Source: Terriglobales bacterium (GTDB taxonomy: Bacteria > Acidobacteriota > Terriglobia > Terriglobales > Acidobacteriaceae). Taken from it: a stretch of 56,603 nucleotides of DNA. Position 1 is the first letter of the stretch, and each line of letters starts with the position of its first letter. A program made the position numbers and the translations under genes. The notes beneath the pieces were generated by a model. The model was not told the origin of the DNA, ran no database searches, and saw only the letters and a program-made list of their open reading frames with translations. The stretch is from positions 1 through 56,603 of the forward strand of contig DASPRM010000115.1 in NCBI GenBank assembly GCA_035624455.1. Direction: 5' to 3'. This document shows, in pieces, positions 1 to 56,603 of the stretch.

Positions 1-1165
1 AATCGGGCGAGAGCAAGACCTTCTTTTTTCCCCACTCCGGCACCGCAGCCCAGAACTGCCGGTCCAAAATATCGGCGTGGGTTTCGACCAGGATGCCGAG
101 CTTGCCCATCCGGTCCTCGTGCTCGTTGAGGATGTTGCGCAGGGAATCGAGTTCCTTGCTGAGGCGCTCGATCATCTGCTGAATGGCGTCGATCTTGACA
201 TCTCCTCGCTCGAAGCTCTCGACTGCAAAGCGAATGGCGAGGTGCTCGGCCAGTTTCACCAGATCGGGGGCTTCGTGCTCGCCCTCAAAGCTGTTGGCAG
301 CCGCCTTGAATAATGCCTGGTAGAGGAGATCGTGAGCATTGGCCGGCATTTCCTGGAGCGCGTGCTGCACGAATACCGGATCGGCCGTCTCCTGCTTCTC
401 ATTCTTGTTGCCGATCTGGTTGAGGAAGCGAATCACTCCCAACACGTCTTCCTCTTTCAGCGGTGCCGGAGTCGTGGCGTCGTTGCCTGAAACTACCGCA
501 GCTGTTCCCGCGGAATCGCCGGAGCCGCTCCCGCCTCCGGGTCCCACCATGAGACTACCGAAGCCGATTTCTCCTCCCCCCTTGGTGCCGGAAGCAGCGG
601 AAATCAGTTGCAGGAGCTTACGTGGATCCTTGAGCCAGGATCCGAGTTGGCCGGCAACGCCTCCCAGCGCGCTAGCTGTGAGTTTGCTCGCGACATCGGC
701 CTCCGCTGCATCGCGAGCTACAAATCGAATTTCGTTCACCCGAATGCCGTGGGTAGGAAGATTCTCCAGAGCGGATTTGAGATTCTCCAGCAAAGCTGCC
801 GGTTTAGAAGCGGCAAAGGCTTTTACCAGGTGATCAAACTCCTCCGGCGTGGTCTTGCGTGAGAAGTGCATGCTGGAGATTCCCGCAGTCGACATCAGAT
901 GAGCAAAGCTGCGCTCAGCGGGTCCCGACTCCAGGGGTACTCCATCCAATAGGAGTTTGCCGCCAGCCACTCCCAGCAGAAAACCTGCTTCGCTGGTGCG
1001 TAAGGCGGTGACCAATTCTGCCCAGGTCTGGTCAAACTGCGCTGTGGAGCGTTTGTGGTTGCTACCGTACAGCTTGACGTGTTTAAGCAGGATATTGAGG
1101 CTGCGGGCGAAGGCGCATGCTGCCGACTGTTTATCTGACGGAGCCAGAGTTTGGGGAGTGGCCAT
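1..1165 (-). CDS. Hypothetical protein, C-terminus cut by the window edge
   Basis: An open frame of about 388 codons runs from an ATG at 1165 leftward to the window edge without a stop. A GGAG Shine-Dalgarno sits 7 nt before the ATG. I do not recognise the family. The visible protein is soluble and mostly alpha-helical, with no signal peptide. It has an N-terminal helical region (LNILLKHVKLYG), a Gly/Ser/Ala-rich linker near residues 200-225 (GPGGGSGSG), and a heptad-like helix near residues 325-355 (IQQMIERLSKELDSLR) that could form a coiled coil. It stands alone, upstream of nothing on its strand inside the window except csp, which has its own terminator. Frame and start are fairly sure; function is unknown. 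Confidence 0.75.
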   Translation of the reverse strand, partial: MATPQTLAPSDKQSAACAFARSLNILLKHVKLYGSNHKRSTAQFDQTWAELVTALRTSEAGFLLGVAGGKLLLDGVPLESGPAERSFAHLMSTAGISSMHFSRKTTPEEFDHLVKAFAASKPAALLENLKSALENLPTHGIRVNEIRFVARDAAEADVASKLTASALGGVAGQLGSWLKDPRKLLQLISAASGTKGGGEIGFGSLMVGPGGGSGSGDSAGTAAVVSGNDATTPAPLKEEDVLGVIRFLNQIGNKNEKQETADPVFVQHALQEMPANAHDLLYQALFKAAANSFEGEHEAPDLVKLAEHLAIRFAVESFERGDVKIDAIQQMIERLSKELDSLRNILNEHEDRMGKLGILVETHADILDRQFWAAVPEWGKKKVLLSPD

Positions 1166-1310
1166 GATACTACTCCATGGGGGCGGGCAAGAAGTAGGTT
1201 AGACCGGGGCGGTAACCGGCAAAAGGTTACAGAGGCTTATTGGCCTTTGGTTCAGGGACCAGTGGCAAGGGCAGAATGGCCAGCTGGCAGGTTACTTCCA
1301 TGGAAATCGA

Positions 1311-1340
1311 ACAAAACTAAGGGGCGGCTTGCGCCGCCCC
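1311..1340 (-). terminator. Rho-independent terminator of the first cold-shock gene
   Basis: GGGGCGGC-TTGC-GCCGCCCC forms a perfect 8-bp GC hairpin (1321-1340). On the minus strand it is followed by TTAGTTTTGT. It lies 24 nt past the csp stop codon. Confidence 0.7.
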
Positions 1341-1363
1341 ATGCCTTCGAATTGTAGCTTCTC

Positions 1364-1564
1364 TTAGAGGAGCTGCACGTTCTCGGCCTGCCAGCCTTTC
1401 GGTCCCTTCACGACATTGAACTGCACGGCCTGGCCTTCCTGCAGACTGCGAAAGCCCTGCGCCTCGATAGCCGAGAAGTGAACGAAAACGTCCTCCCCGT
1501 TCTGCCGGGTAATGAAGCCATAGCCTTTAGCGTCGTTGAACCACTTAACTGTTCCTTGTTCCAT
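1364..1564 (-). CDS. csp: Cold-shock protein (CspA family), copy 1
   Basis: A 66-residue single OB-fold cold-shock domain. The RNA-binding motifs are plain: [12 protein letters not shown] (RNP1) and VFVHFSAI (RNP2). Such proteins bind single-stranded RNA/DNA and melt mRNA structure. I start at the ATG at 1564 (MEQGTVKW); a GTG 12 nt further up is in frame, but the AAGGA element is only 2 nt from it and 14 nt from the ATG. A close paralogue at 11620-11820 differs in only a few residues and keeps the same upstream sequence, so the two are a recent duplication or under common constraint. The gene is monocistronic, with a hairpin terminator just downstream. Whether it is cold-induced cannot be read from the sequence. 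Confidence 0.95.
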
Positions 1565-1702
1565 GGTGTTGCACACATTCCTTGTATCTTGAAATAGCGT
1601 GACGAACCGGAGGGTGCTGCAGGCAGGTAACTTACGCCCTGATCGCCAGGGGGCCCGGTGAGGGGGCCAGAAACATGCTGAGACCGCTTCAGATGTAACG
1701 CA
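1565..1702 (-). promoter_or_regulatory. Conserved 5' leader of csp copy 1
   Basis: The stretch upstream of csp is shared with csp copy 2. Minus-strand blocks in common are CTGCAG(C/T)ACCCTCCGGTTC (about 1600-1622), TATTTCAAG (about 1588-1596), an A/G-rich Shine-Dalgarno, then GTGTGCAACA before the ATG. A further block around 1682-1702 (a CGCTTCAG core on the plus strand) also recurs, at a different distance. Conservation outside the coding region suggests an mRNA leader or regulatory site, as in the long leaders of enterobacterial cspA. Confidence 0.55.
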
Positions 1703-1798
1703 GCGTTAAGCTTAGCAGATCGAGAGTCAATCTCCAAGGAATTATGCAGCATCATTGGTGCAGATTGGGATGGGTTCGTTTTTGGAACCTCAGCCCGG

Positions 1799-2428
1799 TC
1801 AGGGCTCCAACACCCGGGGCAGAGACCAATGCCGCCAGACACTAACCACCCGTAACAGAAAGCAGACTGCCCAACCGATCAAGGCTGCCAGACTGCGAGG
1901 GATCCTCAATCGGCGGACAGCGATATAGACCACCGATCCTGCCAGCGCCGCCGTGGCGTACACGTCCGCGCGAAGGACTAGCGGTACTTGCGCCAAAAAG
2001 ACATCCCGAATGGTGCCTCCACCGACCCCGGTAATCGTGCCCAGCAGCGGTGCAACCAGGCGATTGAGCCTGTAAGCCAATGCCTTCTGAGTACCGGCGA
2101 TGGCAAAGAGCCCCAGTGCAGCCGCGTCCAGCATCATGATCCAGGAAGCCGGAACGGCTCGGACAAAGTAGTGAAAGAGAAAAAAGATGGCCGTTCCGGA
2201 GGTAAAGGCAACGACCGGATAGCGCCAATCGCGGATGGCCGCTGGTGGAACCGCTCCAATAAGCAGGTCGCGAATCACTCCTCCGCCGAGGGCCACGGCG
2301 AACGACAACACCATGACGCCGAAGAAGTCGAGGCCGCCGCGGATGGCCGCCATTGCACCTTCGAGCGCGAACAAGGCCGTACCCGCCAGATCGATGACCA
2401 GCAGAAGTCGGTCAGAGCTGCTCTGCAC
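1799..2428 (-). CDS. TRIC-type cation channel family protein (UPF0126/YadS-like)
   Basis: 209 residues of almost continuous membrane segments arranged as two inverted repeats. Each repeat carries the family signature: GGGVIRD near residues 47-53 and GGGTIRD in the second half. Bacterial TRIC proteins are trimeric monovalent-cation channels of the inner membrane; physiological roles are poorly defined. The start is GTG at 2428, preceded by AGGGGA 4 nt away. The gene is alone between csp and a methyltransferase-like gene, with a short intergenic repeat immediately upstream. Length matches the family (about 200 residues). Family call secure; ion specificity is not. Confidence 0.88.
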   Translation of the reverse strand: MQSSSDRLLLVIDLAGTALFALEGAMAAIRGGLDFFGVMVLSFAVALGGGVIRDLLIGAVPPAAIRDWRYPVVAFTSGTAIFFLFHYFVRAVPASWIMMLDAAALGLFAIAGTQKALAYRLNRLVAPLLGTITGVGGGTIRDVFLAQVPLVLRADVYATAALAGSVVYIAVRRLRIPRSLAALIGWAVCFLLRVVSVWRHWSLPRVLEP

Positions 2429-2491
2429 GAAATCCCCTTGCCAATGGGAAGTTTCAGAACTGTAGCACGGCCTCAGTGCGAGTTAGGAGCG

Positions 2492-2510
2492 CGATCGGGT
2501 GAAGTGCGAA
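2492..2510 (+). repeat. Intergenic repeat family A, single copy
   Basis: CGATCGGGTGAAGTGCGAA between the methyltransferase-like gene and the TRIC gene. It matches the core GATCGGGYGAAGT found in at least five intergenic spots of the window. Confidence 0.5.
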
Positions 2511-2519
2511 CGAGCTGGC

Positions 2520-3953
2520 TCAATCGCGTTGGTAACACAGGATGCGATCGCCGTCGCCGCTTCGGTCGGAGTAGGGAATGGCGACGTAGCCGACCAGGTG
2601 CAGGGGCGTATCTCCGACTTCCAGGAGATTATCGTTTGACAGCAGAATTCCGCCGGGCCGCAGCATCTGCGCAATGTTCACCATGGCCAGGCTTTGCTCG
2701 AACACGTTGTAGTAGATCAAGACGTTGGTGACCAGTAGCAGATCGAAACGTTCGTCGGCGGATAACTCTGGCCGCTGATAGATCACATTAGCATCGATCG
2801 CTCTGATCTTCTGCGCAATGGCAGGGGGAATGCGGACTGCCCGCGTCCGCACATTGCCGACCGCACTGGGGGGAGGCAGGGGCGCGACCGAAGTGCCGAT
2901 CATATTTCCGAAGCGCTGCCAATATTGAATGGCTTCCGGCCTCCACTTCTTCTGGTTATCCAGTGGAAGCTGGACTACATAGGATTGTCCTCGCTGGGAG
3001 TGTGCTGCCATCGATGCGAGATGTTGGTTGACCTGGGGACTGATGTCGAACGTCGTTACCTGCAGGGTTTCAGAACTAGCCAGCTCCAGCCTGAGCAAAC
3101 TATCCATCAATGCGAAAGGCTGAATCGTCTGCTCGGGATAGAAGTCGTAGCCGGAGGTCTTGTCAACAAAGTCCAGCCCTGGACCGATAATGCCGATGCG
3201 GCGAACTCCGCCAGGCGCTGCCAGCTTTACGCGCTTGACCTGCTTGAGGGCTTCTTCCACCGCAAAATTGGGCATGAGGGACGTATCGATGGAAAGTCCG
3301 CGATTCTCAAAAAGAGTGGAGCGTCGGGCGAATTCTTCATTTGGATCCTGAAGGTGCTCGGCTACCTCGAGCATTTCCTTATACGCCCCCGCATCGCTGA
3401 GCATGCGCTTGAAGCTGCTGACCAGATATTCTGCGACGCGGATCTGATTGGCTGGGTTCTGAAACCCATAACCTTTCGCTTCCAGAAAGCGGCGCATGAA
3501 TTGAAGACGCTCGTTGTTTTGCGGCCGGTTCAACGCTACCACCAGATCATGGATCCGTCCTTGTAACAATGCATTTCGGGTCTCGGGATTCTCTCGGAGT
3601 GCCCACAAACGGTCGGGAGTGAGGCGCGGCTGGCGAGTGTATGACGTTCCAAACAGCAGCAGGTTGACAAGTGAGTCCTGGCATCCTGTGGCTAGCCGGC
3701 GGCGGGTCTCTGCGTCACGTGCTTTTACCCACTGCGGCCACAGGGCTTGCAATCGTTTTGGATCCTGATCTCTGAGCTCGGGAGGGATGGCTTTCTCTAC
3801 ATCTTCATCTTTCAGGACCGGCGCCGCTTCTGCGAAGGAAATTTCCCTGATGTGGAGTGGCGAGCTTCTCTGAGTGGAATCGCTTAGAGCATTCGACAGG
3901 ACCACAAACACCAGAAAAATGAAAGGCATTGAGCGGCAGAAGACTCTCGGCAT
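2520..3953 (-). CDS. Secreted or anchored SAM-methyltransferase-like protein
   Basis: 477 residues. An N-terminal hydrophobic segment (MPFIFLVFVVLSNALS, from residue 9) looks like a signal peptide or anchor, so M1 at 3953 or M9 at 3929 could be the start. Residues 50-230 are charged and helical and resemble nothing I know. Residues about 250-450 look like a class I methyltransferase: a glycine motif I (RRIGIIGPGLDF), an acidic strand end (TTFDIS), a motif near residue 405 (DLLLVTNVLIYYN) and a following RPGGILL turn, as in CheR or ubiquinone methyltransferases. A methyltransferase fold exported from the cytoplasm would be odd, since SAM is cytoplasmic; the hydrophobic segment may only anchor it. 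Substrate unknown. Confidence 0.6.
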   Translation of the reverse strand: MPRVFCRSMPFIFLVFVVLSNALSDSTQRSSPLHIREISFAEAAPVLKDEDVEKAIPPELRDQDPKRLQALWPQWVKARDAETRRRLATGCQDSLVNLLLFGTSYTRQPRLTPDRLWALRENPETRNALLQGRIHDLVVALNRPQNNERLQFMRRFLEAKGYGFQNPANQIRVAEYLVSSFKRMLSDAGAYKEMLEVAEHLQDPNEEFARRSTLFENRGLSIDTSLMPNFAVEEALKQVKRVKLAAPGGVRRIGIIGPGLDFVDKTSGYDFYPEQTIQPFALMDSLLRLELASSETLQVTTFDISPQVNQHLASMAAHSQRGQSYVVQLPLDNQKKWRPEAIQYWQRFGNMIGTSVAPLPPPSAVGNVRTRAVRIPPAIAQKIRAIDANVIYQRPELSADERFDLLLVTNVLIYYNVFEQSLAMVNIAQMLRPGGILLSNDNLLEVGDTPLHLVGYVAIPYSDRSGDGDRILCYQRD

Positions 3954-4255
3954 GCGCTTTGGACATGTGCCGGGTTCCGAAAGAAGGGGGAGGGAAGACC
4001 CGCCATGTCGAAATGTATTTACAGCAGGCTAAGGCTGGCGATGTGCGTCAGTTGTCTCTGATATGTAAATTGATTGTCACGAGTCAAGCTATTGGGAAGA
4101 GAACTGCAGATCCCTCGGCCTTTGGCCGCTCGTGATGACAAGAGGGTAGACGCAGGCCCTTCGACTCGGACCGGAGTCGGTGTACCCGGTCCTCGCTCAG
4201 GATGGACTCGGCGGCAAAGCTGGAACGGGCGATGTGAACTGCGAAGTGCGCAGGA
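3954..4255. other. Intergenic region with a degenerate interspersed repeat (family C)
   Basis: 302 bp with no credible gene. Around 4158-4197 it holds GGCCCTTCGACTCGG and CCTCGCTCAGGATG, a common look for short acidobacterial repeats; related pieces occur near 25330 and 56220 in this window. No clear promoter or terminator was found. Confidence 0.4.
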
Positions 4256-6061
4256 CTATTTCACAGGAACCAGGGCGCGTATCGTGGTTCCGCCATTGGT
4301 TAAGACTTGCAGGCTGCCACCCAGGTCTTGAAGGCGCTCCTTCATTCCTCGTAACCCAACACCTCGGCTGGTAGGGCAATCGGGGCTCGCGGCCTGGAGC
4401 ATGTCCCGCGGAATCCCTTTCCCGTGATCTTTAATTTCCAGCCCCACAGTTCCATTCTCCACGAACAACCTGACGTGCGCGGTGGAGCTGCCGGAGTGAC
4501 GGTGGACATTGGTCAATGCTTCCTGCAGCACTCGGAACAGGGTCAATTCCACATCCGGAGCAAGGCGGCGGAAGTCAGCAGGGGCCTCCAAGGTGGTTTG
4601 AATCTGGCTGCGCTCTGTGAACCCTTCCAGATACCAGCCAATGGCTGAATTCAATCCCATTTCCTCCAACATCGGAGGATACATAAGGTAGGAAAGGGTG
4701 CGCATCTCGCGAATGGCTTCGCCGGTCAAATGCAGGCATTCCGCGATCGTGTCAGTGAGCTGCTGGTCCGAGGCTGAAGCAGAGAACGAATCCAACGTGA
4801 TTTTCAAAGCCGCCAAGTATTGGCCGAGGGTGTCGTGCAGCTCTCTTCCGATGCGGCGGCGCTCTTCATCCTGGGTGCGCAGCAGATGCAAGGAAAGACG
4901 GCGAAGGGAAGCTTCGGAATCCCGGAGCTTTTGTTCCGCCGATTGTCTTTCAGCAACCTGCCTCTCCAGTTCTTCTTTCGCGCGCTGCAGTGCCACTTGC
5001 GTCTGCATGCGCTCGGTAAAATCGCGGGTGACTTTGCCGAAGCCGATCAAGTTGCCTGCCGAATCTTTGAGAGCGGTGATAATCACGTTCGCCCAGAAGC
5101 GAGAACCGTCCTTGCGCACGCGCCAACCTTCGTCCTCGAACCTTCCTTCTTTGGCGGCGACTTTGAGCTCCCAATCGGGCTTGCCCCACTTGAGATCTTC
5201 CTCCGGGTAGAAAACGGAGAAATGCTTTCCGATAATTTCCTCGGCCTGGTAACCCTTTAGCCGTTGCGCTCCCGCATTCCAGCTGGCTACCCGTCCGTCG
5301 GCATCGAGCATGAAGATGGCATAATCCTGAACGGCTTCCACAAAGAGCCGGAAGCGCGCTTCGAATTGCCGCAAGACAAGTTCATGTTCAAGGGCTTGTG
5401 CTTTCTGCTGTAAAAGGGCCACCGTGCGAAGCCGTGCGCCTTCGTCGGTCAGCGCAGTGTAGCTCTCATGAGGTAGCACCGCGGTGTGCTCGGCGGAGAT
5501 TTTCTGTAGAGCTTCAGAATGCTCGCTACGGTAAAAGTCCGCGAGGGGGTAGGCACAATGCAGAACGAATGGCTGGCCTTTCGCCAGATCGTTCCATAAC
5601 TGCTCGAGCTGGATCGCCGCTTCCGAGTCGCCGTCCGCCCACAGCAATGCAACCATCTCTCCAAAGACAACCACTCGCGGGTGCTCCTTACCCGAACTCC
5701 TGGCTGCCTGCGCGATGATTCCTCCCATATAGTCAAGGAACCGGGCCCGATCAGGCCTGCCATCCACCACGAATTCCGCAAGCGTTTGCGATGCGTCCAG
5801 CGGTACATAGCTGCCCTGTTGCAAGGCCTGAGTGAGATCGAGACAGCGAGAGCTCAAATTGGCAGCGAGTTCCTTGAGATGCGCCTGCGTAGCAATCACC
5901 ACCGCTGCATCGCCCTCGACCAGCGCGGTGCCCACCAGTCGCAATAAGTTCTCCATCAGAGCTTCATCAGCCCCGTAAAACTGGACAACATGCGCGGATG
6001 CGGTTGACGGCGGATACGCAGACGCCGAACTGGAGGAGGCAGGGATTTCCGTGGTGCTCAT
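4256..6061 (-). CDS. MEDS-PAS sensor histidine kinase (HisKA_3 type)
   Basis: 601 residues, no membrane segments, so a cytoplasmic sensor. In order: a MEDS (DcmR-like sensory) domain at about 20-180 (HVVQFYGADEALMENLL); a PAS domain at about 230-345 (DYAIFMLDADGRVASWNAGA), closing with a PAC-like RDFTERM; a short coiled coil; a HisKA_3 dimerisation domain with phospho-acceptor motif ERRRIGRELHDTLGQ near residue 395; and a HATPase with N-box (LQEALTNVHRHS), G1 (DHGKGIP) and G2 (GVGLRGMKERL). This kinase class normally pairs with NarL/LuxR-type response regulators; none is adjacent, so it is an orphan here. The MEDS domain is thought to bind small hydrocarbons or related signals. Role inferred only from domains. 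Confidence 0.93.
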   Translation of the reverse strand: MSTTEIPASSSSASAYPPSTASAHVVQFYGADEALMENLLRLVGTALVEGDAAVVIATQAHLKELAANLSSRCLDLTQALQQGSYVPLDASQTLAEFVVDGRPDRARFLDYMGGIIAQAARSSGKEHPRVVVFGEMVALLWADGDSEAAIQLEQLWNDLAKGQPFVLHCAYPLADFYRSEHSEALQKISAEHTAVLPHESYTALTDEGARLRTVALLQQKAQALEHELVLRQFEARFRLFVEAVQDYAIFMLDADGRVASWNAGAQRLKGYQAEEIIGKHFSVFYPEEDLKWGKPDWELKVAAKEGRFEDEGWRVRKDGSRFWANVIITALKDSAGNLIGFGKVTRDFTERMQTQVALQRAKEELERQVAERQSAEQKLRDSEASLRRLSLHLLRTQDEERRRIGRELHDTLGQYLAALKITLDSFSASASDQQLTDTIAECLHLTGEAIREMRTLSYLMYPPMLEEMGLNSAIGWYLEGFTERSQIQTTLEAPADFRRLAPDVELTLFRVLQEALTNVHRHSGSSTAHVRLFVENGTVGLEIKDHGKGIPRDMLQAASPDCPTSRGVGLRGMKERLQDLGGSLQVLTNGGTTIRALVPVK

Positions 6062-6190
6062 ATCAGAATGAAGCCTGAATTCTTCCGTCGAAATTTGATG
6101 CTAGAGGCCGCCGACACGACGAGGCTATACGGTCTTTACCGTAGAGTCCAATCTACATTGGGAGGATCGTGTCCACGAGTGTAATCCGCA

Positions 6191-7258
6191 CTACTGTTCG
6201 GCGTAGTATCCGTCTCGCGCCTGCACGATCAGGTCTTTCTGTTTAGTAGCCACGTGGATCTTGTGGTAGCCCGAAGCGGTCCCCGCCGCGCGCTCCGGTG
6301 TGTAACCGAGGTTGTACTGATTGCGCAGCTCTTCTTCGATCTGGGCGTAAATCTGGTCAATCGGCAGCTTCTTGGAAACCTCAAACATGCGGCCGCCGGT
6401 TTCCTTTGACATTCGCTCCAGTACCTTCTTACCGTCTGCGTGCTGAGGCTGTGGGAATCGAGGATACCCGTATCCGCCGTGACGGCCCATACCGCCCATG
6501 TGCCCGCCGAAGCCGCCAGGGTTGCCGTAAGCTGATTCGTCGGAGAACAGGATGCTGTACACAATGGTGTTGGCCCGTTGCGAGGACTCGATTGCACGTT
6601 CGAGGGTGAGCTTGCTGCCGATATCCACCCCGTCGGTGAGGATGATGTAGGCCTTGCGACCCTCCTGTTTCTGCATGAGTTCGTCGGAGGCAAGATAGAC
6701 GGAATCGTAGAGCAAGGTACCGGCCGCGCGATGGCCGCCACTCGGGACCGGCCCGCCCGTGGGACCCGGCCCGGGCCACGGCCCGCCTGTGCTGACGCTG
6801 CGGCGCATGGGTTCGGGCGTCTGCAGCAGGCTGAGCGCCGCTTCCAGCTTTTGCCGCGAAGGCGTGAGGTCCTGAAGCAATTCCACTTCCCGGTCAAAGT
6901 GAATGACAAAGGCCAGGTCCTTCTCGCGCAGCATGTGATCAAGAAAACTGTAGCTAGCGGTACGCTCCTGCTCCAGCACCCGCCGCTGACTGAGGCTGGT
7001 ATCCACAAGCAGGCCCAGGGTGAGCGGGAGATTGGTCTCCTGGGCGAAGTAGCGAACCATCTGTGGGCGTCCGTCTTCTTCCAAAAGAAAATCGTCCTTC
7101 GTTAGATTCTTGACGATCGGCCCCTTTTTCTCGCGCACCGTGGCCAGCACATTCACGACTTTAACGCTGGCGGAAAACGTGGGGACTTGCTGGCTGCGCA
7201 TAAGCGCGGCGGGCACAAACAGACACAGAATCACAAGCCGATGCCAGGGCCTTGGCAT
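6191..7258 (-). CDS. Secreted VWFA-domain protein of the acidobacterial type
   Basis: 355 residues with an N-terminal signal peptide (LVILCLFVPAALMRSQ). A short beta-region follows (VNVLATVREKKGPIVKNL, with DDF and EDG turns), typical of the acidobacterial VWFA-related family. Then comes a von Willebrand A domain with MIDAS motif DTSLS (D86, S88, S90) and the later TDG loop near residue 210. Two Gly/Pro-rich insertions break the domain, around 158-176 and 245-275 (GGFGGHMGGMGRHGGYG), and would be flexible surface loops. The C-terminus (LRNQYNLGYTPE) fits the family. Function is unknown; metal-dependent protein binding in the periplasm or at the surface is the usual guess. Confidence 0.9.
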   Translation of the reverse strand: MPRPWHRLVILCLFVPAALMRSQQVPTFSASVKVVNVLATVREKKGPIVKNLTKDDFLLEEDGRPQMVRYFAQETNLPLTLGLLVDTSLSQRRVLEQERTASYSFLDHMLREKDLAFVIHFDREVELLQDLTPSRQKLEAALSLLQTPEPMRRSVSTGGPWPGPGPTGGPVPSGGHRAAGTLLYDSVYLASDELMQKQEGRKAYIILTDGVDIGSKLTLERAIESSQRANTIVYSILFSDESAYGNPGGFGGHMGGMGRHGGYGYPRFPQPQHADGKKVLERMSKETGGRMFEVSKKLPIDQIYAQIEEELRNQYNLGYTPERAAGTASGYHKIHVATKQKDLIVQARDGYYAEQ

Positions 7259-7373
7259 AAGAGTCGGAGAATCCTCAAGATCCAGTTTTCTTATTTAACC
7301 CGGTTAGATGCGCGCTGGCGGGGAAAAATGGAGGTAGGCGAGGATTTTTTGTCGAGAGCGTCTCGAAGGGGTC

Positions 7374-8168
7374 CTAAGACATGCTAAACGTCCAAACCAG
7401 GCCGGCATCGTTCTGTGTGTATTCCAGCTTTATGATGTAAGGAGGAGCCGGGCTAATCCAAAACTTCATTGGACCCTGTTTGGTTGCTGCATTCACAACC
7501 CAAGCCCGCAATTTGGATTGCTGACCGGCTTCAACTTCTTCCTGATCGCCTACCTGAAACGTTATCCATTCCAGACGTGGTCCATCTTCGTCGAGGGATG
7601 GCAGTTGTCCCGCAAATCCCCGCTTCAGAGGAAGTGCAGCCAATAGAATCCCATACATACCCCCAAAGAAATCGAAAACTGGTTCCAATAGCTCCTGGGT
7701 GCTCGTCGAATTGGACCCATTCTTGTTTTGGCTGAATCGCACTTGACGCCCGTGGAACTCAACTTGGGTTTCTTCCTCTTGCCCAGGCACGCTGGCGTGC
7801 CTTGAGTAGTAGCGGCTGATGGGTGCGAGCGTGTTGCGGTCGCATACGTTCACCGTTTTCGTCTCGCCAACCTTCAATCCATCTTTGGTAAACACCGCAG
7901 TCTGAGTGCGCTCCAGTTGTTCCGATCCCGCTTTCTGAAGCAGTCTTAATTCGTCCTTCCACACGGCTTTTTCTGCGAGCGGAGTTCCGTCCACTTTATG
8001 AAGGGAAACGTGCCACTGGTTGTTGTATGGCTTAAGCGTCCTGCCTTGCACTTGGAGGTCGCCTACATGAAGAACGGCGGGACTTGGAGCTTGAGCAACT
8101 GAATCTGCAACAAGCAGGAGAAATGCAAACGTCAGCCGCTCAATTCTAGGACCTGCAAAAGAGTCCAA
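7374..8168 (-). CDS. Secreted protein, DUF3108-like
   Basis: About 264 residues from a TTG at 8168, chosen because AGGAGG lies 4 nt upstream and a signal peptide then follows directly (RLTFAFLLLVADSVAQA). An in-frame TTG at 8201 is an alternative. The mature part is beta-rich: early strands (VGDLQVQGRTLKPYNNQWHV), a middle segment ending FPLKRG-like (LLAALPLKRGFAGQLPSL), and a C-terminal strand pair (MKFWISPAPPYIIKLEY). That last pattern is reminiscent of DUF3108 proteins, where a converted-value strand precedes a substrate strand, but the match is weak. Function unknown. Confidence 0.6.
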   Translation of the reverse strand: MDSFAGPRIERLTFAFLLLVADSVAQAPSPAVLHVGDLQVQGRTLKPYNNQWHVSLHKVDGTPLAEKAVWKDELRLLQKAGSEQLERTQTAVFTKDGLKVGETKTVNVCDRNTLAPISRYYSRHASVPGQEEETQVEFHGRQVRFSQNKNGSNSTSTQELLEPVFDFFGGMYGILLAALPLKRGFAGQLPSLDEDGPRLEWITFQVGDQEEVEAGQQSKLRAWVVNAATKQGPMKFWISPAPPYIIKLEYTQNDAGLVWTFSMS

Positions 8169-8479
8169 TGCTCCTCCTGAGTATCTTGCCAAGGAAGCCA
8201 ATAAGACAGTGTTGTCGATCTTCGGTTCCTCATGACATCAGGCTTGAATCCTGCATGAGCGAAAATGGAAATACAAGACCAGTTCCGCTGATGGACGCTT
8301 ATAGCGTGTCCAATACAGAGCTTTGCGGGACCAGTGGGCTGATCCATATCATGCAATCTGGAACGGTCTTGCAAGAAGGAGCGTTGTCTGACGGCTCTCG
8401 ACAGCGCTCCCAATCGACCTTGGCGCGCGAATTAAGACCGGTCCCGGTCTAAGGCGACCGCTCCCAAAATGCAAACGGC

Positions 8480-9361
8480 CTATCTCGGCGGCTCCAGGCG
8501 CTGCCGATGCACTGTGGTCGTATCGGGCGTACTGGACGCGGACTGTGTTGCAGCGCTGCCGGAGGAATCATTCCCGGAAGCGCTGTTGGAAGCATTGTCA
8601 GCCGGAGCCATTGCAGCCAGTTCGGCAGCGGTGTACTTGGGAGTGCTCAGGTACCCGTGGATGTGATCCTTGCTGATGGCGTTGATGACCAGCTCCAGCG
8701 GCTGGCGGCTGTCAGCCGGATAGAAGATCACGGGCTGGTACAGGTTCACGTGCTTCTGGGAAAGATCGGCATCTTCAACCTGTAGGTCGAGATCGGCATA
8801 CTTATGCTTGGTGTTGGCCTTCCGCAACCGAACCCCGACCGGCCCTTCGCGGTGAAACTCTTTCGATTTGTTAATGTCGAACTCGTAATAGTTGCGCTCT
8901 CCCTTGTTCCGCAAAGCCACTAGCTCACCGTGGGTCCTCGCGATCGATCCCGATAATTCGGTGCGGGCGCTTGCCAGATCAAGCCGAGTGGACTGGATAT
9001 CCTGTCCCTGCTGATCCAGACGCGACTGGAACTGCTTCCAGCGCGGATCGTCAGCTTGCCGGTGACGCGACGCCGTAGGCTTAAGGCTCCGAGCTTGTGA
9101 GGAAGAAGCCGCACGCGGCAGAGGCTTCGCTTGAACAGGTACGGTGAGCGAATTCAGGCGGGCGTTGAGCGCTTCGATCTGGCTGTGCGTGTCTTTCAGC
9201 GCCGTATTGATTTGATCGTTCTGCGCCGCCAGCTGCTTAGCCATGCCATGCTGATAAAACCCATAAGCAATCGAGCATATCAGTGCGAGAAGGACAACTA
9301 AGGCAATCGCAGGCGAGATGGTGCGCTGAGAAACCTGGATCTGAGGGCGTTCTTCAGACAT
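8480..9361 (-). CDS. Membrane-anchored coiled-coil protein, unknown function
   Basis: 293 residues. A single transmembrane helix at about 18-38 (ALVVLLALICSIAYGFY) follows a short cytoplasmic tail, giving an N-in type II protein. Residues 40-70 and 105-150 are heptad-rich (QNDQINTALKDTHSQIEALN; LDQQGQDIQSTRLDLASA) and probably form a coiled-coil stalk. A compact domain at about 155-240 contains YYEFDINKSKEFHREGPVGV and repeated Lys/Asp strands. The last 60 residues are Ser/Ala/Asn-rich and disordered. The start is firm: AGGAG lies 6 nt before the ATG. Not recognised beyond this; it looks like a conserved acidobacterial envelope protein. Confidence 0.75.
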   Translation of the reverse strand: MSEERPQIQVSQRTISPAIALVVLLALICSIAYGFYQHGMAKQLAAQNDQINTALKDTHSQIEALNARLNSLTVPVQAKPLPRAASSSQARSLKPTASRHRQADDPRWKQFQSRLDQQGQDIQSTRLDLASARTELSGSIARTHGELVALRNKGERNYYEFDINKSKEFHREGPVGVRLRKANTKHKYADLDLQVEDADLSQKHVNLYQPVIFYPADSRQPLELVINAISKDHIHGYLSTPKYTAAELAAMAPADNASNSASGNDSSGSAATQSASSTPDTTTVHRQRLEPPR

Positions 9362-9569
9362 CGGGCACTCCTAAGATTCGAGAACCTGACACTAAGGAAA
9401 GCAACTTTGCTGCCAAGGTGCCTACCCTTTAAACCCATCTAGCCTCAGTAAGTTGTGCGATGAATGCGGAAGTCGGGCATGCAGGAATTTCCGTGGGAAT
9501 GGAAGCTTTTTCGGCAGAACCGAGACTACCCGGAAGGACCCAAAAGACCACGAAGGAGTCTGAAACTCA

Positions 9570-9609
9570 GGCCAAGAGCTCTTAAAGATGCACGGCTACG
9601 CTCTTGGCC
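9570..9609. repeat. Inverted repeat, 10-bp perfect arms
   Basis: GGCCAAGAGC and GCTCTTGGCC face each other across a 20-nt loop in the 316-bp gap between two minus-strand genes. No T-run follows on either strand, so it is a weak terminator candidate; it may instead be a protein site. Confidence 0.4.
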
Positions 9610-9677
9610 ATAGTTGGCCCTTCACTAGATCTCTTTCCTTAGTATTCCTTCGTGCCCGTTGCGCTAAGGCGTTTTGC

Positions 9678-10196
9678 TCACCCTTGCGATTGCCGTTGCG
9701 CCAGCTTCGCCATGGCGATGGTAAGCGCGGCGCCGCCGAGCGTCTTCACCAGTGCCGGGTGCTGGGCGTAGAACGCGCTGGCCTTGTCGATAATGGATGG
9801 GTCCGCCTTCTCGGCGTGCTCCGCCAACTGTTGCACCGCTTCCGGCGAAATCTGCTGGGCCTGTGCTGCGGTGATCTGATTGCCGCCCGCAAGGAGTCCT
9901 GCCAACGCTCCGCCACCAAGAAGAGATGTGATCGCACCGGGCCCGACCGAGGCAATCAGTTGATTGAGCATGCCGGCCCGCTGATCCCCATTGGACTGTG
10001 CGAACAGGGAACTCAGCATGTTCCCAAACGCCGGTGTCTGATTGGAACGGAAGGCAGCGGCCAGGCCGTCCGCGATAGCACTGGAGGGCATGGCTTGCGC
10101 TGCCTGCTCGAAGTGCTGTGTCACATCACCGGACTGGGTCGCGCTACCGCCCGTATATTGCTTGAGGACGTCCGTGAGTTGGTCCATCAATCCCAT
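9678..10196 (-). CDS. Hypothetical Ala/Gly-rich protein (DUF937/YidB-like look)
   Basis: 172 residues from the ATG at 10196 (MGLMDQLTDVLKQY), set by AGGAG 7 nt upstream; an in-frame ATG 81 nt earlier has no such site. The protein is Ala/Gln/Gly-rich and helical, with an initial MGLMDQLTDVL helix, a central glycine cluster (GAITSLLGGGALAGLLAGG) and a C-terminal helix (LGGAALTIAMAKLAQRQ). No signal peptide. The N-terminal helix plus Gly-rich core resembles DUF937/YidB-type small proteins, but this is a look, not a proven match. Encoded alone, divergent from the STAS-like gene. Confidence 0.7.
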   Translation of the reverse strand: MGLMDQLTDVLKQYTGGSATQSGDVTQHFEQAAQAMPSSAIADGLAAAFRSNQTPAFGNMLSSLFAQSNGDQRAGMLNQLIASVGPGAITSLLGGGALAGLLAGGNQITAAQAQQISPEAVQQLAEHAEKADPSIIDKASAFYAQHPALVKTLGGAALTIAMAKLAQRQSQG

Positions 10197-10633
10197 AAGA
10201 ATTCTCCTGAGAGGGCGACACTCGATGTCGAGTGCCGGTTCCGGCCGGAAGGTTAATATCGATGGCCGCAAAGCCATTTGTAATCAGCGGAGCAAGCCTC
10301 GCTGAGTGGCCTGGCCCAAGCTCAGAGCGGCCTAACCGAGCCTTGCCAAGGTCAGTTTTCCCCAAAAACACTACCAGACTTCGTCATCATTGCCAGCGAA
10401 AATCAGCTATCGCTGGCAGGCAGGGAGGATTCTTTTCCTACCGGTGAAATTCGGTTTATGGGTTTTTCTGTGAGGCAAAAGCAATGATATAGATCCGAAG
10501 AAACCCTGGCTTCTGGCTCGCCAAGAAAGCTTGTTGCGCAGCTGCCGCGATGCAGTAAACTTTGCACCTCCAGGAGGCTGCTTTGGCTCTCGGCGACACG
10601 GGGTCCTTTCCCGCAGCCCGTAAAGGACCGGCG
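10197..10633. other. Divergent intergenic region without a gene
   Basis: 437 bp between divergently read genes. Both promoters should be here, but I could not fix either one. A possible extended -10 (TGATATAGAT, about 10484-10493) faces right. No stable hairpin or repeat of note. Confidence 0.35.
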
Positions 10634-10990
10634 ATGGAACGGGTTCGTTTTATCGATCATCTCGGTCACCGGATCCTGCTGATCGATCACACCGGCACCA
10701 GCGCGAAGGAAGTAATGTCGGACTCCGATTACGCCTCCAATCTCATTCAGAAAGAACCTTTGGGATCGGTGCTCCTGCTCTCTGATTTCAGCCAGGCCAC
10801 TTTGAATCGCAAAGTAGTAGAGCACATTAAGGTGGATGCGGCGCGCAATCGCCCACATTTGAAACGATCTGCCTGGGTGGTGACGGATAACCTGCCCAAG
10901 GCCTTGCACGATTCTCTGCGCACGTTCTCAGCCCGCGAGATTCCACTGTTCAAGACTCGTGAGCAGGCCATGGAATATCTGGTTAAGTAA
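10634..10990 (+). CDS. STAS/SpoIIAA-like small protein
   Basis: 118 residues from the ATG at 10634 (MERVRFIDHLGHRILLIDHTG), which has AAAGGA 6 nt upstream; a longer frame from 10562 lacks a site. The pattern of alternating strands and helices (RILLIDHTG, SVLLLSDFSQA, SAWVVTDNLP, then FSAREIPLFKTREQAMEYLV) fits the SpoIIAA-like/STAS fold used by small regulators and lipid-binding proteins. Acidobacterial genomes have many stand-alone copies. The usual phospho-Ser motif DSSG is absent, so classical anti-sigma antagonism is not indicated. Function unknown. Confidence 0.75.
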   Translation: MERVRFIDHLGHRILLIDHTGTSAKEVMSDSDYASNLIQKEPLGSVLLLSDFSQATLNRKVVEHIKVDAARNRPHLKRSAWVVTDNLPKALHDSLRTFSAREIPLFKTREQAMEYLVK

Positions 10991-11036
10991 GATCGGGTGA
11001 TCGCGGAAGTGAGAAGTACGATCGGGTGATCAGAAG
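10990..11036 (+). repeat. Intergenic repeat family A, two copies
   Basis: AGATCGGGTGATC followed within 26 nt by CGATCGGGTGATCAGAAG, with GGAAGTGAGAAGTA between. The two units are direct copies. They start one base before the end of the upstream stop codon. Confidence 0.6.
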
Positions 11037-11164
11037 TAATCGTTCCGTGTTTCGAGATCACGCAAGAGCTCTTGGTACTTGTTGGTGGGATTGCCGCACA
11101 TCCTGCTGTCGTGCTCTAATCTTCTCACCCACTTCATATCCGAAATCCGGAAAGGAAAACCGAA

Positions 11165-11443
11165 ATGAAACGCACATTGGCAACAGTGTTGGCAATATTC
11201 GTGCTTGGCGTGGTTTCTTTGGTCTCCGCGCAGGATGTGAGCAGCGATACCAAGAAAGCCGCCGATAAGACGGCAAACGCCACCGAAAAGGCGGCAGACA
11301 AAACTGCTGACGCGAGCAAAGACGCAGCCACCGACACCAAGAAAGCCGCGAAGAAGACGGGCCACGGCGTGAAGAAGGGCGCCCAGGATGTAGGGCACGG
11401 AGTGGAGAAGGGCGCCGAAAAAACCGCCGACACGGTGAAGTAG
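11165..11443 (+). CDS. Exported LEA-like protein of 11-residue repeats
   Basis: 92 residues. A signal peptide (MKRTLATVLAIFVLGVVSLV, cleavage after SAQ or so) leads into a Lys/Ala/Thr/Asp-rich mature part of about 69 residues. From residue 29 it splits into 11-mers in register: TKKAADKTANA, TEKAADKTADA, SKDAATDTKKA, AKKTGHGVKKG, AQDVGHGVEKG, AEKTADTVK. An 11-residue, Lys/Ala/Glu-rich period is the hallmark of group 3 LEA proteins, which fold as amphipathic helices on drying and protect membranes and proteins. Export to the periplasm is shown by the signal peptide. AAAGGA lies 9 nt before the ATG. It is flanked on both sides by family A repeats. Confidence 0.85.
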   Translation: MKRTLATVLAIFVLGVVSLVSAQDVSSDTKKAADKTANATEKAADKTADASKDAATDTKKAAKKTGHGVKKGAQDVGHGVEKGAEKTADTVK

Positions 11444-11451
11444 GTCAAGTA

Positions 11452-11487
11452 AGATCGGGGATCGGGCGAAGTGAGATGGGGTGAAGT
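11452..11487 (+). repeat. Intergenic repeat family A
   Basis: AGATCGGGGATCGGGCGAAG followed by TGAGATGGGGTGAAGTT: two overlapping versions of the family A core just after the LEA-like gene. Confidence 0.6.
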
Positions 11488-11578
11488 TTGAACTGTCTAC
11501 ACTGACGGGGATAACCCGTCCCTAGCCGGATCAAACACCAGCTGTCCTGACCGTAAAGCAAAAACGATGAGCAATGCG

Positions 11579-11602
11579 AAAGGGCGGCCTTGGCCGCCCT
11601 TT
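11579..11602. terminator. Hairpin between convergent genes (bidirectional terminator)
   Basis: AAAGGGCGGCC-TT-GGCCGCCCTTT is a near-perfect 24-nt palindrome between the LEA-like gene (plus) and csp copy 2 (minus). The T-tracts are only three long, but the position, 17 nt past the csp stop, argues for termination. Confidence 0.6.
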
Positions 11603-11619
11603 GCCATTTGGGAAACGGG

Positions 11620-11820
11620 CTAGAGAACCTGAACGTTTTCCGCTTGCAAACCCTTCGGGCCTTTGGTGACGCTGAACTGTACCGCCTGACCTTCCTGCAG
11701 ACTGCGAAAGCCGCTGGACTGAATCGCGGAAAAATGCACGAATACATCTTCGCCGCTTTGACGGGTGATGAAGCCAAAACCCTTGGCATCGTTAAACCAC
11801 TTTACTGTTCCTTGTTCCAT
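11620..11820 (-). CDS. csp: Cold-shock protein (CspA family), copy 2
   Basis: 66 residues, a single cold-shock domain with [12 protein letters not shown] and VFVHFSAI, nearly identical to copy 1 at 1364-1564. The start ATG at 11820 has AAAGGA 13 nt upstream and, like copy 1, an in-frame GTG in between. It is read toward a hairpin terminator and sits directly downstream of the groEL terminator on the same strand, so it has its own promoter. Two nearly identical csp genes 10 kb apart, each with the same leader, point to shared post-transcriptional control. Confidence 0.95.
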
Positions 11821-11930
11821 GTTGTTACACACATCCTTTGTTAGCTTGAAATACGTTGAGAAGAACCGGAGGGTACTGCAGGGCAGGAACTCTTTTGGAG
11901 TTGCTCACAACCGCTTCAGGTCAAACGCAA
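11821..11930 (-). promoter_or_regulatory. Conserved 5' leader of csp copy 2
   Basis: Matches the leader of csp copy 1: CTGCAGTACCCTCCGGTTC, TATTTCAAG, the purine-rich ribosome site and GTGTGTAACA. The plus-strand block CCGCTTCAGG at 11911-11920 also matches copy 1, but at a shorter distance, so the intervening part is not conserved. Confidence 0.55.
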
Positions 11931-12044
11931 TCTCAGGATACAGTACAAGCCCGATTTCACCTAGCGAAATCGAAAAGCCCATCTGGCAAGAAATGCACAA
12001 GGGCCTGCTTGATTTGGGTGTGGGAAGGCGGTTTTGACAACTTC

Positions 12045-12076
12045 AAAACAATAAGGCCTGCTCCGAGGAGCAGGCC
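12045..12076 (-). terminator. Rho-independent terminator of groEL
   Basis: GGCCTGCTCC and GGAGCAGGCC (12055-12076) form a 10-bp perfect stem closed by two bases; TTATTGTTTT follows on the minus strand. It lies 30 nt past the groEL stop. Confidence 0.85.
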
Positions 12077-12106
12077 TTCACACCGGTTCAAGCCGGTCAG
12101 CTCTTC

Positions 12107-13807
<1,701 letters not shown>

Positions 13808-13898
13808 TCAAAGCCGCGGTCTGAACTGCAGATACGTGGCGGGTTGATTCCGCCTTCTTAGGTCCGGGTGCGGTCACGCCAGCACCGGCCGCTCCTGC

Positions 13899-14234
13899 CT
13901 ACTTGCGCGCTCCGGCATGCTCTTTGCTGCCTTTGTGCGAGCCCTCGAGAATGCCGAGCACTTCTTCTTCCCGCATGATCAGGAAGTCTTCGCCGTCGAT
14001 CTTGATTTCGGTGCCGGCGTACTTGCCAAACAGGATGCGATCGCCTGCTTTTACATCCAGGGGGAATACCTTGCCGTCTTCATTGATCTTTCCCTTGCCG
14101 ACGGAGATGACTTCACCCTCCTGGGGCTTGTCCTTAGCGGTGTCGGGGATGATGATGCCCCCACGGGTGGTTTCCGATTCCTCCACACGCCGGACCACAA
14201 TCCGGTCATGCAAGGGGGTGAGCTTAGTTGCCAT
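13899..14234 (-). CDS. groES: 10-kDa co-chaperonin GroES
   Basis: 111 residues from the ATG at 14234 ([16 protein letters not shown]), chosen by AGGAG 8 nt upstream; the frame extends 90 nt further but without a site, across the leader and toward the operator. The mobile loop ([15 protein letters not shown]) and the beta-barrel motifs ([28 protein letters not shown]) are typical. It caps GroEL and is required for folding. The C-terminus carries a 15-residue basic tail ([13 protein letters not shown]) not present in E. coli GroES. Regulated by the CIRCE element upstream. Confidence 0.97.
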
Positions 14235-14307
14235 GCTTGCGACTCCTTTCGCGGTAACTATCTGGTTTAGGAATTTGGGAAGTTGGCCAGACGGCGTCGA
14301 GGAGCTA

Positions 14308-14334
14308 CTAGCACTCCACGCCATCGAGTGCTAA
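14308..14334. promoter_or_regulatory. CIRCE operator (HrcA binding site)
   Basis: CTAGCACTC-N9-GAGTGCTAA matches the CIRCE consensus TTAGCACTC-N9-GAGTGCTAA at 17 of 18 arm positions, with the exact 9-nt spacer. It is 74 nt upstream of the groES start and directly abuts the promoter -10, so HrcA binding would block transcription of groESL. hrcA itself is not in the window. Confidence 0.95.
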
Positions 14335-14364
14335 TTCTAAAAGAAAGGCCACAGGACTTGTCAA
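14334..14364 (-). promoter_or_regulatory. groESL promoter, sigma-70-like
   Basis: Minus-strand TTGACA (14359-14364) is a perfect -35. TAGAAT (14334-14339) is the best -10, with a long 19-nt spacer. The -10 touches the CIRCE arm, placing the transcription start inside the operator. Confidence 0.7.
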
Positions 14365-14542
14365 GAGGTTGAGTACAACTAGCTCATAAGCGGCAGAAGT
14401 CAACGTAAGTAGCTTTATTTACTGTATATTACATGCATCGCAATTTTCGATAGCGATAATTACAGTTTCACGTCCGCGCGGAGGAAGCTTGGCACAGGCT
14501 GAGAATTGCAACACCGGAAACCTCTGCTTAGAATTCTGAGCT

Positions 14543-14983
14543 ATGAAGATTCGTGCCCTGGTTCTCGCCTTGCTGCTGATTCTTGTCCTGAGTTGGGGAG
14601 GGATTGCTCTGGTTGCGGGTGAAAAATCGAAAGCCTGCGATCTTAGTTTCAAAGTTCTCAGGGCGAGCAACGGTAAGCCTGTACGCAACGCAGCTGTCGT
14701 TCTGCATCCGGTAGACAAGAAGGGGAAGCAGGAATCTGGCGGGATCGAACTGAAGACTGATTCCGACGGCAATGCCGCGTTCAACAGTGTGCCTTACGGT
14801 AAGTTGAGAATCCAGGTACTGGCGCCCGGCTTTCAGACGTTCGGGCAGGACTATGACATCAATGAGCCGAGCAAAATTATCGAAGTGAAACTGAACCCGC
14901 CGCAGAAGGAATACTCCATCTACGAAAACAAGCCAAAGAACGATGATCCCAAAACTCTGCCGAAAGAGTCTCCCAAACAATAA
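14543..14983 (+). CDS. Secreted carboxypeptidase-regulatory-like protein
   Basis: 146 residues. An N-terminal hydrophobic segment (LVLALLLILVLSWGGIALVA) is a signal peptide or anchor. The mature part is a small beta-sandwich of the carboxypeptidase regulatory type: strand LSFKVLRASNGKPVRNAAVV, a GIELKTDSDGNAAFNSVPYG turn and LRIQVLAPGFQTFGQ. The C-terminal 25 residues are Pro/Lys-rich and disordered. Such domains are common on acidobacterial surface proteins, where they usually act as structural modules. It stands alone, divergent from groES. Confidence 0.8.
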   Translation: MKIRALVLALLLILVLSWGGIALVAGEKSKACDLSFKVLRASNGKPVRNAAVVLHPVDKKGKQESGGIELKTDSDGNAAFNSVPYGKLRIQVLAPGFQTFGQDYDINEPSKIIEVKLNPPQKEYSIYENKPKNDDPKTLPKESPKQ

Positions 14984-15140
14984 GGGCCGAAAGTCCAATA
15001 TTCGGATTGGACGTGATCGGGGTCTTATCTCGGGGACCCAGGCCTTAGCCAGGCGCGCGGCGTTCTTCTGCTATCGCATCGCTTCCTGGTAACGGGCCAG
15101 CAGTTTCGCATCCTCGAGCGAGCTGCACGTTGAGTGGCTG

Positions 15141-15207
15141 GGCAGACTTTCGGATCAAGAACGCTATTCCCAAACTCCCGCGGACAGGAGTGTCCGCGCC
15201 ACACGGG
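15141..15207 (-). repeat. Interspersed repeat ('RGHSCPRE' type)
   Basis: On the minus strand this reads GTGTGGCGCGGACACTCCTG and onward, and its conceptual translation is VWRGHSCPREFGNSVLDPKVCP. I recall such translated fragments as spurious small ORFs in acidobacterial genomes. It contains a GCGGACA-GGAG-TGTCCGC palindrome. No function known. Confidence 0.45.
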
Positions 15208-15208
15208 C

Positions 15209-15236
15209 AAAAAAAGACCGCTCCAAAGGAGCGGTC
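15209..15236 (-). terminator. Rho-independent terminator
   Basis: GACCGCTCC-TTT-GGAGCGGTC followed by seven T on the minus strand. It ends the Cys-rich secreted protein gene at 15262-15882. Confidence 0.93.
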
Positions 15237-15261
15237 TCGTTGCCGAGGAATCTTAGACTGC

Positions 15262-15882
15262 TTAACCGCCAGTTCCGCAGGTGCAAACGCCAGCGCCGCT
15301 GCCCAATTGCTGCACGAACAGGCAAGTAGTGCCGAGCGTGCTCAGCTCACTCTGCGACAGAGGCGTGGAAGTAAACGAAGCTTCCGTGGGAATCAGCACT
15401 CCGCCAGCCGCCCCATGAAGGTGGGTTGCCCAGGCGTTCAAGTCCGGGGTTGGCACCGGAGCAAGCTCGGAGCAGTTGCTGTACGCATCGGAAACGATCT
15501 TGATCACGCCGTTATATGGTGTCGGCGGCCTGAGCACATGTTGCACCAGGTTGTTCTTCAGCGAAAGCACTAGCAGGCCATTGGGGGAAATCGGGCAGTG
15601 GCAGCACTCTTCCATTTCCTGCTGTGCGTCGAATACGTAGATGTCGGCACAGAGATAGCCCTGAGTACTGCGCAGTCTGGGGCCTCCCTGCAACCCGGGG
15701 TTCACGATCTCGATTTGCACATCCACGGCGGTGTTGTTATTCAGAAAGTAAGTATCCTGGTAAACGTCGGTGCACGGGGTAGTGCACTGTGCCCACCCCG
15801 GCAAGCAAGCCGCGCATATTAGAAGCACTACCGCGGCGGTCAGGAGAAACACACGTATCAACGATTGGGCGCCTGTGTTCAT
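15262..15882 (-). CDS. Secreted Cys-rich protein, unknown function
   Basis: 206 residues from the ATG at 15882, set by a perfect AGGAGG 6 nt upstream; the longer frame to 15996 has no site. A strong signal peptide (VFLLTAAVVLLICAACLPGWA) is followed by a mature domain with about a dozen cysteines: CTTPC, CADIYVF, ECCHCPIS, a later CSEL, and a terminal CLFVQQLGSGAGVCTCG. Conserved turns NNNTAVDVQIEIVNPG suggest a beta-sandwich. The cysteine number implies disulfides in an oxidising envelope. Similar Cys-rich small secreted proteins of unknown role occur in acidobacteria. Monocistronic. Confidence 0.75.
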   Translation of the reverse strand: MNTGAQSLIRVFLLTAAVVLLICAACLPGWAQCTTPCTDVYQDTYFLNNNTAVDVQIEIVNPGLQGGPRLRSTQGYLCADIYVFDAQQEMEECCHCPISPNGLLVLSLKNNLVQHVLRPPTPYNGVIKIVSDAYSNCSELAPVPTPDLNAWATHLHGAAGGVLIPTEASFTSTPLSQSELSTLGTTCLFVQQLGSGAGVCTCGTGG

Positions 15883-16100
15883 CAACTGCCTCCTTTTAGT
15901 GCTGTGGCCGGACAACTCGGTTTGGGGCCTTACGAGGTATGTTTCACGAGATAGGGAATTGGAAGGAAGAATGCGCTCGGAAGGAAGCCCTGTCAAGACT
16001 CGCCAATGTTAAAAAAGCATGTATGAAACAAATCGCAACGACGACTGCAAGAACTTGCACAGTCGAAAAACGCAATTAGAGGGGGCCACCGTCCCGCGCC

Positions 16101-17351
16101 CTAACGTTGCTTGTGGCTTTGTGTGACCGTGCCCTTGGCCCCGGCCATCCTACGGCCACTACAGCAGGGCCCCGGCGGAATTGTCGCACCGTGTGGGCAA
16201 GTCTCCGGATGTCCCAGAAAAGAGCAAATTTTTTCCGTCGCTTCCGGCGAAAGGATGTGCTCGAATTTGCAAGCCTGCTCCGCAATCTCTTCCTGGTTCT
16301 GCATGCCCAGGCTCTCGATGAACAGGCGCTCGGCCAGGCGATGACGGCGAATTACGTCCTCAGCGCGCTTACGGCCTCTGTCAGTGAACTCGATCACCAG
16401 ATCCCCATCAACAGGCAGATTGTCCGCTGGCCGCAGGGTGTCGTGGCAGGGATTCACGACAGGAGGGTAATCGTGCTTGTGCCCGGGGTGCTGCCGGGTG
16501 GTGACCAAACCCAACTCGGTCATCTTCTCGACCGCCATCGACAGCGACAGTGTGCCGTGCACCTCCATCAGGCCGACTTCGGCGACCGCGCCGGCTTCTT
16601 CCCACACCCACATCTCTTCCAGAATTTCGTCGAACTGCTCCTCGTCACCCATCTCAAAGGCTTCCTGAGTAACGATGCGGCCGTGATGCAGTTCCACCCG
16701 CCGATCCGCCAGTCGCGACACCAGCGGATCATGCGTAACCATGATGATGGTGCGTCCTTGCCGGTGCAGTTCGCGCAGCAGGCGCAAGACCAGTTCTTCA
16801 TTGCGGGCGTCGAGGTTGCCGGTAGGCTCGTCAGCGAGCACGATCTTGGGATCGTTGATCAGTGCGCGAGCAATGCAGACTCGCTGCTGCTCTCCGCCAG
16901 AAAGATGCGCCGGCAAGTGCTGTGCGCGGTCTTTCAAACCGACGCGCTCTAGAGCTTCCAAAGCTTCAGCTTCGTCGGTCAGGCTATGGAAGTATTGCGC
17001 CAGCATGACGTTCTCAAGGGCTGTCAGATAGGGAATCAGATGGAAGGATTGGAAGATGAATCCGATCTTTTCCGCGCGAATACGGTTACGTTCTGCGGAA
17101 GAAACGGTGGAGAGGTTTTGCCCATCGAGCCAGATCTCTCCGGAGGTTGGACGATGAAGGCAGCCGATCAGGTTGACGAGCGTGGATTTGCCGGAGCCCG
17201 AGGGCCCGATCACCGCCAGCCACTCGCCTGCTTCCACACGCAGCGATACCTGATCCAGAGCGCGCAGCATTGGAACAGGCTTTTCGCCGCCGTGTTTGTT
17301 TGCGGCGGCGCGCGCGGGGTAAAGCTGGCTTACCTGACGAAGCTCGATCAT
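16101..17351 (-). CDS. ABC ATPase fused to a DtxR/MntR-family regulator
   Basis: 416 residues in two parts. Residues 1-230 are a LolD/MacB-type ABC ATPase: Walker [10 protein letters not shown] (49-57), Q-loop (FQS, 100-102), signature LSGGEQQ (150-156), Walker B IVLADE (170-175), H-loop H207. Residues about 236-395 are a full DtxR-like repressor: winged helix ([38 protein letters not shown]), an enlarged His/Cys-rich wing ([13 protein letters not shown], about 288-304), [21 protein letters not shown], and the metal/dimer region with H337, E341, C361, E364, H365. DtxR H98 aligns with Ala. It ends in CPHG and a CC pair; no SH3 domain. Last gene of the iron operon, 12 nt after a permease. It may sense metal on the transporter and bind DNA. 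Confidence 0.9.
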
Positions 17352-17363
17352 TTTCTCTCGATC

Positions 17364-18485
17364 CTATTCTCCCCTGAGCATGGCCGCGGGTTCAACGCGG
17401 TGCAATAATGACAGCGGAACCACGGTAGCTGCCAGCGCCAAAGCTATGCTGCCCAGCACGATTGCCGGAAAGACCGCGGGACGCGTAGCGATGCCGGCAT
17501 GGAAGTTGACCCGGGCAATCCATTGAGCAAGGCCAACTCCTATTAAGAACCCGGTGCAACCGCCTAAAACTCCCATGATGCCGGCTTGCGCTGCAAAAAA
17601 TAGATTCACCAACCGGTCGGAGGCGCCAAGAGCCTTCATGACCGCGAAATCCTTGCGCCGATCGAGAACCCAACTGGTGAGCGTCGACAGCATACAAAGA
17701 ACTGTGGTGATGATGATCAAGGTGGAGCATGCTGCCACCAGCCCGTGGGTTTTGTCCAGCACCCTGGCTTCGGCATCGACCATCTGCTGGATGGGCCGAA
17801 CGTCAGCCTCAGGCAGTGCGGCACTCAGTTCCCTGAGCGTGGCTGTGATCTCTTCCGGAGACCCATTCACCGCGATCTCGATCACCGAAGTCCGAACGCC
17901 GGTCCGCCCGATAAATTCTTGCATAGGTAGATAGACGCGCTGATCCTCGTCACCGCCGGTACGCAGGACGCTGCCGCCCGCGAGTTGGATGGACCTGTGG
18001 TCAAAGCTCAGCTCGAAGCTCTCGCCCTTCGGCGACAGCATCGGTGCCAGGCGCGATCCCAGAAGGGAAGCGCCCGGGAGGTCCGCCCGGGGCCAGTGAT
18101 TTACAGACCACCACGAGTTCAGCTGGCGCACCTTGTCGAAATCCACGCCGGCCACCACAACCGCCTGGCCCCTGTGGGTTCGGGCGACGGCATAGCTGAA
18201 TTCGACCGCAAGACTGCCGGGCGGCAGCAATGGTTGCATGCGATCCAGGGCAGCTACCGGTAGCTGCCCACCATCCCTGCCGGTGACGATCACATTGGCC
18301 CCGTAGTTACGAAATTCACTCAGCAGGTTAGTCTGAGAGCCGAGGTAGAGATTGAAGCTAGTGCTGACGATGCTGGCCGCAATGACTACCGCCAGGAACG
18401 CCAAGGCCATACGACCGGGCTGCACCAGCCACGCGCGCAGCAACATGCGCAGGAACATTGACCGCCGCTGGCCGCCCGCTTTCAC
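17364..18485 (-). CDS. FtsX/MacB-type ABC transporter permease
   Basis: 373 residues: one N-terminal membrane helix (about 22-45, MALAFLAVVIAASIVSTSF), a large extracytoplasmic domain, and three C-terminal helices (from about 255). This is the four-helix FtsX/MacB layout. The start GTG overlaps the stop of the upstream permease by 4 nt (GTGA), so the two are translationally coupled and form a heterodimer with the ATPase that follows 12 nt later. MacB-like permeases often act by mechanotransmission in the periplasm, not by moving a substrate through the membrane. In the iron operon it would drive the FTR1 part or help release iron. Confidence 0.9.
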   Translation of the reverse strand: MKAGGQRRSMFLRMLLRAWLVQPGRMALAFLAVVIAASIVSTSFNLYLGSQTNLLSEFRNYGANVIVTGRDGGQLPVAALDRMQPLLPPGSLAVEFSYAVARTHRGQAVVVAGVDFDKVRQLNSWWSVNHWPRADLPGASLLGSRLAPMLSPKGESFELSFDHRSIQLAGGSVLRTGGDEDQRVYLPMQEFIGRTGVRTSVIEIAVNGSPEEITATLRELSAALPEADVRPIQQMVDAEARVLDKTHGLVAACSTLIIITTVLCMLSTLTSWVLDRRKDFAVMKALGASDRLVNLFFAAQAGIMGVLGGCTGFLIGVGLAQWIARVNFHAGIATRPAVFPAIVLGSIALALAATVVPLSLLHRVEPAAMLRGE

Positions 18486-19795
18486 AGATCACCTCGCAGC
18501 ACGAGAGCGGGATCGTAATGCACCGCGCGACGGATGGCGAGGGCGCTTCCGGCACAAGTCACCAGCACCGCAATCGCAATCACCAGCGGAAGCAGCACAG
18601 GCTGCACGTTGATTCGCGAATCGAATACCCACCGTCCGATCTGATGCGCCAGCAACGAACCGAATCCGTAGCCAATAGCTCCCCCTGAGAGCGCAAGCAG
18701 ACCAGCCTCAGTAAAAAAGAGAGAAATGATGGCGCGGTTGCTGGCTCCCAGTGCCTTCATGAGCCCAACTTCGGTGCGGCGCTCGAGGATGGCCGTTGCC
18801 ATCGCCGCAGAGACAGCCAGGCCAGATGCCAGCAGCGCGGCCAGGGCCATCAGCAGCATGAGGCCTTGAATTCGCGACAGCACTCGCCCTTCGTTCTGCG
18901 CGACCTGGCGAATCTGCTCTGCACGGGAGTGAGGAATTGCTTCCTGCAGCTGGAATGCAATGGAAGTGGCATAAGGAGAGCAATACCAACGGTCGCGCAG
19001 CTCCGGCGACATGGTCTTGGGATCCCGGCGCGCGAAATCGTCCTCCGGTTTAGTGATCGCGCTGACGTACACCTGGCCGACCGCACCAGGCTGATGAAGG
19101 ATGTCTTGCGCCAGCGCGAGTGGGGCGACGATGGCGCCATCTTCGTCGCCGCCGCTAGAGAGGATCCCGCTGACGTTAAGCTGGCGATCAGCAATTTGAA
19201 TGTTGCCGCCGGCTTTCAGGCTGAGTTGATGTGCGAGGGTTTCGCCGAGAAGAACCTCAGCCGCGTGAGACAGGCGATTCCGCCTGTCCCCAGCTTCACG
19301 GTCAGACGGATTCGAGGGCGAATCCCCAGGCCATGATCCGGCAACCTTCCACCAGGGGTGCGTCATCTCTACCCCGGCGACGAAGTTATCCTTGCCAAAA
19401 GAGAGCTGCTTGCGGAAGTAAGTGCCGATCAGGCGAACTGAGCGCTGCTGCGGGCCCACCTTAACGTCGACCGGAAGCATCGGCGAAAAACCGACAATAT
19501 TGTTGCGCCAAAAGATGCCCTTGATCGCCGGCAGATCCGACTCGCGGAGAAATTCAGTTTCCCCAACCGGCTTGAGATCGACTCCGTTCACGTTTACAGC
19601 GAGCGTCTTGGTATCAGGATAGACGACCAGATTAGCGCCGTAGGCCCGAAGCTCGCGGCTGATTTTGTCGCCAACGTCAGTAGCGATGGCGATCATCGCC
19701 GTGGCGACGGCGATCCCGAGGCTCACTGCCGCTCCAGCCAGCAGCTTCCTGCGCCGCTGGCGGCGAAAGGATTCGTAAACGAGGCGAACAAACAT
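18482..19795 (-). CDS. FtsX/MacB-type ABC transporter permease, first of pair
   Basis: About 437 residues from the ATG at 19795 (MFVRLVYESFRRQRRRKLL); a TTG two codons earlier is also open. One N-terminal helix (LAGAAVSLGIAVATAMIAIA), a periplasmic domain containing LRAYGANLVVYPDT, and three C-terminal helices. It shares a common layout and the AYGANLVV/NYGANVIV motif with the next gene, so the two are paralogous. It overlaps the next gene by 4 nt. A 149-nt gap holding family A repeats separates it from FTR1, so a second promoter is possible. Confidence 0.9.
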   Translation of the reverse strand: MFVRLVYESFRRQRRRKLLAGAAVSLGIAVATAMIAIATDVGDKISRELRAYGANLVVYPDTKTLAVNVNGVDLKPVGETEFLRESDLPAIKGIFWRNNIVGFSPMLPVDVKVGPQQRSVRLIGTYFRKQLSFGKDNFVAGVEMTHPWWKVAGSWPGDSPSNPSDREAGDRRNRLSHAAEVLLGETLAHQLSLKAGGNIQIADRQLNVSGILSSGGDEDGAIVAPLALAQDILHQPGAVGQVYVSAITKPEDDFARRDPKTMSPELRDRWYCSPYATSIAFQLQEAIPHSRAEQIRQVAQNEGRVLSRIQGLMLLMALAALLASGLAVSAAMATAILERRTEVGLMKALGASNRAIISLFFTEAGLLALSGGAIGYGFGSLLAHQIGRWVFDSRINVQPVLLPLVIAIAVLVTCAGSALAIRRAVHYDPALVLRGDL

Positions 19796-19834
19796 AAGCA
19801 ATCACTAGTCAGCACCCAATCTCAAGTGTGAAAG

Positions 19835-19940
19835 TCAGATCGGGCGAAGCAAGTTAGAAATCAGATCGGCTGAAGTTAGAAATAAAACCCATAACGACGG
19901 ATGCCCAATTCGTGCTTCACCCGATCGTACTTCGTACTTA
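19835..19940. repeat. Intergenic repeat family A, three copies
   Basis: AGATCGGGCGAAGCAAGTTA and CAGATCGGCTGAAGTTAGAA are direct copies (19837-19881). A third, in inverted orientation (CTTCACCCGATCGTACTTC, 19915-19933), lies just before the FTR1 stop codon. The gap is thus nearly filled with this family. Confidence 0.6.
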
Positions 19941-19944
19941 AATC

Positions 19945-21195
19945 TCAGCGCTTGAACCAGTGTGCTCCCGCGCTGAACGCGGCTTCCTGAATAACCAGGT
20001 CTCCGTTTTGTTGGGCGGCATCGAGCGGGATGGGGTTGCAGCCGCCTGGCTTCCCCACGGATTGCAGATTGACAGGCGCCGCGCAGTTCTTACAGATCAC
20101 GCCATTGTCGCCGCGGTAGAAACCAGCGGGACCACAAATTGTGCAAGCATCAAACACGGCAGCAAATTTGCCGTCGGGCTTCTGCATGATCCAAAAACGC
20201 ACTTCGGTGCCGTTGATTTGTGCTGAGTAGCGGTGCAGATCGCCGTCGCCGACATCCTTCACTGGAATTCGCACTTCGCCGTTCGTGAATACAACCGGCG
20301 TTGCGGGCGAAAGGGAAGTAGTGCTCTTGGCATAGATGAACTCGGCGGTTACCAGCAGGATGAACAGGAACGAGGTGACGTAGACCGCACCCATCCATAA
20401 GCGCTCGCGCCGAAAGCCTAGCTCCGCCTTGCGACGCTCCGCATTCGAGGCGGTGATCGGAGATGTCGTCTGGCGCCGGCGATATTCAAACAGCACCATC
20501 ATTGCCGCCAACACGAGAATTGTGACAAAGAAAAAGACATCGTTGCGCACAATGGGACCAACCAGGGCCATCTCCTGGCGGGAAGAGGGAAGCACGCCGT
20601 TTTCAGAAAGTTCATGCAGGCCGGAAATCAAAAGCTGAAATGCGACAAAAAATAGAATGACCGTGGTCACACGGAAGAATTTGCGCAGATCGATGCGTAC
20701 GCTGCCCTTGACGAATGTGACACCAAAGAGCACAGCCAGCGACACCCCGATGAGGGTACCCAGCAAGCTCTGCAGGTCCGAAGAATTCAGGGAGACGGCC
20801 GAGAGAATGAGCACGGTCTCTACTCCCTCGCGCAATACCATCAGGAAAACAAAGGCAAAGAGGCCGACTTTAGAGCCGGTCGAGGCGAGCGACCCGACGC
20901 GAGCCTCGATTTCACCCTTTAGGCGCGAGGCTGTGCGCATCATAAAGATGATCATGGTGACAACAAAGACCGCGGCCACCAGCATGATCCAGCCTTCAAA
21001 GATGTCCTGGTTGAGTCGGAGGCGGGAGAGCACGACTGCTACCGTGAGGCTGCCCACAAAGGCCGCAGCGAGCGCCGAGTAGACGAAGCGCTTGAGGTCG
21101 GGGCGACCGATCTTGCTGAGATAGGCGAGAACGATCCCTACAATCAGGGCCGCCTCAACACCCTCACGCAGGGTAACGACTAGGGCCTGGAGCAT
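19945..21195 (-). CDS. FTR1-family iron permease fused to a DUF2318 domain
   Basis: 416 residues. The first 270 are an FTR1/EfeU-type high-affinity iron permease with seven membrane helices and the two iron-binding REGVE motifs (LREGVEAALIVG near residue 8-19, LREGVETVLILS near 121-132). The rest is a DUF2318 domain outside the membrane: an anchor helix (VTSFLFILLVTAEFIYA), strands and a Cys cluster CTICGPAGFYRGDNG-VICKNC and GGCNP. DUF2318 with FtsX permeases and an ATPase is the composition of the P19/FetM iron systems. No P19/EfeO-type iron-carrier gene is next to it. First gene of the iron operon, GAGGA 10 nt before the ATG, with an iron-box-like palindrome 59 nt upstream. Confidence 0.95.
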   Translation of the reverse strand: MLQALVVTLREGVEAALIVGIVLAYLSKIGRPDLKRFVYSALAAAFVGSLTVAVVLSRLRLNQDIFEGWIMLVAAVFVVTMIIFMMRTASRLKGEIEARVGSLASTGSKVGLFAFVFLMVLREGVETVLILSAVSLNSSDLQSLLGTLIGVSLAVLFGVTFVKGSVRIDLRKFFRVTTVILFFVAFQLLISGLHELSENGVLPSSRQEMALVGPIVRNDVFFFVTILVLAAMMVLFEYRRRQTTSPITASNAERRKAELGFRRERLWMGAVYVTSFLFILLVTAEFIYAKSTTSLSPATPVVFTNGEVRIPVKDVGDGDLHRYSAQINGTEVRFWIMQKPDGKFAAVFDACTICGPAGFYRGDNGVICKNCAAPVNLQSVGKPGGCNPIPLDAAQQNGDLVIQEAAFSAGAHWFKR

Positions 21196-21253
21196 GAACT
21201 GTGATCCTCAAGTAATAACGGGGATTAACGGTTCAAGAGCGAGCTGGACTTTT

Positions 21254-21276
21254 TTGAAAATGAATTTCAATTTCAA
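21254..21276. promoter_or_regulatory. Fur-box-like palindrome upstream of the iron operon
   Basis: TTGAAAATGAA followed by TTTCAATTTCAA is an almost perfect 23-bp inverted repeat. On the minus strand the 19-mer core fits the E. coli Fur box (GATAATGATAATCATTATC) at 14 of 19 positions. It lies 59 nt upstream of the FTR1 start, where a repressor would block transcription. The binder could be Fur or the DtxR domain encoded in the operon. Confidence 0.65.
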
Positions 21277-21390
21277 CTTAAGATGATACGCTCTGCGGGC
21301 GAAGCGGGTCAACGGCGAGTAAGAAGAGAGAGCTGGCGAAGTAGGAAGTCGGATCGCATGAACTAGAGTCGGTCGGGTTTGGCAAGAATG

Positions 21391-21470
21391 ACGATCGGGG
21401 GAAGTGTCGGTAGAAATGAAGGGGAAATCGAGCAAGAAGCAAATGCGAATGGTGATCGGGCGACGTGGCA
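21391..21470 (+). repeat. Intergenic repeat family A, two degenerate copies
   Basis: ACGATCGGGGGAAGTGTCGG (21391-21410) and GTGATCGGGCGACGTGGCAG (21452-21471) lie between the iron operon promoter and the NTF2-like pseudogene. Confidence 0.45.
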
Positions 21471-21482
21471 GCGAGGCTGAGA

Positions 21483-21904
21483 ATGAGTGCTATTGAGACG
21501 GTGTTGCGGTTTCTGGAGTTAATTAACGAGCACAATGTTGACCAGCTCTCGGCGATGATGACGGAAGACCACATCTTCATCGATTCGCTGGGACAGGCTG
21601 TTCGAGGCCGCGAGAAGATGCGGACGGCATGACGCGCTTATTACGCGCTTATTACGCGCTTTGCCCTGACTACTGGGTTTCTCACGAAAAGGTGTTTCAA
21701 CAGGAAAATTTAGTAGGTATTTTCGGAGCAGCGGGAGGAACGATTGCCGCGAACGGAAAGCTTCCACCGGAAAACCAATGGCGTATTCCAGCCGCCTGGT
21801 TTGCCGTGGTGGAACAGGACTTAGTAAAGGAATGGCGCGTCTATGCAGATAATAAGCCCGTACACGAAATCGTCGCCAAATCCAGGAGCTCGGCGGCACG
21901 TTGA
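21483..21904 (+). pseudogene. NTF2/SnoaL-like protein, broken
   Basis: The frame starts at ATG 21483 (MSAIETVLRFLELINEHN) and meets TGA at 21630-21632 where a Trp is expected (TA-W-RAYYAL). Just past it, GCGCTTATTAC is directly duplicated (21634-21644, 21645-21655), an 11-bp insertion that shifts the frame. Removing the duplicate and reading TGG restores REKMRTAWRAYYALCPDYW and then runs on in frame to 21904 as a normal NTF2-like (SnoaL, ketosteroid-isomerase-like) protein of about 135 residues. Two independent lesions argue for a true pseudogene, though the duplication could be an assembly artefact. GAGGC lies upstream of the ATG. Confidence 0.8.
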
Positions 21905-21939
21905 AAGATCGAAGGTCCGATAAGGTAAAAGGCACGCCT

Positions 21940-22244
21940 TCAGGGCTTGAGGTTCAGCACCGCTTTGCCGGTTTCGAAGTCGATGGGAACCGAGATGTGA
22001 TCGTGAACGATCAGCCAATGTGCCATTGATTTTCTGCACCCCGCTGGTTGCGCGTAACCAGAAATCCCATGGCTGACCATTCTTCAGCTTGCCGGTGAAC
22101 CTGGAGCGCATGGATGAACCCGATGTCGCCACTGCTCAGGATACGCATATCTCGGTACTCCATGTGGGCTTGCACAGAAGCGCACGATGCAATCAGCATC
22201 AATGTCAATACAAGAGCGTGTGCGGGGCTCATCCGCTTCTCCAA
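21940..22244 (-). pseudogene. Ketosteroid-isomerase-like protein (SnoaL/YybH), broken
   Basis: Pieces in three frames join into one C-terminal half of an NTF2-like protein: MEYRDMRILSSGDIGFIHALQ, then FTGKLKNGQPWDFWLRATSG-VQKING, then WLIVHDHISVPIDFETGKAV and a stop at 21940. Single-base insertions near 22095 and 22020 explain the two frame changes. The beginning is also missing: a signal-peptide-like segment (ALVLTLMLIASCASVQA) runs directly into the second half of the fold. It is convergent with the pseudogene at 21483-21904 of the same superfamily. Confidence 0.75.
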
Positions 22245-22284
22245 ACTGCTACGATTTCCAGGTAGTGCGCAGGCATACTACTGG

Positions 22285-22971
22285 TCAGATGAGCTTCAGA
22301 AATTTCTTCGCTTCTGCCAGCTGCGGATAGAGCTTCTCCTCTTCCTGAAACTGCTGCGAATGGACGCAGCGCCGGCTGCCGCGCAGTTTTACAGGATGCT
22401 TCAAGTGCAGCATTTCGTGATACACGATGTATTCCACGACATATCTGGGAATATCGACATGGTCAAAAACGCGGCTGACCACGATGGTATTGTGCGCAGG
22501 ATCGTAATGGCCAAGTGCGTTGCGGGAGTGATTCTGGCTCCAGGTCATTTGCGGACGGGCCAGCAACCCATAAAAGAAACGTGAATTCAAGTCCTCAAAA
22601 ATCGCCTCCAAGTCGTATACGTTCCCTAAAGCGCCCTCGATCTTCTTGCGGCCGCGCATGCCCCTCAGCAGATGAGCCTTTTCGGAAATCTCGTGACTGC
22701 CGATGTGTCGCCGATAGCGAACCGCGTGCGCATCCGCTATGGGCTTGCGGTAGATCTTGGCCAGAAGAATATGGGCGATGGCGTGGAGAACACTTTGCGG
22801 CGCACCTTCCAGCAAATCCGAAATTCTGACCAGCAGGACGCCGTCTCGTAGCCGGATAGTGTTGTTGATATTGGCAAAGGGAAAGAACTCGACCCGGATC
22901 TGGGGTATGGCAGCTCGAGGACGCAACTCCCGGTAGGCAGTCTCAAAGGTTTCCAGCAGGGCCGGCTTCAC
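22285..22971 (-). CDS. SprT-like zinc metalloprotease
   Basis: 228 residues with the gluzincin motif HEMLH near residue 188 (YIVYHEMLHLKHP) and a third ligand region HSQQFQEEE about 18 residues on, as in SprT/WLM-type proteases. The helix preceding it is long and amphipathic, and the first 100 residues form an unusual extra domain with a His-rich stretch (HAIAHILLAKIYRKPIADAHAV), perhaps a decayed second copy of the same fold. No signal peptide, so cytoplasmic. The GTG start overlaps the upstream stop by 4 nt (GTGA). In eukaryotes SprT-like Spartan cleaves DNA-protein crosslinks; uvrA is two transcription units away, but that is no proof of a repair role. Confidence 0.85.
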   Translation of the reverse strand: MKPALLETFETAYRELRPRAAIPQIRVEFFPFANINNTIRLRDGVLLVRISDLLEGAPQSVLHAIAHILLAKIYRKPIADAHAVRYRRHIGSHEISEKAHLLRGMRGRKKIEGALGNVYDLEAIFEDLNSRFFYGLLARPQMTWSQNHSRNALGHYDPAHNTIVVSRVFDHVDIPRYVVEYIVYHEMLHLKHPVKLRGSRRCVHSQQFQEEEKLYPQLAEAKKFLKLI

Positions 22972-23522
22972 CGCGCTTTTTCCTTTTCTTTTTCGCGCTT
23001 CTCTTTGGCTTTCATCAGCTCAGTCTGTTCCGCGAGTAGTTTGCGGGCATCCTCGACGCTGAGATTGACGGCTTCGATTGCGTCCTGCAGCGCGAAGCCG
23101 TACTCGCGAGCCGCGGAAGTCTCGTCCTTGGCAGTGGCTTCTTTGAAGGCACGCAGGCGGTTTTGAAATTCCGTTTCGCCCTCAACAACCAGCTTCAGAG
23201 GTTTTCGTAGATCGAGACGCCGGGAGTTGTAATCGTCGATGTTGTCGTCGAGCTCATCAATGAGGCTGCGGAAATCGTCCAGCAGGTCGTGAATCTTCTT
23301 GTTCTTCTCTTCCTCAGCGGGATCGGCACGAACATAATCGAGCTTGTCCAAGCGGACGCGGGCAAACTTGACGATCATGGGCAATCGTTGCAGGGGTTCC
23401 TGCGCCACCTCGCGCAGTTGATCGCTCTCTGCGTCAGTCAGTGCATCGCGGCGCTGTGCCATCGGTGGTAGGGCCGAGCTGAGAAGCAGACTCGCCGCCA
23501 GAATGGGCTTCGCGATTTTCAC
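22968..23522 (-). CDS. Exported coiled-coil protein, unknown function
   Basis: 184 residues. A signal peptide (PILAASLLLSSALPPMAQ) precedes an almost wholly helical, charged protein with two long coiled-coil stretches (EEEKNKKIHDLLDDFRSLID; LLAEQTELMKAKEKREKEKE). The Lys/Glu-rich tail is probably extended. The GTG start overlaps the stop of the upstream gene by 4 nt, and its own stop overlaps the SprT-like gene in the same way. Located in the periplasm by its signal; role unknown, possibly a partner of the similar protein encoded just before it. Confidence 0.75.
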   Translation of the reverse strand: MKIAKPILAASLLLSSALPPMAQRRDALTDAESDQLREVAQEPLQRLPMIVKFARVRLDKLDYVRADPAEEEKNKKIHDLLDDFRSLIDELDDNIDDYNSRRLDLRKPLKLVVEGETEFQNRLRAFKEATAKDETSAAREYGFALQDAIEAVNLSVEDARKLLAEQTELMKAKEKREKEKEKAR

Positions 23523-23956
23523 CTCGCCTCCTTGCCAAACATTCTTTCCAGTAGTTTGTTACGAGCCTGCTCCACCCGCTGGATAGCGGGCTCGATGGGA
23601 CTGCGGTCTTCCACACTGAGAGAACGCTTGATTTCTTGCATTTTCTCGGCTAGCTTGCGCAGAGAAATCTCAGTTTGCTTCAGCCGTTTTCCGGACTGTC
23701 GAGCTTCCTCGCTGGCCTTCTCCGCATAAGTTGCCGAATCGAAAAAATGGGCCTGGCCTTGGGCCACGTTGCCGGAAGTGTATTCCTGATCTGCGACCTC
23801 AAGAGCTTTCCTGGCCAGATCAGCATAAAGCTCGATCTGTTTAGTGCCGCCGGCAGCCTCTGCCCGAGCCTTCATCTCCTCCAGCGACTGCGCACTTGAT
23901 AGCCCCGCAACCGACAGGAGCAGCAGCAGAATGATGAAATGTGTTCTCGCGCTCAT
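23519..23956 (-). CDS. Exported helical protein, unknown function
   Basis: 145 residues from the ATG at 23956, which overlaps the stop of the TPR gene (ATGA). A signal peptide (THFIILLLLLSVAGLSSAQS) leads into a helical protein with a DLARKALEVADQEYTSGN hairpin that looks like a single TPR-like pair, then SATYAEKASEEARQSGKRLK. Same size class and composition as the next gene. It is the second gene of a four-gene operon with 4-nt overlaps throughout. Function unknown. Confidence 0.75.
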   Translation of the reverse strand: MSARTHFIILLLLLSVAGLSSAQSLEEMKARAEAAGGTKQIELYADLARKALEVADQEYTSGNVAQGQAHFFDSATYAEKASEEARQSGKRLKQTEISLRKLAEKMQEIKRSLSVEDRSPIEPAIQRVEQARNKLLERMFGKEAR

Positions 23957-25347
23957 CGCTTGTGCTCGATAGCAATCAGCCGGTGCTTGGCCTGCCACTC
24001 CTGATCGGGAAACTTGTCGCCGGCCACCTCGAGGAAGTGATGATAATTCTCGGCGGCGAGCTTGTAATTCCGCAGGTGATCGTAGGCGGTTGCCCGCAAG
24101 AAATAGGTACTCGCGATCTCCGGCAAGAGTTTGGCACGGGCATCAAGGGCTTGAAGGGTTAAGGGGTAATTCTGGTTCTGTGAAGCTACAAAGGCAAGCG
24201 CTCCGTAAATATCGCCCTGGTCGGGTTTGAGTTTGAGACTGCGAACGAATTGATCCTGCGCTTCAGGATAACGCTTGAGCTTGACCAGTGATTCACCCAG
24301 CAAGGCGCGCAACTCGGGATCCTGGGGGGATCTTTGCACGGCGGATTGTAAGTGACGCGCAGCTTCATCGTAGTTCTGCAAACGCGTATAGATAGCGGCG
24401 ATTTCCTTTTCCGCCGGGGGATCGCCAGGCGAAAGCTGTAGACCCTTCTCCAACTCCGGCAGACCTTCGCCAGCGCGATTCAGCAGAACCAACACTCTGC
24501 CGAGCTGGACGTGAGCGGTGGCGCTCTGTGGATTAAGCGCCAGGTATTTGCGCAGGCTGGCTTCGGCGACGTCGAGCTGCTGAGCCTTGATGGCGGCGTT
24601 GGCCACTCCGGCTACCGCCTCGGCAGAGTTTGGATCAAGATCCGCCGCCTGCTGGAATTCTTTCATTGCTCCGGCGTAGTCATTCTGCTGTTCGAGCAGC
24701 ACTCCAGCGGAAAGGTGTGGCTCTGGATCCTTGGGCTCGAGTTCGGCGGCACGTCGAAAAGCGGCCAGTGCTTCCTTGGGCTTGCTGGCTTTGAGCACCT
24801 GACCCAGCGAGAGCCAAGCGCGAGCGAGTCCCTTTTCCGGCTGCGAGCTGGGCTGCAGGGCAGTGGCGGCTCGCAAGTATTTTTCCGCTTCCGGATCTCC
24901 GGCTTTGGCCAGCATTAATCCCAGATTAAGGCTGGCCTCAAACAAGTCAGGCTTCGTGGTGACAGCTTTGCGGTACGACTCAATCGATTCCTTTTCCCGC
25001 CCAGTGGCATTCAGGAGAAAGCCCAGGTCAAACCAGGCGCGATAGTTGGAAGGATTGGTAGCTACCGCCTGATTGAGGAGTTTCTCGGCAGCCGGGAAGT
25101 CCTTATGGTCGAGCGCCTCTTCCGCCTGGCGAAGCTCAGGAGTGACAATGGGATCGTCAACGGCCTCGCGGTGTTTGCGGACCGTGGTGTGCGTCTGACT
25201 TGACTGAGCGAGTGAGCAAGCGGTAAACACGAGAAGAACGACGATCAGCGATATATGCTTTAACGCAATCCTGACCTCGCTGCACGGAGATGAGCCTGCC
25301 AGATTCTTGTGCCGCGAAATGCAGAGATGCTTCGCTTCGCTCAGCAT
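23953..25347 (-). CDS. TPR-repeat protein, exported
   Basis: 464 residues. After a short hydrophobic stretch (ISLIVVLLVFTACSLAQ) there are about ten TPR units (AWFDLGFLLNATGREKESIE; ARAWLSLGQVLKASKPKEAL; DPELRALLGESLVKLKRYPE). Such arrays bind partner proteins. The first 25 codons (MLSEAKHLCISRHKNLAG) are read from an interspersed repeat, so the ATG at 25347 is suspect; the true start may lie around 25270, where a GAGGTCAGG ribosome-site-like stretch precedes the signal peptide but only non-standard start codons are in frame. First gene of the four-gene operon that ends with the SprT-like protease. Confidence 0.85.
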   Translation of the reverse strand: MLSEAKHLCISRHKNLAGSSPCSEVRIALKHISLIVVLLVFTACSLAQSSQTHTTVRKHREAVDDPIVTPELRQAEEALDHKDFPAAEKLLNQAVATNPSNYRAWFDLGFLLNATGREKESIESYRKAVTTKPDLFEASLNLGLMLAKAGDPEAEKYLRAATALQPSSQPEKGLARAWLSLGQVLKASKPKEALAAFRRAAELEPKDPEPHLSAGVLLEQQNDYAGAMKEFQQAADLDPNSAEAVAGVANAAIKAQQLDVAEASLRKYLALNPQSATAHVQLGRVLVLLNRAGEGLPELEKGLQLSPGDPPAEKEIAAIYTRLQNYDEAARHLQSAVQRSPQDPELRALLGESLVKLKRYPEAQDQFVRSLKLKPDQGDIYGALAFVASQNQNYPLTLQALDARAKLLPEIASTYFLRATAYDHLRNYKLAAENYHHFLEVAGDKFPDQEWQAKHRLIAIEHKR

Positions 25348-25355
25348 GACCCGGA
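25326..25355. repeat. Interspersed repeat family C
   Basis: GATGCTTCGCTTCGCTCAGC and the following ATGACCC match a short repeat also seen near 4188 and, inverted, near 56217-56243. It overlaps the 5' end of the TPR frame. Confidence 0.5.
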
Positions 25356-25370
25356 AATTAACAGTCAGAA

Positions 25371-25492
25371 GCTATCTCATGAATCGGTTTTGATAGGCGC
25401 GGCTTCAGCCGCGCCTTCCAGAGCTGCATAAATCCTGAGCTCTAGCCCCTGGGAGGAACGGACGTTTATCCCTCGGCAAATTATGAGATAGC
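25371..25492. mobile_element. MITE-like element with 10-bp terminal inverted repeats
   Basis: GCTATCTCAT (25371-25380) and ATGAGATAGC (25483-25492) are perfect inverted repeats bounding 122 bp; the flanking few bases also pair partly. Inside sits GGCGCGGC-TTCA-GCCGCGCC, an 8-bp perfect hairpin (25396-25415). No coding capacity. It lies between the TPR gene and uvrA, 10 nt after the uvrA stop, and its hairpin may also end uvrA transcription. No target-site duplication was confirmed. Confidence 0.5.
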
Positions 25493-25502
25493 CTCTCCGC
25501 TT

Positions 25503-28478
25503 TTAACCCGCCTCTTGCTCCACGTAAGAGTTCTGCACGGCGGCGCCGTTTCTGAGTCCGTTGCGCCGCCCGTTACTGGAGCCATTAGATAAGATGCGGG
25601 CGAGCCATTTTCCCGTGTAGGATTTGGCAGATTTGGCAATGGCTTCGGGCGTACCAGTCGCCACCACGTAGCCGCCACGCTCTCCACCCTCGGGCCCCAA
25701 ATCAATGACCCAATCCGCAGTCTTAATGACGTCGAGATTGTGTTCGATCACGATGATCGACCCGCCTGTCTCGATCAGGCGGCGGAAAGCTGACAGCAGC
25801 TTGCTGACATCGTCGAAGTGCAGCCCGGTAGTCGGCTCATCAAAGATGTAAAGGATTCGGCCGGTCCGAGGTCGCTCACTGCCGTCTTCCGGCTCGTGGC
25901 GCACTGGTTCTCGCAGCTTCGGTTGCAGATGCGCCGCCAGCTTCATGCGCTGGGCTTCGCCGCCAGACAGAGTAGTGGCAGATTGTCCCAGACGCAGGTA
26001 GCCGAGGCCCACTTCCTCGAGCACACGCAACTTGTCGGTGATTTTGGGGATACCGGAGAAGAAGTGCAGAGCCTCGCGCACCGTCAGATTCAGCACTTCA
26101 TGGATGTTTTTGCCTTTGTAGCGCACCTGCAGGACCTGAGTCTTATACCGCGTGCCCTTGCATTCTTCGCAAATCAGCTCCACGTCTGCCAGGAACTGCA
26201 TCTCGACGGTAACGGTTCCGTCTCCCTGGCAGGTTTCGCAGCGGCCGCCGGGAATATTGAAAGAAAAGTGCCCGGCAGTAAATCCGCGTTTCTTTGACTC
26301 CGGTAACGAGGCAAACAGATCGCGGATGGCATCGAAGGCCTTGATGTACGTCACCGGATTAGACCGCGGCGTGCGCCCGATCGGAGATTGGTCGACCAAA
26401 ACAACTTCATCGATGTGTTGGGCACCCTCGAGCTTTTCCAGCCCCCCGGGCGAAGGTCCGCTGCCGTTGGATTGCCGCTTGACGGCAGCGAGGGTGGTGT
26501 AGAGAACATCATGGACCAGGGTTGATTTGCCGGATCCGGAAACTCCCGTCACTGCGACCAGCATTCTCAGCGGAATGGTCACATTGATATTCTTCAGATT
26601 GTGAGTTTTGGCTCCGATCAGTTGAAGCTTTTCCTTACCAGGCTCGCGACGCGCCGCCGGGAGCTGGATCCGCAATTCCTCGGCCAGGTAGCGGCCAGTG
26701 AGCGAGCCCGGCGCTTTCTTGATCTGGTCGTACGTACCGACCGCTACTACCTGGCCGCCGTGCTCACCCGCCCCGGGGCCGAGATCCAGAATCCGGTCCG
26801 AGGATCTCATGATTTCCGGATCATGCTCGACTACCAGGATAGTGTTTCCCAGATTTCGCAGGTCGCCCAGAATTTTGATGAGGCGCTCGGTGTCGCGGCT
26901 GTGAAGGCCGATGGAGGGTTCGTCGAGAACGTATAGAGTGCCAACCAGACGCGATCCCAGCGAGGTTGCTAATTGAATTCGCTGAGCTTCGCCGCCGGAA
27001 AGCGTGGATGACAGCCGATCCAGCGTCAGGTATTCCAGGCCTACTTCGTTGAGAAAACGCAGACGATCACGAATCTCCTCCAGCAGCTTCCCGGCGATGT
27101 CGTTTTCCTTAGGCGAGAGTTCGAGCGTAGAGAAAAATTGTGCGGCTTCTTCCACTGTCATCTGGCAGATGTCACAAATATCCTTGCCCGCGACCTTCAC
27201 CAGCCGCGCCTCCGGACGCAGCCGCGCGCCACCACAGGTAGTACAGATCGAGTAGCCTCGATAGCGGCTGAGAAATACCCGGACGTGCAGCTTGTATTTC
27301 TTGCGCTCAAGATGTTCGAAGAAACCGCGAACTCCCCAAAACTCTTCGTCCCCATCCACTATGATCTGGCGATGCTCAGCAGAAAGCTCAGACCACGGCA
27401 CGTCGACGGGAATGCTTACCTGCTTGGCATATTTCTTCAATTCCTTGTAGAACGGCTTGTATTTGGGCTTGGTCCACGGCTCGATTGCGCCCTGCGAGAG
27501 CGTTAGCGTCTTGTCAGGGATTACGAGATCGAGATCGAAATCGATGGTATTCCCAAACCCCTGGCAGCGGGGACAGGCACCATACGGATTGTTAAAAGAA
27601 AACAGACGCGGTTCCGGTTCTTCGTATCTGAGCCCGCACTTCTTGCATTCGAAGCGCTGCGAATAGCGGAAGGCTTTCGGCTCGCCGTCAGCGGTGAAAG
27701 CCTCAATAGTGACTTCGCTGGCTTCGCGGTAGGCAGTTTCAATAGCGTCGACCAGCCGCGAACGAATTTCCGGCGAGACCGACAGACGATCGACCAGCAG
27801 AAATACCGGCTGGTTGAAGTCTACGTTTAGTAAAGACTCAGGGGTTGAGAATTCGAAGATCTCCCCCTTCTGATATAGCCGATTGAAGCCGCGCTTGCGC
27901 AACTCGAATAGCTTGATCTTCAGCAAGTCAGCCTGCGATGGCTGCGGCGCGGAATTTTTCTTTCGCCCGCGTCCCTTCTTTTCGAGTTGAGGCGGCGGGG
28001 CAGTTAACTGGAGGGGGAACAGGATCTGGATACGCGTCCCCTCGGGCAGAGCAAGCACCGCATCCGCTACTTCGTCGACCGTGTCTTTCTTCACTTGCTG
28101 ACCGCACTGCGAGCAAAAGGTGCGGCCGACGCGCGCGAACAGCAGGCGCAGATAGTCGTAAATCTCTGTTGCGGTCGCGACCGTCGATCTCGGATTGCGA
28201 GTGGAGTTCTTCTGGCGAATCGCGACTGCGGGGGCAATGCCGTCAATCAGGTCGGCATCCGGTTTTTCAATGCGCTCCAGGAACTGCCGCGCATAGGCGG
28301 AAAGCGATTCCACGTAGCGCCGCTGACCCTCGGCATAAATCGTGTCAAAGGCCAGCGAAGATTTCCCCGAGCCGGAGACGCCGGTCACCACAGTCAGGGT
28401 ATTGTGGGGGATTTCAAAGTCGATGTTCTTCAGGTTATGAACCCGAGCCCCACGGACAACAATGCTCTCCATTGACAT
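25503..28478 (-). CDS. uvrA: Excinuclease ABC subunit UvrA
   Basis: About 991 residues from the ATG at 28478 ([15 protein letters not shown]); the longer frame to 28556 starts in a non-conserved stretch. Two ABC modules are complete: Walker [13 protein letters not shown] and [12 protein letters not shown]; signatures [12 protein letters not shown] and [12 protein letters not shown]; Walker [13 protein letters not shown] and [11 protein letters not shown]. Both zinc modules are present (ECKKCG/CPRCQ; CETCQ/CEEC). UvrA scans DNA for bulky lesions and loads UvrB. Oddities: a Pro/Lys-rich insert ([15 protein letters not shown]) in the first half, a 17-residue charged insert before the second Walker B, and an Asn/Gly-rich tail. 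No uvrB or uvrC nearby. Confidence 0.97.
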
Positions 28479-28649
28479 TGAAAGGGAACCGCCGGCAGCC
28501 GTTGACCTCCAGCATCCAGGCGCCGAAGCAGCCCACAGGAGGAAGCAAAACGGCATGCGGAATTACTTATTATAAATGGTCACTGAGCAGGGGTGCCTTA
28601 ACACCTCGGGTCAGAGAGCTTGGAGTGCAAGAGATTGAAGTATCTTCTC

Positions 28650-30506
28650 TCAGACACTGGCGCGCTCGGCGGTGCCAAGAACTTCGAGGACATCCACAGC
28701 GGCCGAGTATTTGCCAAACGGAGCGCTGATCTGCGCGCCTTGAACCAGACCACGGAGATCCAGCAACATCTGACGCGCGATGGCTACTCCCTCGGAGCGC
28801 GCTTCTTCGGGATTACTGGCACGAGCCATGCGCGCCACCACCTCGTCAGGGATCGAGACACGCAGCTCGTTTTTCATGAATTCTGCATTGCGCACGCTGG
28901 TCAGCGGCCAGATGCCCGCCAGCACTGGAACCCGGCAGTGTTCAATGCGCTTCAGGAACTTCAGCAACAGCTCAATGTCGAAGACCGGCTGCGTCACCGC
29001 ATACTCCGCCCCCGCCTCGACTTTGTACTCGAAGCGTCGAATCTCCTCATCCAGATTGGGAACGCCGGGATTGCCGCCGACTCCGATCACAAAACTGGTA
29101 CCCCTGCCCATGGAGTGGCCGCCCAGATCCAGCCCCAGATTCAGATTGTGAACAATGTTGACCAGCCCGATGGCATCCACGTCAAAGACTGCGGTTGCGT
29201 CGGGATAATTGCCCAGCTTGGGCGGATCGCCGGTAATGCAGATCAGGTTGCGAAGGCCGATGGCCGAAGCTCCCAAAAGGTCGGACTGAATGCCGAGTAC
29301 GTTACGGTCTCGGCAGGTATAATGCAACACCGTCTCAATGCCTACGCTTTGCTGAATAAGAATGGCAAGCGCCTGGTTGCTCATGCGTGCCGAGGCGCGC
29401 GGACTATCAGGAATGTTGATGGCGTCAACGCCCACGGATTTCAAGTAGCGGGCACCATCAATTTCCTTGATTACATCCGTGCCTTTGGGGGGGACAACCT
29501 CAACCATGGTGACGAATTCGCCCCTGGCCAGCTTGCGGCCTACGTTCGAACGTCGAGCCAGAGGCACGACTTCTAACGGCGCCTCAACCTTCGGTTTGGT
29601 TACGATGGGAAAGGTACTGGCCCGCGCCTCGCCAACGCGCAAGGCTGCCTTCATGGCGCGAATATGCTCGGGAGTTGTGCCACAACAACCGCCCACCAAG
29701 CGCACACCTGCCGCCACAAATTTTCGGGCGTAGCTGGCCATATATTCCGGCGAGCACAAATAGATATTTCGGCCGTCTACCGACCGCGGCATGCCGTTGT
29801 TAGGTTGAGCGGAGAGGGGTGCATTGGTCACCGAGCGCAGGCGCTCCACAGCTTCGAGCATAACGACGGGGCCTACGCTGCAATTACAGCCTACGACGTC
29901 CGCCCCCCACTCAGTAAGCTTGGGACCGAAAATCTCCACCGCGGCGCCATCCAGGCAGACTCCTTCGTCATCGATGGTGACCTGTGCCACCACTGGGATT
30001 TTTGGGTTAACGTCGCGCGCGGCCAATATGGCCTGGTGTAATTCCTCGAGATAGCCGAAGGTCTCGAGAATCAACAGATCAACTCCCCCTTCGACAAGAG
30101 CGGAAATTTGTTGGGCAAATGCGTCTCGCGCTTCCTGCAGCGCCACTTTTCCTAAGGGTTCGATGCGTACCCCGAGAGGACCCACGGAACCGGCGACGAA
30201 CGCGTCGAAACTCTTTGCTGCCTCACGCGCAAGCTTCACGCCCGTCAGATTGATTTCTCGAACCTTGTCTCCCAGGCTATAACGTGAGAGGCGGAACGAG
30301 TTGCCGCCGAAGGTGTTGGTTTCAATGATCTCTGCTCCGGCCTGGAGATAGCTCTGGTGAACCTCGTGCACTATCTCGGGCTGCGACAGATTCAGCTCGT
30401 CATAGCATCGGGTGATGAAAATCCCCTGGGCATAAAGTTGTGTGCCCATCGCCCCATCGCAAAGGATTGGCCGCTGATTCAAGAGGGAGATGAAATCGGT
30501 AGGCAT
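28650..30506 (-). CDS. Fused homocysteine S-methyltransferase / methylenetetrahydrofolate reductase (YitJ-like)
   Basis: 618 residues. Residues 1-290 are a zinc homocysteine methyltransferase barrel: start motif CDGAMGTQLY, and zinc cysteines GCNCS (about 208) and GGCCGT (about 273). Residues about 330-600 are a methylenetetrahydrofolate reductase barrel (EVVPPKGTD; NLICITGDPP; the flavin-site region YAVTQPVFD). The fusion lets one protein reduce methylene-THF and methylate homocysteine to methionine, as in Bacillus YitJ. The start is the ATG at 30506, with no strong ribosome site. I looked for a SAM or cobalamin riboswitch upstream and saw none. uvrA lies downstream on the same strand after a gap of about 170 nt. 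Confidence 0.94.
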   Translation of the reverse strand: MPTDFISLLNQRPILCDGAMGTQLYAQGIFITRCYDELNLSQPEIVHEVHQSYLQAGAEIIETNTFGGNSFRLSRYSLGDKVREINLTGVKLAREAAKSFDAFVAGSVGPLGVRIEPLGKVALQEARDAFAQQISALVEGGVDLLILETFGYLEELHQAILAARDVNPKIPVVAQVTIDDEGVCLDGAAVEIFGPKLTEWGADVVGCNCSVGPVVMLEAVERLRSVTNAPLSAQPNNGMPRSVDGRNIYLCSPEYMASYARKFVAAGVRLVGGCCGTTPEHIRAMKAALRVGEARASTFPIVTKPKVEAPLEVVPLARRSNVGRKLARGEFVTMVEVVPPKGTDVIKEIDGARYLKSVGVDAINIPDSPRASARMSNQALAILIQQSVGIETVLHYTCRDRNVLGIQSDLLGASAIGLRNLICITGDPPKLGNYPDATAVFDVDAIGLVNIVHNLNLGLDLGGHSMGRGTSFVIGVGGNPGVPNLDEEIRRFEYKVEAGAEYAVTQPVFDIELLLKFLKRIEHCRVPVLAGIWPLTSVRNAEFMKNELRVSIPDEVVARMARASNPEEARSEGVAIARQMLLDLRGLVQGAQISAPFGKYSAAVDVLEVLGTAERASV

Positions 30507-30679
30507 AAGTCGATGTTGGCCGAAACGTAGAGAATCAAGCTGCTTCTAAGAATCTAAATGACAGAGAGGAATCTTGCCAGTTCCACGGTGGGCGCCGGGG
30601 AAGAGGTTCCTATTCGTTCTGTTATATTTGTAGTTCGCGATCACCGCAATTGAGTCCAAAACTGGCGCCGGAGTCCGGG

Positions 30680-31867
30680 TTGAAGGTAAAGGCAGTCTCT
30701 TCCTTTTTCATGATCTGCAGCCTGATTTGGCTGGTTTCCTGCGGAGGTGGGGATTCCAATAGTGCGACCGTGAGTGGACTGTCGAATCGCGCCTTTGTCA
30801 GTAACTCGCAGACTTTCAACATGCAGATCATTGACGCCAACAACGATCAATTTTCGACCAAGAGCGCCGGTATTTCCGTCAGCACCGGCGTAGGGCTGAT
30901 GGCGCTCAGCCCTGACAAGACTAAGACTCTCACCTTTGGCTCCATTACCAACACCATCAGCGTGATCGACAATACTACCGAGACGGTAGTCGCAAGCGTT
31001 ACATTAGGCAGCTTCACCGAAAGCATGGCCTTTCTGTCCGACAACAAGACTGCTTTAGCAGCTGTTCGAAACGAGCCGGTCTCGGGCGCGCCTAATGGCG
31101 CGGTGCTGGTATTGGATACGAGCACGCCTGCGCTTACGGCCACCATTCCCGTGCCCAGCGTGCAAACCGTAATCGTGAGCCACAACGGGAACCGCGCATT
31201 GGCATTCAGCGATGGCACGGATTCGATGGCGGTCATCGACACCAGCGCCCACACCGCTACGACCGTTCCCGGGTTCGATCGGCCTGTCTACGGAGTCTTC
31301 AGCAGTGACGACACGAAGGCATACATCTTGAGCTGTGGTCCAGAATGTGGAGGAACTACCGCTAAAGTCACTGTCCTGGATATGTCGAGCAACACGCCTG
31401 GAGCATCGGTGAATGTGTCGGCGGCGACCGTCGGCGCCATGGACACATCGGGCAATCTCTATGTGGCGGGCACAGCGGGTGCAGCGGGCAAGTTGGACGT
31501 GGTGAATACGGGCAGCCTAAGCGTTTCGAACTCTGGAGTGGCCATCACTGATGGCTTTCACACACGCATGTTGCTGGTCAATACCAAGCTGTACATCGGG
31601 GCGCGTACTTGCACGACGCCCCAGTGCCTCACAGTCTTTGATACGGGAGCGCAGACCGCAATCATCGCCCCCTGTGTAGTAGCGCAATCTTTCTTCTGCA
31701 CTCCGGGAGACGTGACCGGCTTCACCGCCATCGACAAACGAAACGTGGTGTATGTCATCGAGGGGGGAAAGTTGCTGGTCTACGACCTGAACTCGAGCAC
31801 GCCGCTGGATGAGAGACACCAGCTGGATATTGTGGGCAACGCCGTTGACGTCAAGAATCCCGACTGA
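30680..31867 (+). CDS. Beta-propeller lipoprotein (YncE-like)
   Basis: 395 residues from the TTG at 30680, preferred since GGAG lies 6 nt upstream and a classical lipoprotein signal then follows (KVKAVSSFFMICSLIWLVSC, lipobox Cys then GGG); a TTG at 30650 is also open. The body is a seven-bladed-propeller type with repeated blade motifs (NTISVIDNTTETVVASVTLG; GAVLVLDTSTPALTATIPVP; KVTVLDMSSNTPGASVNV). Such YncE-like proteins sit in the envelope with largely unknown ligands. Low-complexity Ser/Thr/Ala makes it rather soft. Convergent with the penicillin-acylase gene. Confidence 0.85.
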   Translation: MKVKAVSSFFMICSLIWLVSCGGGDSNSATVSGLSNRAFVSNSQTFNMQIIDANNDQFSTKSAGISVSTGVGLMALSPDKTKTLTFGSITNTISVIDNTTETVVASVTLGSFTESMAFLSDNKTALAAVRNEPVSGAPNGAVLVLDTSTPALTATIPVPSVQTVIVSHNGNRALAFSDGTDSMAVIDTSAHTATTVPGFDRPVYGVFSSDDTKAYILSCGPECGGTTAKVTVLDMSSNTPGASVNVSAATVGAMDTSGNLYVAGTAGAAGKLDVVNTGSLSVSNSGVAITDGFHTRMLLVNTKLYIGARTCTTPQCLTVFDTGAQTAIIAPCVVAQSFFCTPGDVTGFTAIDKRNVVYVIEGGKLLVYDLNSSTPLDERHQLDIVGNAVDVKNPD

Positions 31868-31882
31868 AAACTTGCTTTTGGC

Positions 31883-31904
31883 TGACTGCTGATTGCTGAC
31901 TACT
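31883..31904. repeat. Repeat family B, copy 1
   Basis: TGACTGCTGATTGCTGACTA plus CT, 22 bp, in the 35-nt gap between two convergent genes and running into the stop codon of the minus-strand gene. A second copy at 47946-47967 differs at one base and has the same context. Confidence 0.65.
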
Positions 31905-34341
31905 AGTTGCCTGGCGCCAGCGTCAGCTCGTGCTCTTTCGCTTGTGCTACTGCCCCATCTGAGAACGGTAGGTTGAACGTGGTTCCGTTGTACCAGGCAT
32001 CCCACTGATCGTCGAAGTGGGAACTTAGTATGTGTCCCGATTGTCCGTTCACGATGTTCAGGGTGGATGCGTCGAGGTTGGAAAAATCAACGGTCAGGCG
32101 CTCCGACGGACCGAAGTTCGCTCCCACTTGCTTGACCGTGAAGCCATTGCCCGATTGCGGATGGCGGCCCGGCCCGGCCCATCGGTTAATGATGGGCATA
32201 CTGCCAAATACAGGATGCGTCGGAGCCAATGCCATGCGGTCGGCCCAATGCCAGGAGTTCAGGTTCTTGGGAGCGCGCGCGCCCTGAACTGTGGCTTCCA
32301 TGGCAGCCGCGAGCAGGTCGTCGTAGCTTGAAAAATCTGGCGGGAGCCATTTCTGCGGCTGATGCATGAGCAACGTCTCCAGCCACACCAGCGACATGAA
32401 CCAGTGATAATCACGCCAGCCAATCGTGGAATCGCCTTCCTCCGGGGCTGCTCCCAGGCGTGATTCCAGGATCATTCGCGTCAACTGGCGACGGCCACTC
32501 CGGGTGAGATTCGGCGCTACTGAATCAATGGTGACGCGGCCATCCCAGTTACGAAGAATGTCCGCAGCCTGGCGAGCCCGCGCCGAGGCACTGGCGTTGT
32601 GATCGATGGCGTACACGAAGCGCTGCGCGAGGAAACGATCAAAATCCGAATAGATATCCAGCTGCAGAGCGAGCATGTCGGCTGGGGTGAACTTCTTGCC
32701 CGATTGCAGGACGTGATAGATGCGCTCTGTTCGCTGCGGTCCACCCCATTCGCCGCTGAGATAGTACTGGTAGCCATCCGGCGTGATGCGCCCGTTGGCG
32801 GTGGCGAGAATCCCCGAGGGCGGATCGAAGACCCACGGCAGCTTGTCGAATGGAATGTAGCCAGTCCACTCGTGAGTGTTGTCGATCCCGGAGACGGGCG
32901 TGATGTTGGTGCCGGAGGCGCGGATCGGAATCAGCCCTGTCGCGTGATACCCAATGTGACCGTCGACGTCGCCATACACTACGTTCTGGGAAGGCCCTCC
33001 GAAGCGCGCAAAGGCTTGCAGGAACTCCTGCCAGTTTTGTGCGGTGTTGATATCGAAGAACGGCGCCTGGACCGCCGCTGGATCATAAAGCACCCATTTG
33101 AGCGCCAGCTCGCGCGACTCGCCCGGCAGTACCGGAGTGATAATCGGCCCATGGCGGGTGATTACAACATCGAGGGCCTCGTCTGCCTCGCCCTTGATGT
33201 GAATCACTTCACGGCGATGCTCGGGCTGCTTCCACCCGTCAGGCGTTAGGTACTGGCCGTCGTCTCGGAAACTTTCCACAAAGAGATCTGTGACTGCAGG
33301 ACCTACATTAGTAAAGCCCCACGCGATCCGCTGATTGTGGCCGACAATGACAAACGGCAGGCCCGGCAAGGTCACGCCGGCAACGTTGATTCCTGGCGCC
33401 TCCAGATGGGCCTCGTACCAGACATTGGGAATCTGGTGCGGCAGGTGCATATCGTTCGAAAGCAGTGGCTTCCCAGAAGCAGTGTGTGCGCCGGAGACGA
33501 CCCAGTTGTTGGAACCGGGAACAAGTCCGGGATCAACCGCGACAGGGAAGTGGTAAGCCGCACGTGGCGCCGGAGCAGCTTTCTCTTTCGGAGACGGCTT
33601 CTTTTCCGGCTGTTCTTCCAAACTCGCGGACTCCGCGCCGGGAGGGTGATCACGCCAGGAAGAGTTGGGATAAAGCTCAGCGGCAAGCTCCGGCCCCAGT
33701 TTGTTAGCCACCCGCTCACGCGCCAGCATCTCATTGACCCAATAGAAATTGAGCAGCTGATGCATGTTTTCCCCCACCAGCAACGAATCTTCCGGCTTCC
33801 AATGTGCGGGAGAGTAATGCAGCAGGCGGAATTCCGGCGAAAGCCGGTCAAGGTGGCTGTCGATGAAAGCATTCACCCCACGGGCATAGGCTTCGATGTA
33901 GCCACGGTCGCGAGCCGACGCAGCGGCGAGAGCTACAGCGGCGTTGTGCTTTAGTCCCAGGACTCGCTGCCGACGGTCGTGCTCAAGAAGATGCCGGCCG
34001 AGGATCTCGCTCATTTCACCCGCGGCATAGCGGCGGGTCATATCCATCTGCCACAGCCGGTCCTGCGCGGTCACATAGCCTTGAGCAAAGATCAGATCTT
34101 CCACCGTGGCGGCGGTTATGTGCGGAACGCCTTGGCGGTCGCGGATGACCTTCACCGGGGCGGACAGACCATTAATGGTGATCGTACCATCAAGCTGGGG
34201 AAGGGAAGCGCGTGCGGTGGAATAGGCCCATACTCCCAGGCCAACGGCCGCCAACACAGCCAGGACGAGCACCATCCACAAAGCTCGAAGTGCGGGATGC
34301 GCAGACTTGCGAGGCGGGGTAGCGACGCTTTGGGTTTCCAT
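31903..34341 (-). CDS. Penicillin acylase family protein (Ntn hydrolase)
   Basis: 812 residues from the ATG at 34341 (METQSVATPPRKSAH); a TTG 45 nt earlier is in frame. A membrane helix at about 22-44 (MVLVLAVLAAVGLGVWAYS) anchors it with the enzyme outside. The family's nucleophile region is seen at LVPGSNNWVVSG, where the Ser after Gly becomes the N-terminus of the beta chain upon self-cleavage; the Pro/Lys/Ala-rich stretch before it (PEKKPSPKEKAAPAP) is the spacer peptide. Later motifs RIAWGFTNVGPAVTDLF and YGDVDGHIGYH also fit. The family covers penicillin and acyl-homoserine-lactone acylases; the natural substrate here is unknown, and quorum-signal or lactam degradation are both possible. 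Confidence 0.92.
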   Translation of the reverse strand: METQSVATPPRKSAHPALRALWMVLVLAVLAAVGLGVWAYSTARASLPQLDGTITINGLSAPVKVIRDRQGVPHITAATVEDLIFAQGYVTAQDRLWQMDMTRRYAAGEMSEILGRHLLEHDRRQRVLGLKHNAAVALAAASARDRGYIEAYARGVNAFIDSHLDRLSPEFRLLHYSPAHWKPEDSLLVGENMHQLLNFYWVNEMLARERVANKLGPELAAELYPNSSWRDHPPGAESASLEEQPEKKPSPKEKAAPAPRAAYHFPVAVDPGLVPGSNNWVVSGAHTASGKPLLSNDMHLPHQIPNVWYEAHLEAPGINVAGVTLPGLPFVIVGHNQRIAWGFTNVGPAVTDLFVESFRDDGQYLTPDGWKQPEHRREVIHIKGEADEALDVVITRHGPIITPVLPGESRELALKWVLYDPAAVQAPFFDINTAQNWQEFLQAFARFGGPSQNVVYGDVDGHIGYHATGLIPIRASGTNITPVSGIDNTHEWTGYIPFDKLPWVFDPPSGILATANGRITPDGYQYYLSGEWGGPQRTERIYHVLQSGKKFTPADMLALQLDIYSDFDRFLAQRFVYAIDHNASASARARQAADILRNWDGRVTIDSVAPNLTRSGRRQLTRMILESRLGAAPEEGDSTIGWRDYHWFMSLVWLETLLMHQPQKWLPPDFSSYDDLLAAAMEATVQGARAPKNLNSWHWADRMALAPTHPVFGSMPIINRWAGPGRHPQSGNGFTVKQVGANFGPSERLTVDFSNLDASTLNIVNGQSGHILSSHFDDQWDAWYNGTTFNLPFSDGAVAQAKEHELTLAPGN

Positions 34342-34488
34342 AGACAGGTCGAACTGACATTGTAGTGGGGCCGCGGCCTCCAGCAAATGACGATCAGGTG
34401 CCGCCCGGGCAGGCTGTGAAGTGGACCCATAGGATCCTTCTACGCGGCGACAATCTGACGGATTTGCTCAGATTCGCCGACGTCCACA

Positions 34489-34506
34489 TTTCAGCCTGAG
34501 CTGAAA
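34489..34506. promoter_or_regulatory. Candidate ArsR-family operator
   Basis: TTTCAGC-CTGA-GCTGAAA is a perfect 7-4-7 inverted repeat 33 nt upstream of the ArsR-family start, in the divergent region shared with the penicillin-acylase gene. It is a natural place for autoregulation by the ArsR protein and might also control the divergent gene. Confidence 0.5.
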
Positions 34507-34538
34507 CATGGATAGCCAGGGCGAGTTATCTTAGGCAT

Positions 34539-35249
34539 ATGAACACGAAATTCCCGCTCGCCTCGACGGCAGCGCTGATCGCCGATCCCGCAAGAGCCGC
34601 AATGCTGACAGCCCTGCTGGATGCGCGTCCCTTATCCGCGGGCGAACTCGCGCGTGCAGCCAACGTTTCGGCACAGTCAGCCAGCATGCACCTGGCGCAG
34701 TTGCTCGCGGGTGGCTTTCTCAGAGTGTTGCGCGAAGGGCGCCATCGCTTTTACCGCATTGCCAGCCCCGATATCGCGCATGCCATTGAAGCCCTGGGCA
34801 CGATTTCGACGGCACAGCGATACCCGCTCTCAATCACCAACCGTGACCTGTGCTATGCCCGAACTTGCTATGACCATCTTGCAGGAGAGTTGGGAGTGAA
34901 GTTGAGCGCCGCATTGGAACACCATCGCCTGCTGCTTCCGCGTGGCGAAGAGGAGTACGAGGTCACGCGCCGCGGCGAGGATTTGCTGGCGCGATGGCAG
35001 ATTGATCTGGAGTCTTTGCGAAAGGCTCGGCGCCCATTCGCCCGGCGCTGCCTCGACTGGACGGAGAGGCAGTATCACCTGGCCGGGGCGTTGGGAGCCG
35101 CTATATGCCAGCGATTTCTGGATGCTCATTGGATCAGGCGTGAGAAGCAGAGCCGTATCGTTCACCTGACGCCGGCGGGAGAGCAGGAATTGATCCACCT
35201 CTTCGGCAAGACGCTTCGCGTGCAAGTCCAAGGGAGTTCGGGGCGATAA
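34539..35249 (+). CDS. ArsR-family transcriptional regulator with C-terminal extension
   Basis: 236 residues. The first 95 are an ArsR winged helix (DPARAAMLTALLDARPLSAG; the recognition helix VSAQSASMHLAQLLAGGFL; the wing REGRHRFYRI). The remaining 140 residues include CYARTCYDHLAG, with two Cys four residues apart, seen in larger ArsR-family regulators, and a second, possibly duplicated winged-helix segment near residues 195-225 (IVHLTPAGEQELI). The two-Cys motif could bind metal or sense thiol oxidation, but this is inference. Divergent from penicillin acylase. Confidence 0.9.
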   Translation: MNTKFPLASTAALIADPARAAMLTALLDARPLSAGELARAANVSAQSASMHLAQLLAGGFLRVLREGRHRFYRIASPDIAHAIEALGTISTAQRYPLSITNRDLCYARTCYDHLAGELGVKLSAALEHHRLLLPRGEEEYEVTRRGEDLLARWQIDLESLRKARRPFARRCLDWTERQYHLAGALGAAICQRFLDAHWIRREKQSRIVHLTPAGEQELIHLFGKTLRVQVQGSSGR

Positions 35250-35372
35250 GGCGATCAGGCATGATGCCGGAGTTGATTTTGCTGAAAGTTGAGGGGCGGG
35301 TGGGTGGTATGCTGAGAACAGGGGCGGAGCGGCTCAGCTTGCGCTCTCGATACTTTTCCCAGGCATCCTGTC

Positions 35373-35873
35373 ATGCTGCCCAAACGAATCGACGATCAGC
35401 CCTCGATTTCACGCGAGATGCTGCGCGAGGCCTCGGACATCCTTCACCGGCACCTCAAGCGAGTCGGCCTGAAGCACACCGAGCAGCGGGACGCGATCCT
35501 CAAGACGTTTCTGGAGACCCGAGATCACCTGTCCACCGAGGAACTGCACCGGCTGGTCAAGAAGAAGGATCCCAAGATCGGATTCACCACGGTCTATCGC
35601 ACGCTCAAACTGTTTACCGAGTGCGGACTAGCCAGTGAAGTGGCGTTTCACGACGGCATCTCCCGCTACGAGCACCAGTACAACCGGCGCAGCCATCATC
35701 ACATGGTCTGTACAGAGTGTGGCAGTTCAGTGGAATTCTTCTCGCCGGAGTTAAGCCGCCTGGAAGAGGAAATCGGCCGCCAGCACGGCTACACACCCAC
35801 TCGTCATACCTTCCAGATCTACGGAGTCTGCGAAGATTGCCGCAAGAAGCGCGAAGCCAAGCGGGTGGTCTAG
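35373..35873 (+). CDS. fur: Fur-family transcriptional regulator
   Basis: 166 residues. The N-terminal winged helix is seen at LKRVGLKHTEQRDAILKTF and IGFTTVYRTLKLFTECGL. The dimerisation domain has the sensor and structural metal ligands FHDGISRYEH, the triple-His run HHHMVCTECG, and CEDCRKK near the C-terminus. It could be Fur, PerR or Zur; the CxxC pairs speak for a structural zinc and the motif SRYEH leans to Fur, not conclusively. The start MLPKRID at 35373 has no strong ribosome site. It follows the ArsR gene by 123 nt on the same strand. The Fur-box-like site upstream of the iron operon (21254-21276) is a candidate target. Confidence 0.9.
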   Translation: MLPKRIDDQPSISREMLREASDILHRHLKRVGLKHTEQRDAILKTFLETRDHLSTEELHRLVKKKDPKIGFTTVYRTLKLFTECGLASEVAFHDGISRYEHQYNRRSHHHMVCTECGSSVEFFSPELSRLEEEIGRQHGYTPTRHTFQIYGVCEDCRKKREAKRVV

Positions 35874-35935
35874 GCATCTGCATCAGAAATGCTTGCGTAA
35901 GAACTGAAAATCCAGAATCCTTGGACGTTAGCTGC

Positions 35936-36952
35936 TCACTTCCACGCAACACCGAGCTGGTAAGTGGTTAGCAATTCCCGCATCTCCGAATCTGTCAGAT
36001 CCCTCTTCCTGCCCTGTGCATCGACAATCGTAATACTTCTAAGCTCGCGCAGATCCCTCTCTCGGAATCGAATGGTCCCTGATCGATCGGCCTCCGGTGC
36101 TCGGAGCGGTCCGCAAGAACCCATGCAAGGTGGCTGAAACTCGCACCCGTCAAGATAAGCGGCAGCGATGGGTTGATTTTCCGGCGTATGAAGTTGAAGC
36201 ATATAGTCGTGCTCTGGCAGCGTCCATAAGCGTCTGACAGTGACCTCATGCCCTTTGTTGACCACCAGGTCATTAAATGACGCAAACGCCGTTCCGGTGG
36301 GACCGCCCGCTACTTCCTCGAAGTAGCCCACGCTAACCCCTAGCTGAGAATCGGGCGCGATTACGTTGATCTCTCCGCTAGCGTTGGTGACGAATTCTCC
36401 CAGCGGTATCCCGAAGAGGGAGACCACAAGCCTCTCCCCTGCCAACGGCTTCCCGTCTGGATAGATAAATCGAATCGTCCGCGTTGAGGGGCGTGGCAGC
36501 ACCAGTTTGCCGTCGACGAAATGTCCGAGACTCCTCAGAGCGGTATGCCAGTCTTCACCACGGTTCTCCTTGGCTAACGGGGTGGACAGGTAGACTGTGC
36601 GGAAATGCTTTAAATACTCGGGCCATTGAGCAGCCCAGCCATAGGCAGCATCCGTCTCAAATGAGACCGGCGCTTCAACCGCATTCTCTGAAATGGCCAG
36701 CAGAAGCTTGTAATCGAAGGCCTGCTCCCAATATTGCGGGAATTCGATGTTCTTGCGTTCTTCGAATCTTCCCTTACGGATCGTGCCAACCAGAACTGCC
36801 TGATAGGCGCCCCAGCGGTTGGTGATCAACCAGGCCTCGCCACTCATCACAGGATGCTTCTCATCTCCGAAGAAAATCTTTAGCGGATGCTCAATCCCAT
36901 GAAGCGGGAGAAGCGTAGCCAGCAGGAAAGCAAGAATTCTCGTCGATTTCAC
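35936..36952 (-). CDS. Secreted protein with a carboxypeptidase-regulatory-like segment
   Basis: 338 residues from the GTG at 36952 (VKSTRILAFLLATLLPLHG), set by the signal peptide; the frame runs further upstream but overlaps the selenoprotein gene end. It is a mixed protein: residues about 40-150 unknown, then a beta-sandwich with FIYPDGKPLAGERLVVS-LFG and ITIVDAQGRKRDLTD, and two Cys motifs CEFQPPCMGSCG that could form disulfides. Function unknown. It starts 22 nt after the deiodinase-like selenoprotein and is surely cotranscribed with it; both act outside the cytoplasmic membrane, so a joint redox role is possible. Confidence 0.7.
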   Translation of the reverse strand: MKSTRILAFLLATLLPLHGIEHPLKIFFGDEKHPVMSGEAWLITNRWGAYQAVLVGTIRKGRFEERKNIEFPQYWEQAFDYKLLLAISENAVEAPVSFETDAAYGWAAQWPEYLKHFRTVYLSTPLAKENRGEDWHTALRSLGHFVDGKLVLPRPSTRTIRFIYPDGKPLAGERLVVSLFGIPLGEFVTNASGEINVIAPDSQLGVSVGYFEEVAGGPTGTAFASFNDLVVNKGHEVTVRRLWTLPEHDYMLQLHTPENQPIAAAYLDGCEFQPPCMGSCGPLRAPEADRSGTIRFRERDLRELRSITIVDAQGRKRDLTDSEMRELLTTYQLGVAWK

Positions 36953-36974
36953 GGCATGCAGATTGCGATGAGAT

Positions 36975-37694
36975 CTAGCGCGCCACCTGCTCCAGCATCT
37001 TGCCCAGCACATCTGGTTTGAAGCCAAAAGGCCCGGGTTTGCTCTTGTAGGCGAGGTTACCCTTCACATCGATCAGGTATAAGCGGTCGGGCCAGCCGGT
37101 ATAGGCGACCTCGGTTGTGTTCTGGAAATCGTCGATCAATGCAGGAAATTTAATCCCCAGGTTGCGTACGCAACTGCCGGCGATGTTTGCGCGTTCATCA
37201 AGATTCCTGGGGCTGGCAAACACCACCTTGTCCTTAATATTGCTCTGCATCTGCCACACGTCGCTGGGGTGGGCTTCCTGGATGTACACCGCGTAGAAAG
37301 CAACTTTGTCTTTGTACTGGTCGTAAAGCTTGTTGAGGGCGGGAACCTCCCGCCGGAATGGTGGTCAGGTGTAGCTTCCGAAGACCAGTACGACCGGTTT
37401 CTTCTCGCGGAAGGAAGACAGCTGCACCGAATCGGATTTGTCCAGCGTATGCAGCTGAAAATCCGGAGCAGGGCTTCCTACTTCCAGGCGCCCAGCCCGG
37501 GCGTCGGTCCACAGGGTCTCAAACGGCAGCACCAGGAAAGAAATTACCGGCATATGCGACATGAAGTGCCCAAACTTCTCCGGAGACTGCCGCATGGCAT
37601 ATGCCAGAACTGCGGACATCGCCAGCCATAAAACGAACAGTACGAGTACGACCCGTTTCAGGACCGGTAGGGATTGCTGCCATTTCTGACGCAT
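36975..37694 (-). CDS. Iodothyronine-deiodinase-like selenoprotein (UGA-coded Sec110)
   Basis: One 239-residue gene split by an in-frame TGA at 37365-37367. The N-terminal half has a membrane helix (about 15-35) and ends ...GSPAPDFQLHTL...VVLVFGSYT; after the TGA comes PPFRREVPALNKLYDQYKD and YAVYIQEAHPSDVWQM, then WPDRLYLIDVKGN and KSKPGPFGFKP. This follows vertebrate deiodinases feature by feature: the GSxT-U-P-F active site, the YIEEAHASDGW motif with its essential His, and the C-terminal PERLY...GPW. The protein is a thioredoxin-fold reductase anchored with its active site outside. A hairpin with a GGU loop follows the UGA (SECIS). Bacterial homologues are known; substrate and iodide specificity are not. 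Start chosen as ATG 37694; no clear ribosome site. Confidence 0.9.
37338..37367 (-). promoter_or_regulatory. SECIS-like hairpin next to the UGA-Sec codon
   Basis: Minus strand: UGA (37365-37367), 10 nt, then GGCGGGA-GGU-UCCCGCC, a 7-bp stem with a 3-nt loop beginning GG. Bacterial SECIS elements place a small apical loop with a GG/GU at 16-18 nt after the UGA; here the loop G is 17 nt after, as in E. coli fdhF (18 nt). It would recruit SelB-tRNASec. Confidence 0.8.
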
Positions 37695-37879
37695 TCTGCA
37701 GATGATACAGCATGTCTTGATCCTGATTGAGGGCTGGTAACCGGTTACCTGGCAAATTTTGTCATTACTTTCCGACCTGCACCGGGGAATGGGACAGGAG
37801 CGGGCGGTTATCTTGCTGCCCGGGTCCGGCGCCCCTAGCATTTCTCCTGATGTTCCGAGAATTGACTCGACCTGGGGAA

Positions 37880-38848
37880 ATGATGCGACTTCCGATCCGG
37901 CAGTCCTTAGTCCTGTCGCTTGTACTGTTGGCTACGGCCAGCGGCGCGGCGACTTCCTCGGGTGTGGTCATCCCCGCCGGCACCCGCATTTCAGTCCGCA
38001 TGAACCGCACCTTGGCCAGCAATACAGTTAAGGCCGGCGACATTTTCTCCGCCAGCTTGTCCGGGCCCATCGTGCTTAACGGTCAAACGCTCTTTCCCAG
38101 CGGTGCTGTGGTCACCGGACGGGTGGTCAGCACCCACAGCGGCGCGCAGACTCAAAGCGGGCTTGAGCTGGCATTGACTTCGGTCAGCTATCAAGGAAAC
38201 TCGGCCACCCTCAGGGTGAGCCCACTGGCACTATCGGCCAATGCCGATCAGAATCCAGCTATCCGCGTGCAGGCAAGTTCAAGCGCGTCCAACGGCAAAT
38301 TGCTTGGCACCGCAGTGCTGGAGGGCAGGGAAGCTTCCGCTGGCACATTCGTCAGCGCCTCGGCCGGACCGGGGAATCTTGTCATTCCGGCGGAATCGAC
38401 ACTGACGTTTGTGACTGTGCACGACTCGCCATCTAACGTGCTGCTAGCCTCTTCGGTCGCAGACTCGCCGGAAACCCGCGCCCTGATGCAGATCTCGCGC
38501 GCACGGCCAGGAGGTGGCGAGGCTCTGGAAGAAGCGGATCAACAGAACTACGACGAACGCTACCTTCTCAGCCGGCGCGACCGGCTCATCATTCGTTCCT
38601 GTTTGAATGGGCACAGCCAGCCACTGCCGGGTGCTATTTCCAGCGCTGCGGCTCATGTGGCAGTGAACGACACACTCTCCCCCGATATGCAGGGGCAATT
38701 GCAATTGTTGCCACGCGCTTGCGAAGCGCAACTCCCGCAATTGCCCGAAGCCTGGCTGCGGGCCAGGTATGGATCAAGAATTCTGCTGCTTGATCCGTCA
38801 TCCAAAGTCATGGACCTGTTTGCACTGGAGACGGATGAAGATCCTTAG
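37880..38848 (+). CDS. Secreted protein, TrbI/VirB10-like beta-barrel segment
   Basis: 322 residues from ATG 37880 (MMRLPIRQSLVLSLVLL), with GGGGA just upstream and a signal peptide. Residues about 25-160 show a pattern used in acidobacterial and conjugation-pore proteins: VVIPAGTRISVRMNRTLASN, KAGDIFSASLSGPIVLNGQT, LFPSGAVVTGRVV. The rest is helical with a QTPLN-like repeat of Gln/Leu (QGQLQLLPRACEAQLPQLPE) and is unrecognised. Its 3' end overlaps that of the convergent histidine-kinase gene by 41 nt. Function unknown; envelope location from the signal peptide. Confidence 0.75.
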   Translation: MMRLPIRQSLVLSLVLLATASGAATSSGVVIPAGTRISVRMNRTLASNTVKAGDIFSASLSGPIVLNGQTLFPSGAVVTGRVVSTHSGAQTQSGLELALTSVSYQGNSATLRVSPLALSANADQNPAIRVQASSSASNGKLLGTAVLEGREASAGTFVSASAGPGNLVIPAESTLTFVTVHDSPSNVLLASSVADSPETRALMQISRARPGGGEALEEADQQNYDERYLLSRRDRLIIRSCLNGHSQPLPGAISSAAAHVAVNDTLSPDMQGQLQLLPRACEAQLPQLPEAWLRARYGSRILLLDPSSKVMDLFALETDEDP

Positions 38849-39545
38849 TCACTGCTGCCGCGCCTGCTTCGCAGTCGGCTTGCGGAATGAGGCGGATGAC
38901 AGGCAGGATAAGCTGCGCGTAATTGGGCGCGCAATAGTCGGCTCGGCCTCCCCCAGCTTCTAATGCCAGCATCGCCGCGGTGAGCCGCAGCCGTCCAAGT
39001 TTATCGTCCGCTCCGGATCTGGAGTTTGCGTTGGCAGGGCTCAGCTGTTCACCACCTATCGTGATCTCTATTTCTCCTGCATCGCCGGAAGCGCCGGTGG
39101 AAATTTTAATGACCGAGATGCCATCTGCGTGAAATTGTTCCAACAAACAGATCAGCCCTTTGCAAAGCCGCTCGAAATCGGCGGTGACCACGGCGTCATA
39201 TGATTGTTTCAACTCAATTCTGGCCCCTGCGATTGCGCTATGTTTCTTGGTCACTTCTCGTAACACTTCGCCAATGGCAAATTCGCGTTGCAGGCCGGGA
39301 TCCTCCGCTTCCACGAATTCTCGAACTCCGGCCGTGAACTCAAAAATACGATCCACGAGTTGCAGGGATTCGCGCAGCCGCATGCGATATTCTTCGCCCG
39401 AGCGCGGCTGCAGCAGGGCCAGCTCAATAACGCAATGGAGCGCGGTCAGCGGCTGGTTCAGGGAATGAAAAGCTTCGGAAACGTGTTCCCGCCGCTGCTG
39501 CCATTTTTTCATCACCGATTCCCGATCCCTAGATACGTAGCTCAT
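38808..39545 (-). CDS. Histidine-kinase-like protein with degenerate ATPase domain
   Basis: About 245 residues from ATG 39545; ATG 39512 with GGGA 7 nt upstream is an alternative. The dimerisation helix carries HSLNQPLTALH, a version of the usual HELNQPL phospho-acceptor box with the His kept. The catalytic domain is poor: no clear N-box Asn (region GLICLLEQFHADG), no DxGxG G1 motif, only a LGRLRLTAAMLALEAGG-like G2 remnant. It follows the OmpR-type regulator with a 17-23 nt overlap, so it was its kinase. Kinase activity is doubtful; it may act as a phosphatase or phosphotransfer partner, or need another kinase. Confidence 0.75.
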   Translation of the reverse strand: MSYVSRDRESVMKKWQQRREHVSEAFHSLNQPLTALHCVIELALLQPRSGEEYRMRLRESLQLVDRIFEFTAGVREFVEAEDPGLQREFAIGEVLREVTKKHSAIAGARIELKQSYDAVVTADFERLCKGLICLLEQFHADGISVIKISTGASGDAGEIEITIGGEQLSPANANSRSGADDKLGRLRLTAAMLALEAGGGRADYCAPNYAQLILPVIRLIPQADCEAGAAAVTKDLHPSPVQTGP

Positions 39546-40197
39546 ATCCAACCCCGCGCACGGTGTGGATCAGCCGTTGCGATGCACCGGCATCCACCTT
39601 TTTCCGCAAGTAATTGATGTACACATCTACAACGTTGGTGGTGGTGTCGAAATTGACGTTCCAAACGTGCTCGATGATCATGGCGCGCGTGATGCGCCGT
39701 CCTGCATTGCGCATCAAGTATTCCAGGAGAGCAAATTCTTTCGAGGTCAGCGAAATTTCTCGACCCCCGCGTTCCACCCGGTGTTCCAGCCGGTCTAGTT
39801 TGAGATCGTCAACTCGCAGCACCGATTGCAGCGGCAAGCGGCCTCTGCGCAACAGGGCTCGCACGCGCGCTGAGAGCTCTGCGAAGGAGAAAGGCTTCAT
39901 CAGGTAGTCATCCGCCCCCGCATCCAAAGCCTTCACTCGGTCCTCCACGCGGCTGCGGGCAGTCAGCACCATTACGGGCAACTGCGCTCTCTCGGCGCGA
40001 ACTGCGCGGAGGACTGTCATCCCGTCCTGCTTAGGAAGATTCAGGTCCAGGACAAGAAGATCGTAGTCATACTGCGCTGCCGCCGCCTCCGCCAATTCGC
40101 CATCAGCAACCACGTCCACCGCATAGTCTTCTTCTTCCAGGCCTTTGCGTAAGAAATTGGCCAGGGCTGTGTCGTCTTCTGCGATTAGAACCCGCAT
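39529..40197 (-). CDS. OmpR/PhoB-family response regulator
   Basis: 222 residues. The receiver has the acidic pair EDD (8-10), phospho-acceptor Asp in LLVLDLNLPKQDG (D51), Thr in VLTARS and Lys in KPFS. The winged-helix effector shows SKEFALLEYLMRNAGRRITR and the wing RKKVDAGASQRLIHTVRGVGY. It activates or represses target genes upon phosphorylation. The start ATG at 40197 follows a pair of 11-nt-spaced direct repeats that could be its own binding site. Partner kinase: the overlapping degenerate gene downstream. Confidence 0.95.
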   Translation of the reverse strand: MRVLIAEDDTALANFLRKGLEEEDYAVDVVADGELAEAAAAQYDYDLLVLDLNLPKQDGMTVLRAVRAERAQLPVMVLTARSRVEDRVKALDAGADDYLMKPFSFAELSARVRALLRRGRLPLQSVLRVDDLKLDRLEHRVERGGREISLTSKEFALLEYLMRNAGRRITRAMIIEHVWNVNFDTTTNVVDVYINYLRKKVDAGASQRLIHTVRGVGYELRI

Positions 40198-40240
40198 GCT
40201 CGTTTTTCCGCTCGACGATTACTTCATTCAAGATTGTTAA

Positions 40241-40261
40241 GCACTTCTAATGCACTTCCAA
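40241..40261. promoter_or_regulatory. Direct repeats, 11-nt period, upstream of the response regulator
   Basis: GCACTTCTAAT and GCACTTCCAAG are tandem copies, 8 of the first 10 bases alike or better, spaced one helical turn apart. They lie 44-64 nt upstream of the regulator start. OmpR/PhoB proteins bind such tandem sites. Alternatively it is chance in an AT-rich stretch. Confidence 0.35.
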
Positions 40262-40447
40262 GTTTTTTGGCAATAACTTGAATTTTGCCTTCCGCAAATG
40301 GATGCGGTTCCTAAATCGAAACATACGCAGGCCGTCCGTTGCACGTCGTTCCTACAAAACTAGCCGGGGAAAAGGGTTGAGGAACGTTTACAGCCTGGGC
40401 GTCGGGCAATAGACTCACGTGTCTACCGAAAGGATGAATCCACGCTA

Positions 40448-41209
40448 ATGGACCGCGTACTGAATGCTCCACTGCTGCTGTTCCTTTGCTCGCTGGTCGC
40501 GCTGTGGATATGTTCACGGCTCGGCAATCTAATATCCGCCAGGCTGCGGCCCCTGCGGGAGGACGAGCGGAAGGATTTTGAAGTGGTATCGGCTGCAACC
40601 CTGACTCTTCTGGGACTGATAATCGGCTTTAGCTTTTCCATGGCCATCAGCCGCTACGATCAACGTAAGAATTATGAAGAGGCTGAGGCTAACGCGATTG
40701 GCACAGAGTATGTCCGCGCCGATCTGCTGCCTTCATCGGAGGCTGGGAAAGTGCGCGAATTACTGAAGAGTTATCTGAATCAGCGTGTGCTCTTTTACGA
40801 AAGCCGCGATCGGGGCCAGCTTGCGCACATCAACGCAGATACGGCTCGGCTCCAGGACCAGATGTGGTCCACGGTTCAAGCCGCTGCTAACGCCAAGCCA
40901 TCGCCCATTATCGCTCTCACGGTCGCCGGCATGAACGATGTGCTGAATTCGCAGGGATACACTCAGGCTGCCTGGTGGAATCGCATTCCCATGGCGGCGT
41001 GGGGCTTAATGTTAGCCATAGCCATGTTATGCAACCTGTTGGTCGGGTACGGGAGTAAGAGATCTGACAGGCTCGTTTTGTCGGTCCTGCCATTGGCACT
41101 GTCAATTTCATTTTTTCTGATTGCCGACATTGATAGCCCGCGCGGTGGGGTCATTCACGTAATGCCGCAAAACCTGGTAAGCCTCTCAGAATCCCTGCAT
41201 GCGCAATAG
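40448..41209 (+). CDS. Bestrophin-like (DUF4239) membrane protein
   Basis: 253 residues with four membrane helices: near 8-25, 48-65, 178-200 and 210-230. Between them lies a helical domain with the family motifs LRPLREDERKDFEVVSAATL, GFSFSMAISRYDQRKNYEEA-EANAIGTEYVRADLL and SYLNQRVLFY. DUF4239 proteins resemble bestrophin anion channels. Divergent from the response regulator, so the two-component pair may control it. Function otherwise unknown. Start ATG at 40448 has no strong ribosome site. Confidence 0.88.
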   Translation: MDRVLNAPLLLFLCSLVALWICSRLGNLISARLRPLREDERKDFEVVSAATLTLLGLIIGFSFSMAISRYDQRKNYEEAEANAIGTEYVRADLLPSSEAGKVRELLKSYLNQRVLFYESRDRGQLAHINADTARLQDQMWSTVQAAANAKPSPIIALTVAGMNDVLNSQGYTQAAWWNRIPMAAWGLMLAIAMLCNLLVGYGSKRSDRLVLSVLPLALSISFFLIADIDSPRGGVIHVMPQNLVSLSESLHAQ

Positions 41210-41238
41210 GAAAGCACAACTCCTGCACCAGGCGGCAG

Positions 41239-43158
41239 CTAATCTGAACTAGATTCAGGCTGCAGCATTTGTTGAACTCTAGTTATTAATTCATGGGCGG
41301 AAAATGGCTTACTAAGAAACTCGCTGTCTGGAGCCAGGGTTTTGCTGGCAATGAGTCTTTCCCGACTGAAGCCGGAGATGGTCAGGGTCAAGGTATTCGG
41401 CCAACGGGCGGCGATATATCCCTTAAGGTCCTCTCCACTCATCCCCGGTGCATTGACGTCGGTCAGCAACAGGTCCAGAGGTGCGGATCTATGCTCGAGC
41501 AAGGTTAGGGCGGCACTGCCATCCGACGCTTCCCATACCTGGTACCCTTGCCCGCGCAGCACGCCAACGATCATGGTGCGGGTTTCAGGATCGTCTTCGA
41601 TTACCAGGATCGAACGCCGGACATTTTGTTGGGCTGCAGCCGCAACCTGCGTCGTGTTGGAGTCGACTCGCGGCAGATAGATCTTGAATGTGCTTCCCTG
41701 TCCCGGCTCGCTGTAAACCCAAATGAAGCCTCGACTCTGTTTGACGATCCCATATACTGTCGCCATCCCCAGCCCAGTCCCCCCAGCGTTTTCCCTGGTG
41801 GTGAAGAAAGGCTCGAAGATATGTGTCTGGGTATGCGCATCCATGCCGACTCCGCTGTCGGCGATTGTTAATAGGACGTAGGCCCCGGGTGTCACTTGCT
41901 CGTGTTGACGGCAATATTCCTCATCCAGCTCTGCATTGCTGCTTTCAAAGGTCAGCGTTCCGCCCGTAGGCATGGCTTCACGGCTATTCACAGCCAGATT
42001 GACCAGCATCTGGCTGAACTGCCCCGGATCGACGCGCACAAAAGCGTTTTCTGCTTGCAAGCGGACGTTCACTTCGATGTCTTCGCCGATCAGGGGGCGG
42101 AGCAATTGCAGCGTGTCAGTCACCGCCTGGTTGATGTCCAGAATCTTGAGTTGCATCACCTGACGGCGACTGAAAGCCAGCAATTGGTGAATGGTGAGTG
42201 CGGCTTTGTCAGAAGCTCCCAGAATACCTTCGGTATAGCCTCTCAGCTGATCGTCATCGGGCAAGCGGCGCAGTATCAATTCGGCATAACCGCGGATGGC
42301 GGTGAGCATGTTATTGAAGTCATGAGCTACGCCACCTGCCAGCCGTCCTACTGCCTCCAGGCGTTGCGATGAGATAAGTTGTTTCTCCAACTTCTTGCGT
42401 TCCGTGACATCGCGCAGAATGGTGAGATGGAAGCCGGGACGGAAATTCATGGTGATGCTGTATTCGACATGCCTGGTTTGTCCGCTCTGCGTACGAAAAA
42501 CCGCTTCTCCTTCTGCAGGGCCGCCCTCCAGGAGGCGTTGATACAACGCGTGCATGTCCAGAGTAACGGTGCTCAGACTGCCGAGTTTCTGGTTGATGAT
42601 CTGCTCACGCGGCATGCCCAGAAGCCGGCATGCGGCGGGATTCACGTCGATGTGATTCTCCTGCTCATCAAAGATCATGATGGAATCGGAAGCATGGTGG
42701 AAGATGGCCTCGAACTCTTCCTGCTTCTTGCGTACTTCCTCGTCTGCCATCCGCAGGGGAGTTATGTCCTGGCCCACGCCGATGAGCAGGTTGCCTGGGC
42801 CCTTGGAATCCCGCCATACGATCCAGCGTGGGCTTCCTTCCTTACTGGTCATGCAAGATTCGTAAGCTTCGTGGCGGGGAGGAATCTCTCCCCGCGCTGC
42901 CCGGGCCACGTATTCGCGCTGGACTCGGAGCTGCTCGGGATCCAAACGAGGGATCAGCCAGGCTCCTTCCCCTAATAATTCCGGAGGAGAGTATCCCAGG
43001 ATGCGCTCGACTCCCGGGCTCACATAAACAATGCGCCCGGCTTCGTCGCCGATGATGACAATCGTATTGATGAGGTCGAGAAATCGCTGTGCGAGTCCGG
43101 GATCAATTGGAGAAGAGATCGCGCCGAGTCCTGCATCCGGCTTAACGTGCTCAGCCAT
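41239..43158 (-). CDS. PAS-PAS hybrid histidine kinase with receiver
   Basis: 639 residues, cytoplasmic. Order: PAS at about 25-135 (VIIGDEAGRIVYVSPGVERI), a second PAS at about 148-255 (DSIMIFDEQENHIDVNPAAC) ending in RDVTERKKLEK; HisKA with VAHDFNNMLTAI (phospho-acceptor His near 282); HATPase with NLAVNSREAMPTGG, DSGVGMDAHT and GTGLGMATVYGIVKQS; a C-terminal receiver with VIEDD, phospho-Asp in LLLTDVNAPGMSG and Lys in SKPFS. This is the common hybrid kinase with PAS inputs for redox, light or small ligands. No partner gene adjacent. Monocistronic; start ATG 43158 preceded by AAGGC. Confidence 0.95.
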   Translation of the reverse strand: MAEHVKPDAGLGAISSPIDPGLAQRFLDLINTIVIIGDEAGRIVYVSPGVERILGYSPPELLGEGAWLIPRLDPEQLRVQREYVARAARGEIPPRHEAYESCMTSKEGSPRWIVWRDSKGPGNLLIGVGQDITPLRMADEEVRKKQEEFEAIFHHASDSIMIFDEQENHIDVNPAACRLLGMPREQIINQKLGSLSTVTLDMHALYQRLLEGGPAEGEAVFRTQSGQTRHVEYSITMNFRPGFHLTILRDVTERKKLEKQLISSQRLEAVGRLAGGVAHDFNNMLTAIRGYAELILRRLPDDDQLRGYTEGILGASDKAALTIHQLLAFSRRQVMQLKILDINQAVTDTLQLLRPLIGEDIEVNVRLQAENAFVRVDPGQFSQMLVNLAVNSREAMPTGGTLTFESSNAELDEEYCRQHEQVTPGAYVLLTIADSGVGMDAHTQTHIFEPFFTTRENAGGTGLGMATVYGIVKQSRGFIWVYSEPGQGSTFKIYLPRVDSNTTQVAAAAQQNVRRSILVIEDDPETRTMIVGVLRGQGYQVWEASDGSAALTLLEHRSAPLDLLLTDVNAPGMSGEDLKGYIAARWPNTLTLTISGFSRERLIASKTLAPDSEFLSKPFSAHELITRVQQMLQPESSSD

Positions 43159-43296
43159 ATGCCTTAGAACCCACCCCGCAACGCATTATTGTGACTGCGA
43201 TGTGCCCTACGTCAGACGCTCCGCTAACCGATTTTGTACTCTGGTGCAGCATTTGCAGTGATGCAGGTCACGTCAGCGATGGCAGGGCTGTAGCGG

Positions 43297-44277
43297 TTAG
43301 CCCTTGGCAGCCGCGGGAACTACGCTGGCGCGCAACTCCGCCACGATCTCTTTGGCCGCCTCTCGCGCTTCTGCAAACTTATTCGGCTCGAATGAAATAG
43401 CACCCACCCGGGCATGACCTCCTCCGCCGTAACGTTCGCAGATTTTCGCGAGGTTCACCATTCTATCCGTATTGGCCCAGGGATTGGAACCTACCGAAAC
43501 CTTGGTACGAAAGCTGCTTCGACTCAAGCCTACGCTATAGACCGTTTCAGGGCAAAGGTAGTACGGGATGAACTTGTTATACCCCTCGAGCTCGTGGTCG
43601 GTCACGTCAAAATACACGGTCCCGCGCTCATATTGGCTGCGCTCGCGCAGGATCTCGATGGATTGCTGGTGACGCTGCATCAGGGGTGGAATCCGTTCAC
43701 TGACGAAGGGCTGCAGAATGATGTCGCTCAATGGTTGGTTGGCCAGAAGAGGAATCAGCCGGGGAATGAAATTCGAATCCTGTGTGGATTCGATTACCAT
43801 CGTCAACTTCATTGCCGGTTCTTTCATTTCTACGGCGGTTTTGGCGTCAGGATATAGAGCGCCGTCCACAATATCCGCCCAGCGCACTACTTCGGCCACC
43901 GGCTTTGGATCAAAGCCAAATACCCGCTGGGTTGTCTGCGCTATGTAACTGGTACAGGACTTGAACTCGGGATCATAGAATTTCTTGCCACTGTGGTCAT
44001 GGCGGAAATGTTCAGCGTCTTGCGGGGTTAGAAATGCGCTCTGGTGATGGTCGAACCACCAGGTGATCTTCGGAGAACTGGAGTACTTGAAATCCAGGAT
44101 TGCATTCTCGTCAGCATCGAACTGGCGCTCGTCGAACAGGGCGCCTGCACGGTGCACTAGGCCGGTGTACACGAATTCCGCCTCTGGCCGAATGCGTTCG
44201 CGATAGAAGCGGGAAAAGACAGCTGCCGAGCAGGCCCCATCAAAACACTTGTCATGATAAAAAACGCGAATTTTCAC
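43297..44277 (-). CDS. DHH/DHHA1-type phosphoesterase
   Basis: 326 residues from the GTG at 44277 (VKIRVFYHDKCFDGACSAAV), set by AAAGGTGGAGA upstream. It has the DHH-superfamily N-terminal motif variant YHDKCFDGACSA, the diagnostic WWFDHHQSAF near residue 74, a metal-ligand Asp (RWADIVDGA) and the C-terminal GGGGHARVGA. This family includes nano-RNA/cyclic-dinucleotide phosphodiesterases (NrnA, GdpP), RecJ and others. The substrate cannot be told from sequence. Cytoplasmic; alone in its operon. Confidence 0.85.
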   Translation of the reverse strand: MKIRVFYHDKCFDGACSAAVFSRFYRERIRPEAEFVYTGLVHRAGALFDERQFDADENAILDFKYSSSPKITWWFDHHQSAFLTPQDAEHFRHDHSGKKFYDPEFKSCTSYIAQTTQRVFGFDPKPVAEVVRWADIVDGALYPDAKTAVEMKEPAMKLTMVIESTQDSNFIPRLIPLLANQPLSDIILQPFVSERIPPLMQRHQQSIEILRERSQYERGTVYFDVTDHELEGYNKFIPYYLCPETVYSVGLSRSSFRTKVSVGSNPWANTDRMVNLAKICERYGGGGHARVGAISFEPNKFAEAREAAKEIVAELRASVVPAAAKG

Positions 44278-44454
44278 TCTCCACCTTTCCCATGCTCGCG
44301 GGATTTGTGGCTGAACAAAACAAACCAGAATGGCTACGCGCCCGGCGCTTGTCAAGAAGCGAGCGCCCGCAGCGACCGTTTTTTACGTTGCTGGAAATGC
44401 CGTCTTAACCGGAAAAACTAAGTGTAGGGACTACCTGGGGTTGAAATAAAACCC

Positions 44455-44490
44455 GTTTCTCACGCACACACTGTTTCTCACCCACACACT
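44455..44490. repeat. Tandem 18-bp repeat
   Basis: GTTTCTCACGCACACACT directly followed by GTTTCTCACCCACACACT; one mismatch. It abuts the stop codon of the zinc-ribbon gene. Too few units to be a CRISPR. Confidence 0.7.
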
Positions 44491-44716
44491 AAAGCCCTGC
44501 CTGCGGGGATACAGGGCTGGTTGAAGAATTCTTTGGCGGTTCAGAAATGCGAGGCTTGATGGGAAGGAGCCGTAGACGGTAGAAGCGTCTTCCGCATCTG
44601 CCGCACCTGGCCGGCCGCAAAAGCAGCAGAGGCATGAGCCGCCTCTCCAGCGTACTGCGACAACGGGAAGTGTGAATGTCCGAGCTCTTGCACCAAGAAC
44701 AATTCAAAATGCCCAC
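44489..44716 (-). CDS. Small zinc-ribbon protein
   Basis: 75 residues from the GTG at 44716; GAGG lies 5 nt upstream. Cysteines C6-x2-C9 and C38-x2-C41 fit a zinc ribbon (LNCSWC; RCGRCG), with a middle segment RSTLERRLMPLLLLRPARC and FYRLRLLPIKPR after. I believe acidobacteria carry similar small CxxC...RSR...LLRP...CxxCxxRFY proteins, but this is recollection. Role unknown; the hydrophobic middle hints at membrane association. A larger frame on the same strand (44541-44873) overlaps and is less credible. Confidence 0.6.
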   Translation of the reverse strand: MGILNCSWCKSSDIHTSRCRSTLERRLMPLLLLRPARCGRCGRRFYRLRLLPIKPRISEPPKNSSTSPVSPQAGL

Positions 44717-44880
44717 TGAGGCCTCGCTTGCTGAGCTGCGGACAATTATTCACCGCAAGCGGCGATCTTGAAGACAGAATCGATTGAGGCACAAAACCAA
44801 AGACAAAGTGCCGCTTTGGACTTCCGGGCGTAGACTGCTGGGGATCGATACCGCATGCCGCATTTACCGCCAATTTCTCG

Positions 44881-45843
44881 ATGACTCACTCGAAACGCAC
44901 CGGCTCGAATAAATCTGAAACCCAGGACAGGATTCCGTGTCGCGTTCACCCTATGCTCGCCGTTCTGGCCAGTAAGCCTTCCAACCAGCCAGGTTGGGTT
45001 TACGAAGAAAAATATGATGGCTATCGCATCCTGGCTTACAAGGAAGGCGCGAAGGTTACGCTGCTCTCCCGCAACGACAAGGACCGAACTGCTACCTACG
45101 CCGGTGTCGCGAATCTCGTTGCCGAGCTCTCGCCTCGGACCTTGCTCCTAGATGGAGAGGTAGTGGCGCTGGACAAAAATGGGATCTCACGATTCGAACT
45201 GCTGCAACAAGGCGCCGCCAAGCCCCGTTATGCAGTTTTCGACTGCCTGTACCTTAACGGCCAGGACCTTCGCCGCCAGCCGCTCCGGGAGCGGCGAAAA
45301 GCGCTGGAAAAAACCGTTCCCACAAAGACCGGATTATTTGTTTCGCGCAGGCTGGCCAGCAATGGACTGGTTGCGTATGAGATCGCAAAGAAGAAGGGTT
45401 ACGAGGGAGTCCTGGCCAAGGACGAGTCTTCTTCTTACATCGAAGGACGTTCCTCCAGCTGGTTGAAGTTCAAGGTCCACCAGGAAGATGAATTTGTCAT
45501 TGTGGGCTACACGCCGCCGGAAGGATCGCGCAAATATATCGGCGCATTGCTGCTGGGCGCACACCAGGACGGAAAGCTCTACTACGTAGGAAAAGTGGGG
45601 ACGGGATTTTCGCAAGAGAGGCTCAGATCCCTGCATTCGCGCTTCAAGCCGTTAATCCGCAAGTCTCCTCCGATAGCAAATCCTCCGCGAGAACCGGGAG
45701 TTATCTACCTGAAGCCCGATCTAGTGGCTCAGATCGGGTTCCAGGAATGGACCGACGACAAAAAACTCCGGCAAGCGCGGTTTCTTGGTCTGCGCGATGA
45801 CAAGGCTGCGCGCGAGGTCTCCGTGCCGGAATCTGCGCCGTGA
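44881..45843 (+). CDS. ATP-dependent DNA ligase (LigD ligase-domain type)
   Basis: 320 residues: the nucleotidyltransferase motif I EEKYDGYRI with the adenylated Lys (K43), motif III RTLLLDGEVVAL, YAVFDCLYL, EGVLAKD (motif IV) and SWLKFK (motif V), then the OB-fold (DEFVIVGYTPPEGSRKYIGAL). The layout matches the stand-alone ligase domain of LigD; no polymerase or nuclease domain and no Ku gene appears here. It seals DNA ends, perhaps in NHEJ with proteins encoded elsewhere. The ATG at 44881 has a weak ribosome site; a later start at MLAVLASKPS (residue 25) is possible but cuts a region before motif I. Confidence 0.95.
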   Translation: MTHSKRTGSNKSETQDRIPCRVHPMLAVLASKPSNQPGWVYEEKYDGYRILAYKEGAKVTLLSRNDKDRTATYAGVANLVAELSPRTLLLDGEVVALDKNGISRFELLQQGAAKPRYAVFDCLYLNGQDLRRQPLRERRKALEKTVPTKTGLFVSRRLASNGLVAYEIAKKKGYEGVLAKDESSSYIEGRSSSWLKFKVHQEDEFVIVGYTPPEGSRKYIGALLLGAHQDGKLYYVGKVGTGFSQERLRSLHSRFKPLIRKSPPIANPPREPGVIYLKPDLVAQIGFQEWTDDKKLRQARFLGLRDDKAAREVSVPESAP

Positions 45844-45913
45844 TTAGCGAGATGGATACAGGCCTTCCGGGTTCGCGTGCGGAGAGCTACAGTCTCACCA
45901 AGGGAGGTGGGGA

Positions 45914-46099
45914 ATGGAGATCGCGCAACGCTGGTGCATCGATGAAGTTCAGCGGGCGTACAGCGGGGTGGTCAGGCTAGCAAGGCTTCATGAGTACGGT
46001 CCGTTCTTAAGCGTGGAAGAAGCCGAGCAGCAGATACGCGAACTGCTGCGTCAGCCTCGCTTCCGATACTCCGATCTGATCGCTTCGCTGGAAAACTGA
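45914..46099 (+). CDS. Small helical protein, unknown function
   Basis: 61 residues from an ATG with GGAGG and GGGGA upstream. All helical (DEVQRAYSGVVRLARLHEYG; LSVEEAEQQIRELLRQPRFR), no Cys, no signal. Family not recognised. It follows the ligase by 70 nt on the same strand and could be cotranscribed. Confidence 0.6.
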   Translation: MEIAQRWCIDEVQRAYSGVVRLARLHEYGPFLSVEEAEQQIRELLRQPRFRYSDLIASLEN

Positions 46100-46249
46100 G
46101 CCGGGGCCGCCGCCGTCCGGAGAAAGAGGAAATCGCACTCAGTTGCGCATTCTCGCCAGGCGCAAGCGGAACCGCTTCGCAGTCCGATATTGTGTTTCCC
46201 TTTCTGATATTTTCTCCAAAAATTATTTTAGAAAAAGTTAGTAACCTCC

Positions 46250-46277
46250 TTGCCAGTAACTGCAATATATGTACAAT
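46250..46277 (+). promoter_or_regulatory. Sigma-70-like promoter
   Basis: TTGCCA (46250-46255), 16-nt spacer, TACAAT (46272-46277): each box 5 of 6. Reads toward the Ig-like gene 270 nt downstream, so the mRNA would have a long leader. An A/T-rich tract upstream could be an UP element. Confidence 0.65.
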
Positions 46278-46293
46278 ACGTGAATTCCCTTAG

Positions 46294-46338
46294 GACCCGA
46301 AAAACCAAGGCTGCAGCCCTGATCGGCCTTGGCGGGTC
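46294..46338 (+). ncRNA. Structured leader hairpin, unknown class
   Basis: GACCCG-A5-CCAAGGC ... GCCTTGG-CGGGTC: a 13-bp two-part stem with a bulged A-run and a 14-nt loop, about 15 nt after the predicted -10. It does not match a riboswitch class I know (not c-di-GMP, SAM, TPP or cobalamin). Possibly an acidobacterial leader motif. Confidence 0.4.
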
Positions 46339-46362
46339 ACAACTGCTGTGAGGAGAATTTGG

Positions 46363-46464
46363 TTGCGCCGGTCCCTGCTGTCGAGTACCAGTGTCGCTCC
46401 CACAAGAACCAATCGTGAAGCGGCCGCGGCCCTAAACGGCGCAGCTCTGCTTAATCGTTCATAA
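46363..46464 (+). CDS. Possible leader peptide, 33 residues
   Basis: TTG at 46363 with AGGAG 7 nt upstream opens MRRSLLSSTSVAPTRTNREA and ends at TAA 46462. The sequence around its start (AGGAG...GTTGCGCCGG) resembles the start of the Ig-like gene at 46544 (AGGAG...GTTGCGCCGG). Either a leader peptide, a duplicated start region, or chance. Confidence 0.3.
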   Translation: MRRSLLSSTSVAPTRTNREAAAALNGAALLNRS

Positions 46465-46543
46465 CGCGGCCCCTGAACGCGAATAAGAAACAACGCCCCT
46501 TCGCCTGCAAATTGCGCGGTGAAAACCGCCCAGGAGAGGACTG

Positions 46544-47821
46544 TTGCGCCGGCACAAATTACTCTTTCACCACCTGCTGCCCCTGCTGGTTTCGTCGTTT
46601 AGTTTCGCTGGAGTCACGGTCAGTTCGCCCGCCGATGGCTCGACCTCAGGATCCCCTGTTCATTTTGCGGCCGTGGCAAGCTCGCAGTACGCCTCGGTAG
46701 CTTCCATGACTATCAACGTTGATAGTCAGAACATGTACACGATTTATGCGGCAAGCCTCGATACCTATCTGCCCCTGGCGCCCGGCAGCCACCACATACT
46801 GGTAAAAGCCTGGGACAATCAGGGTAACTACTTCGATAGTCCACTCACGGTTAATGTTACCGCCAGCAACTCCAGTGGTGCTGGAGGGAGCGTCAACGTA
46901 AGCCAGCCCGTAAATAATCAGACGGTGGGGACAGGCGTGCACTTTATCGCCTCGGCTTCATCCAGTTCCGCCCCCATTTCATCGATGACCATCAACATCG
47001 ACACGCTGGACGTGTACAAGGTCTATGCCGGCCAGGTGGACACCTGGATCAATGTCGGCCCAGGCACACATCAGGTCTATGTGAAGGCCTGGGACAATCT
47101 CGGGCATTACTTCGACCAGGTGCTCACGATTTATGTTAACTCCGCGGCCAGCAGCGCCAATTCCGCGAACAGCAACGCGACTACCATTCCCAACATTCAG
47201 AGTATGCCGGGGTGGGAGTCGTGCGATGTGTGTGCGGGCGCAGGAGGCAACGGACCGAGCGTGCAACACTCGATGACGCAGAACATCGCCAATCCGTCTC
47301 TGAGTGGCGCGTCCACCATATTCTGGATCGGACCGGGCGCTCCATATTCCGACGTCCTGTGGTGGAAGCGACTGGCTCCGAGCTCGACCGCTTCGCACTT
47401 CGTGTATGACCTCTACTTCTACATCGGCGACATCAATGCCGCACAGGCATTAGAGTTCGATATCTTTTACTCCCGCGATGGCAAGAAGAACTACTTTGGC
47501 TCGGAATGCGATACACGCGGCTGGTATGCCGGAACCTGGCAGGTCTGGAACGGTACAGATGCCTGGGTGCACACGGGATATCCCTGTCGGGTTCAGCCCA
47601 ACGCCTGGAATCACGTCACCATCGAGCTGTATCGCACGCCCGAAGGCATGACCCATTTCGTTTCCGAGAGCATGAATGGTGAAAAGCAGACGATCGACCA
47701 GGAATATCCGCCGATCGCGGTGGATGCCTTCGAGATGAATGCCGCCGTGCAGCTGGACGGAAATGAAAACCAGGTACCTTACAAAATCTGGGTGGACAAG
47801 ATGACGCTCACGTATTGGTAG
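46544..47821 (+). CDS. Secreted Ig-like repeat protein, extracellular
   Basis: 425 residues from a TTG at 46544 (LRRHKLLFHHLLPLLVSS), with AGGAG/GAGGA upstream. After the signal come two Ig-like units of about 85 residues, VTVSSPADGSTSGSPVHFAA and VNVSQPVNNQTVGTGVHFIA; each holds SMTINVDS or SMTINIDT and ends in HHILVKAWDNQGNYF or HQVYVKAWDNLGHYF. A Ser/Asn linker follows, then a C-terminal beta domain (GWESCDVCAGAGGNGPSVQH; VYDLYFYIGDINAAQALEFD) that looks like a lectin/glucanase-like jelly roll. The same C-terminal type occurs in acidobacterial surface proteins. Followed by a terminator. Role: surface adhesion or polysaccharide binding, inferred. Confidence 0.85.
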   Translation: MRRHKLLFHHLLPLLVSSFSFAGVTVSSPADGSTSGSPVHFAAVASSQYASVASMTINVDSQNMYTIYAASLDTYLPLAPGSHHILVKAWDNQGNYFDSPLTVNVTASNSSGAGGSVNVSQPVNNQTVGTGVHFIASASSSSAPISSMTINIDTLDVYKVYAGQVDTWINVGPGTHQVYVKAWDNLGHYFDQVLTIYVNSAASSANSANSNATTIPNIQSMPGWESCDVCAGAGGNGPSVQHSMTQNIANPSLSGASTIFWIGPGAPYSDVLWWKRLAPSSTASHFVYDLYFYIGDINAAQALEFDIFYSRDGKKNYFGSECDTRGWYAGTWQVWNGTDAWVHTGYPCRVQPNAWNHVTIELYRTPEGMTHFVSESMNGEKQTIDQEYPPIAVDAFEMNAAVQLDGNENQVPYKIWVDKMTLTYW

Positions 47822-47850
47822 GGTGGAGCTTCATAAGCCCACCCTTTCTT
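47821..47850 (+). terminator. Rho-independent terminator of the Ig-like gene
   Basis: GGGTGG-A-GCTT-CAT-AAGC-CCACCC stem with a single bulge, followed by TTTCTT. It begins at the last base of the stop codon. Confidence 0.8.
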
Positions 47851-47945
47851 CAACGAAACGTCGGAGGGTGGGACAGTTCAATTTCGCGGCGATAGGACCC
47901 TGATCCGAATGGCTCTACGGATGCGCTTCCAAGCGGGCTGATGAC

Positions 47946-47967
47946 TGACTGCTGATTGCTGAGTACT
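47946..47967. repeat. Repeat family B, copy 2
   Basis: TGACTGCTGATTGCTGAGTA plus CT. Same 22 bp as copy 1 (31883-31904) apart from one base, again between convergent genes and just before the minus-strand stop codon. Confidence 0.65.
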
Positions 47968-47972
47968 GACGG

Positions 47973-49340
47973 CTAGAACGTATACGAAATTCCAACCAGC
48001 GGAACTACAGTTGAGCGCAAACCACCGTCGTTGAGCTTGATCAGGGCATTGCCGCTGATCAGCAGACTGCGATAGGGACTCACCTTTGCCCCGATCGCGA
48101 AGTCCAGAATGTTGAAAGAATCCTGGAAGATCGTTATCTGACTGACGTCGTTGTGCACCTGGCCGGTGATGTCGGTGTAAGGGCCAACCTTCGCTCGATC
48201 AGCATCGAAGACCCGCTGACCTAATAGGTCAGCAGCGATCGTGAGTTTTCTGGTTACGCCAACGTCGGCGCCTCCTGAAAAGAAGAACTGCGTAGGAAGC
48301 CGTTTCTCGGTTCCCGTGGCAACATCCCCGGCAAGAACGGAGTCGCCATTTACCAGCACCCCAAGATTGACGTGCGGCGAGATTCTTCCGGGATAGGAAG
48401 CCGCGACAAACGGTTTCACTCCCCATGTGCCCGAGCCCAGAAAATTCTCCGCGTCACCAGTAGGAGTGCGAATGTCAGTGCCCACCGCCAGGTGAAAGCG
48501 CTCTCTCTGCCAAACCGTCCCTTTTATCCGAAAGACCACATCGCCTATTCCGGTGGCACTACTGGGACTGAAAAATGTGGCCTGGGTGCTGGCCGCCTGG
48601 CAGGGAATACTGTTGACGCACGCCGGATCCCAGTAGTGCGCAAATCCAAAAGGCCCTGGCTGCGAGTTGCGCACGATCGTGCCATCCGAGGTGACTTTGA
48701 AGCTCACATCCAGAATCGGAATCGAAACCGATGCGTCAATGCGGTTGGTAATGCCAAAGGTCGCGAACAACGTATATTGATTGACCTTCAGATCGAGCCG
48801 GTTGCTGGTGGTGATAAAGTCTTTCTCAAATGTCGGATTCCCGGGGGATGGCGGGTCGCCGGGCTTACGGTCCGAACCATCGGGATTCAGATCGATGTGG
48901 GTAAACGTGGCCGGCACATGCTTTAGATCGATGCCGTCGATGGTACTGAATCCGAAATGTTGAAATGTGAAAGCTACGAAGATCCTGTGCCGTCCAATAG
49001 TTTCCGCGCGCTCCGTCAGCAGCGGTCCATAGCTCTCTGTGGATCGCGTGTAGATACCTAAGGCGGGATCAAAGACAAACGTGAAGCCTGAGGCCGGGGA
49101 CGCGATCTGCAAGACGGTTAGTTGAGTGCCAATGGCGGAGTTGAGTGGCGTGAAACTAGACTCGAACTCGCTCAGGAAGTGTGCGGCATGGAAGGGATTG
49201 GGAAGCGTGAGGCCTCCGGGTCCGTAGATCTGGGGAATCTGGCAGATGAGCTTGCTGGATTTCTGAGTAGTGGGGCAAACCCCTTGTGCCCAAAGGGCGA
49301 CTGTCAAGAGACAGCTCACAGCGAGAATGACAGGTTTCAC
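47973..49340 (-). CDS. Outer-membrane beta-barrel protein
   Basis: 455 residues from the GTG at 49340 (VKPVILAVSCLLTVALWAQG), set by AGAGGTGG upstream and the signal peptide; the frame continues 138 nt further. The mature protein is rich in alternating aromatic/hydrophobic strands ending in VPLVGISYTF, with the terminal Phe typical of barrels inserted by the BAM complex. Family resembles the fatty-acid/phenol (MetA-like) transporter barrels. It starts 20 nt after the ATPase-PEGA gene and is the third gene of that operon, which gives the operon an outer-membrane component. Confidence 0.8.
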   Translation of the reverse strand: MKPVILAVSCLLTVALWAQGVCPTTQKSSKLICQIPQIYGPGGLTLPNPFHAAHFLSEFESSFTPLNSAIGTQLTVLQIASPASGFTFVFDPALGIYTRSTESYGPLLTERAETIGRHRIFVAFTFQHFGFSTIDGIDLKHVPATFTHIDLNPDGSDRKPGDPPSPGNPTFEKDFITTSNRLDLKVNQYTLFATFGITNRIDASVSIPILDVSFKVTSDGTIVRNSQPGPFGFAHYWDPACVNSIPCQAASTQATFFSPSSATGIGDVVFRIKGTVWQRERFHLAVGTDIRTPTGDAENFLGSGTWGVKPFVAASYPGRISPHVNLGVLVNGDSVLAGDVATGTEKRLPTQFFFSGGADVGVTRKLTIAADLLGQRVFDADRAKVGPYTDITGQVHNDVSQITIFQDSFNILDFAIGAKVSPYRSLLISGNALIKLNDGGLRSTVVPLVGISYTF

Positions 49341-49360
49341 GTACACCACCTCTGAGGCCG

Positions 49361-51829
49361 TCACTCGACGGACTGAATGACCCAGTTCGCCGTCCGTTTT
49401 TCCAGTTGGATCGTTACATTGGAGTTGCCGCCCTTTTCCACCCCACCAGGAAACGTGAATTGCAAAGAGCGCAAGCATGTCACCGTGGCCCGGTTGCCGT
49501 CAATTTGAACTTCCCGCGATGGTTGCAACTGCATACGAATGCTGCTGGCGTCGCGAAAGGAATCTTTGATCTTCTTCAGCTCCTGCTTGCTCAGGGACGG
49601 CCAAACCGCCGAGAGCTCGTCCACATCCTTGTGCTCAAAAGCCTGGCCGAAGCGCTGCAGCACGGTCAGGATCTGCTGACGATCACTGCCATGCGATTCT
49701 GACTGGCTGGCGCCGTCCAGCAGCCGGCGCAACTGGTCGCGAGCCTGTTGCGAGTACTGGCCATTGGGATAGTTCCTGAGAAAAGCTTGAAGGGCATTCG
49801 GATCATGAGCATTGCGGGCCGTACTCCAATCGCTGGCCTCTTTCTGAAGCTGAGCAATGGAAGCCTTGGCGGCAGCAGCATTCTGACCGTTAGGAAACTT
49901 CTTCAGATAGTTGTCGAGGGCGACCAGATCATTGCTGTTTTTTGCGGCGCGCCATTCCAGCTCATCCGCCCGGCTTCGTGCCTGGTCGGAGAAGCGTCCG
50001 TTAGGATACCTGCGAACATAATTCTCAAGTGCTGCGCTATCATTGCTCTGAGCAATGGAATTCCAGTCCTGCAACTCAACGTCGGGCCGAAGTTGCCCGT
50101 CGAGCATGATCTTCTTGCCGGCTGCAAAATCCTGTTTCAGCTGCTTGGAGAGAAAACCATCCTTGGAGAATGCGACCGAATGTTCACCGGGACGAATCTC
50201 CGCGCTGAAGGTGCCGTCAGGGCGGATTGTGCCGAGCTCGGTTCCATCAACCGTGATCCTGGTTCCTGCCAGACCCTGCTGGATGGCGAGAGTCGCTCCC
50301 AGAAATACTTGCTTTTGCAGTTTGAAAAAAAGCTGGGTTTCCTTGTTCTCGAGAATCGAGGCTTGCTGCGAAACACCCTGATAGCCGGGCTTTTCCACTT
50401 GCACCAGATACGATCCTGGCTGCATTACTGGAACTCGGAGCTGCCCATTGGTGCCGGTGCGGCCATACTCACGGTTGTTGATCAGGACTGTAGCGCCATC
50501 CTCACTAGTGCTAACGGCGAGTGAACCGACTGCCATCTGCGGGCTAGGGCGAGTGAAAGAGGCCCAGAAGGCCGGGGGATCGGGAGGCTTGAAGCTCAGA
50601 AGAGGAACAGAGGTTCGTACACGATAGATGTTCAAGAAGGCATATGTGGCGACTGCCAACAATACGGGGATCGCGATTGCTCCGGCGAGTTTTAAGCCGC
50701 GCAGAAAGGCGATTCGCTGCCGGCGAATCTCAGCCCCGGGCAGGTTACTGGTCACCCACTCTTCATCGAAAACGTGCGCGTAGACGCGATTGCGGACTTT
50801 GAGCTGGCCGGACTCGTTCCTAACGATTCCAGAGAGCCGCAGTACCGTCATCAAAGGGTTGGTCTCGTCGTCCCGAACCCGGTCGCGGTTGCAGATTTTC
50901 GAATACAGGGTGAGAAGGCTGGGAGTATCGACTTCACTGCGCAGCAGACGCTCGCGAACGAATAGCAGGTTGTCGTCCTGCTGCCGCGCTTTCTGAGACA
51001 GAAACAGGTCCTCGCAGCACTTGTCCACTGTGGATTGGCTAGCTGAATCCTGGTCAGCGACTGCCAGGCAAAGGCGCTGGGTGAGATAGGGGTGACCATT
51101 CGTCCAATGCAGGACCCGCTGCAATGCCCGCTGACCAGCCGACAGTTCAGGCGCTAGGCCCTCTGCCAGAGGCGACGCTTCGGCCGGGGTGAAATCACCC
51201 AATTCAATGCGCCGTCCGATATTGAAGGGCGTCGTACGAACATCGCTGATCAGATCGGAGGGAGAAGCAACGCCCAACAGACAGAATGTAAGCCGATACA
51301 GCTCAGGCTGCTGCGTGCGCCGGTTGTAGAGTTCGCGAATGCCGGCGAAAAATTCGTCCGCGCAAAAGGGCAGGCTGCGGACTGCGTCGATTTCGTCCAC
51401 AAAAATGACGAGCTGTTTCGGACAGCGGGGAAGTACTACCTGGGAAATGGCGTCCATCCAGGTGAGCATTGGCCCCAGGTGGCCACAGCCCAGCCAATAT
51501 TGTTCGACTTCATCTTCGAGGTCTAACTGTTGGCCAATGCGCTCGAGCAGACCGTTGTACCACTGGTGGGGAGTCAGGTTCTGCCCGAGGCCGGTTAGAT
51601 CAAGGATGGCGACCGAGACGCCCTCCTCACGCAGTCGTGCGGCGGTCCGAACCATGAGCGAGGACTTACCCATCTGCCGGGACGTCAGCACATAGCAGAT
51701 TTCGTTTTTCTTGAGGGCGTCATAGAGTTGACGGTCGGCAGCCCGCGGAATGTAGCAACGGGCATCGCGGCGGAGTGTTCCACCGGCAATAAAAAAACGT
51801 TCTGCGGAAATCGGAGACTGCCCGGTCAT
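49361..51829 (-). CDS. AAA-like ATPase with membrane helix, PEGA and repeat domains
   Basis: 822 residues from ATG 51829, whose ATGA overlaps the stop of the kinase gene. In order: AAA-like ATPase (AAA_35 type) with Walker A TSRQMGKS (about 49-56) and Walker B VIFVDEID (about 141-148), and the landmarks TPFNIGRR and GHPYLTQR; a membrane helix at about 379-401; PEGA-like beta domains ([37 protein letters not shown]); three repeats of the form W..A..S.D...L..Y...YPNG; a C-terminal NTF2-like domain ([20 protein letters not shown]). The ATPase is inside, PEGA and NTF2-like parts outside. The ATPase is a paralogue of that in the preceding gene. Confidence 0.9.
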
Positions 51830-54246
51830 AGCAAGTGGCGCGTCAGGTAAGTCTCGTAGAGACGGCATCGGCACTTCATGTCGCGCGCCGATTCCCCGAC
51901 CACAATTCCGGATGTGCGCAAACGATAAAAATCCTCCATGGAACAAGGAGCGCCATTGCCGCTGAGCAGGTTACGTAGAGAATCACACAGTTTGGAATCC
52001 TGCGCCAGGGTAACCAGAATGCGGCGCAGGTGATCGCCCACCGGTCCTTCGTCGCGCGTCACCGTCTCGCAAAAAACCGGAAATTCCAACTGGTGCGCTG
52101 CGAGCTCATGCAGGCAGCGGCGTGTAAGGTAAGGATGCCCACCCAGCAGGTTATAAAACTGCGCGGCTTGCGCTTCATCCTTTAGAGGCGATCCGTACCG
52201 GTGGTTGAGTTCCGCTACCTGCTCCGCAGTGAAATCCTGCAACGCCAGCCGCGTACCCACGTTGAATGGCGACTGGTTGATGTCGGTAATGAACAGGTGA
52301 GCTTCCGTGGCGTAGGCAATGACCAAGGTCAGCTTCTGCCAAGGCCCCAGCGGATCCAGAGAGCGCTCGTTGTGCCAGGAGCGAAACAAACCGAATACCT
52401 CGCTGGCGAACTTGCAGCTGAACAGGCGATCGACCTCGTCCATTCCCCAAACCAGGCGTCCCTCGGTCCGGCTCAAGATCTCGCGGCGAACGAAGCGCTC
52501 AAAATTAAGACTGGGTCCGCGTTGTGGATTCCAGATGTCCTGGGGAACGACATCAATCTCGAGTTGTTCGGCCAGCGCTTCCCCCAAAGCTTGAAAGAAT
52601 GCTTCGATCGATTGCAGATGGGAGGAGTTCAGCTTCTGGTAGTCGGTGAGCACCACCTTGGCTCCGGTCTTGCGGGCCAGCCATAGCCCCCGCGCCATCA
52701 GCGATGTCTTTCCCATTTGTCGAGCGCCCTTGACCAGAACAATGCTGTCGTTCAGTGAAATCGCAGACAGAAAATCATTGTCCGTGGGCCTGACGATGTA
52801 AAACTGCGAGTCCAGCGGAACCGCTCCTCCAGTGGCTTCCAGCTTGACTTGCCGCACCACCGGCGCAGGCGGATCCTTCAACGACTTCAGCAGGTCCGAG
52901 ACCAACGTGTCGTTGTCCTCGGCCGATCTCCAAGCGCCATATTGGATGGGATCGAGGATGCCCGACAGCGAAGTCGGCACCGGACCGTCGAAGTTTACGC
53001 GTATCGGCAGCAGTTGGGGCTTCCCGTTCTGTCGCTCCCCGGCATCGTGAGCAATCTGGATCTCATAGGTAAGCATGTCGCTGCCCAGAGAAGCCGCCGA
53101 CAGCAATGCTATTACCGCGTCCGCCGAGCAGATGCGATGTTCAATCTCACGCGCCCACTCCATTCCCACCAGCAGATGCCGATCCACGAAGACCTTGTAC
53201 CCATTTCTCAAAAGCTGGCTCTCCAGCAGTTGAAGAACCTGCTCATCAGGTTGCGCCTTGCGTTTGTAGAGGAGAACGACCTGACCCGCGGTAGCCGCAA
53301 CCACCGCAGGAACGGGAGGAGCGATGTCCGCCGCCTGTGCCGCTCGCTGCAAATCAGCGCGCAACTCTGACGCTGATTGATAGCGAAACTCGCGGTCCTT
53401 CACCAGCGCCCGATTGATGATTCTTTCCAGTGCCTCCGGAACGGCGGGGTTGAGAGATACTGCGGGAACCGGCGTGCGGTTCAGGATGGCTTCAAAGACA
53501 ACTGCCGAAGTGTCGCCCGTGAACGGCAGCGCCCCTGTCGCCATTTCATAGAGCACTACGCCAAATGAAAACAAATCGCTGCGGGCATCCAGTTCCATGC
53601 CACGAGCCTGCTCGGGCGACATGTAGGCTACCGTACCTACAAATTCCCCATGCCCGGTAATGCGCCTGCGCTCCGTGGTGGTGGTCACCCGGTTGGAAGT
53701 CGTGGTGCTGGAGGACATGGTCACGGCAGCCATACTCAGGCGGCTGGGAGCCAGCTTGGCCAGCCCGAAGTCGAGAATCTTGGCTTGTCCGCGGCTGGTG
53801 ATGACGATGTTGGCCGGCTTGATATCCCGATGGATGATTCCCTGGCTGTGCGCCGCCTCCAGACCGTCGCTGATTTGGGTAGCAATACTGATGATCTGCG
53901 GTGTGTAGAGCGGCTGCCCTTCGATGAGTTGCTTGAGAGTCATACCCTCCAGCACTTCCATCACCAGAAAATGGGCTCCCTCGTGTTGACCGACGTCATG
54001 AATGGTGCAGATATTGGGATGATTCAGGGATGAGGCGGCACGTGCTTCCAGTTGAAAACGTTCAACCGCCGCGGGATTGTTGGACATGACCTCGGGAAGA
54101 AACTTGATAGCCACCGCGCGGTCCAGGCGAACATCCTTAGCCTTGAACACCACTCCCATGCCGCCTCCGCCGAGCAGCTCTAGGATCTGGTAGTGCGCAA
54201 TTGTCTTCCCTAACAGCGCATCACGCGCCTGCTCCGAATCCAACAT
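51826..54246 (-). CDS. Ser/Thr kinase - TIR - AAA-like ATPase fusion
   Basis: 806 residues, cytoplasmic. Residues 17-310 are a complete Hanks-type kinase: GGGGMGVV (25-32), K48, HRDIKPAN (D141), DFG (159-161), SPEQARG, with a Ser/Thr-rich insertion at about 170-200 ([15 protein letters not shown]). Residues about 320-455 are a TIR domain ([45 protein letters not shown]) with the candidate catalytic Glu E395 in MLTYEIQIA. Residues about 480-800 are an AAA-like ATPase, Walker A GARQMGKT (507-514), Walker B LVWGMDE (598-604), with SPFNVGTR and GHPYLTRR as in the next gene. TIR domains of this kind cleave NAD+ or signal by contact. It heads the operon of ATPase-PEGA and outer-membrane barrel. Confidence 0.93.
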
Positions 54247-54610
54247 AATCGGCTCAATCCAACAGACGAAATTCTTCGCCGGGGGGGATTAGGTTGTTTG
54301 CGACGCACTCGAGATCCGGCTTACTTCGTCCTGCATGGCCCGGTCGTCCTTGGCGCGCATGAAGTTAGCTGGCGGAAACAGTTGGCAGTTCCTCAGCCTT
54401 GCAGCGGACGTATCACCCCTCACTTATTCGGATGCTATCCCCCCACTCCCGGAATGTCAACGCAGGAGCTTATTCTGGCCAGAGACGCAGCCACTTACTT
54501 TTGAGGAGGCCTGCCTCGGTGGAACCAAGCGCAGTTTGCTCCGTGCCTTGGAGCATACCCATTTGTATAATTACGGAAACAGGAAAGCTCTTCGCGGCCG
54601 GGGAACTCCG
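54247..54610. other. Divergent intergenic region between kinase-TIR and STAS genes
   Basis: 364 bp with no credible gene. It holds the rightward TATAAT at 54566-54571, 40 nt before the STAS start, with GTGCCT 17 nt upstream of it as a weak -35. No clear leftward promoter for the kinase gene; a run of seven G at about 54284 lies near its start. No palindrome of note. Confidence 0.4.
54566..54571 (+). promoter_or_regulatory. -10 element of the STAS gene
   Basis: Perfect TATAAT. The best -35, GTGCCT, is weak, so an activator or extended contact may be needed. Confidence 0.5.
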
Positions 54611-54964
54611 ATGGAATACGAGATCAGGCGAGTGGGCGACGTTGCGATAATTGACTTGAGCGGTCGCATCACCTTTCACGAACTCTCGGCTCTCGAACCT
54701 GACGGGACCATCCTGCGCAAAATCATTCGTGAGCTACTCGCCGAGGGTCATCGAAAGGTGGTGCTGAACCTGGCAAAAGTGACGCACATTGACAGCTCAG
54801 GAGTAAATGAGTTGGTACGCGCTTCTGCTACGGTGCGCAACAAGGGCGGGCAGTTGAGGATCGCCAACTCCAGTGTTGCCGTGCGGGAGATCTTCCAGGT
54901 AACCAAGCTCGACACCATTCTCGACATGAGTCTGGACGAGGCCACGGCACTGCAGTCGTTTTGA
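54611..54964 (+). CDS. Anti-sigma factor antagonist (STAS domain)
   Basis: 117 residues from the ATG at 54611 (MEYEIRRVGDVAIIDLSGRI); GGGGA lies 7 nt upstream, whereas the longer frame to 54335 crosses the promoter region. The fold is a typical SpoIIAA STAS domain with the phosphorylation motif HIDSSGVNEL (Ser in DSSG, near residues 60-61) and a KGGQLRIANSS strand. Dephosphorylated, such proteins bind an anti-sigma kinase; the kinase-TIR gene is divergent, and a Ser kinase could be its regulator, but its Hanks-type kinase is not of the SpoIIAB type. Function inferred from family. Confidence 0.9.
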   Translation: MEYEIRRVGDVAIIDLSGRITFHELSALEPDGTILRKIIRELLAEGHRKVVLNLAKVTHIDSSGVNELVRASATVRNKGGQLRIANSSVAVREIFQVTKLDTILDMSLDEATALQSF

Positions 54965-55025
54965 GCGTCCAGCATAGACGACAGACGACAGACAAATCCT
55001 CCAACCCAAGGGTGGCGGGGTCCTG

Positions 55026-56063
55026 ATGCAGCTACATTCACTGCCGAAGATCGAACTCCATCTTCATCTGGATTGCTCGCTGAGTTACCAGTCCGTTTCC
55101 GCGCTGGATCCCGACGTCACTCCTGAGAAGTACCAACGCGATTACGTGGCTCCCAAGCTCTGCACGCTGCCGGAATTTCTTGAGCGCTCCCGCAGGGGCG
55201 TCGCGCTGCTGCAAACGCGCGATGCACTTCGGCTTGTAACCGAAGACGTCGTGCACCAACTGGCCGCTGACGGTGTCGTCTATGCCGAACTCCGTTTTGC
55301 TCCGCTGCTACACCTGGAGCGTGGGCTGACTCCCGAGCAGGTGGTTGAGGCGATCGACAGGACTGCAGAACGGATGATCCATGAGACTGGGGTGGAAGTG
55401 CGGTTGATCCTGTGCACGCTGCGTCACTTCACAGAGCAACAAAGCATGCAGACGGTGAAGCTGGTGAAGAGATTCTGCGGCAGCAGGGTGGTAGGTCTTG
55501 ATTTGGCGGGCGACGAAGCTGGTTTTTCACTTCACAACCATGTTGCTGCCTTTCGCTACGCCAGAGAACACAGCTTGAATTACACCGCTCACGCTGGCGA
55601 GGGAGCCGGGCCAGAGAGCGTTTGGGAAGTCGTGAGGCTGCTCGACAGCCGGCGGATCGGCCATGGTACGCGGAGCAGCGAAGATCCCCAATTGGTCGAG
55701 CATTTGCGCCGCGAACGAATTCACCTGGAGATGTGCCCTGCAGCGAATGTGCAAATCATTGCCTCGATTGGAAGCTGGGAGCGGCACCCCATCGATCGCC
55801 TGTATAGGGCTGGTGTCGCGCTCAACGTGAACACCGATACTCGCATGCTCACTCCCACCACGCTGACCAGAGAATACGAGGGGCTGCTGCAGACATTTGG
55901 CTGGGAAGCGCAGGAATTGCTGAACACGAACTTGATGGCAGTGGACGCCGCGTTTGTCGAAGACAACCTGAAACAACAACTGAGGCGACGACTGCAGGAT
56001 GCCTATGGCAAAACGGCTGTGGATGAGGCCAGTGCCGGTGTGGAGACCCAAACCAGCATTTAA
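55026..56063 (+). CDS. add: Adenosine deaminase
   Basis: 345 residues. The zinc ligands and catalytic residues are visible: ELHLHLDCS (two His of HxH), LDLAGDE, TAHAGEG (His ligand and catalytic Glu), IGHGTR and NVNTDTRML. The last motif has Asp-Thr in place of the Asp-Asp of many deaminases, as in some bacterial members that have NTDNR. It deaminates adenosine to inosine in purine salvage; adenine specificity or a relative such as aminofutalosine deaminase cannot be excluded. Start ATG 55026 with GGGG upstream. Follows the STAS gene by 61 nt on the same strand. Confidence 0.93.
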   Translation: MQLHSLPKIELHLHLDCSLSYQSVSALDPDVTPEKYQRDYVAPKLCTLPEFLERSRRGVALLQTRDALRLVTEDVVHQLAADGVVYAELRFAPLLHLERGLTPEQVVEAIDRTAERMIHETGVEVRLILCTLRHFTEQQSMQTVKLVKRFCGSRVVGLDLAGDEAGFSLHNHVAAFRYAREHSLNYTAHAGEGAGPESVWEVVRLLDSRRIGHGTRSSEDPQLVEHLRRERIHLEMCPAANVQIIASIGSWERHPIDRLYRAGVALNVNTDTRMLTPTTLTREYEGLLQTFGWEAQELLNTNLMAVDAAFVEDNLKQQLRRRLQDAYGKTAVDEASAGVETQTSI

Positions 56064-56390
56064 GACGAACGCACAGTTGAAACTGGTTTATTACTTAAGA
56101 TTAGGTCATGCCGGCTGAAGTGGCTCAGGCTGAGCCCGCGCAGCCGGCAAAGCACCCATGCATTTCGGGAAGGGCGCTACACGCTTTTTCACAAACAAAG
56201 CAGTGGGTGCCCTATCCTGAGCTGAGCGAAGCGAAGGGTGGGTCATTGGCACGAACTGACAGCGCGCCAAGCACGCTCAAGAACGTAGCCCCCAGCGTGA
56301 GCTGGGGGAGGGAAGTGAAATGGCTTGCAAGCCCGCCCCGGCCAAGCGGGTGAGACAGTCTTCCTCAGCTACGAGTTTGAGGTAAACGCT
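56064..56390. repeat. Repeat-rich intergenic region before tRNA-Arg
   Basis: 327 bp with no credible gene. It holds the family C repeat inverted (TCCTGAGCTGAGCGAAGCGA, 56217-56236, then AGGGTGG), and CCCCCAGC-GTGA-GCTGGGGG (56289-56308), a perfect 8-bp hairpin. An 81-codon frame read through it is made of these repeats and is not believed. Confidence 0.5.
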
Positions 56391-56391
56391 C

Positions 56392-56400
56392 TGATATAAT
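56392..56400 (+). promoter_or_regulatory. tRNA-Arg promoter, extended -10
   Basis: TGATATAAT: TG-n plus a perfect TATAAT, 11 nt before the tRNA. No good -35, which an extended -10 can do without. The T-run that follows (56400-56405) is part of the discriminator region. Confidence 0.65.
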
Positions 56401-56411
56401 TTTTTCGCGAC

Positions 56412-56488
56412 GCGCCCTTAGCTCAGCTGGATAGAGCGTCTGGCTACGAACCAGAAGGTCGGGAGTTCGAATCTCTCAGGGCGCGCCA
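56412..56488 (+). tRNA. tRNA-Arg (anticodon ACG)
   Basis: 77 nt including encoded CCA. The cloverleaf is complete: acceptor GCGCCCT/AGGGCGC, D-arm with AGCTCAGCTGGATAGAGC, anticodon stem TCTGG/CCAGA around CTACGAA (anticodon ACG, 56446-56448, wobble A normally edited to inosine to read CGN), and T-arm GGGAGTTCGAATCTCTC... with TTCGAAT. The terminal CCA is genomic. Confidence 0.97.
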
Positions 56489-56603
56489 TTCCTCTGTTTT
56501 GGCCCTCTCAAAGATCAAGTCGAACGGCCTTTTGTAGCTGGGGTAAAGACTTACACCATCGGTGGCGCAGTTCGAAAGCACTGTCCTGAGGAGTTTGCTC
56601 TGG

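Follow-up and report, generated by a model that had tools for sequence, protein, structure and literature searches.

Two adjacent open reading frames (ORFs) on the minus strand of a contig from a Terriglobales bacterium (assembly GCA_035624455.1, contig DASPRM010000115.1) raise the question of whether the TGA lying between them terminates a protein or encodes selenocysteine (Sec) and, in the second case, what the resulting enzyme would do. The window, i.e. the whole stretch of DNA analysed, spans 56,603 nucleotides. Its frame analysis reveals that positions 37694-36975 (minus strand) constitute a single 239-codon reading frame, interrupted only at the TGA 37367-37365, as the preliminary description had proposed when it joined the two ORFs through this codon. 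The read-through translation product is 239 aa long, with Sec as residue 110 in the motif GSYT-U-PPF. The features considered here are the following:

36975..37694, minus strand: gene for the deiodinase-like selenoprotein, 239 codons and a TAG stop, with one TGA read through (translation, PF00837, NF038285 and phmmer matches, TGA in 80/80 of the relatives kept).
37596..37652, minus strand: residues 15-33, a predicted transmembrane helix at the N-terminus with a predicted N-in orientation (hydropathy and charge; helix 2-34 in the model).
36987..37496, minus strand: thioredoxin-fold deiodinase-like domain, residues about 67-236 (Pfam match, model and structure searches).
37365..37367, minus strand: UGA for selenocysteine, residue 110 in GSYT-U-PPF (same TGA in relatives).
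37338..37354, minus strand: bacterial SECIS hairpin, 7-bp stem 37354-37348 / 37344-37338 and loop GGU 37347-37345 (folding against null models, codon conservation across relatives).
37191..37277, minus strand: deiodinase-type loop, residues 140-168 (EAHPSDVW...PRNLDER), with low model confidence at 142-159 (alignment with Dio, model).
35936..36952, minus strand: downstream neighbour with a GTG start, 338 aa, 22 nt after the stop, not part of a conserved unit.

The joined protein matches the Pfam family T4_deiodinase (PF00837) over residues 18-236 with 105.9 bits (cut-off 27, E 2.6e-30). Its best sequence matches among solved structures, obtained with phmmer, are deiodinase 3 (4tr3, E 2.9e-20) and deiodinase 2 (9h48, E 3.4e-18), and the resemblance to vertebrate deiodinases noticed from the sequence alone is borne out by these scores. 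The AhpC-TSA and Redoxin families also exceed their Pfam cut-offs, PF00837 scoring about 57 bits above the peroxiredoxin families. The NCBIfam deiodinase family protein model NF038285 aligns with residues 70-231 at 197.5 bits, which is below its cut-off of 250, and only model positions 176-337 of 347 are matched, the front half not being shared.

When 84,980 species genomes were scanned, 456 relatives came up, and the best 80 were kept and examined; all 80 are titled as Acidobacteriota groups. The TGA occupies the Sec codon in 80/80 of these best relatives, and the independent genomes exclude a misread Cys codon or a sequencing error at this position. No Cys form was seen either among the best 80 of the 456 relatives or among the 17 related genomes found to carry the gene (see below); one of the two search patterns of the scan was written with Cys at the Sec site, so that Cys forms were not disfavoured. 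The clade therefore has, on this evidence, an apparent need for selenium. The part of the protein beyond the TGA is the better conserved one: residues 111-230 are on average 73% identical to the window protein versus 51% for residues 67-109 (ungapped, n=79), which refutes the notion of homologues ending at the TGA with an unconserved second half. At the level of the phylum, PF00837 was detected in 24/297 genomes (E 1e-8), and among the 28 matches listed, 20 carry one TGA inside while the remaining 8 without TGA belong to other branches or have a different front part.

A hairpin just after the UGA had been pointed out in the preliminary description, and it is indeed present, weak in the window alone and strong across relatives. 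It consists of GGCGGGA-GGU-UCCCGCC and begins 10 nt 3' of the UGA, a distance that the preliminary description likened to that in E. coli fdhF. Compared with shuffled sequences, the window hairpin by itself is modest (z -1.3 for 48 nt, -1.6 for 41 nt and -3.4 for 81 nt), and no Rfam family reaches its threshold over it. The summed folding energy of 16 related sequences (L027 left out) amounts to -180.6 versus -100.6 (sd 11.3) under a synonymous-codon null, with 0/500 null sets as low. The codons tell the same story at conserved residues of 81 sequences, where R115 is encoded by CGG in 79/79, E116 by GAG in 80/80 and V117 by GTT in 75/76. No other synonymous positions vary so little as these three, the mean relative entropy elsewhere being 0.81 over 42 codons (p 1e-4). 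Sequence L108, whose TGA is followed by a run of N, was retained in the TGA count and in the codon entropy, its shifted codons being scored as mismatches, and was left out of the hairpin-pair count, the identity means, the catalytic-residue alignment and the analysis of linkage on the tree.

Hairpin pairs were counted on 112 Sec sequences, reduced to 101 distinct ones as some contigs are present in two collections. The loop is GGU in 89 of the 101 and GGC in 6, and neither of the two is found in L032, L124, L125, L129, L132 and L146. The closing pair A-U is replaced by C-G in L128, and in L030 and L031 the stem is rebuilt around an unchanged loop. The element is less regular at larger distances and over larger segments: only 72/126 pair cells hold in the window register among 18 distant members, a competing pairing outdoes the hairpin over 51 nt in 7/17 sequences folded, and two more, L027 with its run of N and L032 with a shifted hairpin, do not show it in the window register.

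Decoding of the UGA requires a dedicated apparatus, and the absence of selABCD genes had been named in advance as an outcome that would overturn the selenoprotein reading. The source genome, 97.7% complete with 4.39 Mb in 166 contigs, possesses the entire set: a tRNA-Sec with anticodon tca (66.4 bits) and, by profile searches, selB (351 bits), selA (558 bits) and selD (360 bits), all above cut-offs. Its SelD (L012, G000 C95) has its own in-frame TGA near the start and, after it, a 7-bp stem capped by a GGU loop; this TGA sits where the catalytic Cys/Sec presumably lies. The gene with its TGA is carried by 17/61 related genomes, the source included, at E 1e-20 or better, and three of these 17 carriers harbour more distant forms (L030-L032). 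A tRNA-Sec was detected in 16/17 carriers versus 26/44 non-carriers (Fisher p 0.012, not corrected for relatedness). No tRNA-Sec was detected in 19 genomes: the TGA form is nevertheless present in one of them, G024, which is 75% complete, and in the remaining 18 nothing at all matches at E 1e-8 or better. As a separate observation, the source genome contains a formate-dehydrogenase-like match with one in-frame TGA (G000 C75:71286-72647), below the family cut-off, and similar matches occur in G351 (C7:213767-214504) and G352 (C22:456344-457081); these may possibly represent a further selenoprotein.

Since synonymous variation within the gene is lowest at CGG-GAG-GTT, we reject two ORFs or an error and accept a selenoprotein. 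That the TGA is a real stop, separating two ORFs or the halves of a decayed gene, is very improbable: the locus does consist mechanically of two ORFs and the window hairpin alone is weak against shuffles, but the TGA kept in all 80 relatives examined (the best 80 of 456), the higher conservation beyond the TGA than in the stretch preceding it, the frozen SECIS codons and the Sec machinery of the genome speak against this option, which is rejected together with sequencing error. The window gene is thus almost certainly a selenoprotein gene. Sequence evidence shows its gene structure, Sec codon, SECIS and the machinery, and likewise the predicted fold and conserved site treated below. Such a gene would be split by gene callers that halt at TGA.

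The earlier claim of a selenoprotein therefore stands; the kind itself is not new. Zhang et al. (2005; PMC1088965) report deiodinase-like proteins with Sec and with Cys from the Sargasso Sea and suggest a redox role, and since deiodinase-like bacterial selenoproteins were described in 2005, the window gene belongs to a known kind. It shares with that system the PF00837 domain, a Sec residue in a bacterial gene and a bacterial SECIS; the difference lies in the marine metagenome with its Sec and Cys forms, compared with an Acidobacteriota clade that showed Sec alone among the best 80 of 456 relatives. Reviews of 2022 and 2026 (the latter PMC13188914) give the family motif as UxxC and a table of 2008 has a dash, while the window protein reads UPPF and has no second Cys in the motif. 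The 2026 review lists the family among those identified by bioinformatics. Three selenoprotein families are attributed to Acidobacteria in a passage of PMC1794560 that does not name them, and three known selenoprotein genes to Occallatibacter riparius in one of PMC12013277, again with unnamed families; the accessible part of PMC5029168 does not mention Acidobacteria. Searches of open-licence full texts found no functional study of a bacterial member. New within the literature searched are the Acidobacteriota clade with only Sec, the frozen SECIS codons, the Pro replacements described below and the linkage to sel genes.

The membrane helix announced before the domain was recovered both by hydropathy (residues 15-33) and in the structural model (helix 2-34). 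Its orientation was addressed on 81 proteins, four of which have too little sequence before the helix; in the 77 scored, the flanking charges favour N-in in 71, with 6 ties and 0 N-out. Because the charge bias indicates N-in, the thioredoxin-fold domain is placed in the periplasm, and we infer this side for the catalytic part of the protein. In sister forms, the domain is preceded by what resembles, by eye, a signal peptide in L030 and a lipobox in L032.

The AlphaFold model, built from 47 sequences, has a pLDDT of 82.5 and a pTM of 0.81, with residues 142-159 of the loop under 50. In structural comparisons the top Z belongs to mouse Dio2 (18.5; 165 residues aligned, rmsd 3.6, 27% identity); a Bacillus oxidoreductase reaches 17.6, ResA 17.5, AhpE 17.4 and Dio3 17.2. 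Ranking by Foldseek E-value puts a ResA-type protein (4nmu) first, Dio2 second and Dio3 16th. Fold alone cannot single out deiodinases because the Bacillus oxidoreductase, ResA and AhpE lie within about 1 Z of Dio2. With ResA/TlpA and the peroxiredoxin AhpE, the window protein shares the thioredoxin fold and a near-tied Z, and differs from them by the lack of CxxC and by its deiodinase-type loop and EAH motif. The membrane-anchored periplasmic ResA is presumably a topological parallel as well.

In the active site, Ser107, Thr109, Tyr137, Glu140, His142, Trp147 and Arg168 are invariant in 79/79 aligned relatives, in keeping with the active-site and essential-His likeness to deiodinases read from the sequence at the outset. 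The counterparts of the Dio catalytic residues were assigned from the accessible parts of three papers (PMC11592359, PMC9141512, PMC7506546). UPPF is invariant in 47 aligned rows, and no CxxC of the ResA/TlpA type is present. The protein thus resembles DIO1-3 by its fold, S-x-T-U-PPF, Y-x-x-E-x-H, the loop Trp, the GP motif and a single N-terminal membrane helix. It differs from them by its bacterial SECIS, its predicted periplasmic domain, the lack of Cys at the distal Dio position and Tyr108 (78/79) at the position of the proximal Cys. Two further differences affect residues linked with thyronine handling in Dio3: the position of His219 (His174 in Dio1) is Pro162, invariant in 47 aligned rows, and the second His is absent; the position of the gate residue Phe258 is Pro202 in 79/79, and the gate Phe is absent. 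The Phe258Pro replacement is reported to lower Dio3 activity. Pro220 is found in 75/79 at the position of Dio3 Arg275, the basic residue for the carboxylate of the substrate, and Lys/Arg in 63/79 at residue 219, one position before, where Dio1 is said to have Arg. Because the positions of Dio3 His219 and Phe258 are Pro, a thyroid-hormone-like substrate is doubtful; the chemistry looks kept and the thyronine pocket changed. Cys175 is present in 79/79 of the clade and could act as a resolving partner within it. It is not a general resolving residue because it is absent from several sister Sec groups.

Taken together, the product probably acts as a selenol reductase in the periplasm, with a chemistry like that of deiodinases. 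Sec would be inserted at residue 110 by the ribosome with the help of tRNA-Sec and of SelB at the hairpin just past the UGA, and the single N-terminal helix would anchor the product in the inner membrane, the thioredoxin-fold domain lying on the periplasmic side. In a deiodinase-type site composed of Ser107, Thr109, Tyr137, Glu140, His142 and Trp147, the selenolate would then attack a small electrophile, a substrate class suggested here in place of thyroid hormone. A thiol partner would re-reduce the oxidised selenium, possibly through the Cys175 of the clade. Two narrower assignments, a selenoperoxidase and a dehalogenase, are special cases of this selenol-reductase reading.

A periplasmic peroxiredoxin-type selenoperoxidase reducing peroxides is a tentative candidate. 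The peroxiredoxin signature is PxxxT/SxxC, and the window protein offers it incompletely, with Ser107 at -3 but Leu103 instead of Pro at -7. The scores of AhpC-TSA and Redoxin above cut-off and the near-tied Z of AhpE (17.4), a 1-Cys peroxiredoxin, speak for this assignment, as does the peroxiredoxin motif that deiodinases are said to carry in the accessible part of PMC11592359; the advantage of about 57 bits of PF00837 over the peroxiredoxin families argues against it.

A reductive dehalogenase, whose selenolate would abstract the halogen from a halogenated aromatic (a soil organohalogen) as animal deiodinases do, appears unlikely. The invariant residues listed above, together with Sec110 (79/79), would form its active-site and proton network, the deiodinase-type loop is retained, Lys/Arg prevails at residue 219 as noted for Dio1, and the Cys form is unseen among the best 80 of 456 relatives and the 17 carriers. 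Against these points stand Pro162 and Pro202 at the positions of Dio3 His219 and Phe258, with the reported effect of Phe258Pro, and none of the eight neighbour clusters scanned with Pfam points to dehalogenation. In its full form, this reading is an improbable one: soil Acidobacteriota would possess a reductive dehalogenase that depends on selenium, is anchored in the membrane and faces the periplasm. It would need neither cobalamin nor flavin to apply the deiodinase mechanism to halogenated aromatics of natural origin, and would embody the chemistry from which the thyroid-hormone deiodinases of animals were recruited. The periplasmic selenol reductase is the safer reading.

Phylogeny bears on the last point. 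A first tree of 53 rows contains long branches (ResA, L132, L032 and others); a second one of 36 rows was computed without ResA and 16 other rows, and L130, L131 and L142 are in neither. The mouse deiodinase fragments group, in the reduced tree, with a second set of Sec sequences composed of L120-L125, L129 and L031 (99/95), and their joining the window clade is not rejected (AU p 0.153). Descent of the animal deiodinases from the window clade is unsupported by these trees, which sample two mouse fragments and one bacterial phylum only. Members of this second Sec group end with PER and mostly GxxGPF. The many orthologues of the window clade, some of them beside Sec machinery, open a direct way to test what these proteins do and what role was ancestral to the animal enzymes, and two of the orthologues come from named species with strains, Acidicapsa dinghuensis 4GSKX and Edaphobacter/Tunturiibacter lichenicola X5P2.

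Gene neighbourhoods were compared across the same best 80 of 456 loci, where flanks are uneven (more than 3 kb before the gene in 65/80 and after it in 61/80). Neighbours are mostly unconserved. The sel genes are the exception: no more than 3 kb separates selB from the gene in 10/80 loci (L076, L082, L088, L089, L090, L092, L093, L098, L111 and L114), with selA also present in 8/10, selD in 6/10 and tRNA-Sec in 5/10. These loci constitute a small island of selenocysteine genes, seen mostly in Acidobacteriaceae and also in one MAG titled Bryobacteraceae. SelA and SelB of L093, as well as SelD of L111 and L114, were compared with profiles, the other sel calls being made by similarity to these. 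The order in L093 is tRNA-Sec (opposite strand), selD, selA, selB and the deiodinase-like gene; in L092 (Edaphobacter, now Tunturiibacter, lichenicola) tRNA-Sec directly precedes the gene and a TGA-bearing formate-dehydrogenase-like match occurs within 5 kb. Linkage is found in 5/43 loci having 5 kb on both sides and requires four changes on the tree. It is absent in 20 stretches from other genomes, several of which are short and one of which (G004) is the contig of L041.

Apart from the sel genes in these 10/80 loci, the neighbours disclosed no functional partner. The largest neighbour cluster (16/80) is, by its one scanned member, an outer-membrane beta-barrel protein (PF25183). The 338-aa downstream neighbour is possibly co-transcribed with the deiodinase-like gene; it matches no Pfam family at E 0.01, and a homologue was found neither at E 1e-10 among 60 relatives nor at E 1e-3 in the relatives' loci other than the window's own stretch. 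Its start resembles a signal peptide. A mobile origin was considered and discarded: at E 1e-8, phages gave 0 records and plasmids 2, both below 32% identity.

The source genome also encodes a Cys paralogue (L015:1426-2337, G000 C103) of 303 aa with the motif GSATCPFT and a PF00837 score of 60.6 bits; selB is located near it, with two ORFs between, one of which encodes a peroxiredoxin. A long Cys form (GSYSCPNF) was also observed in L133, in a 591-residue frame where repeats resembling TPRs by eye precede the deiodinase-like domain. The titles of several relatives mention peat soil, palsa or bog.
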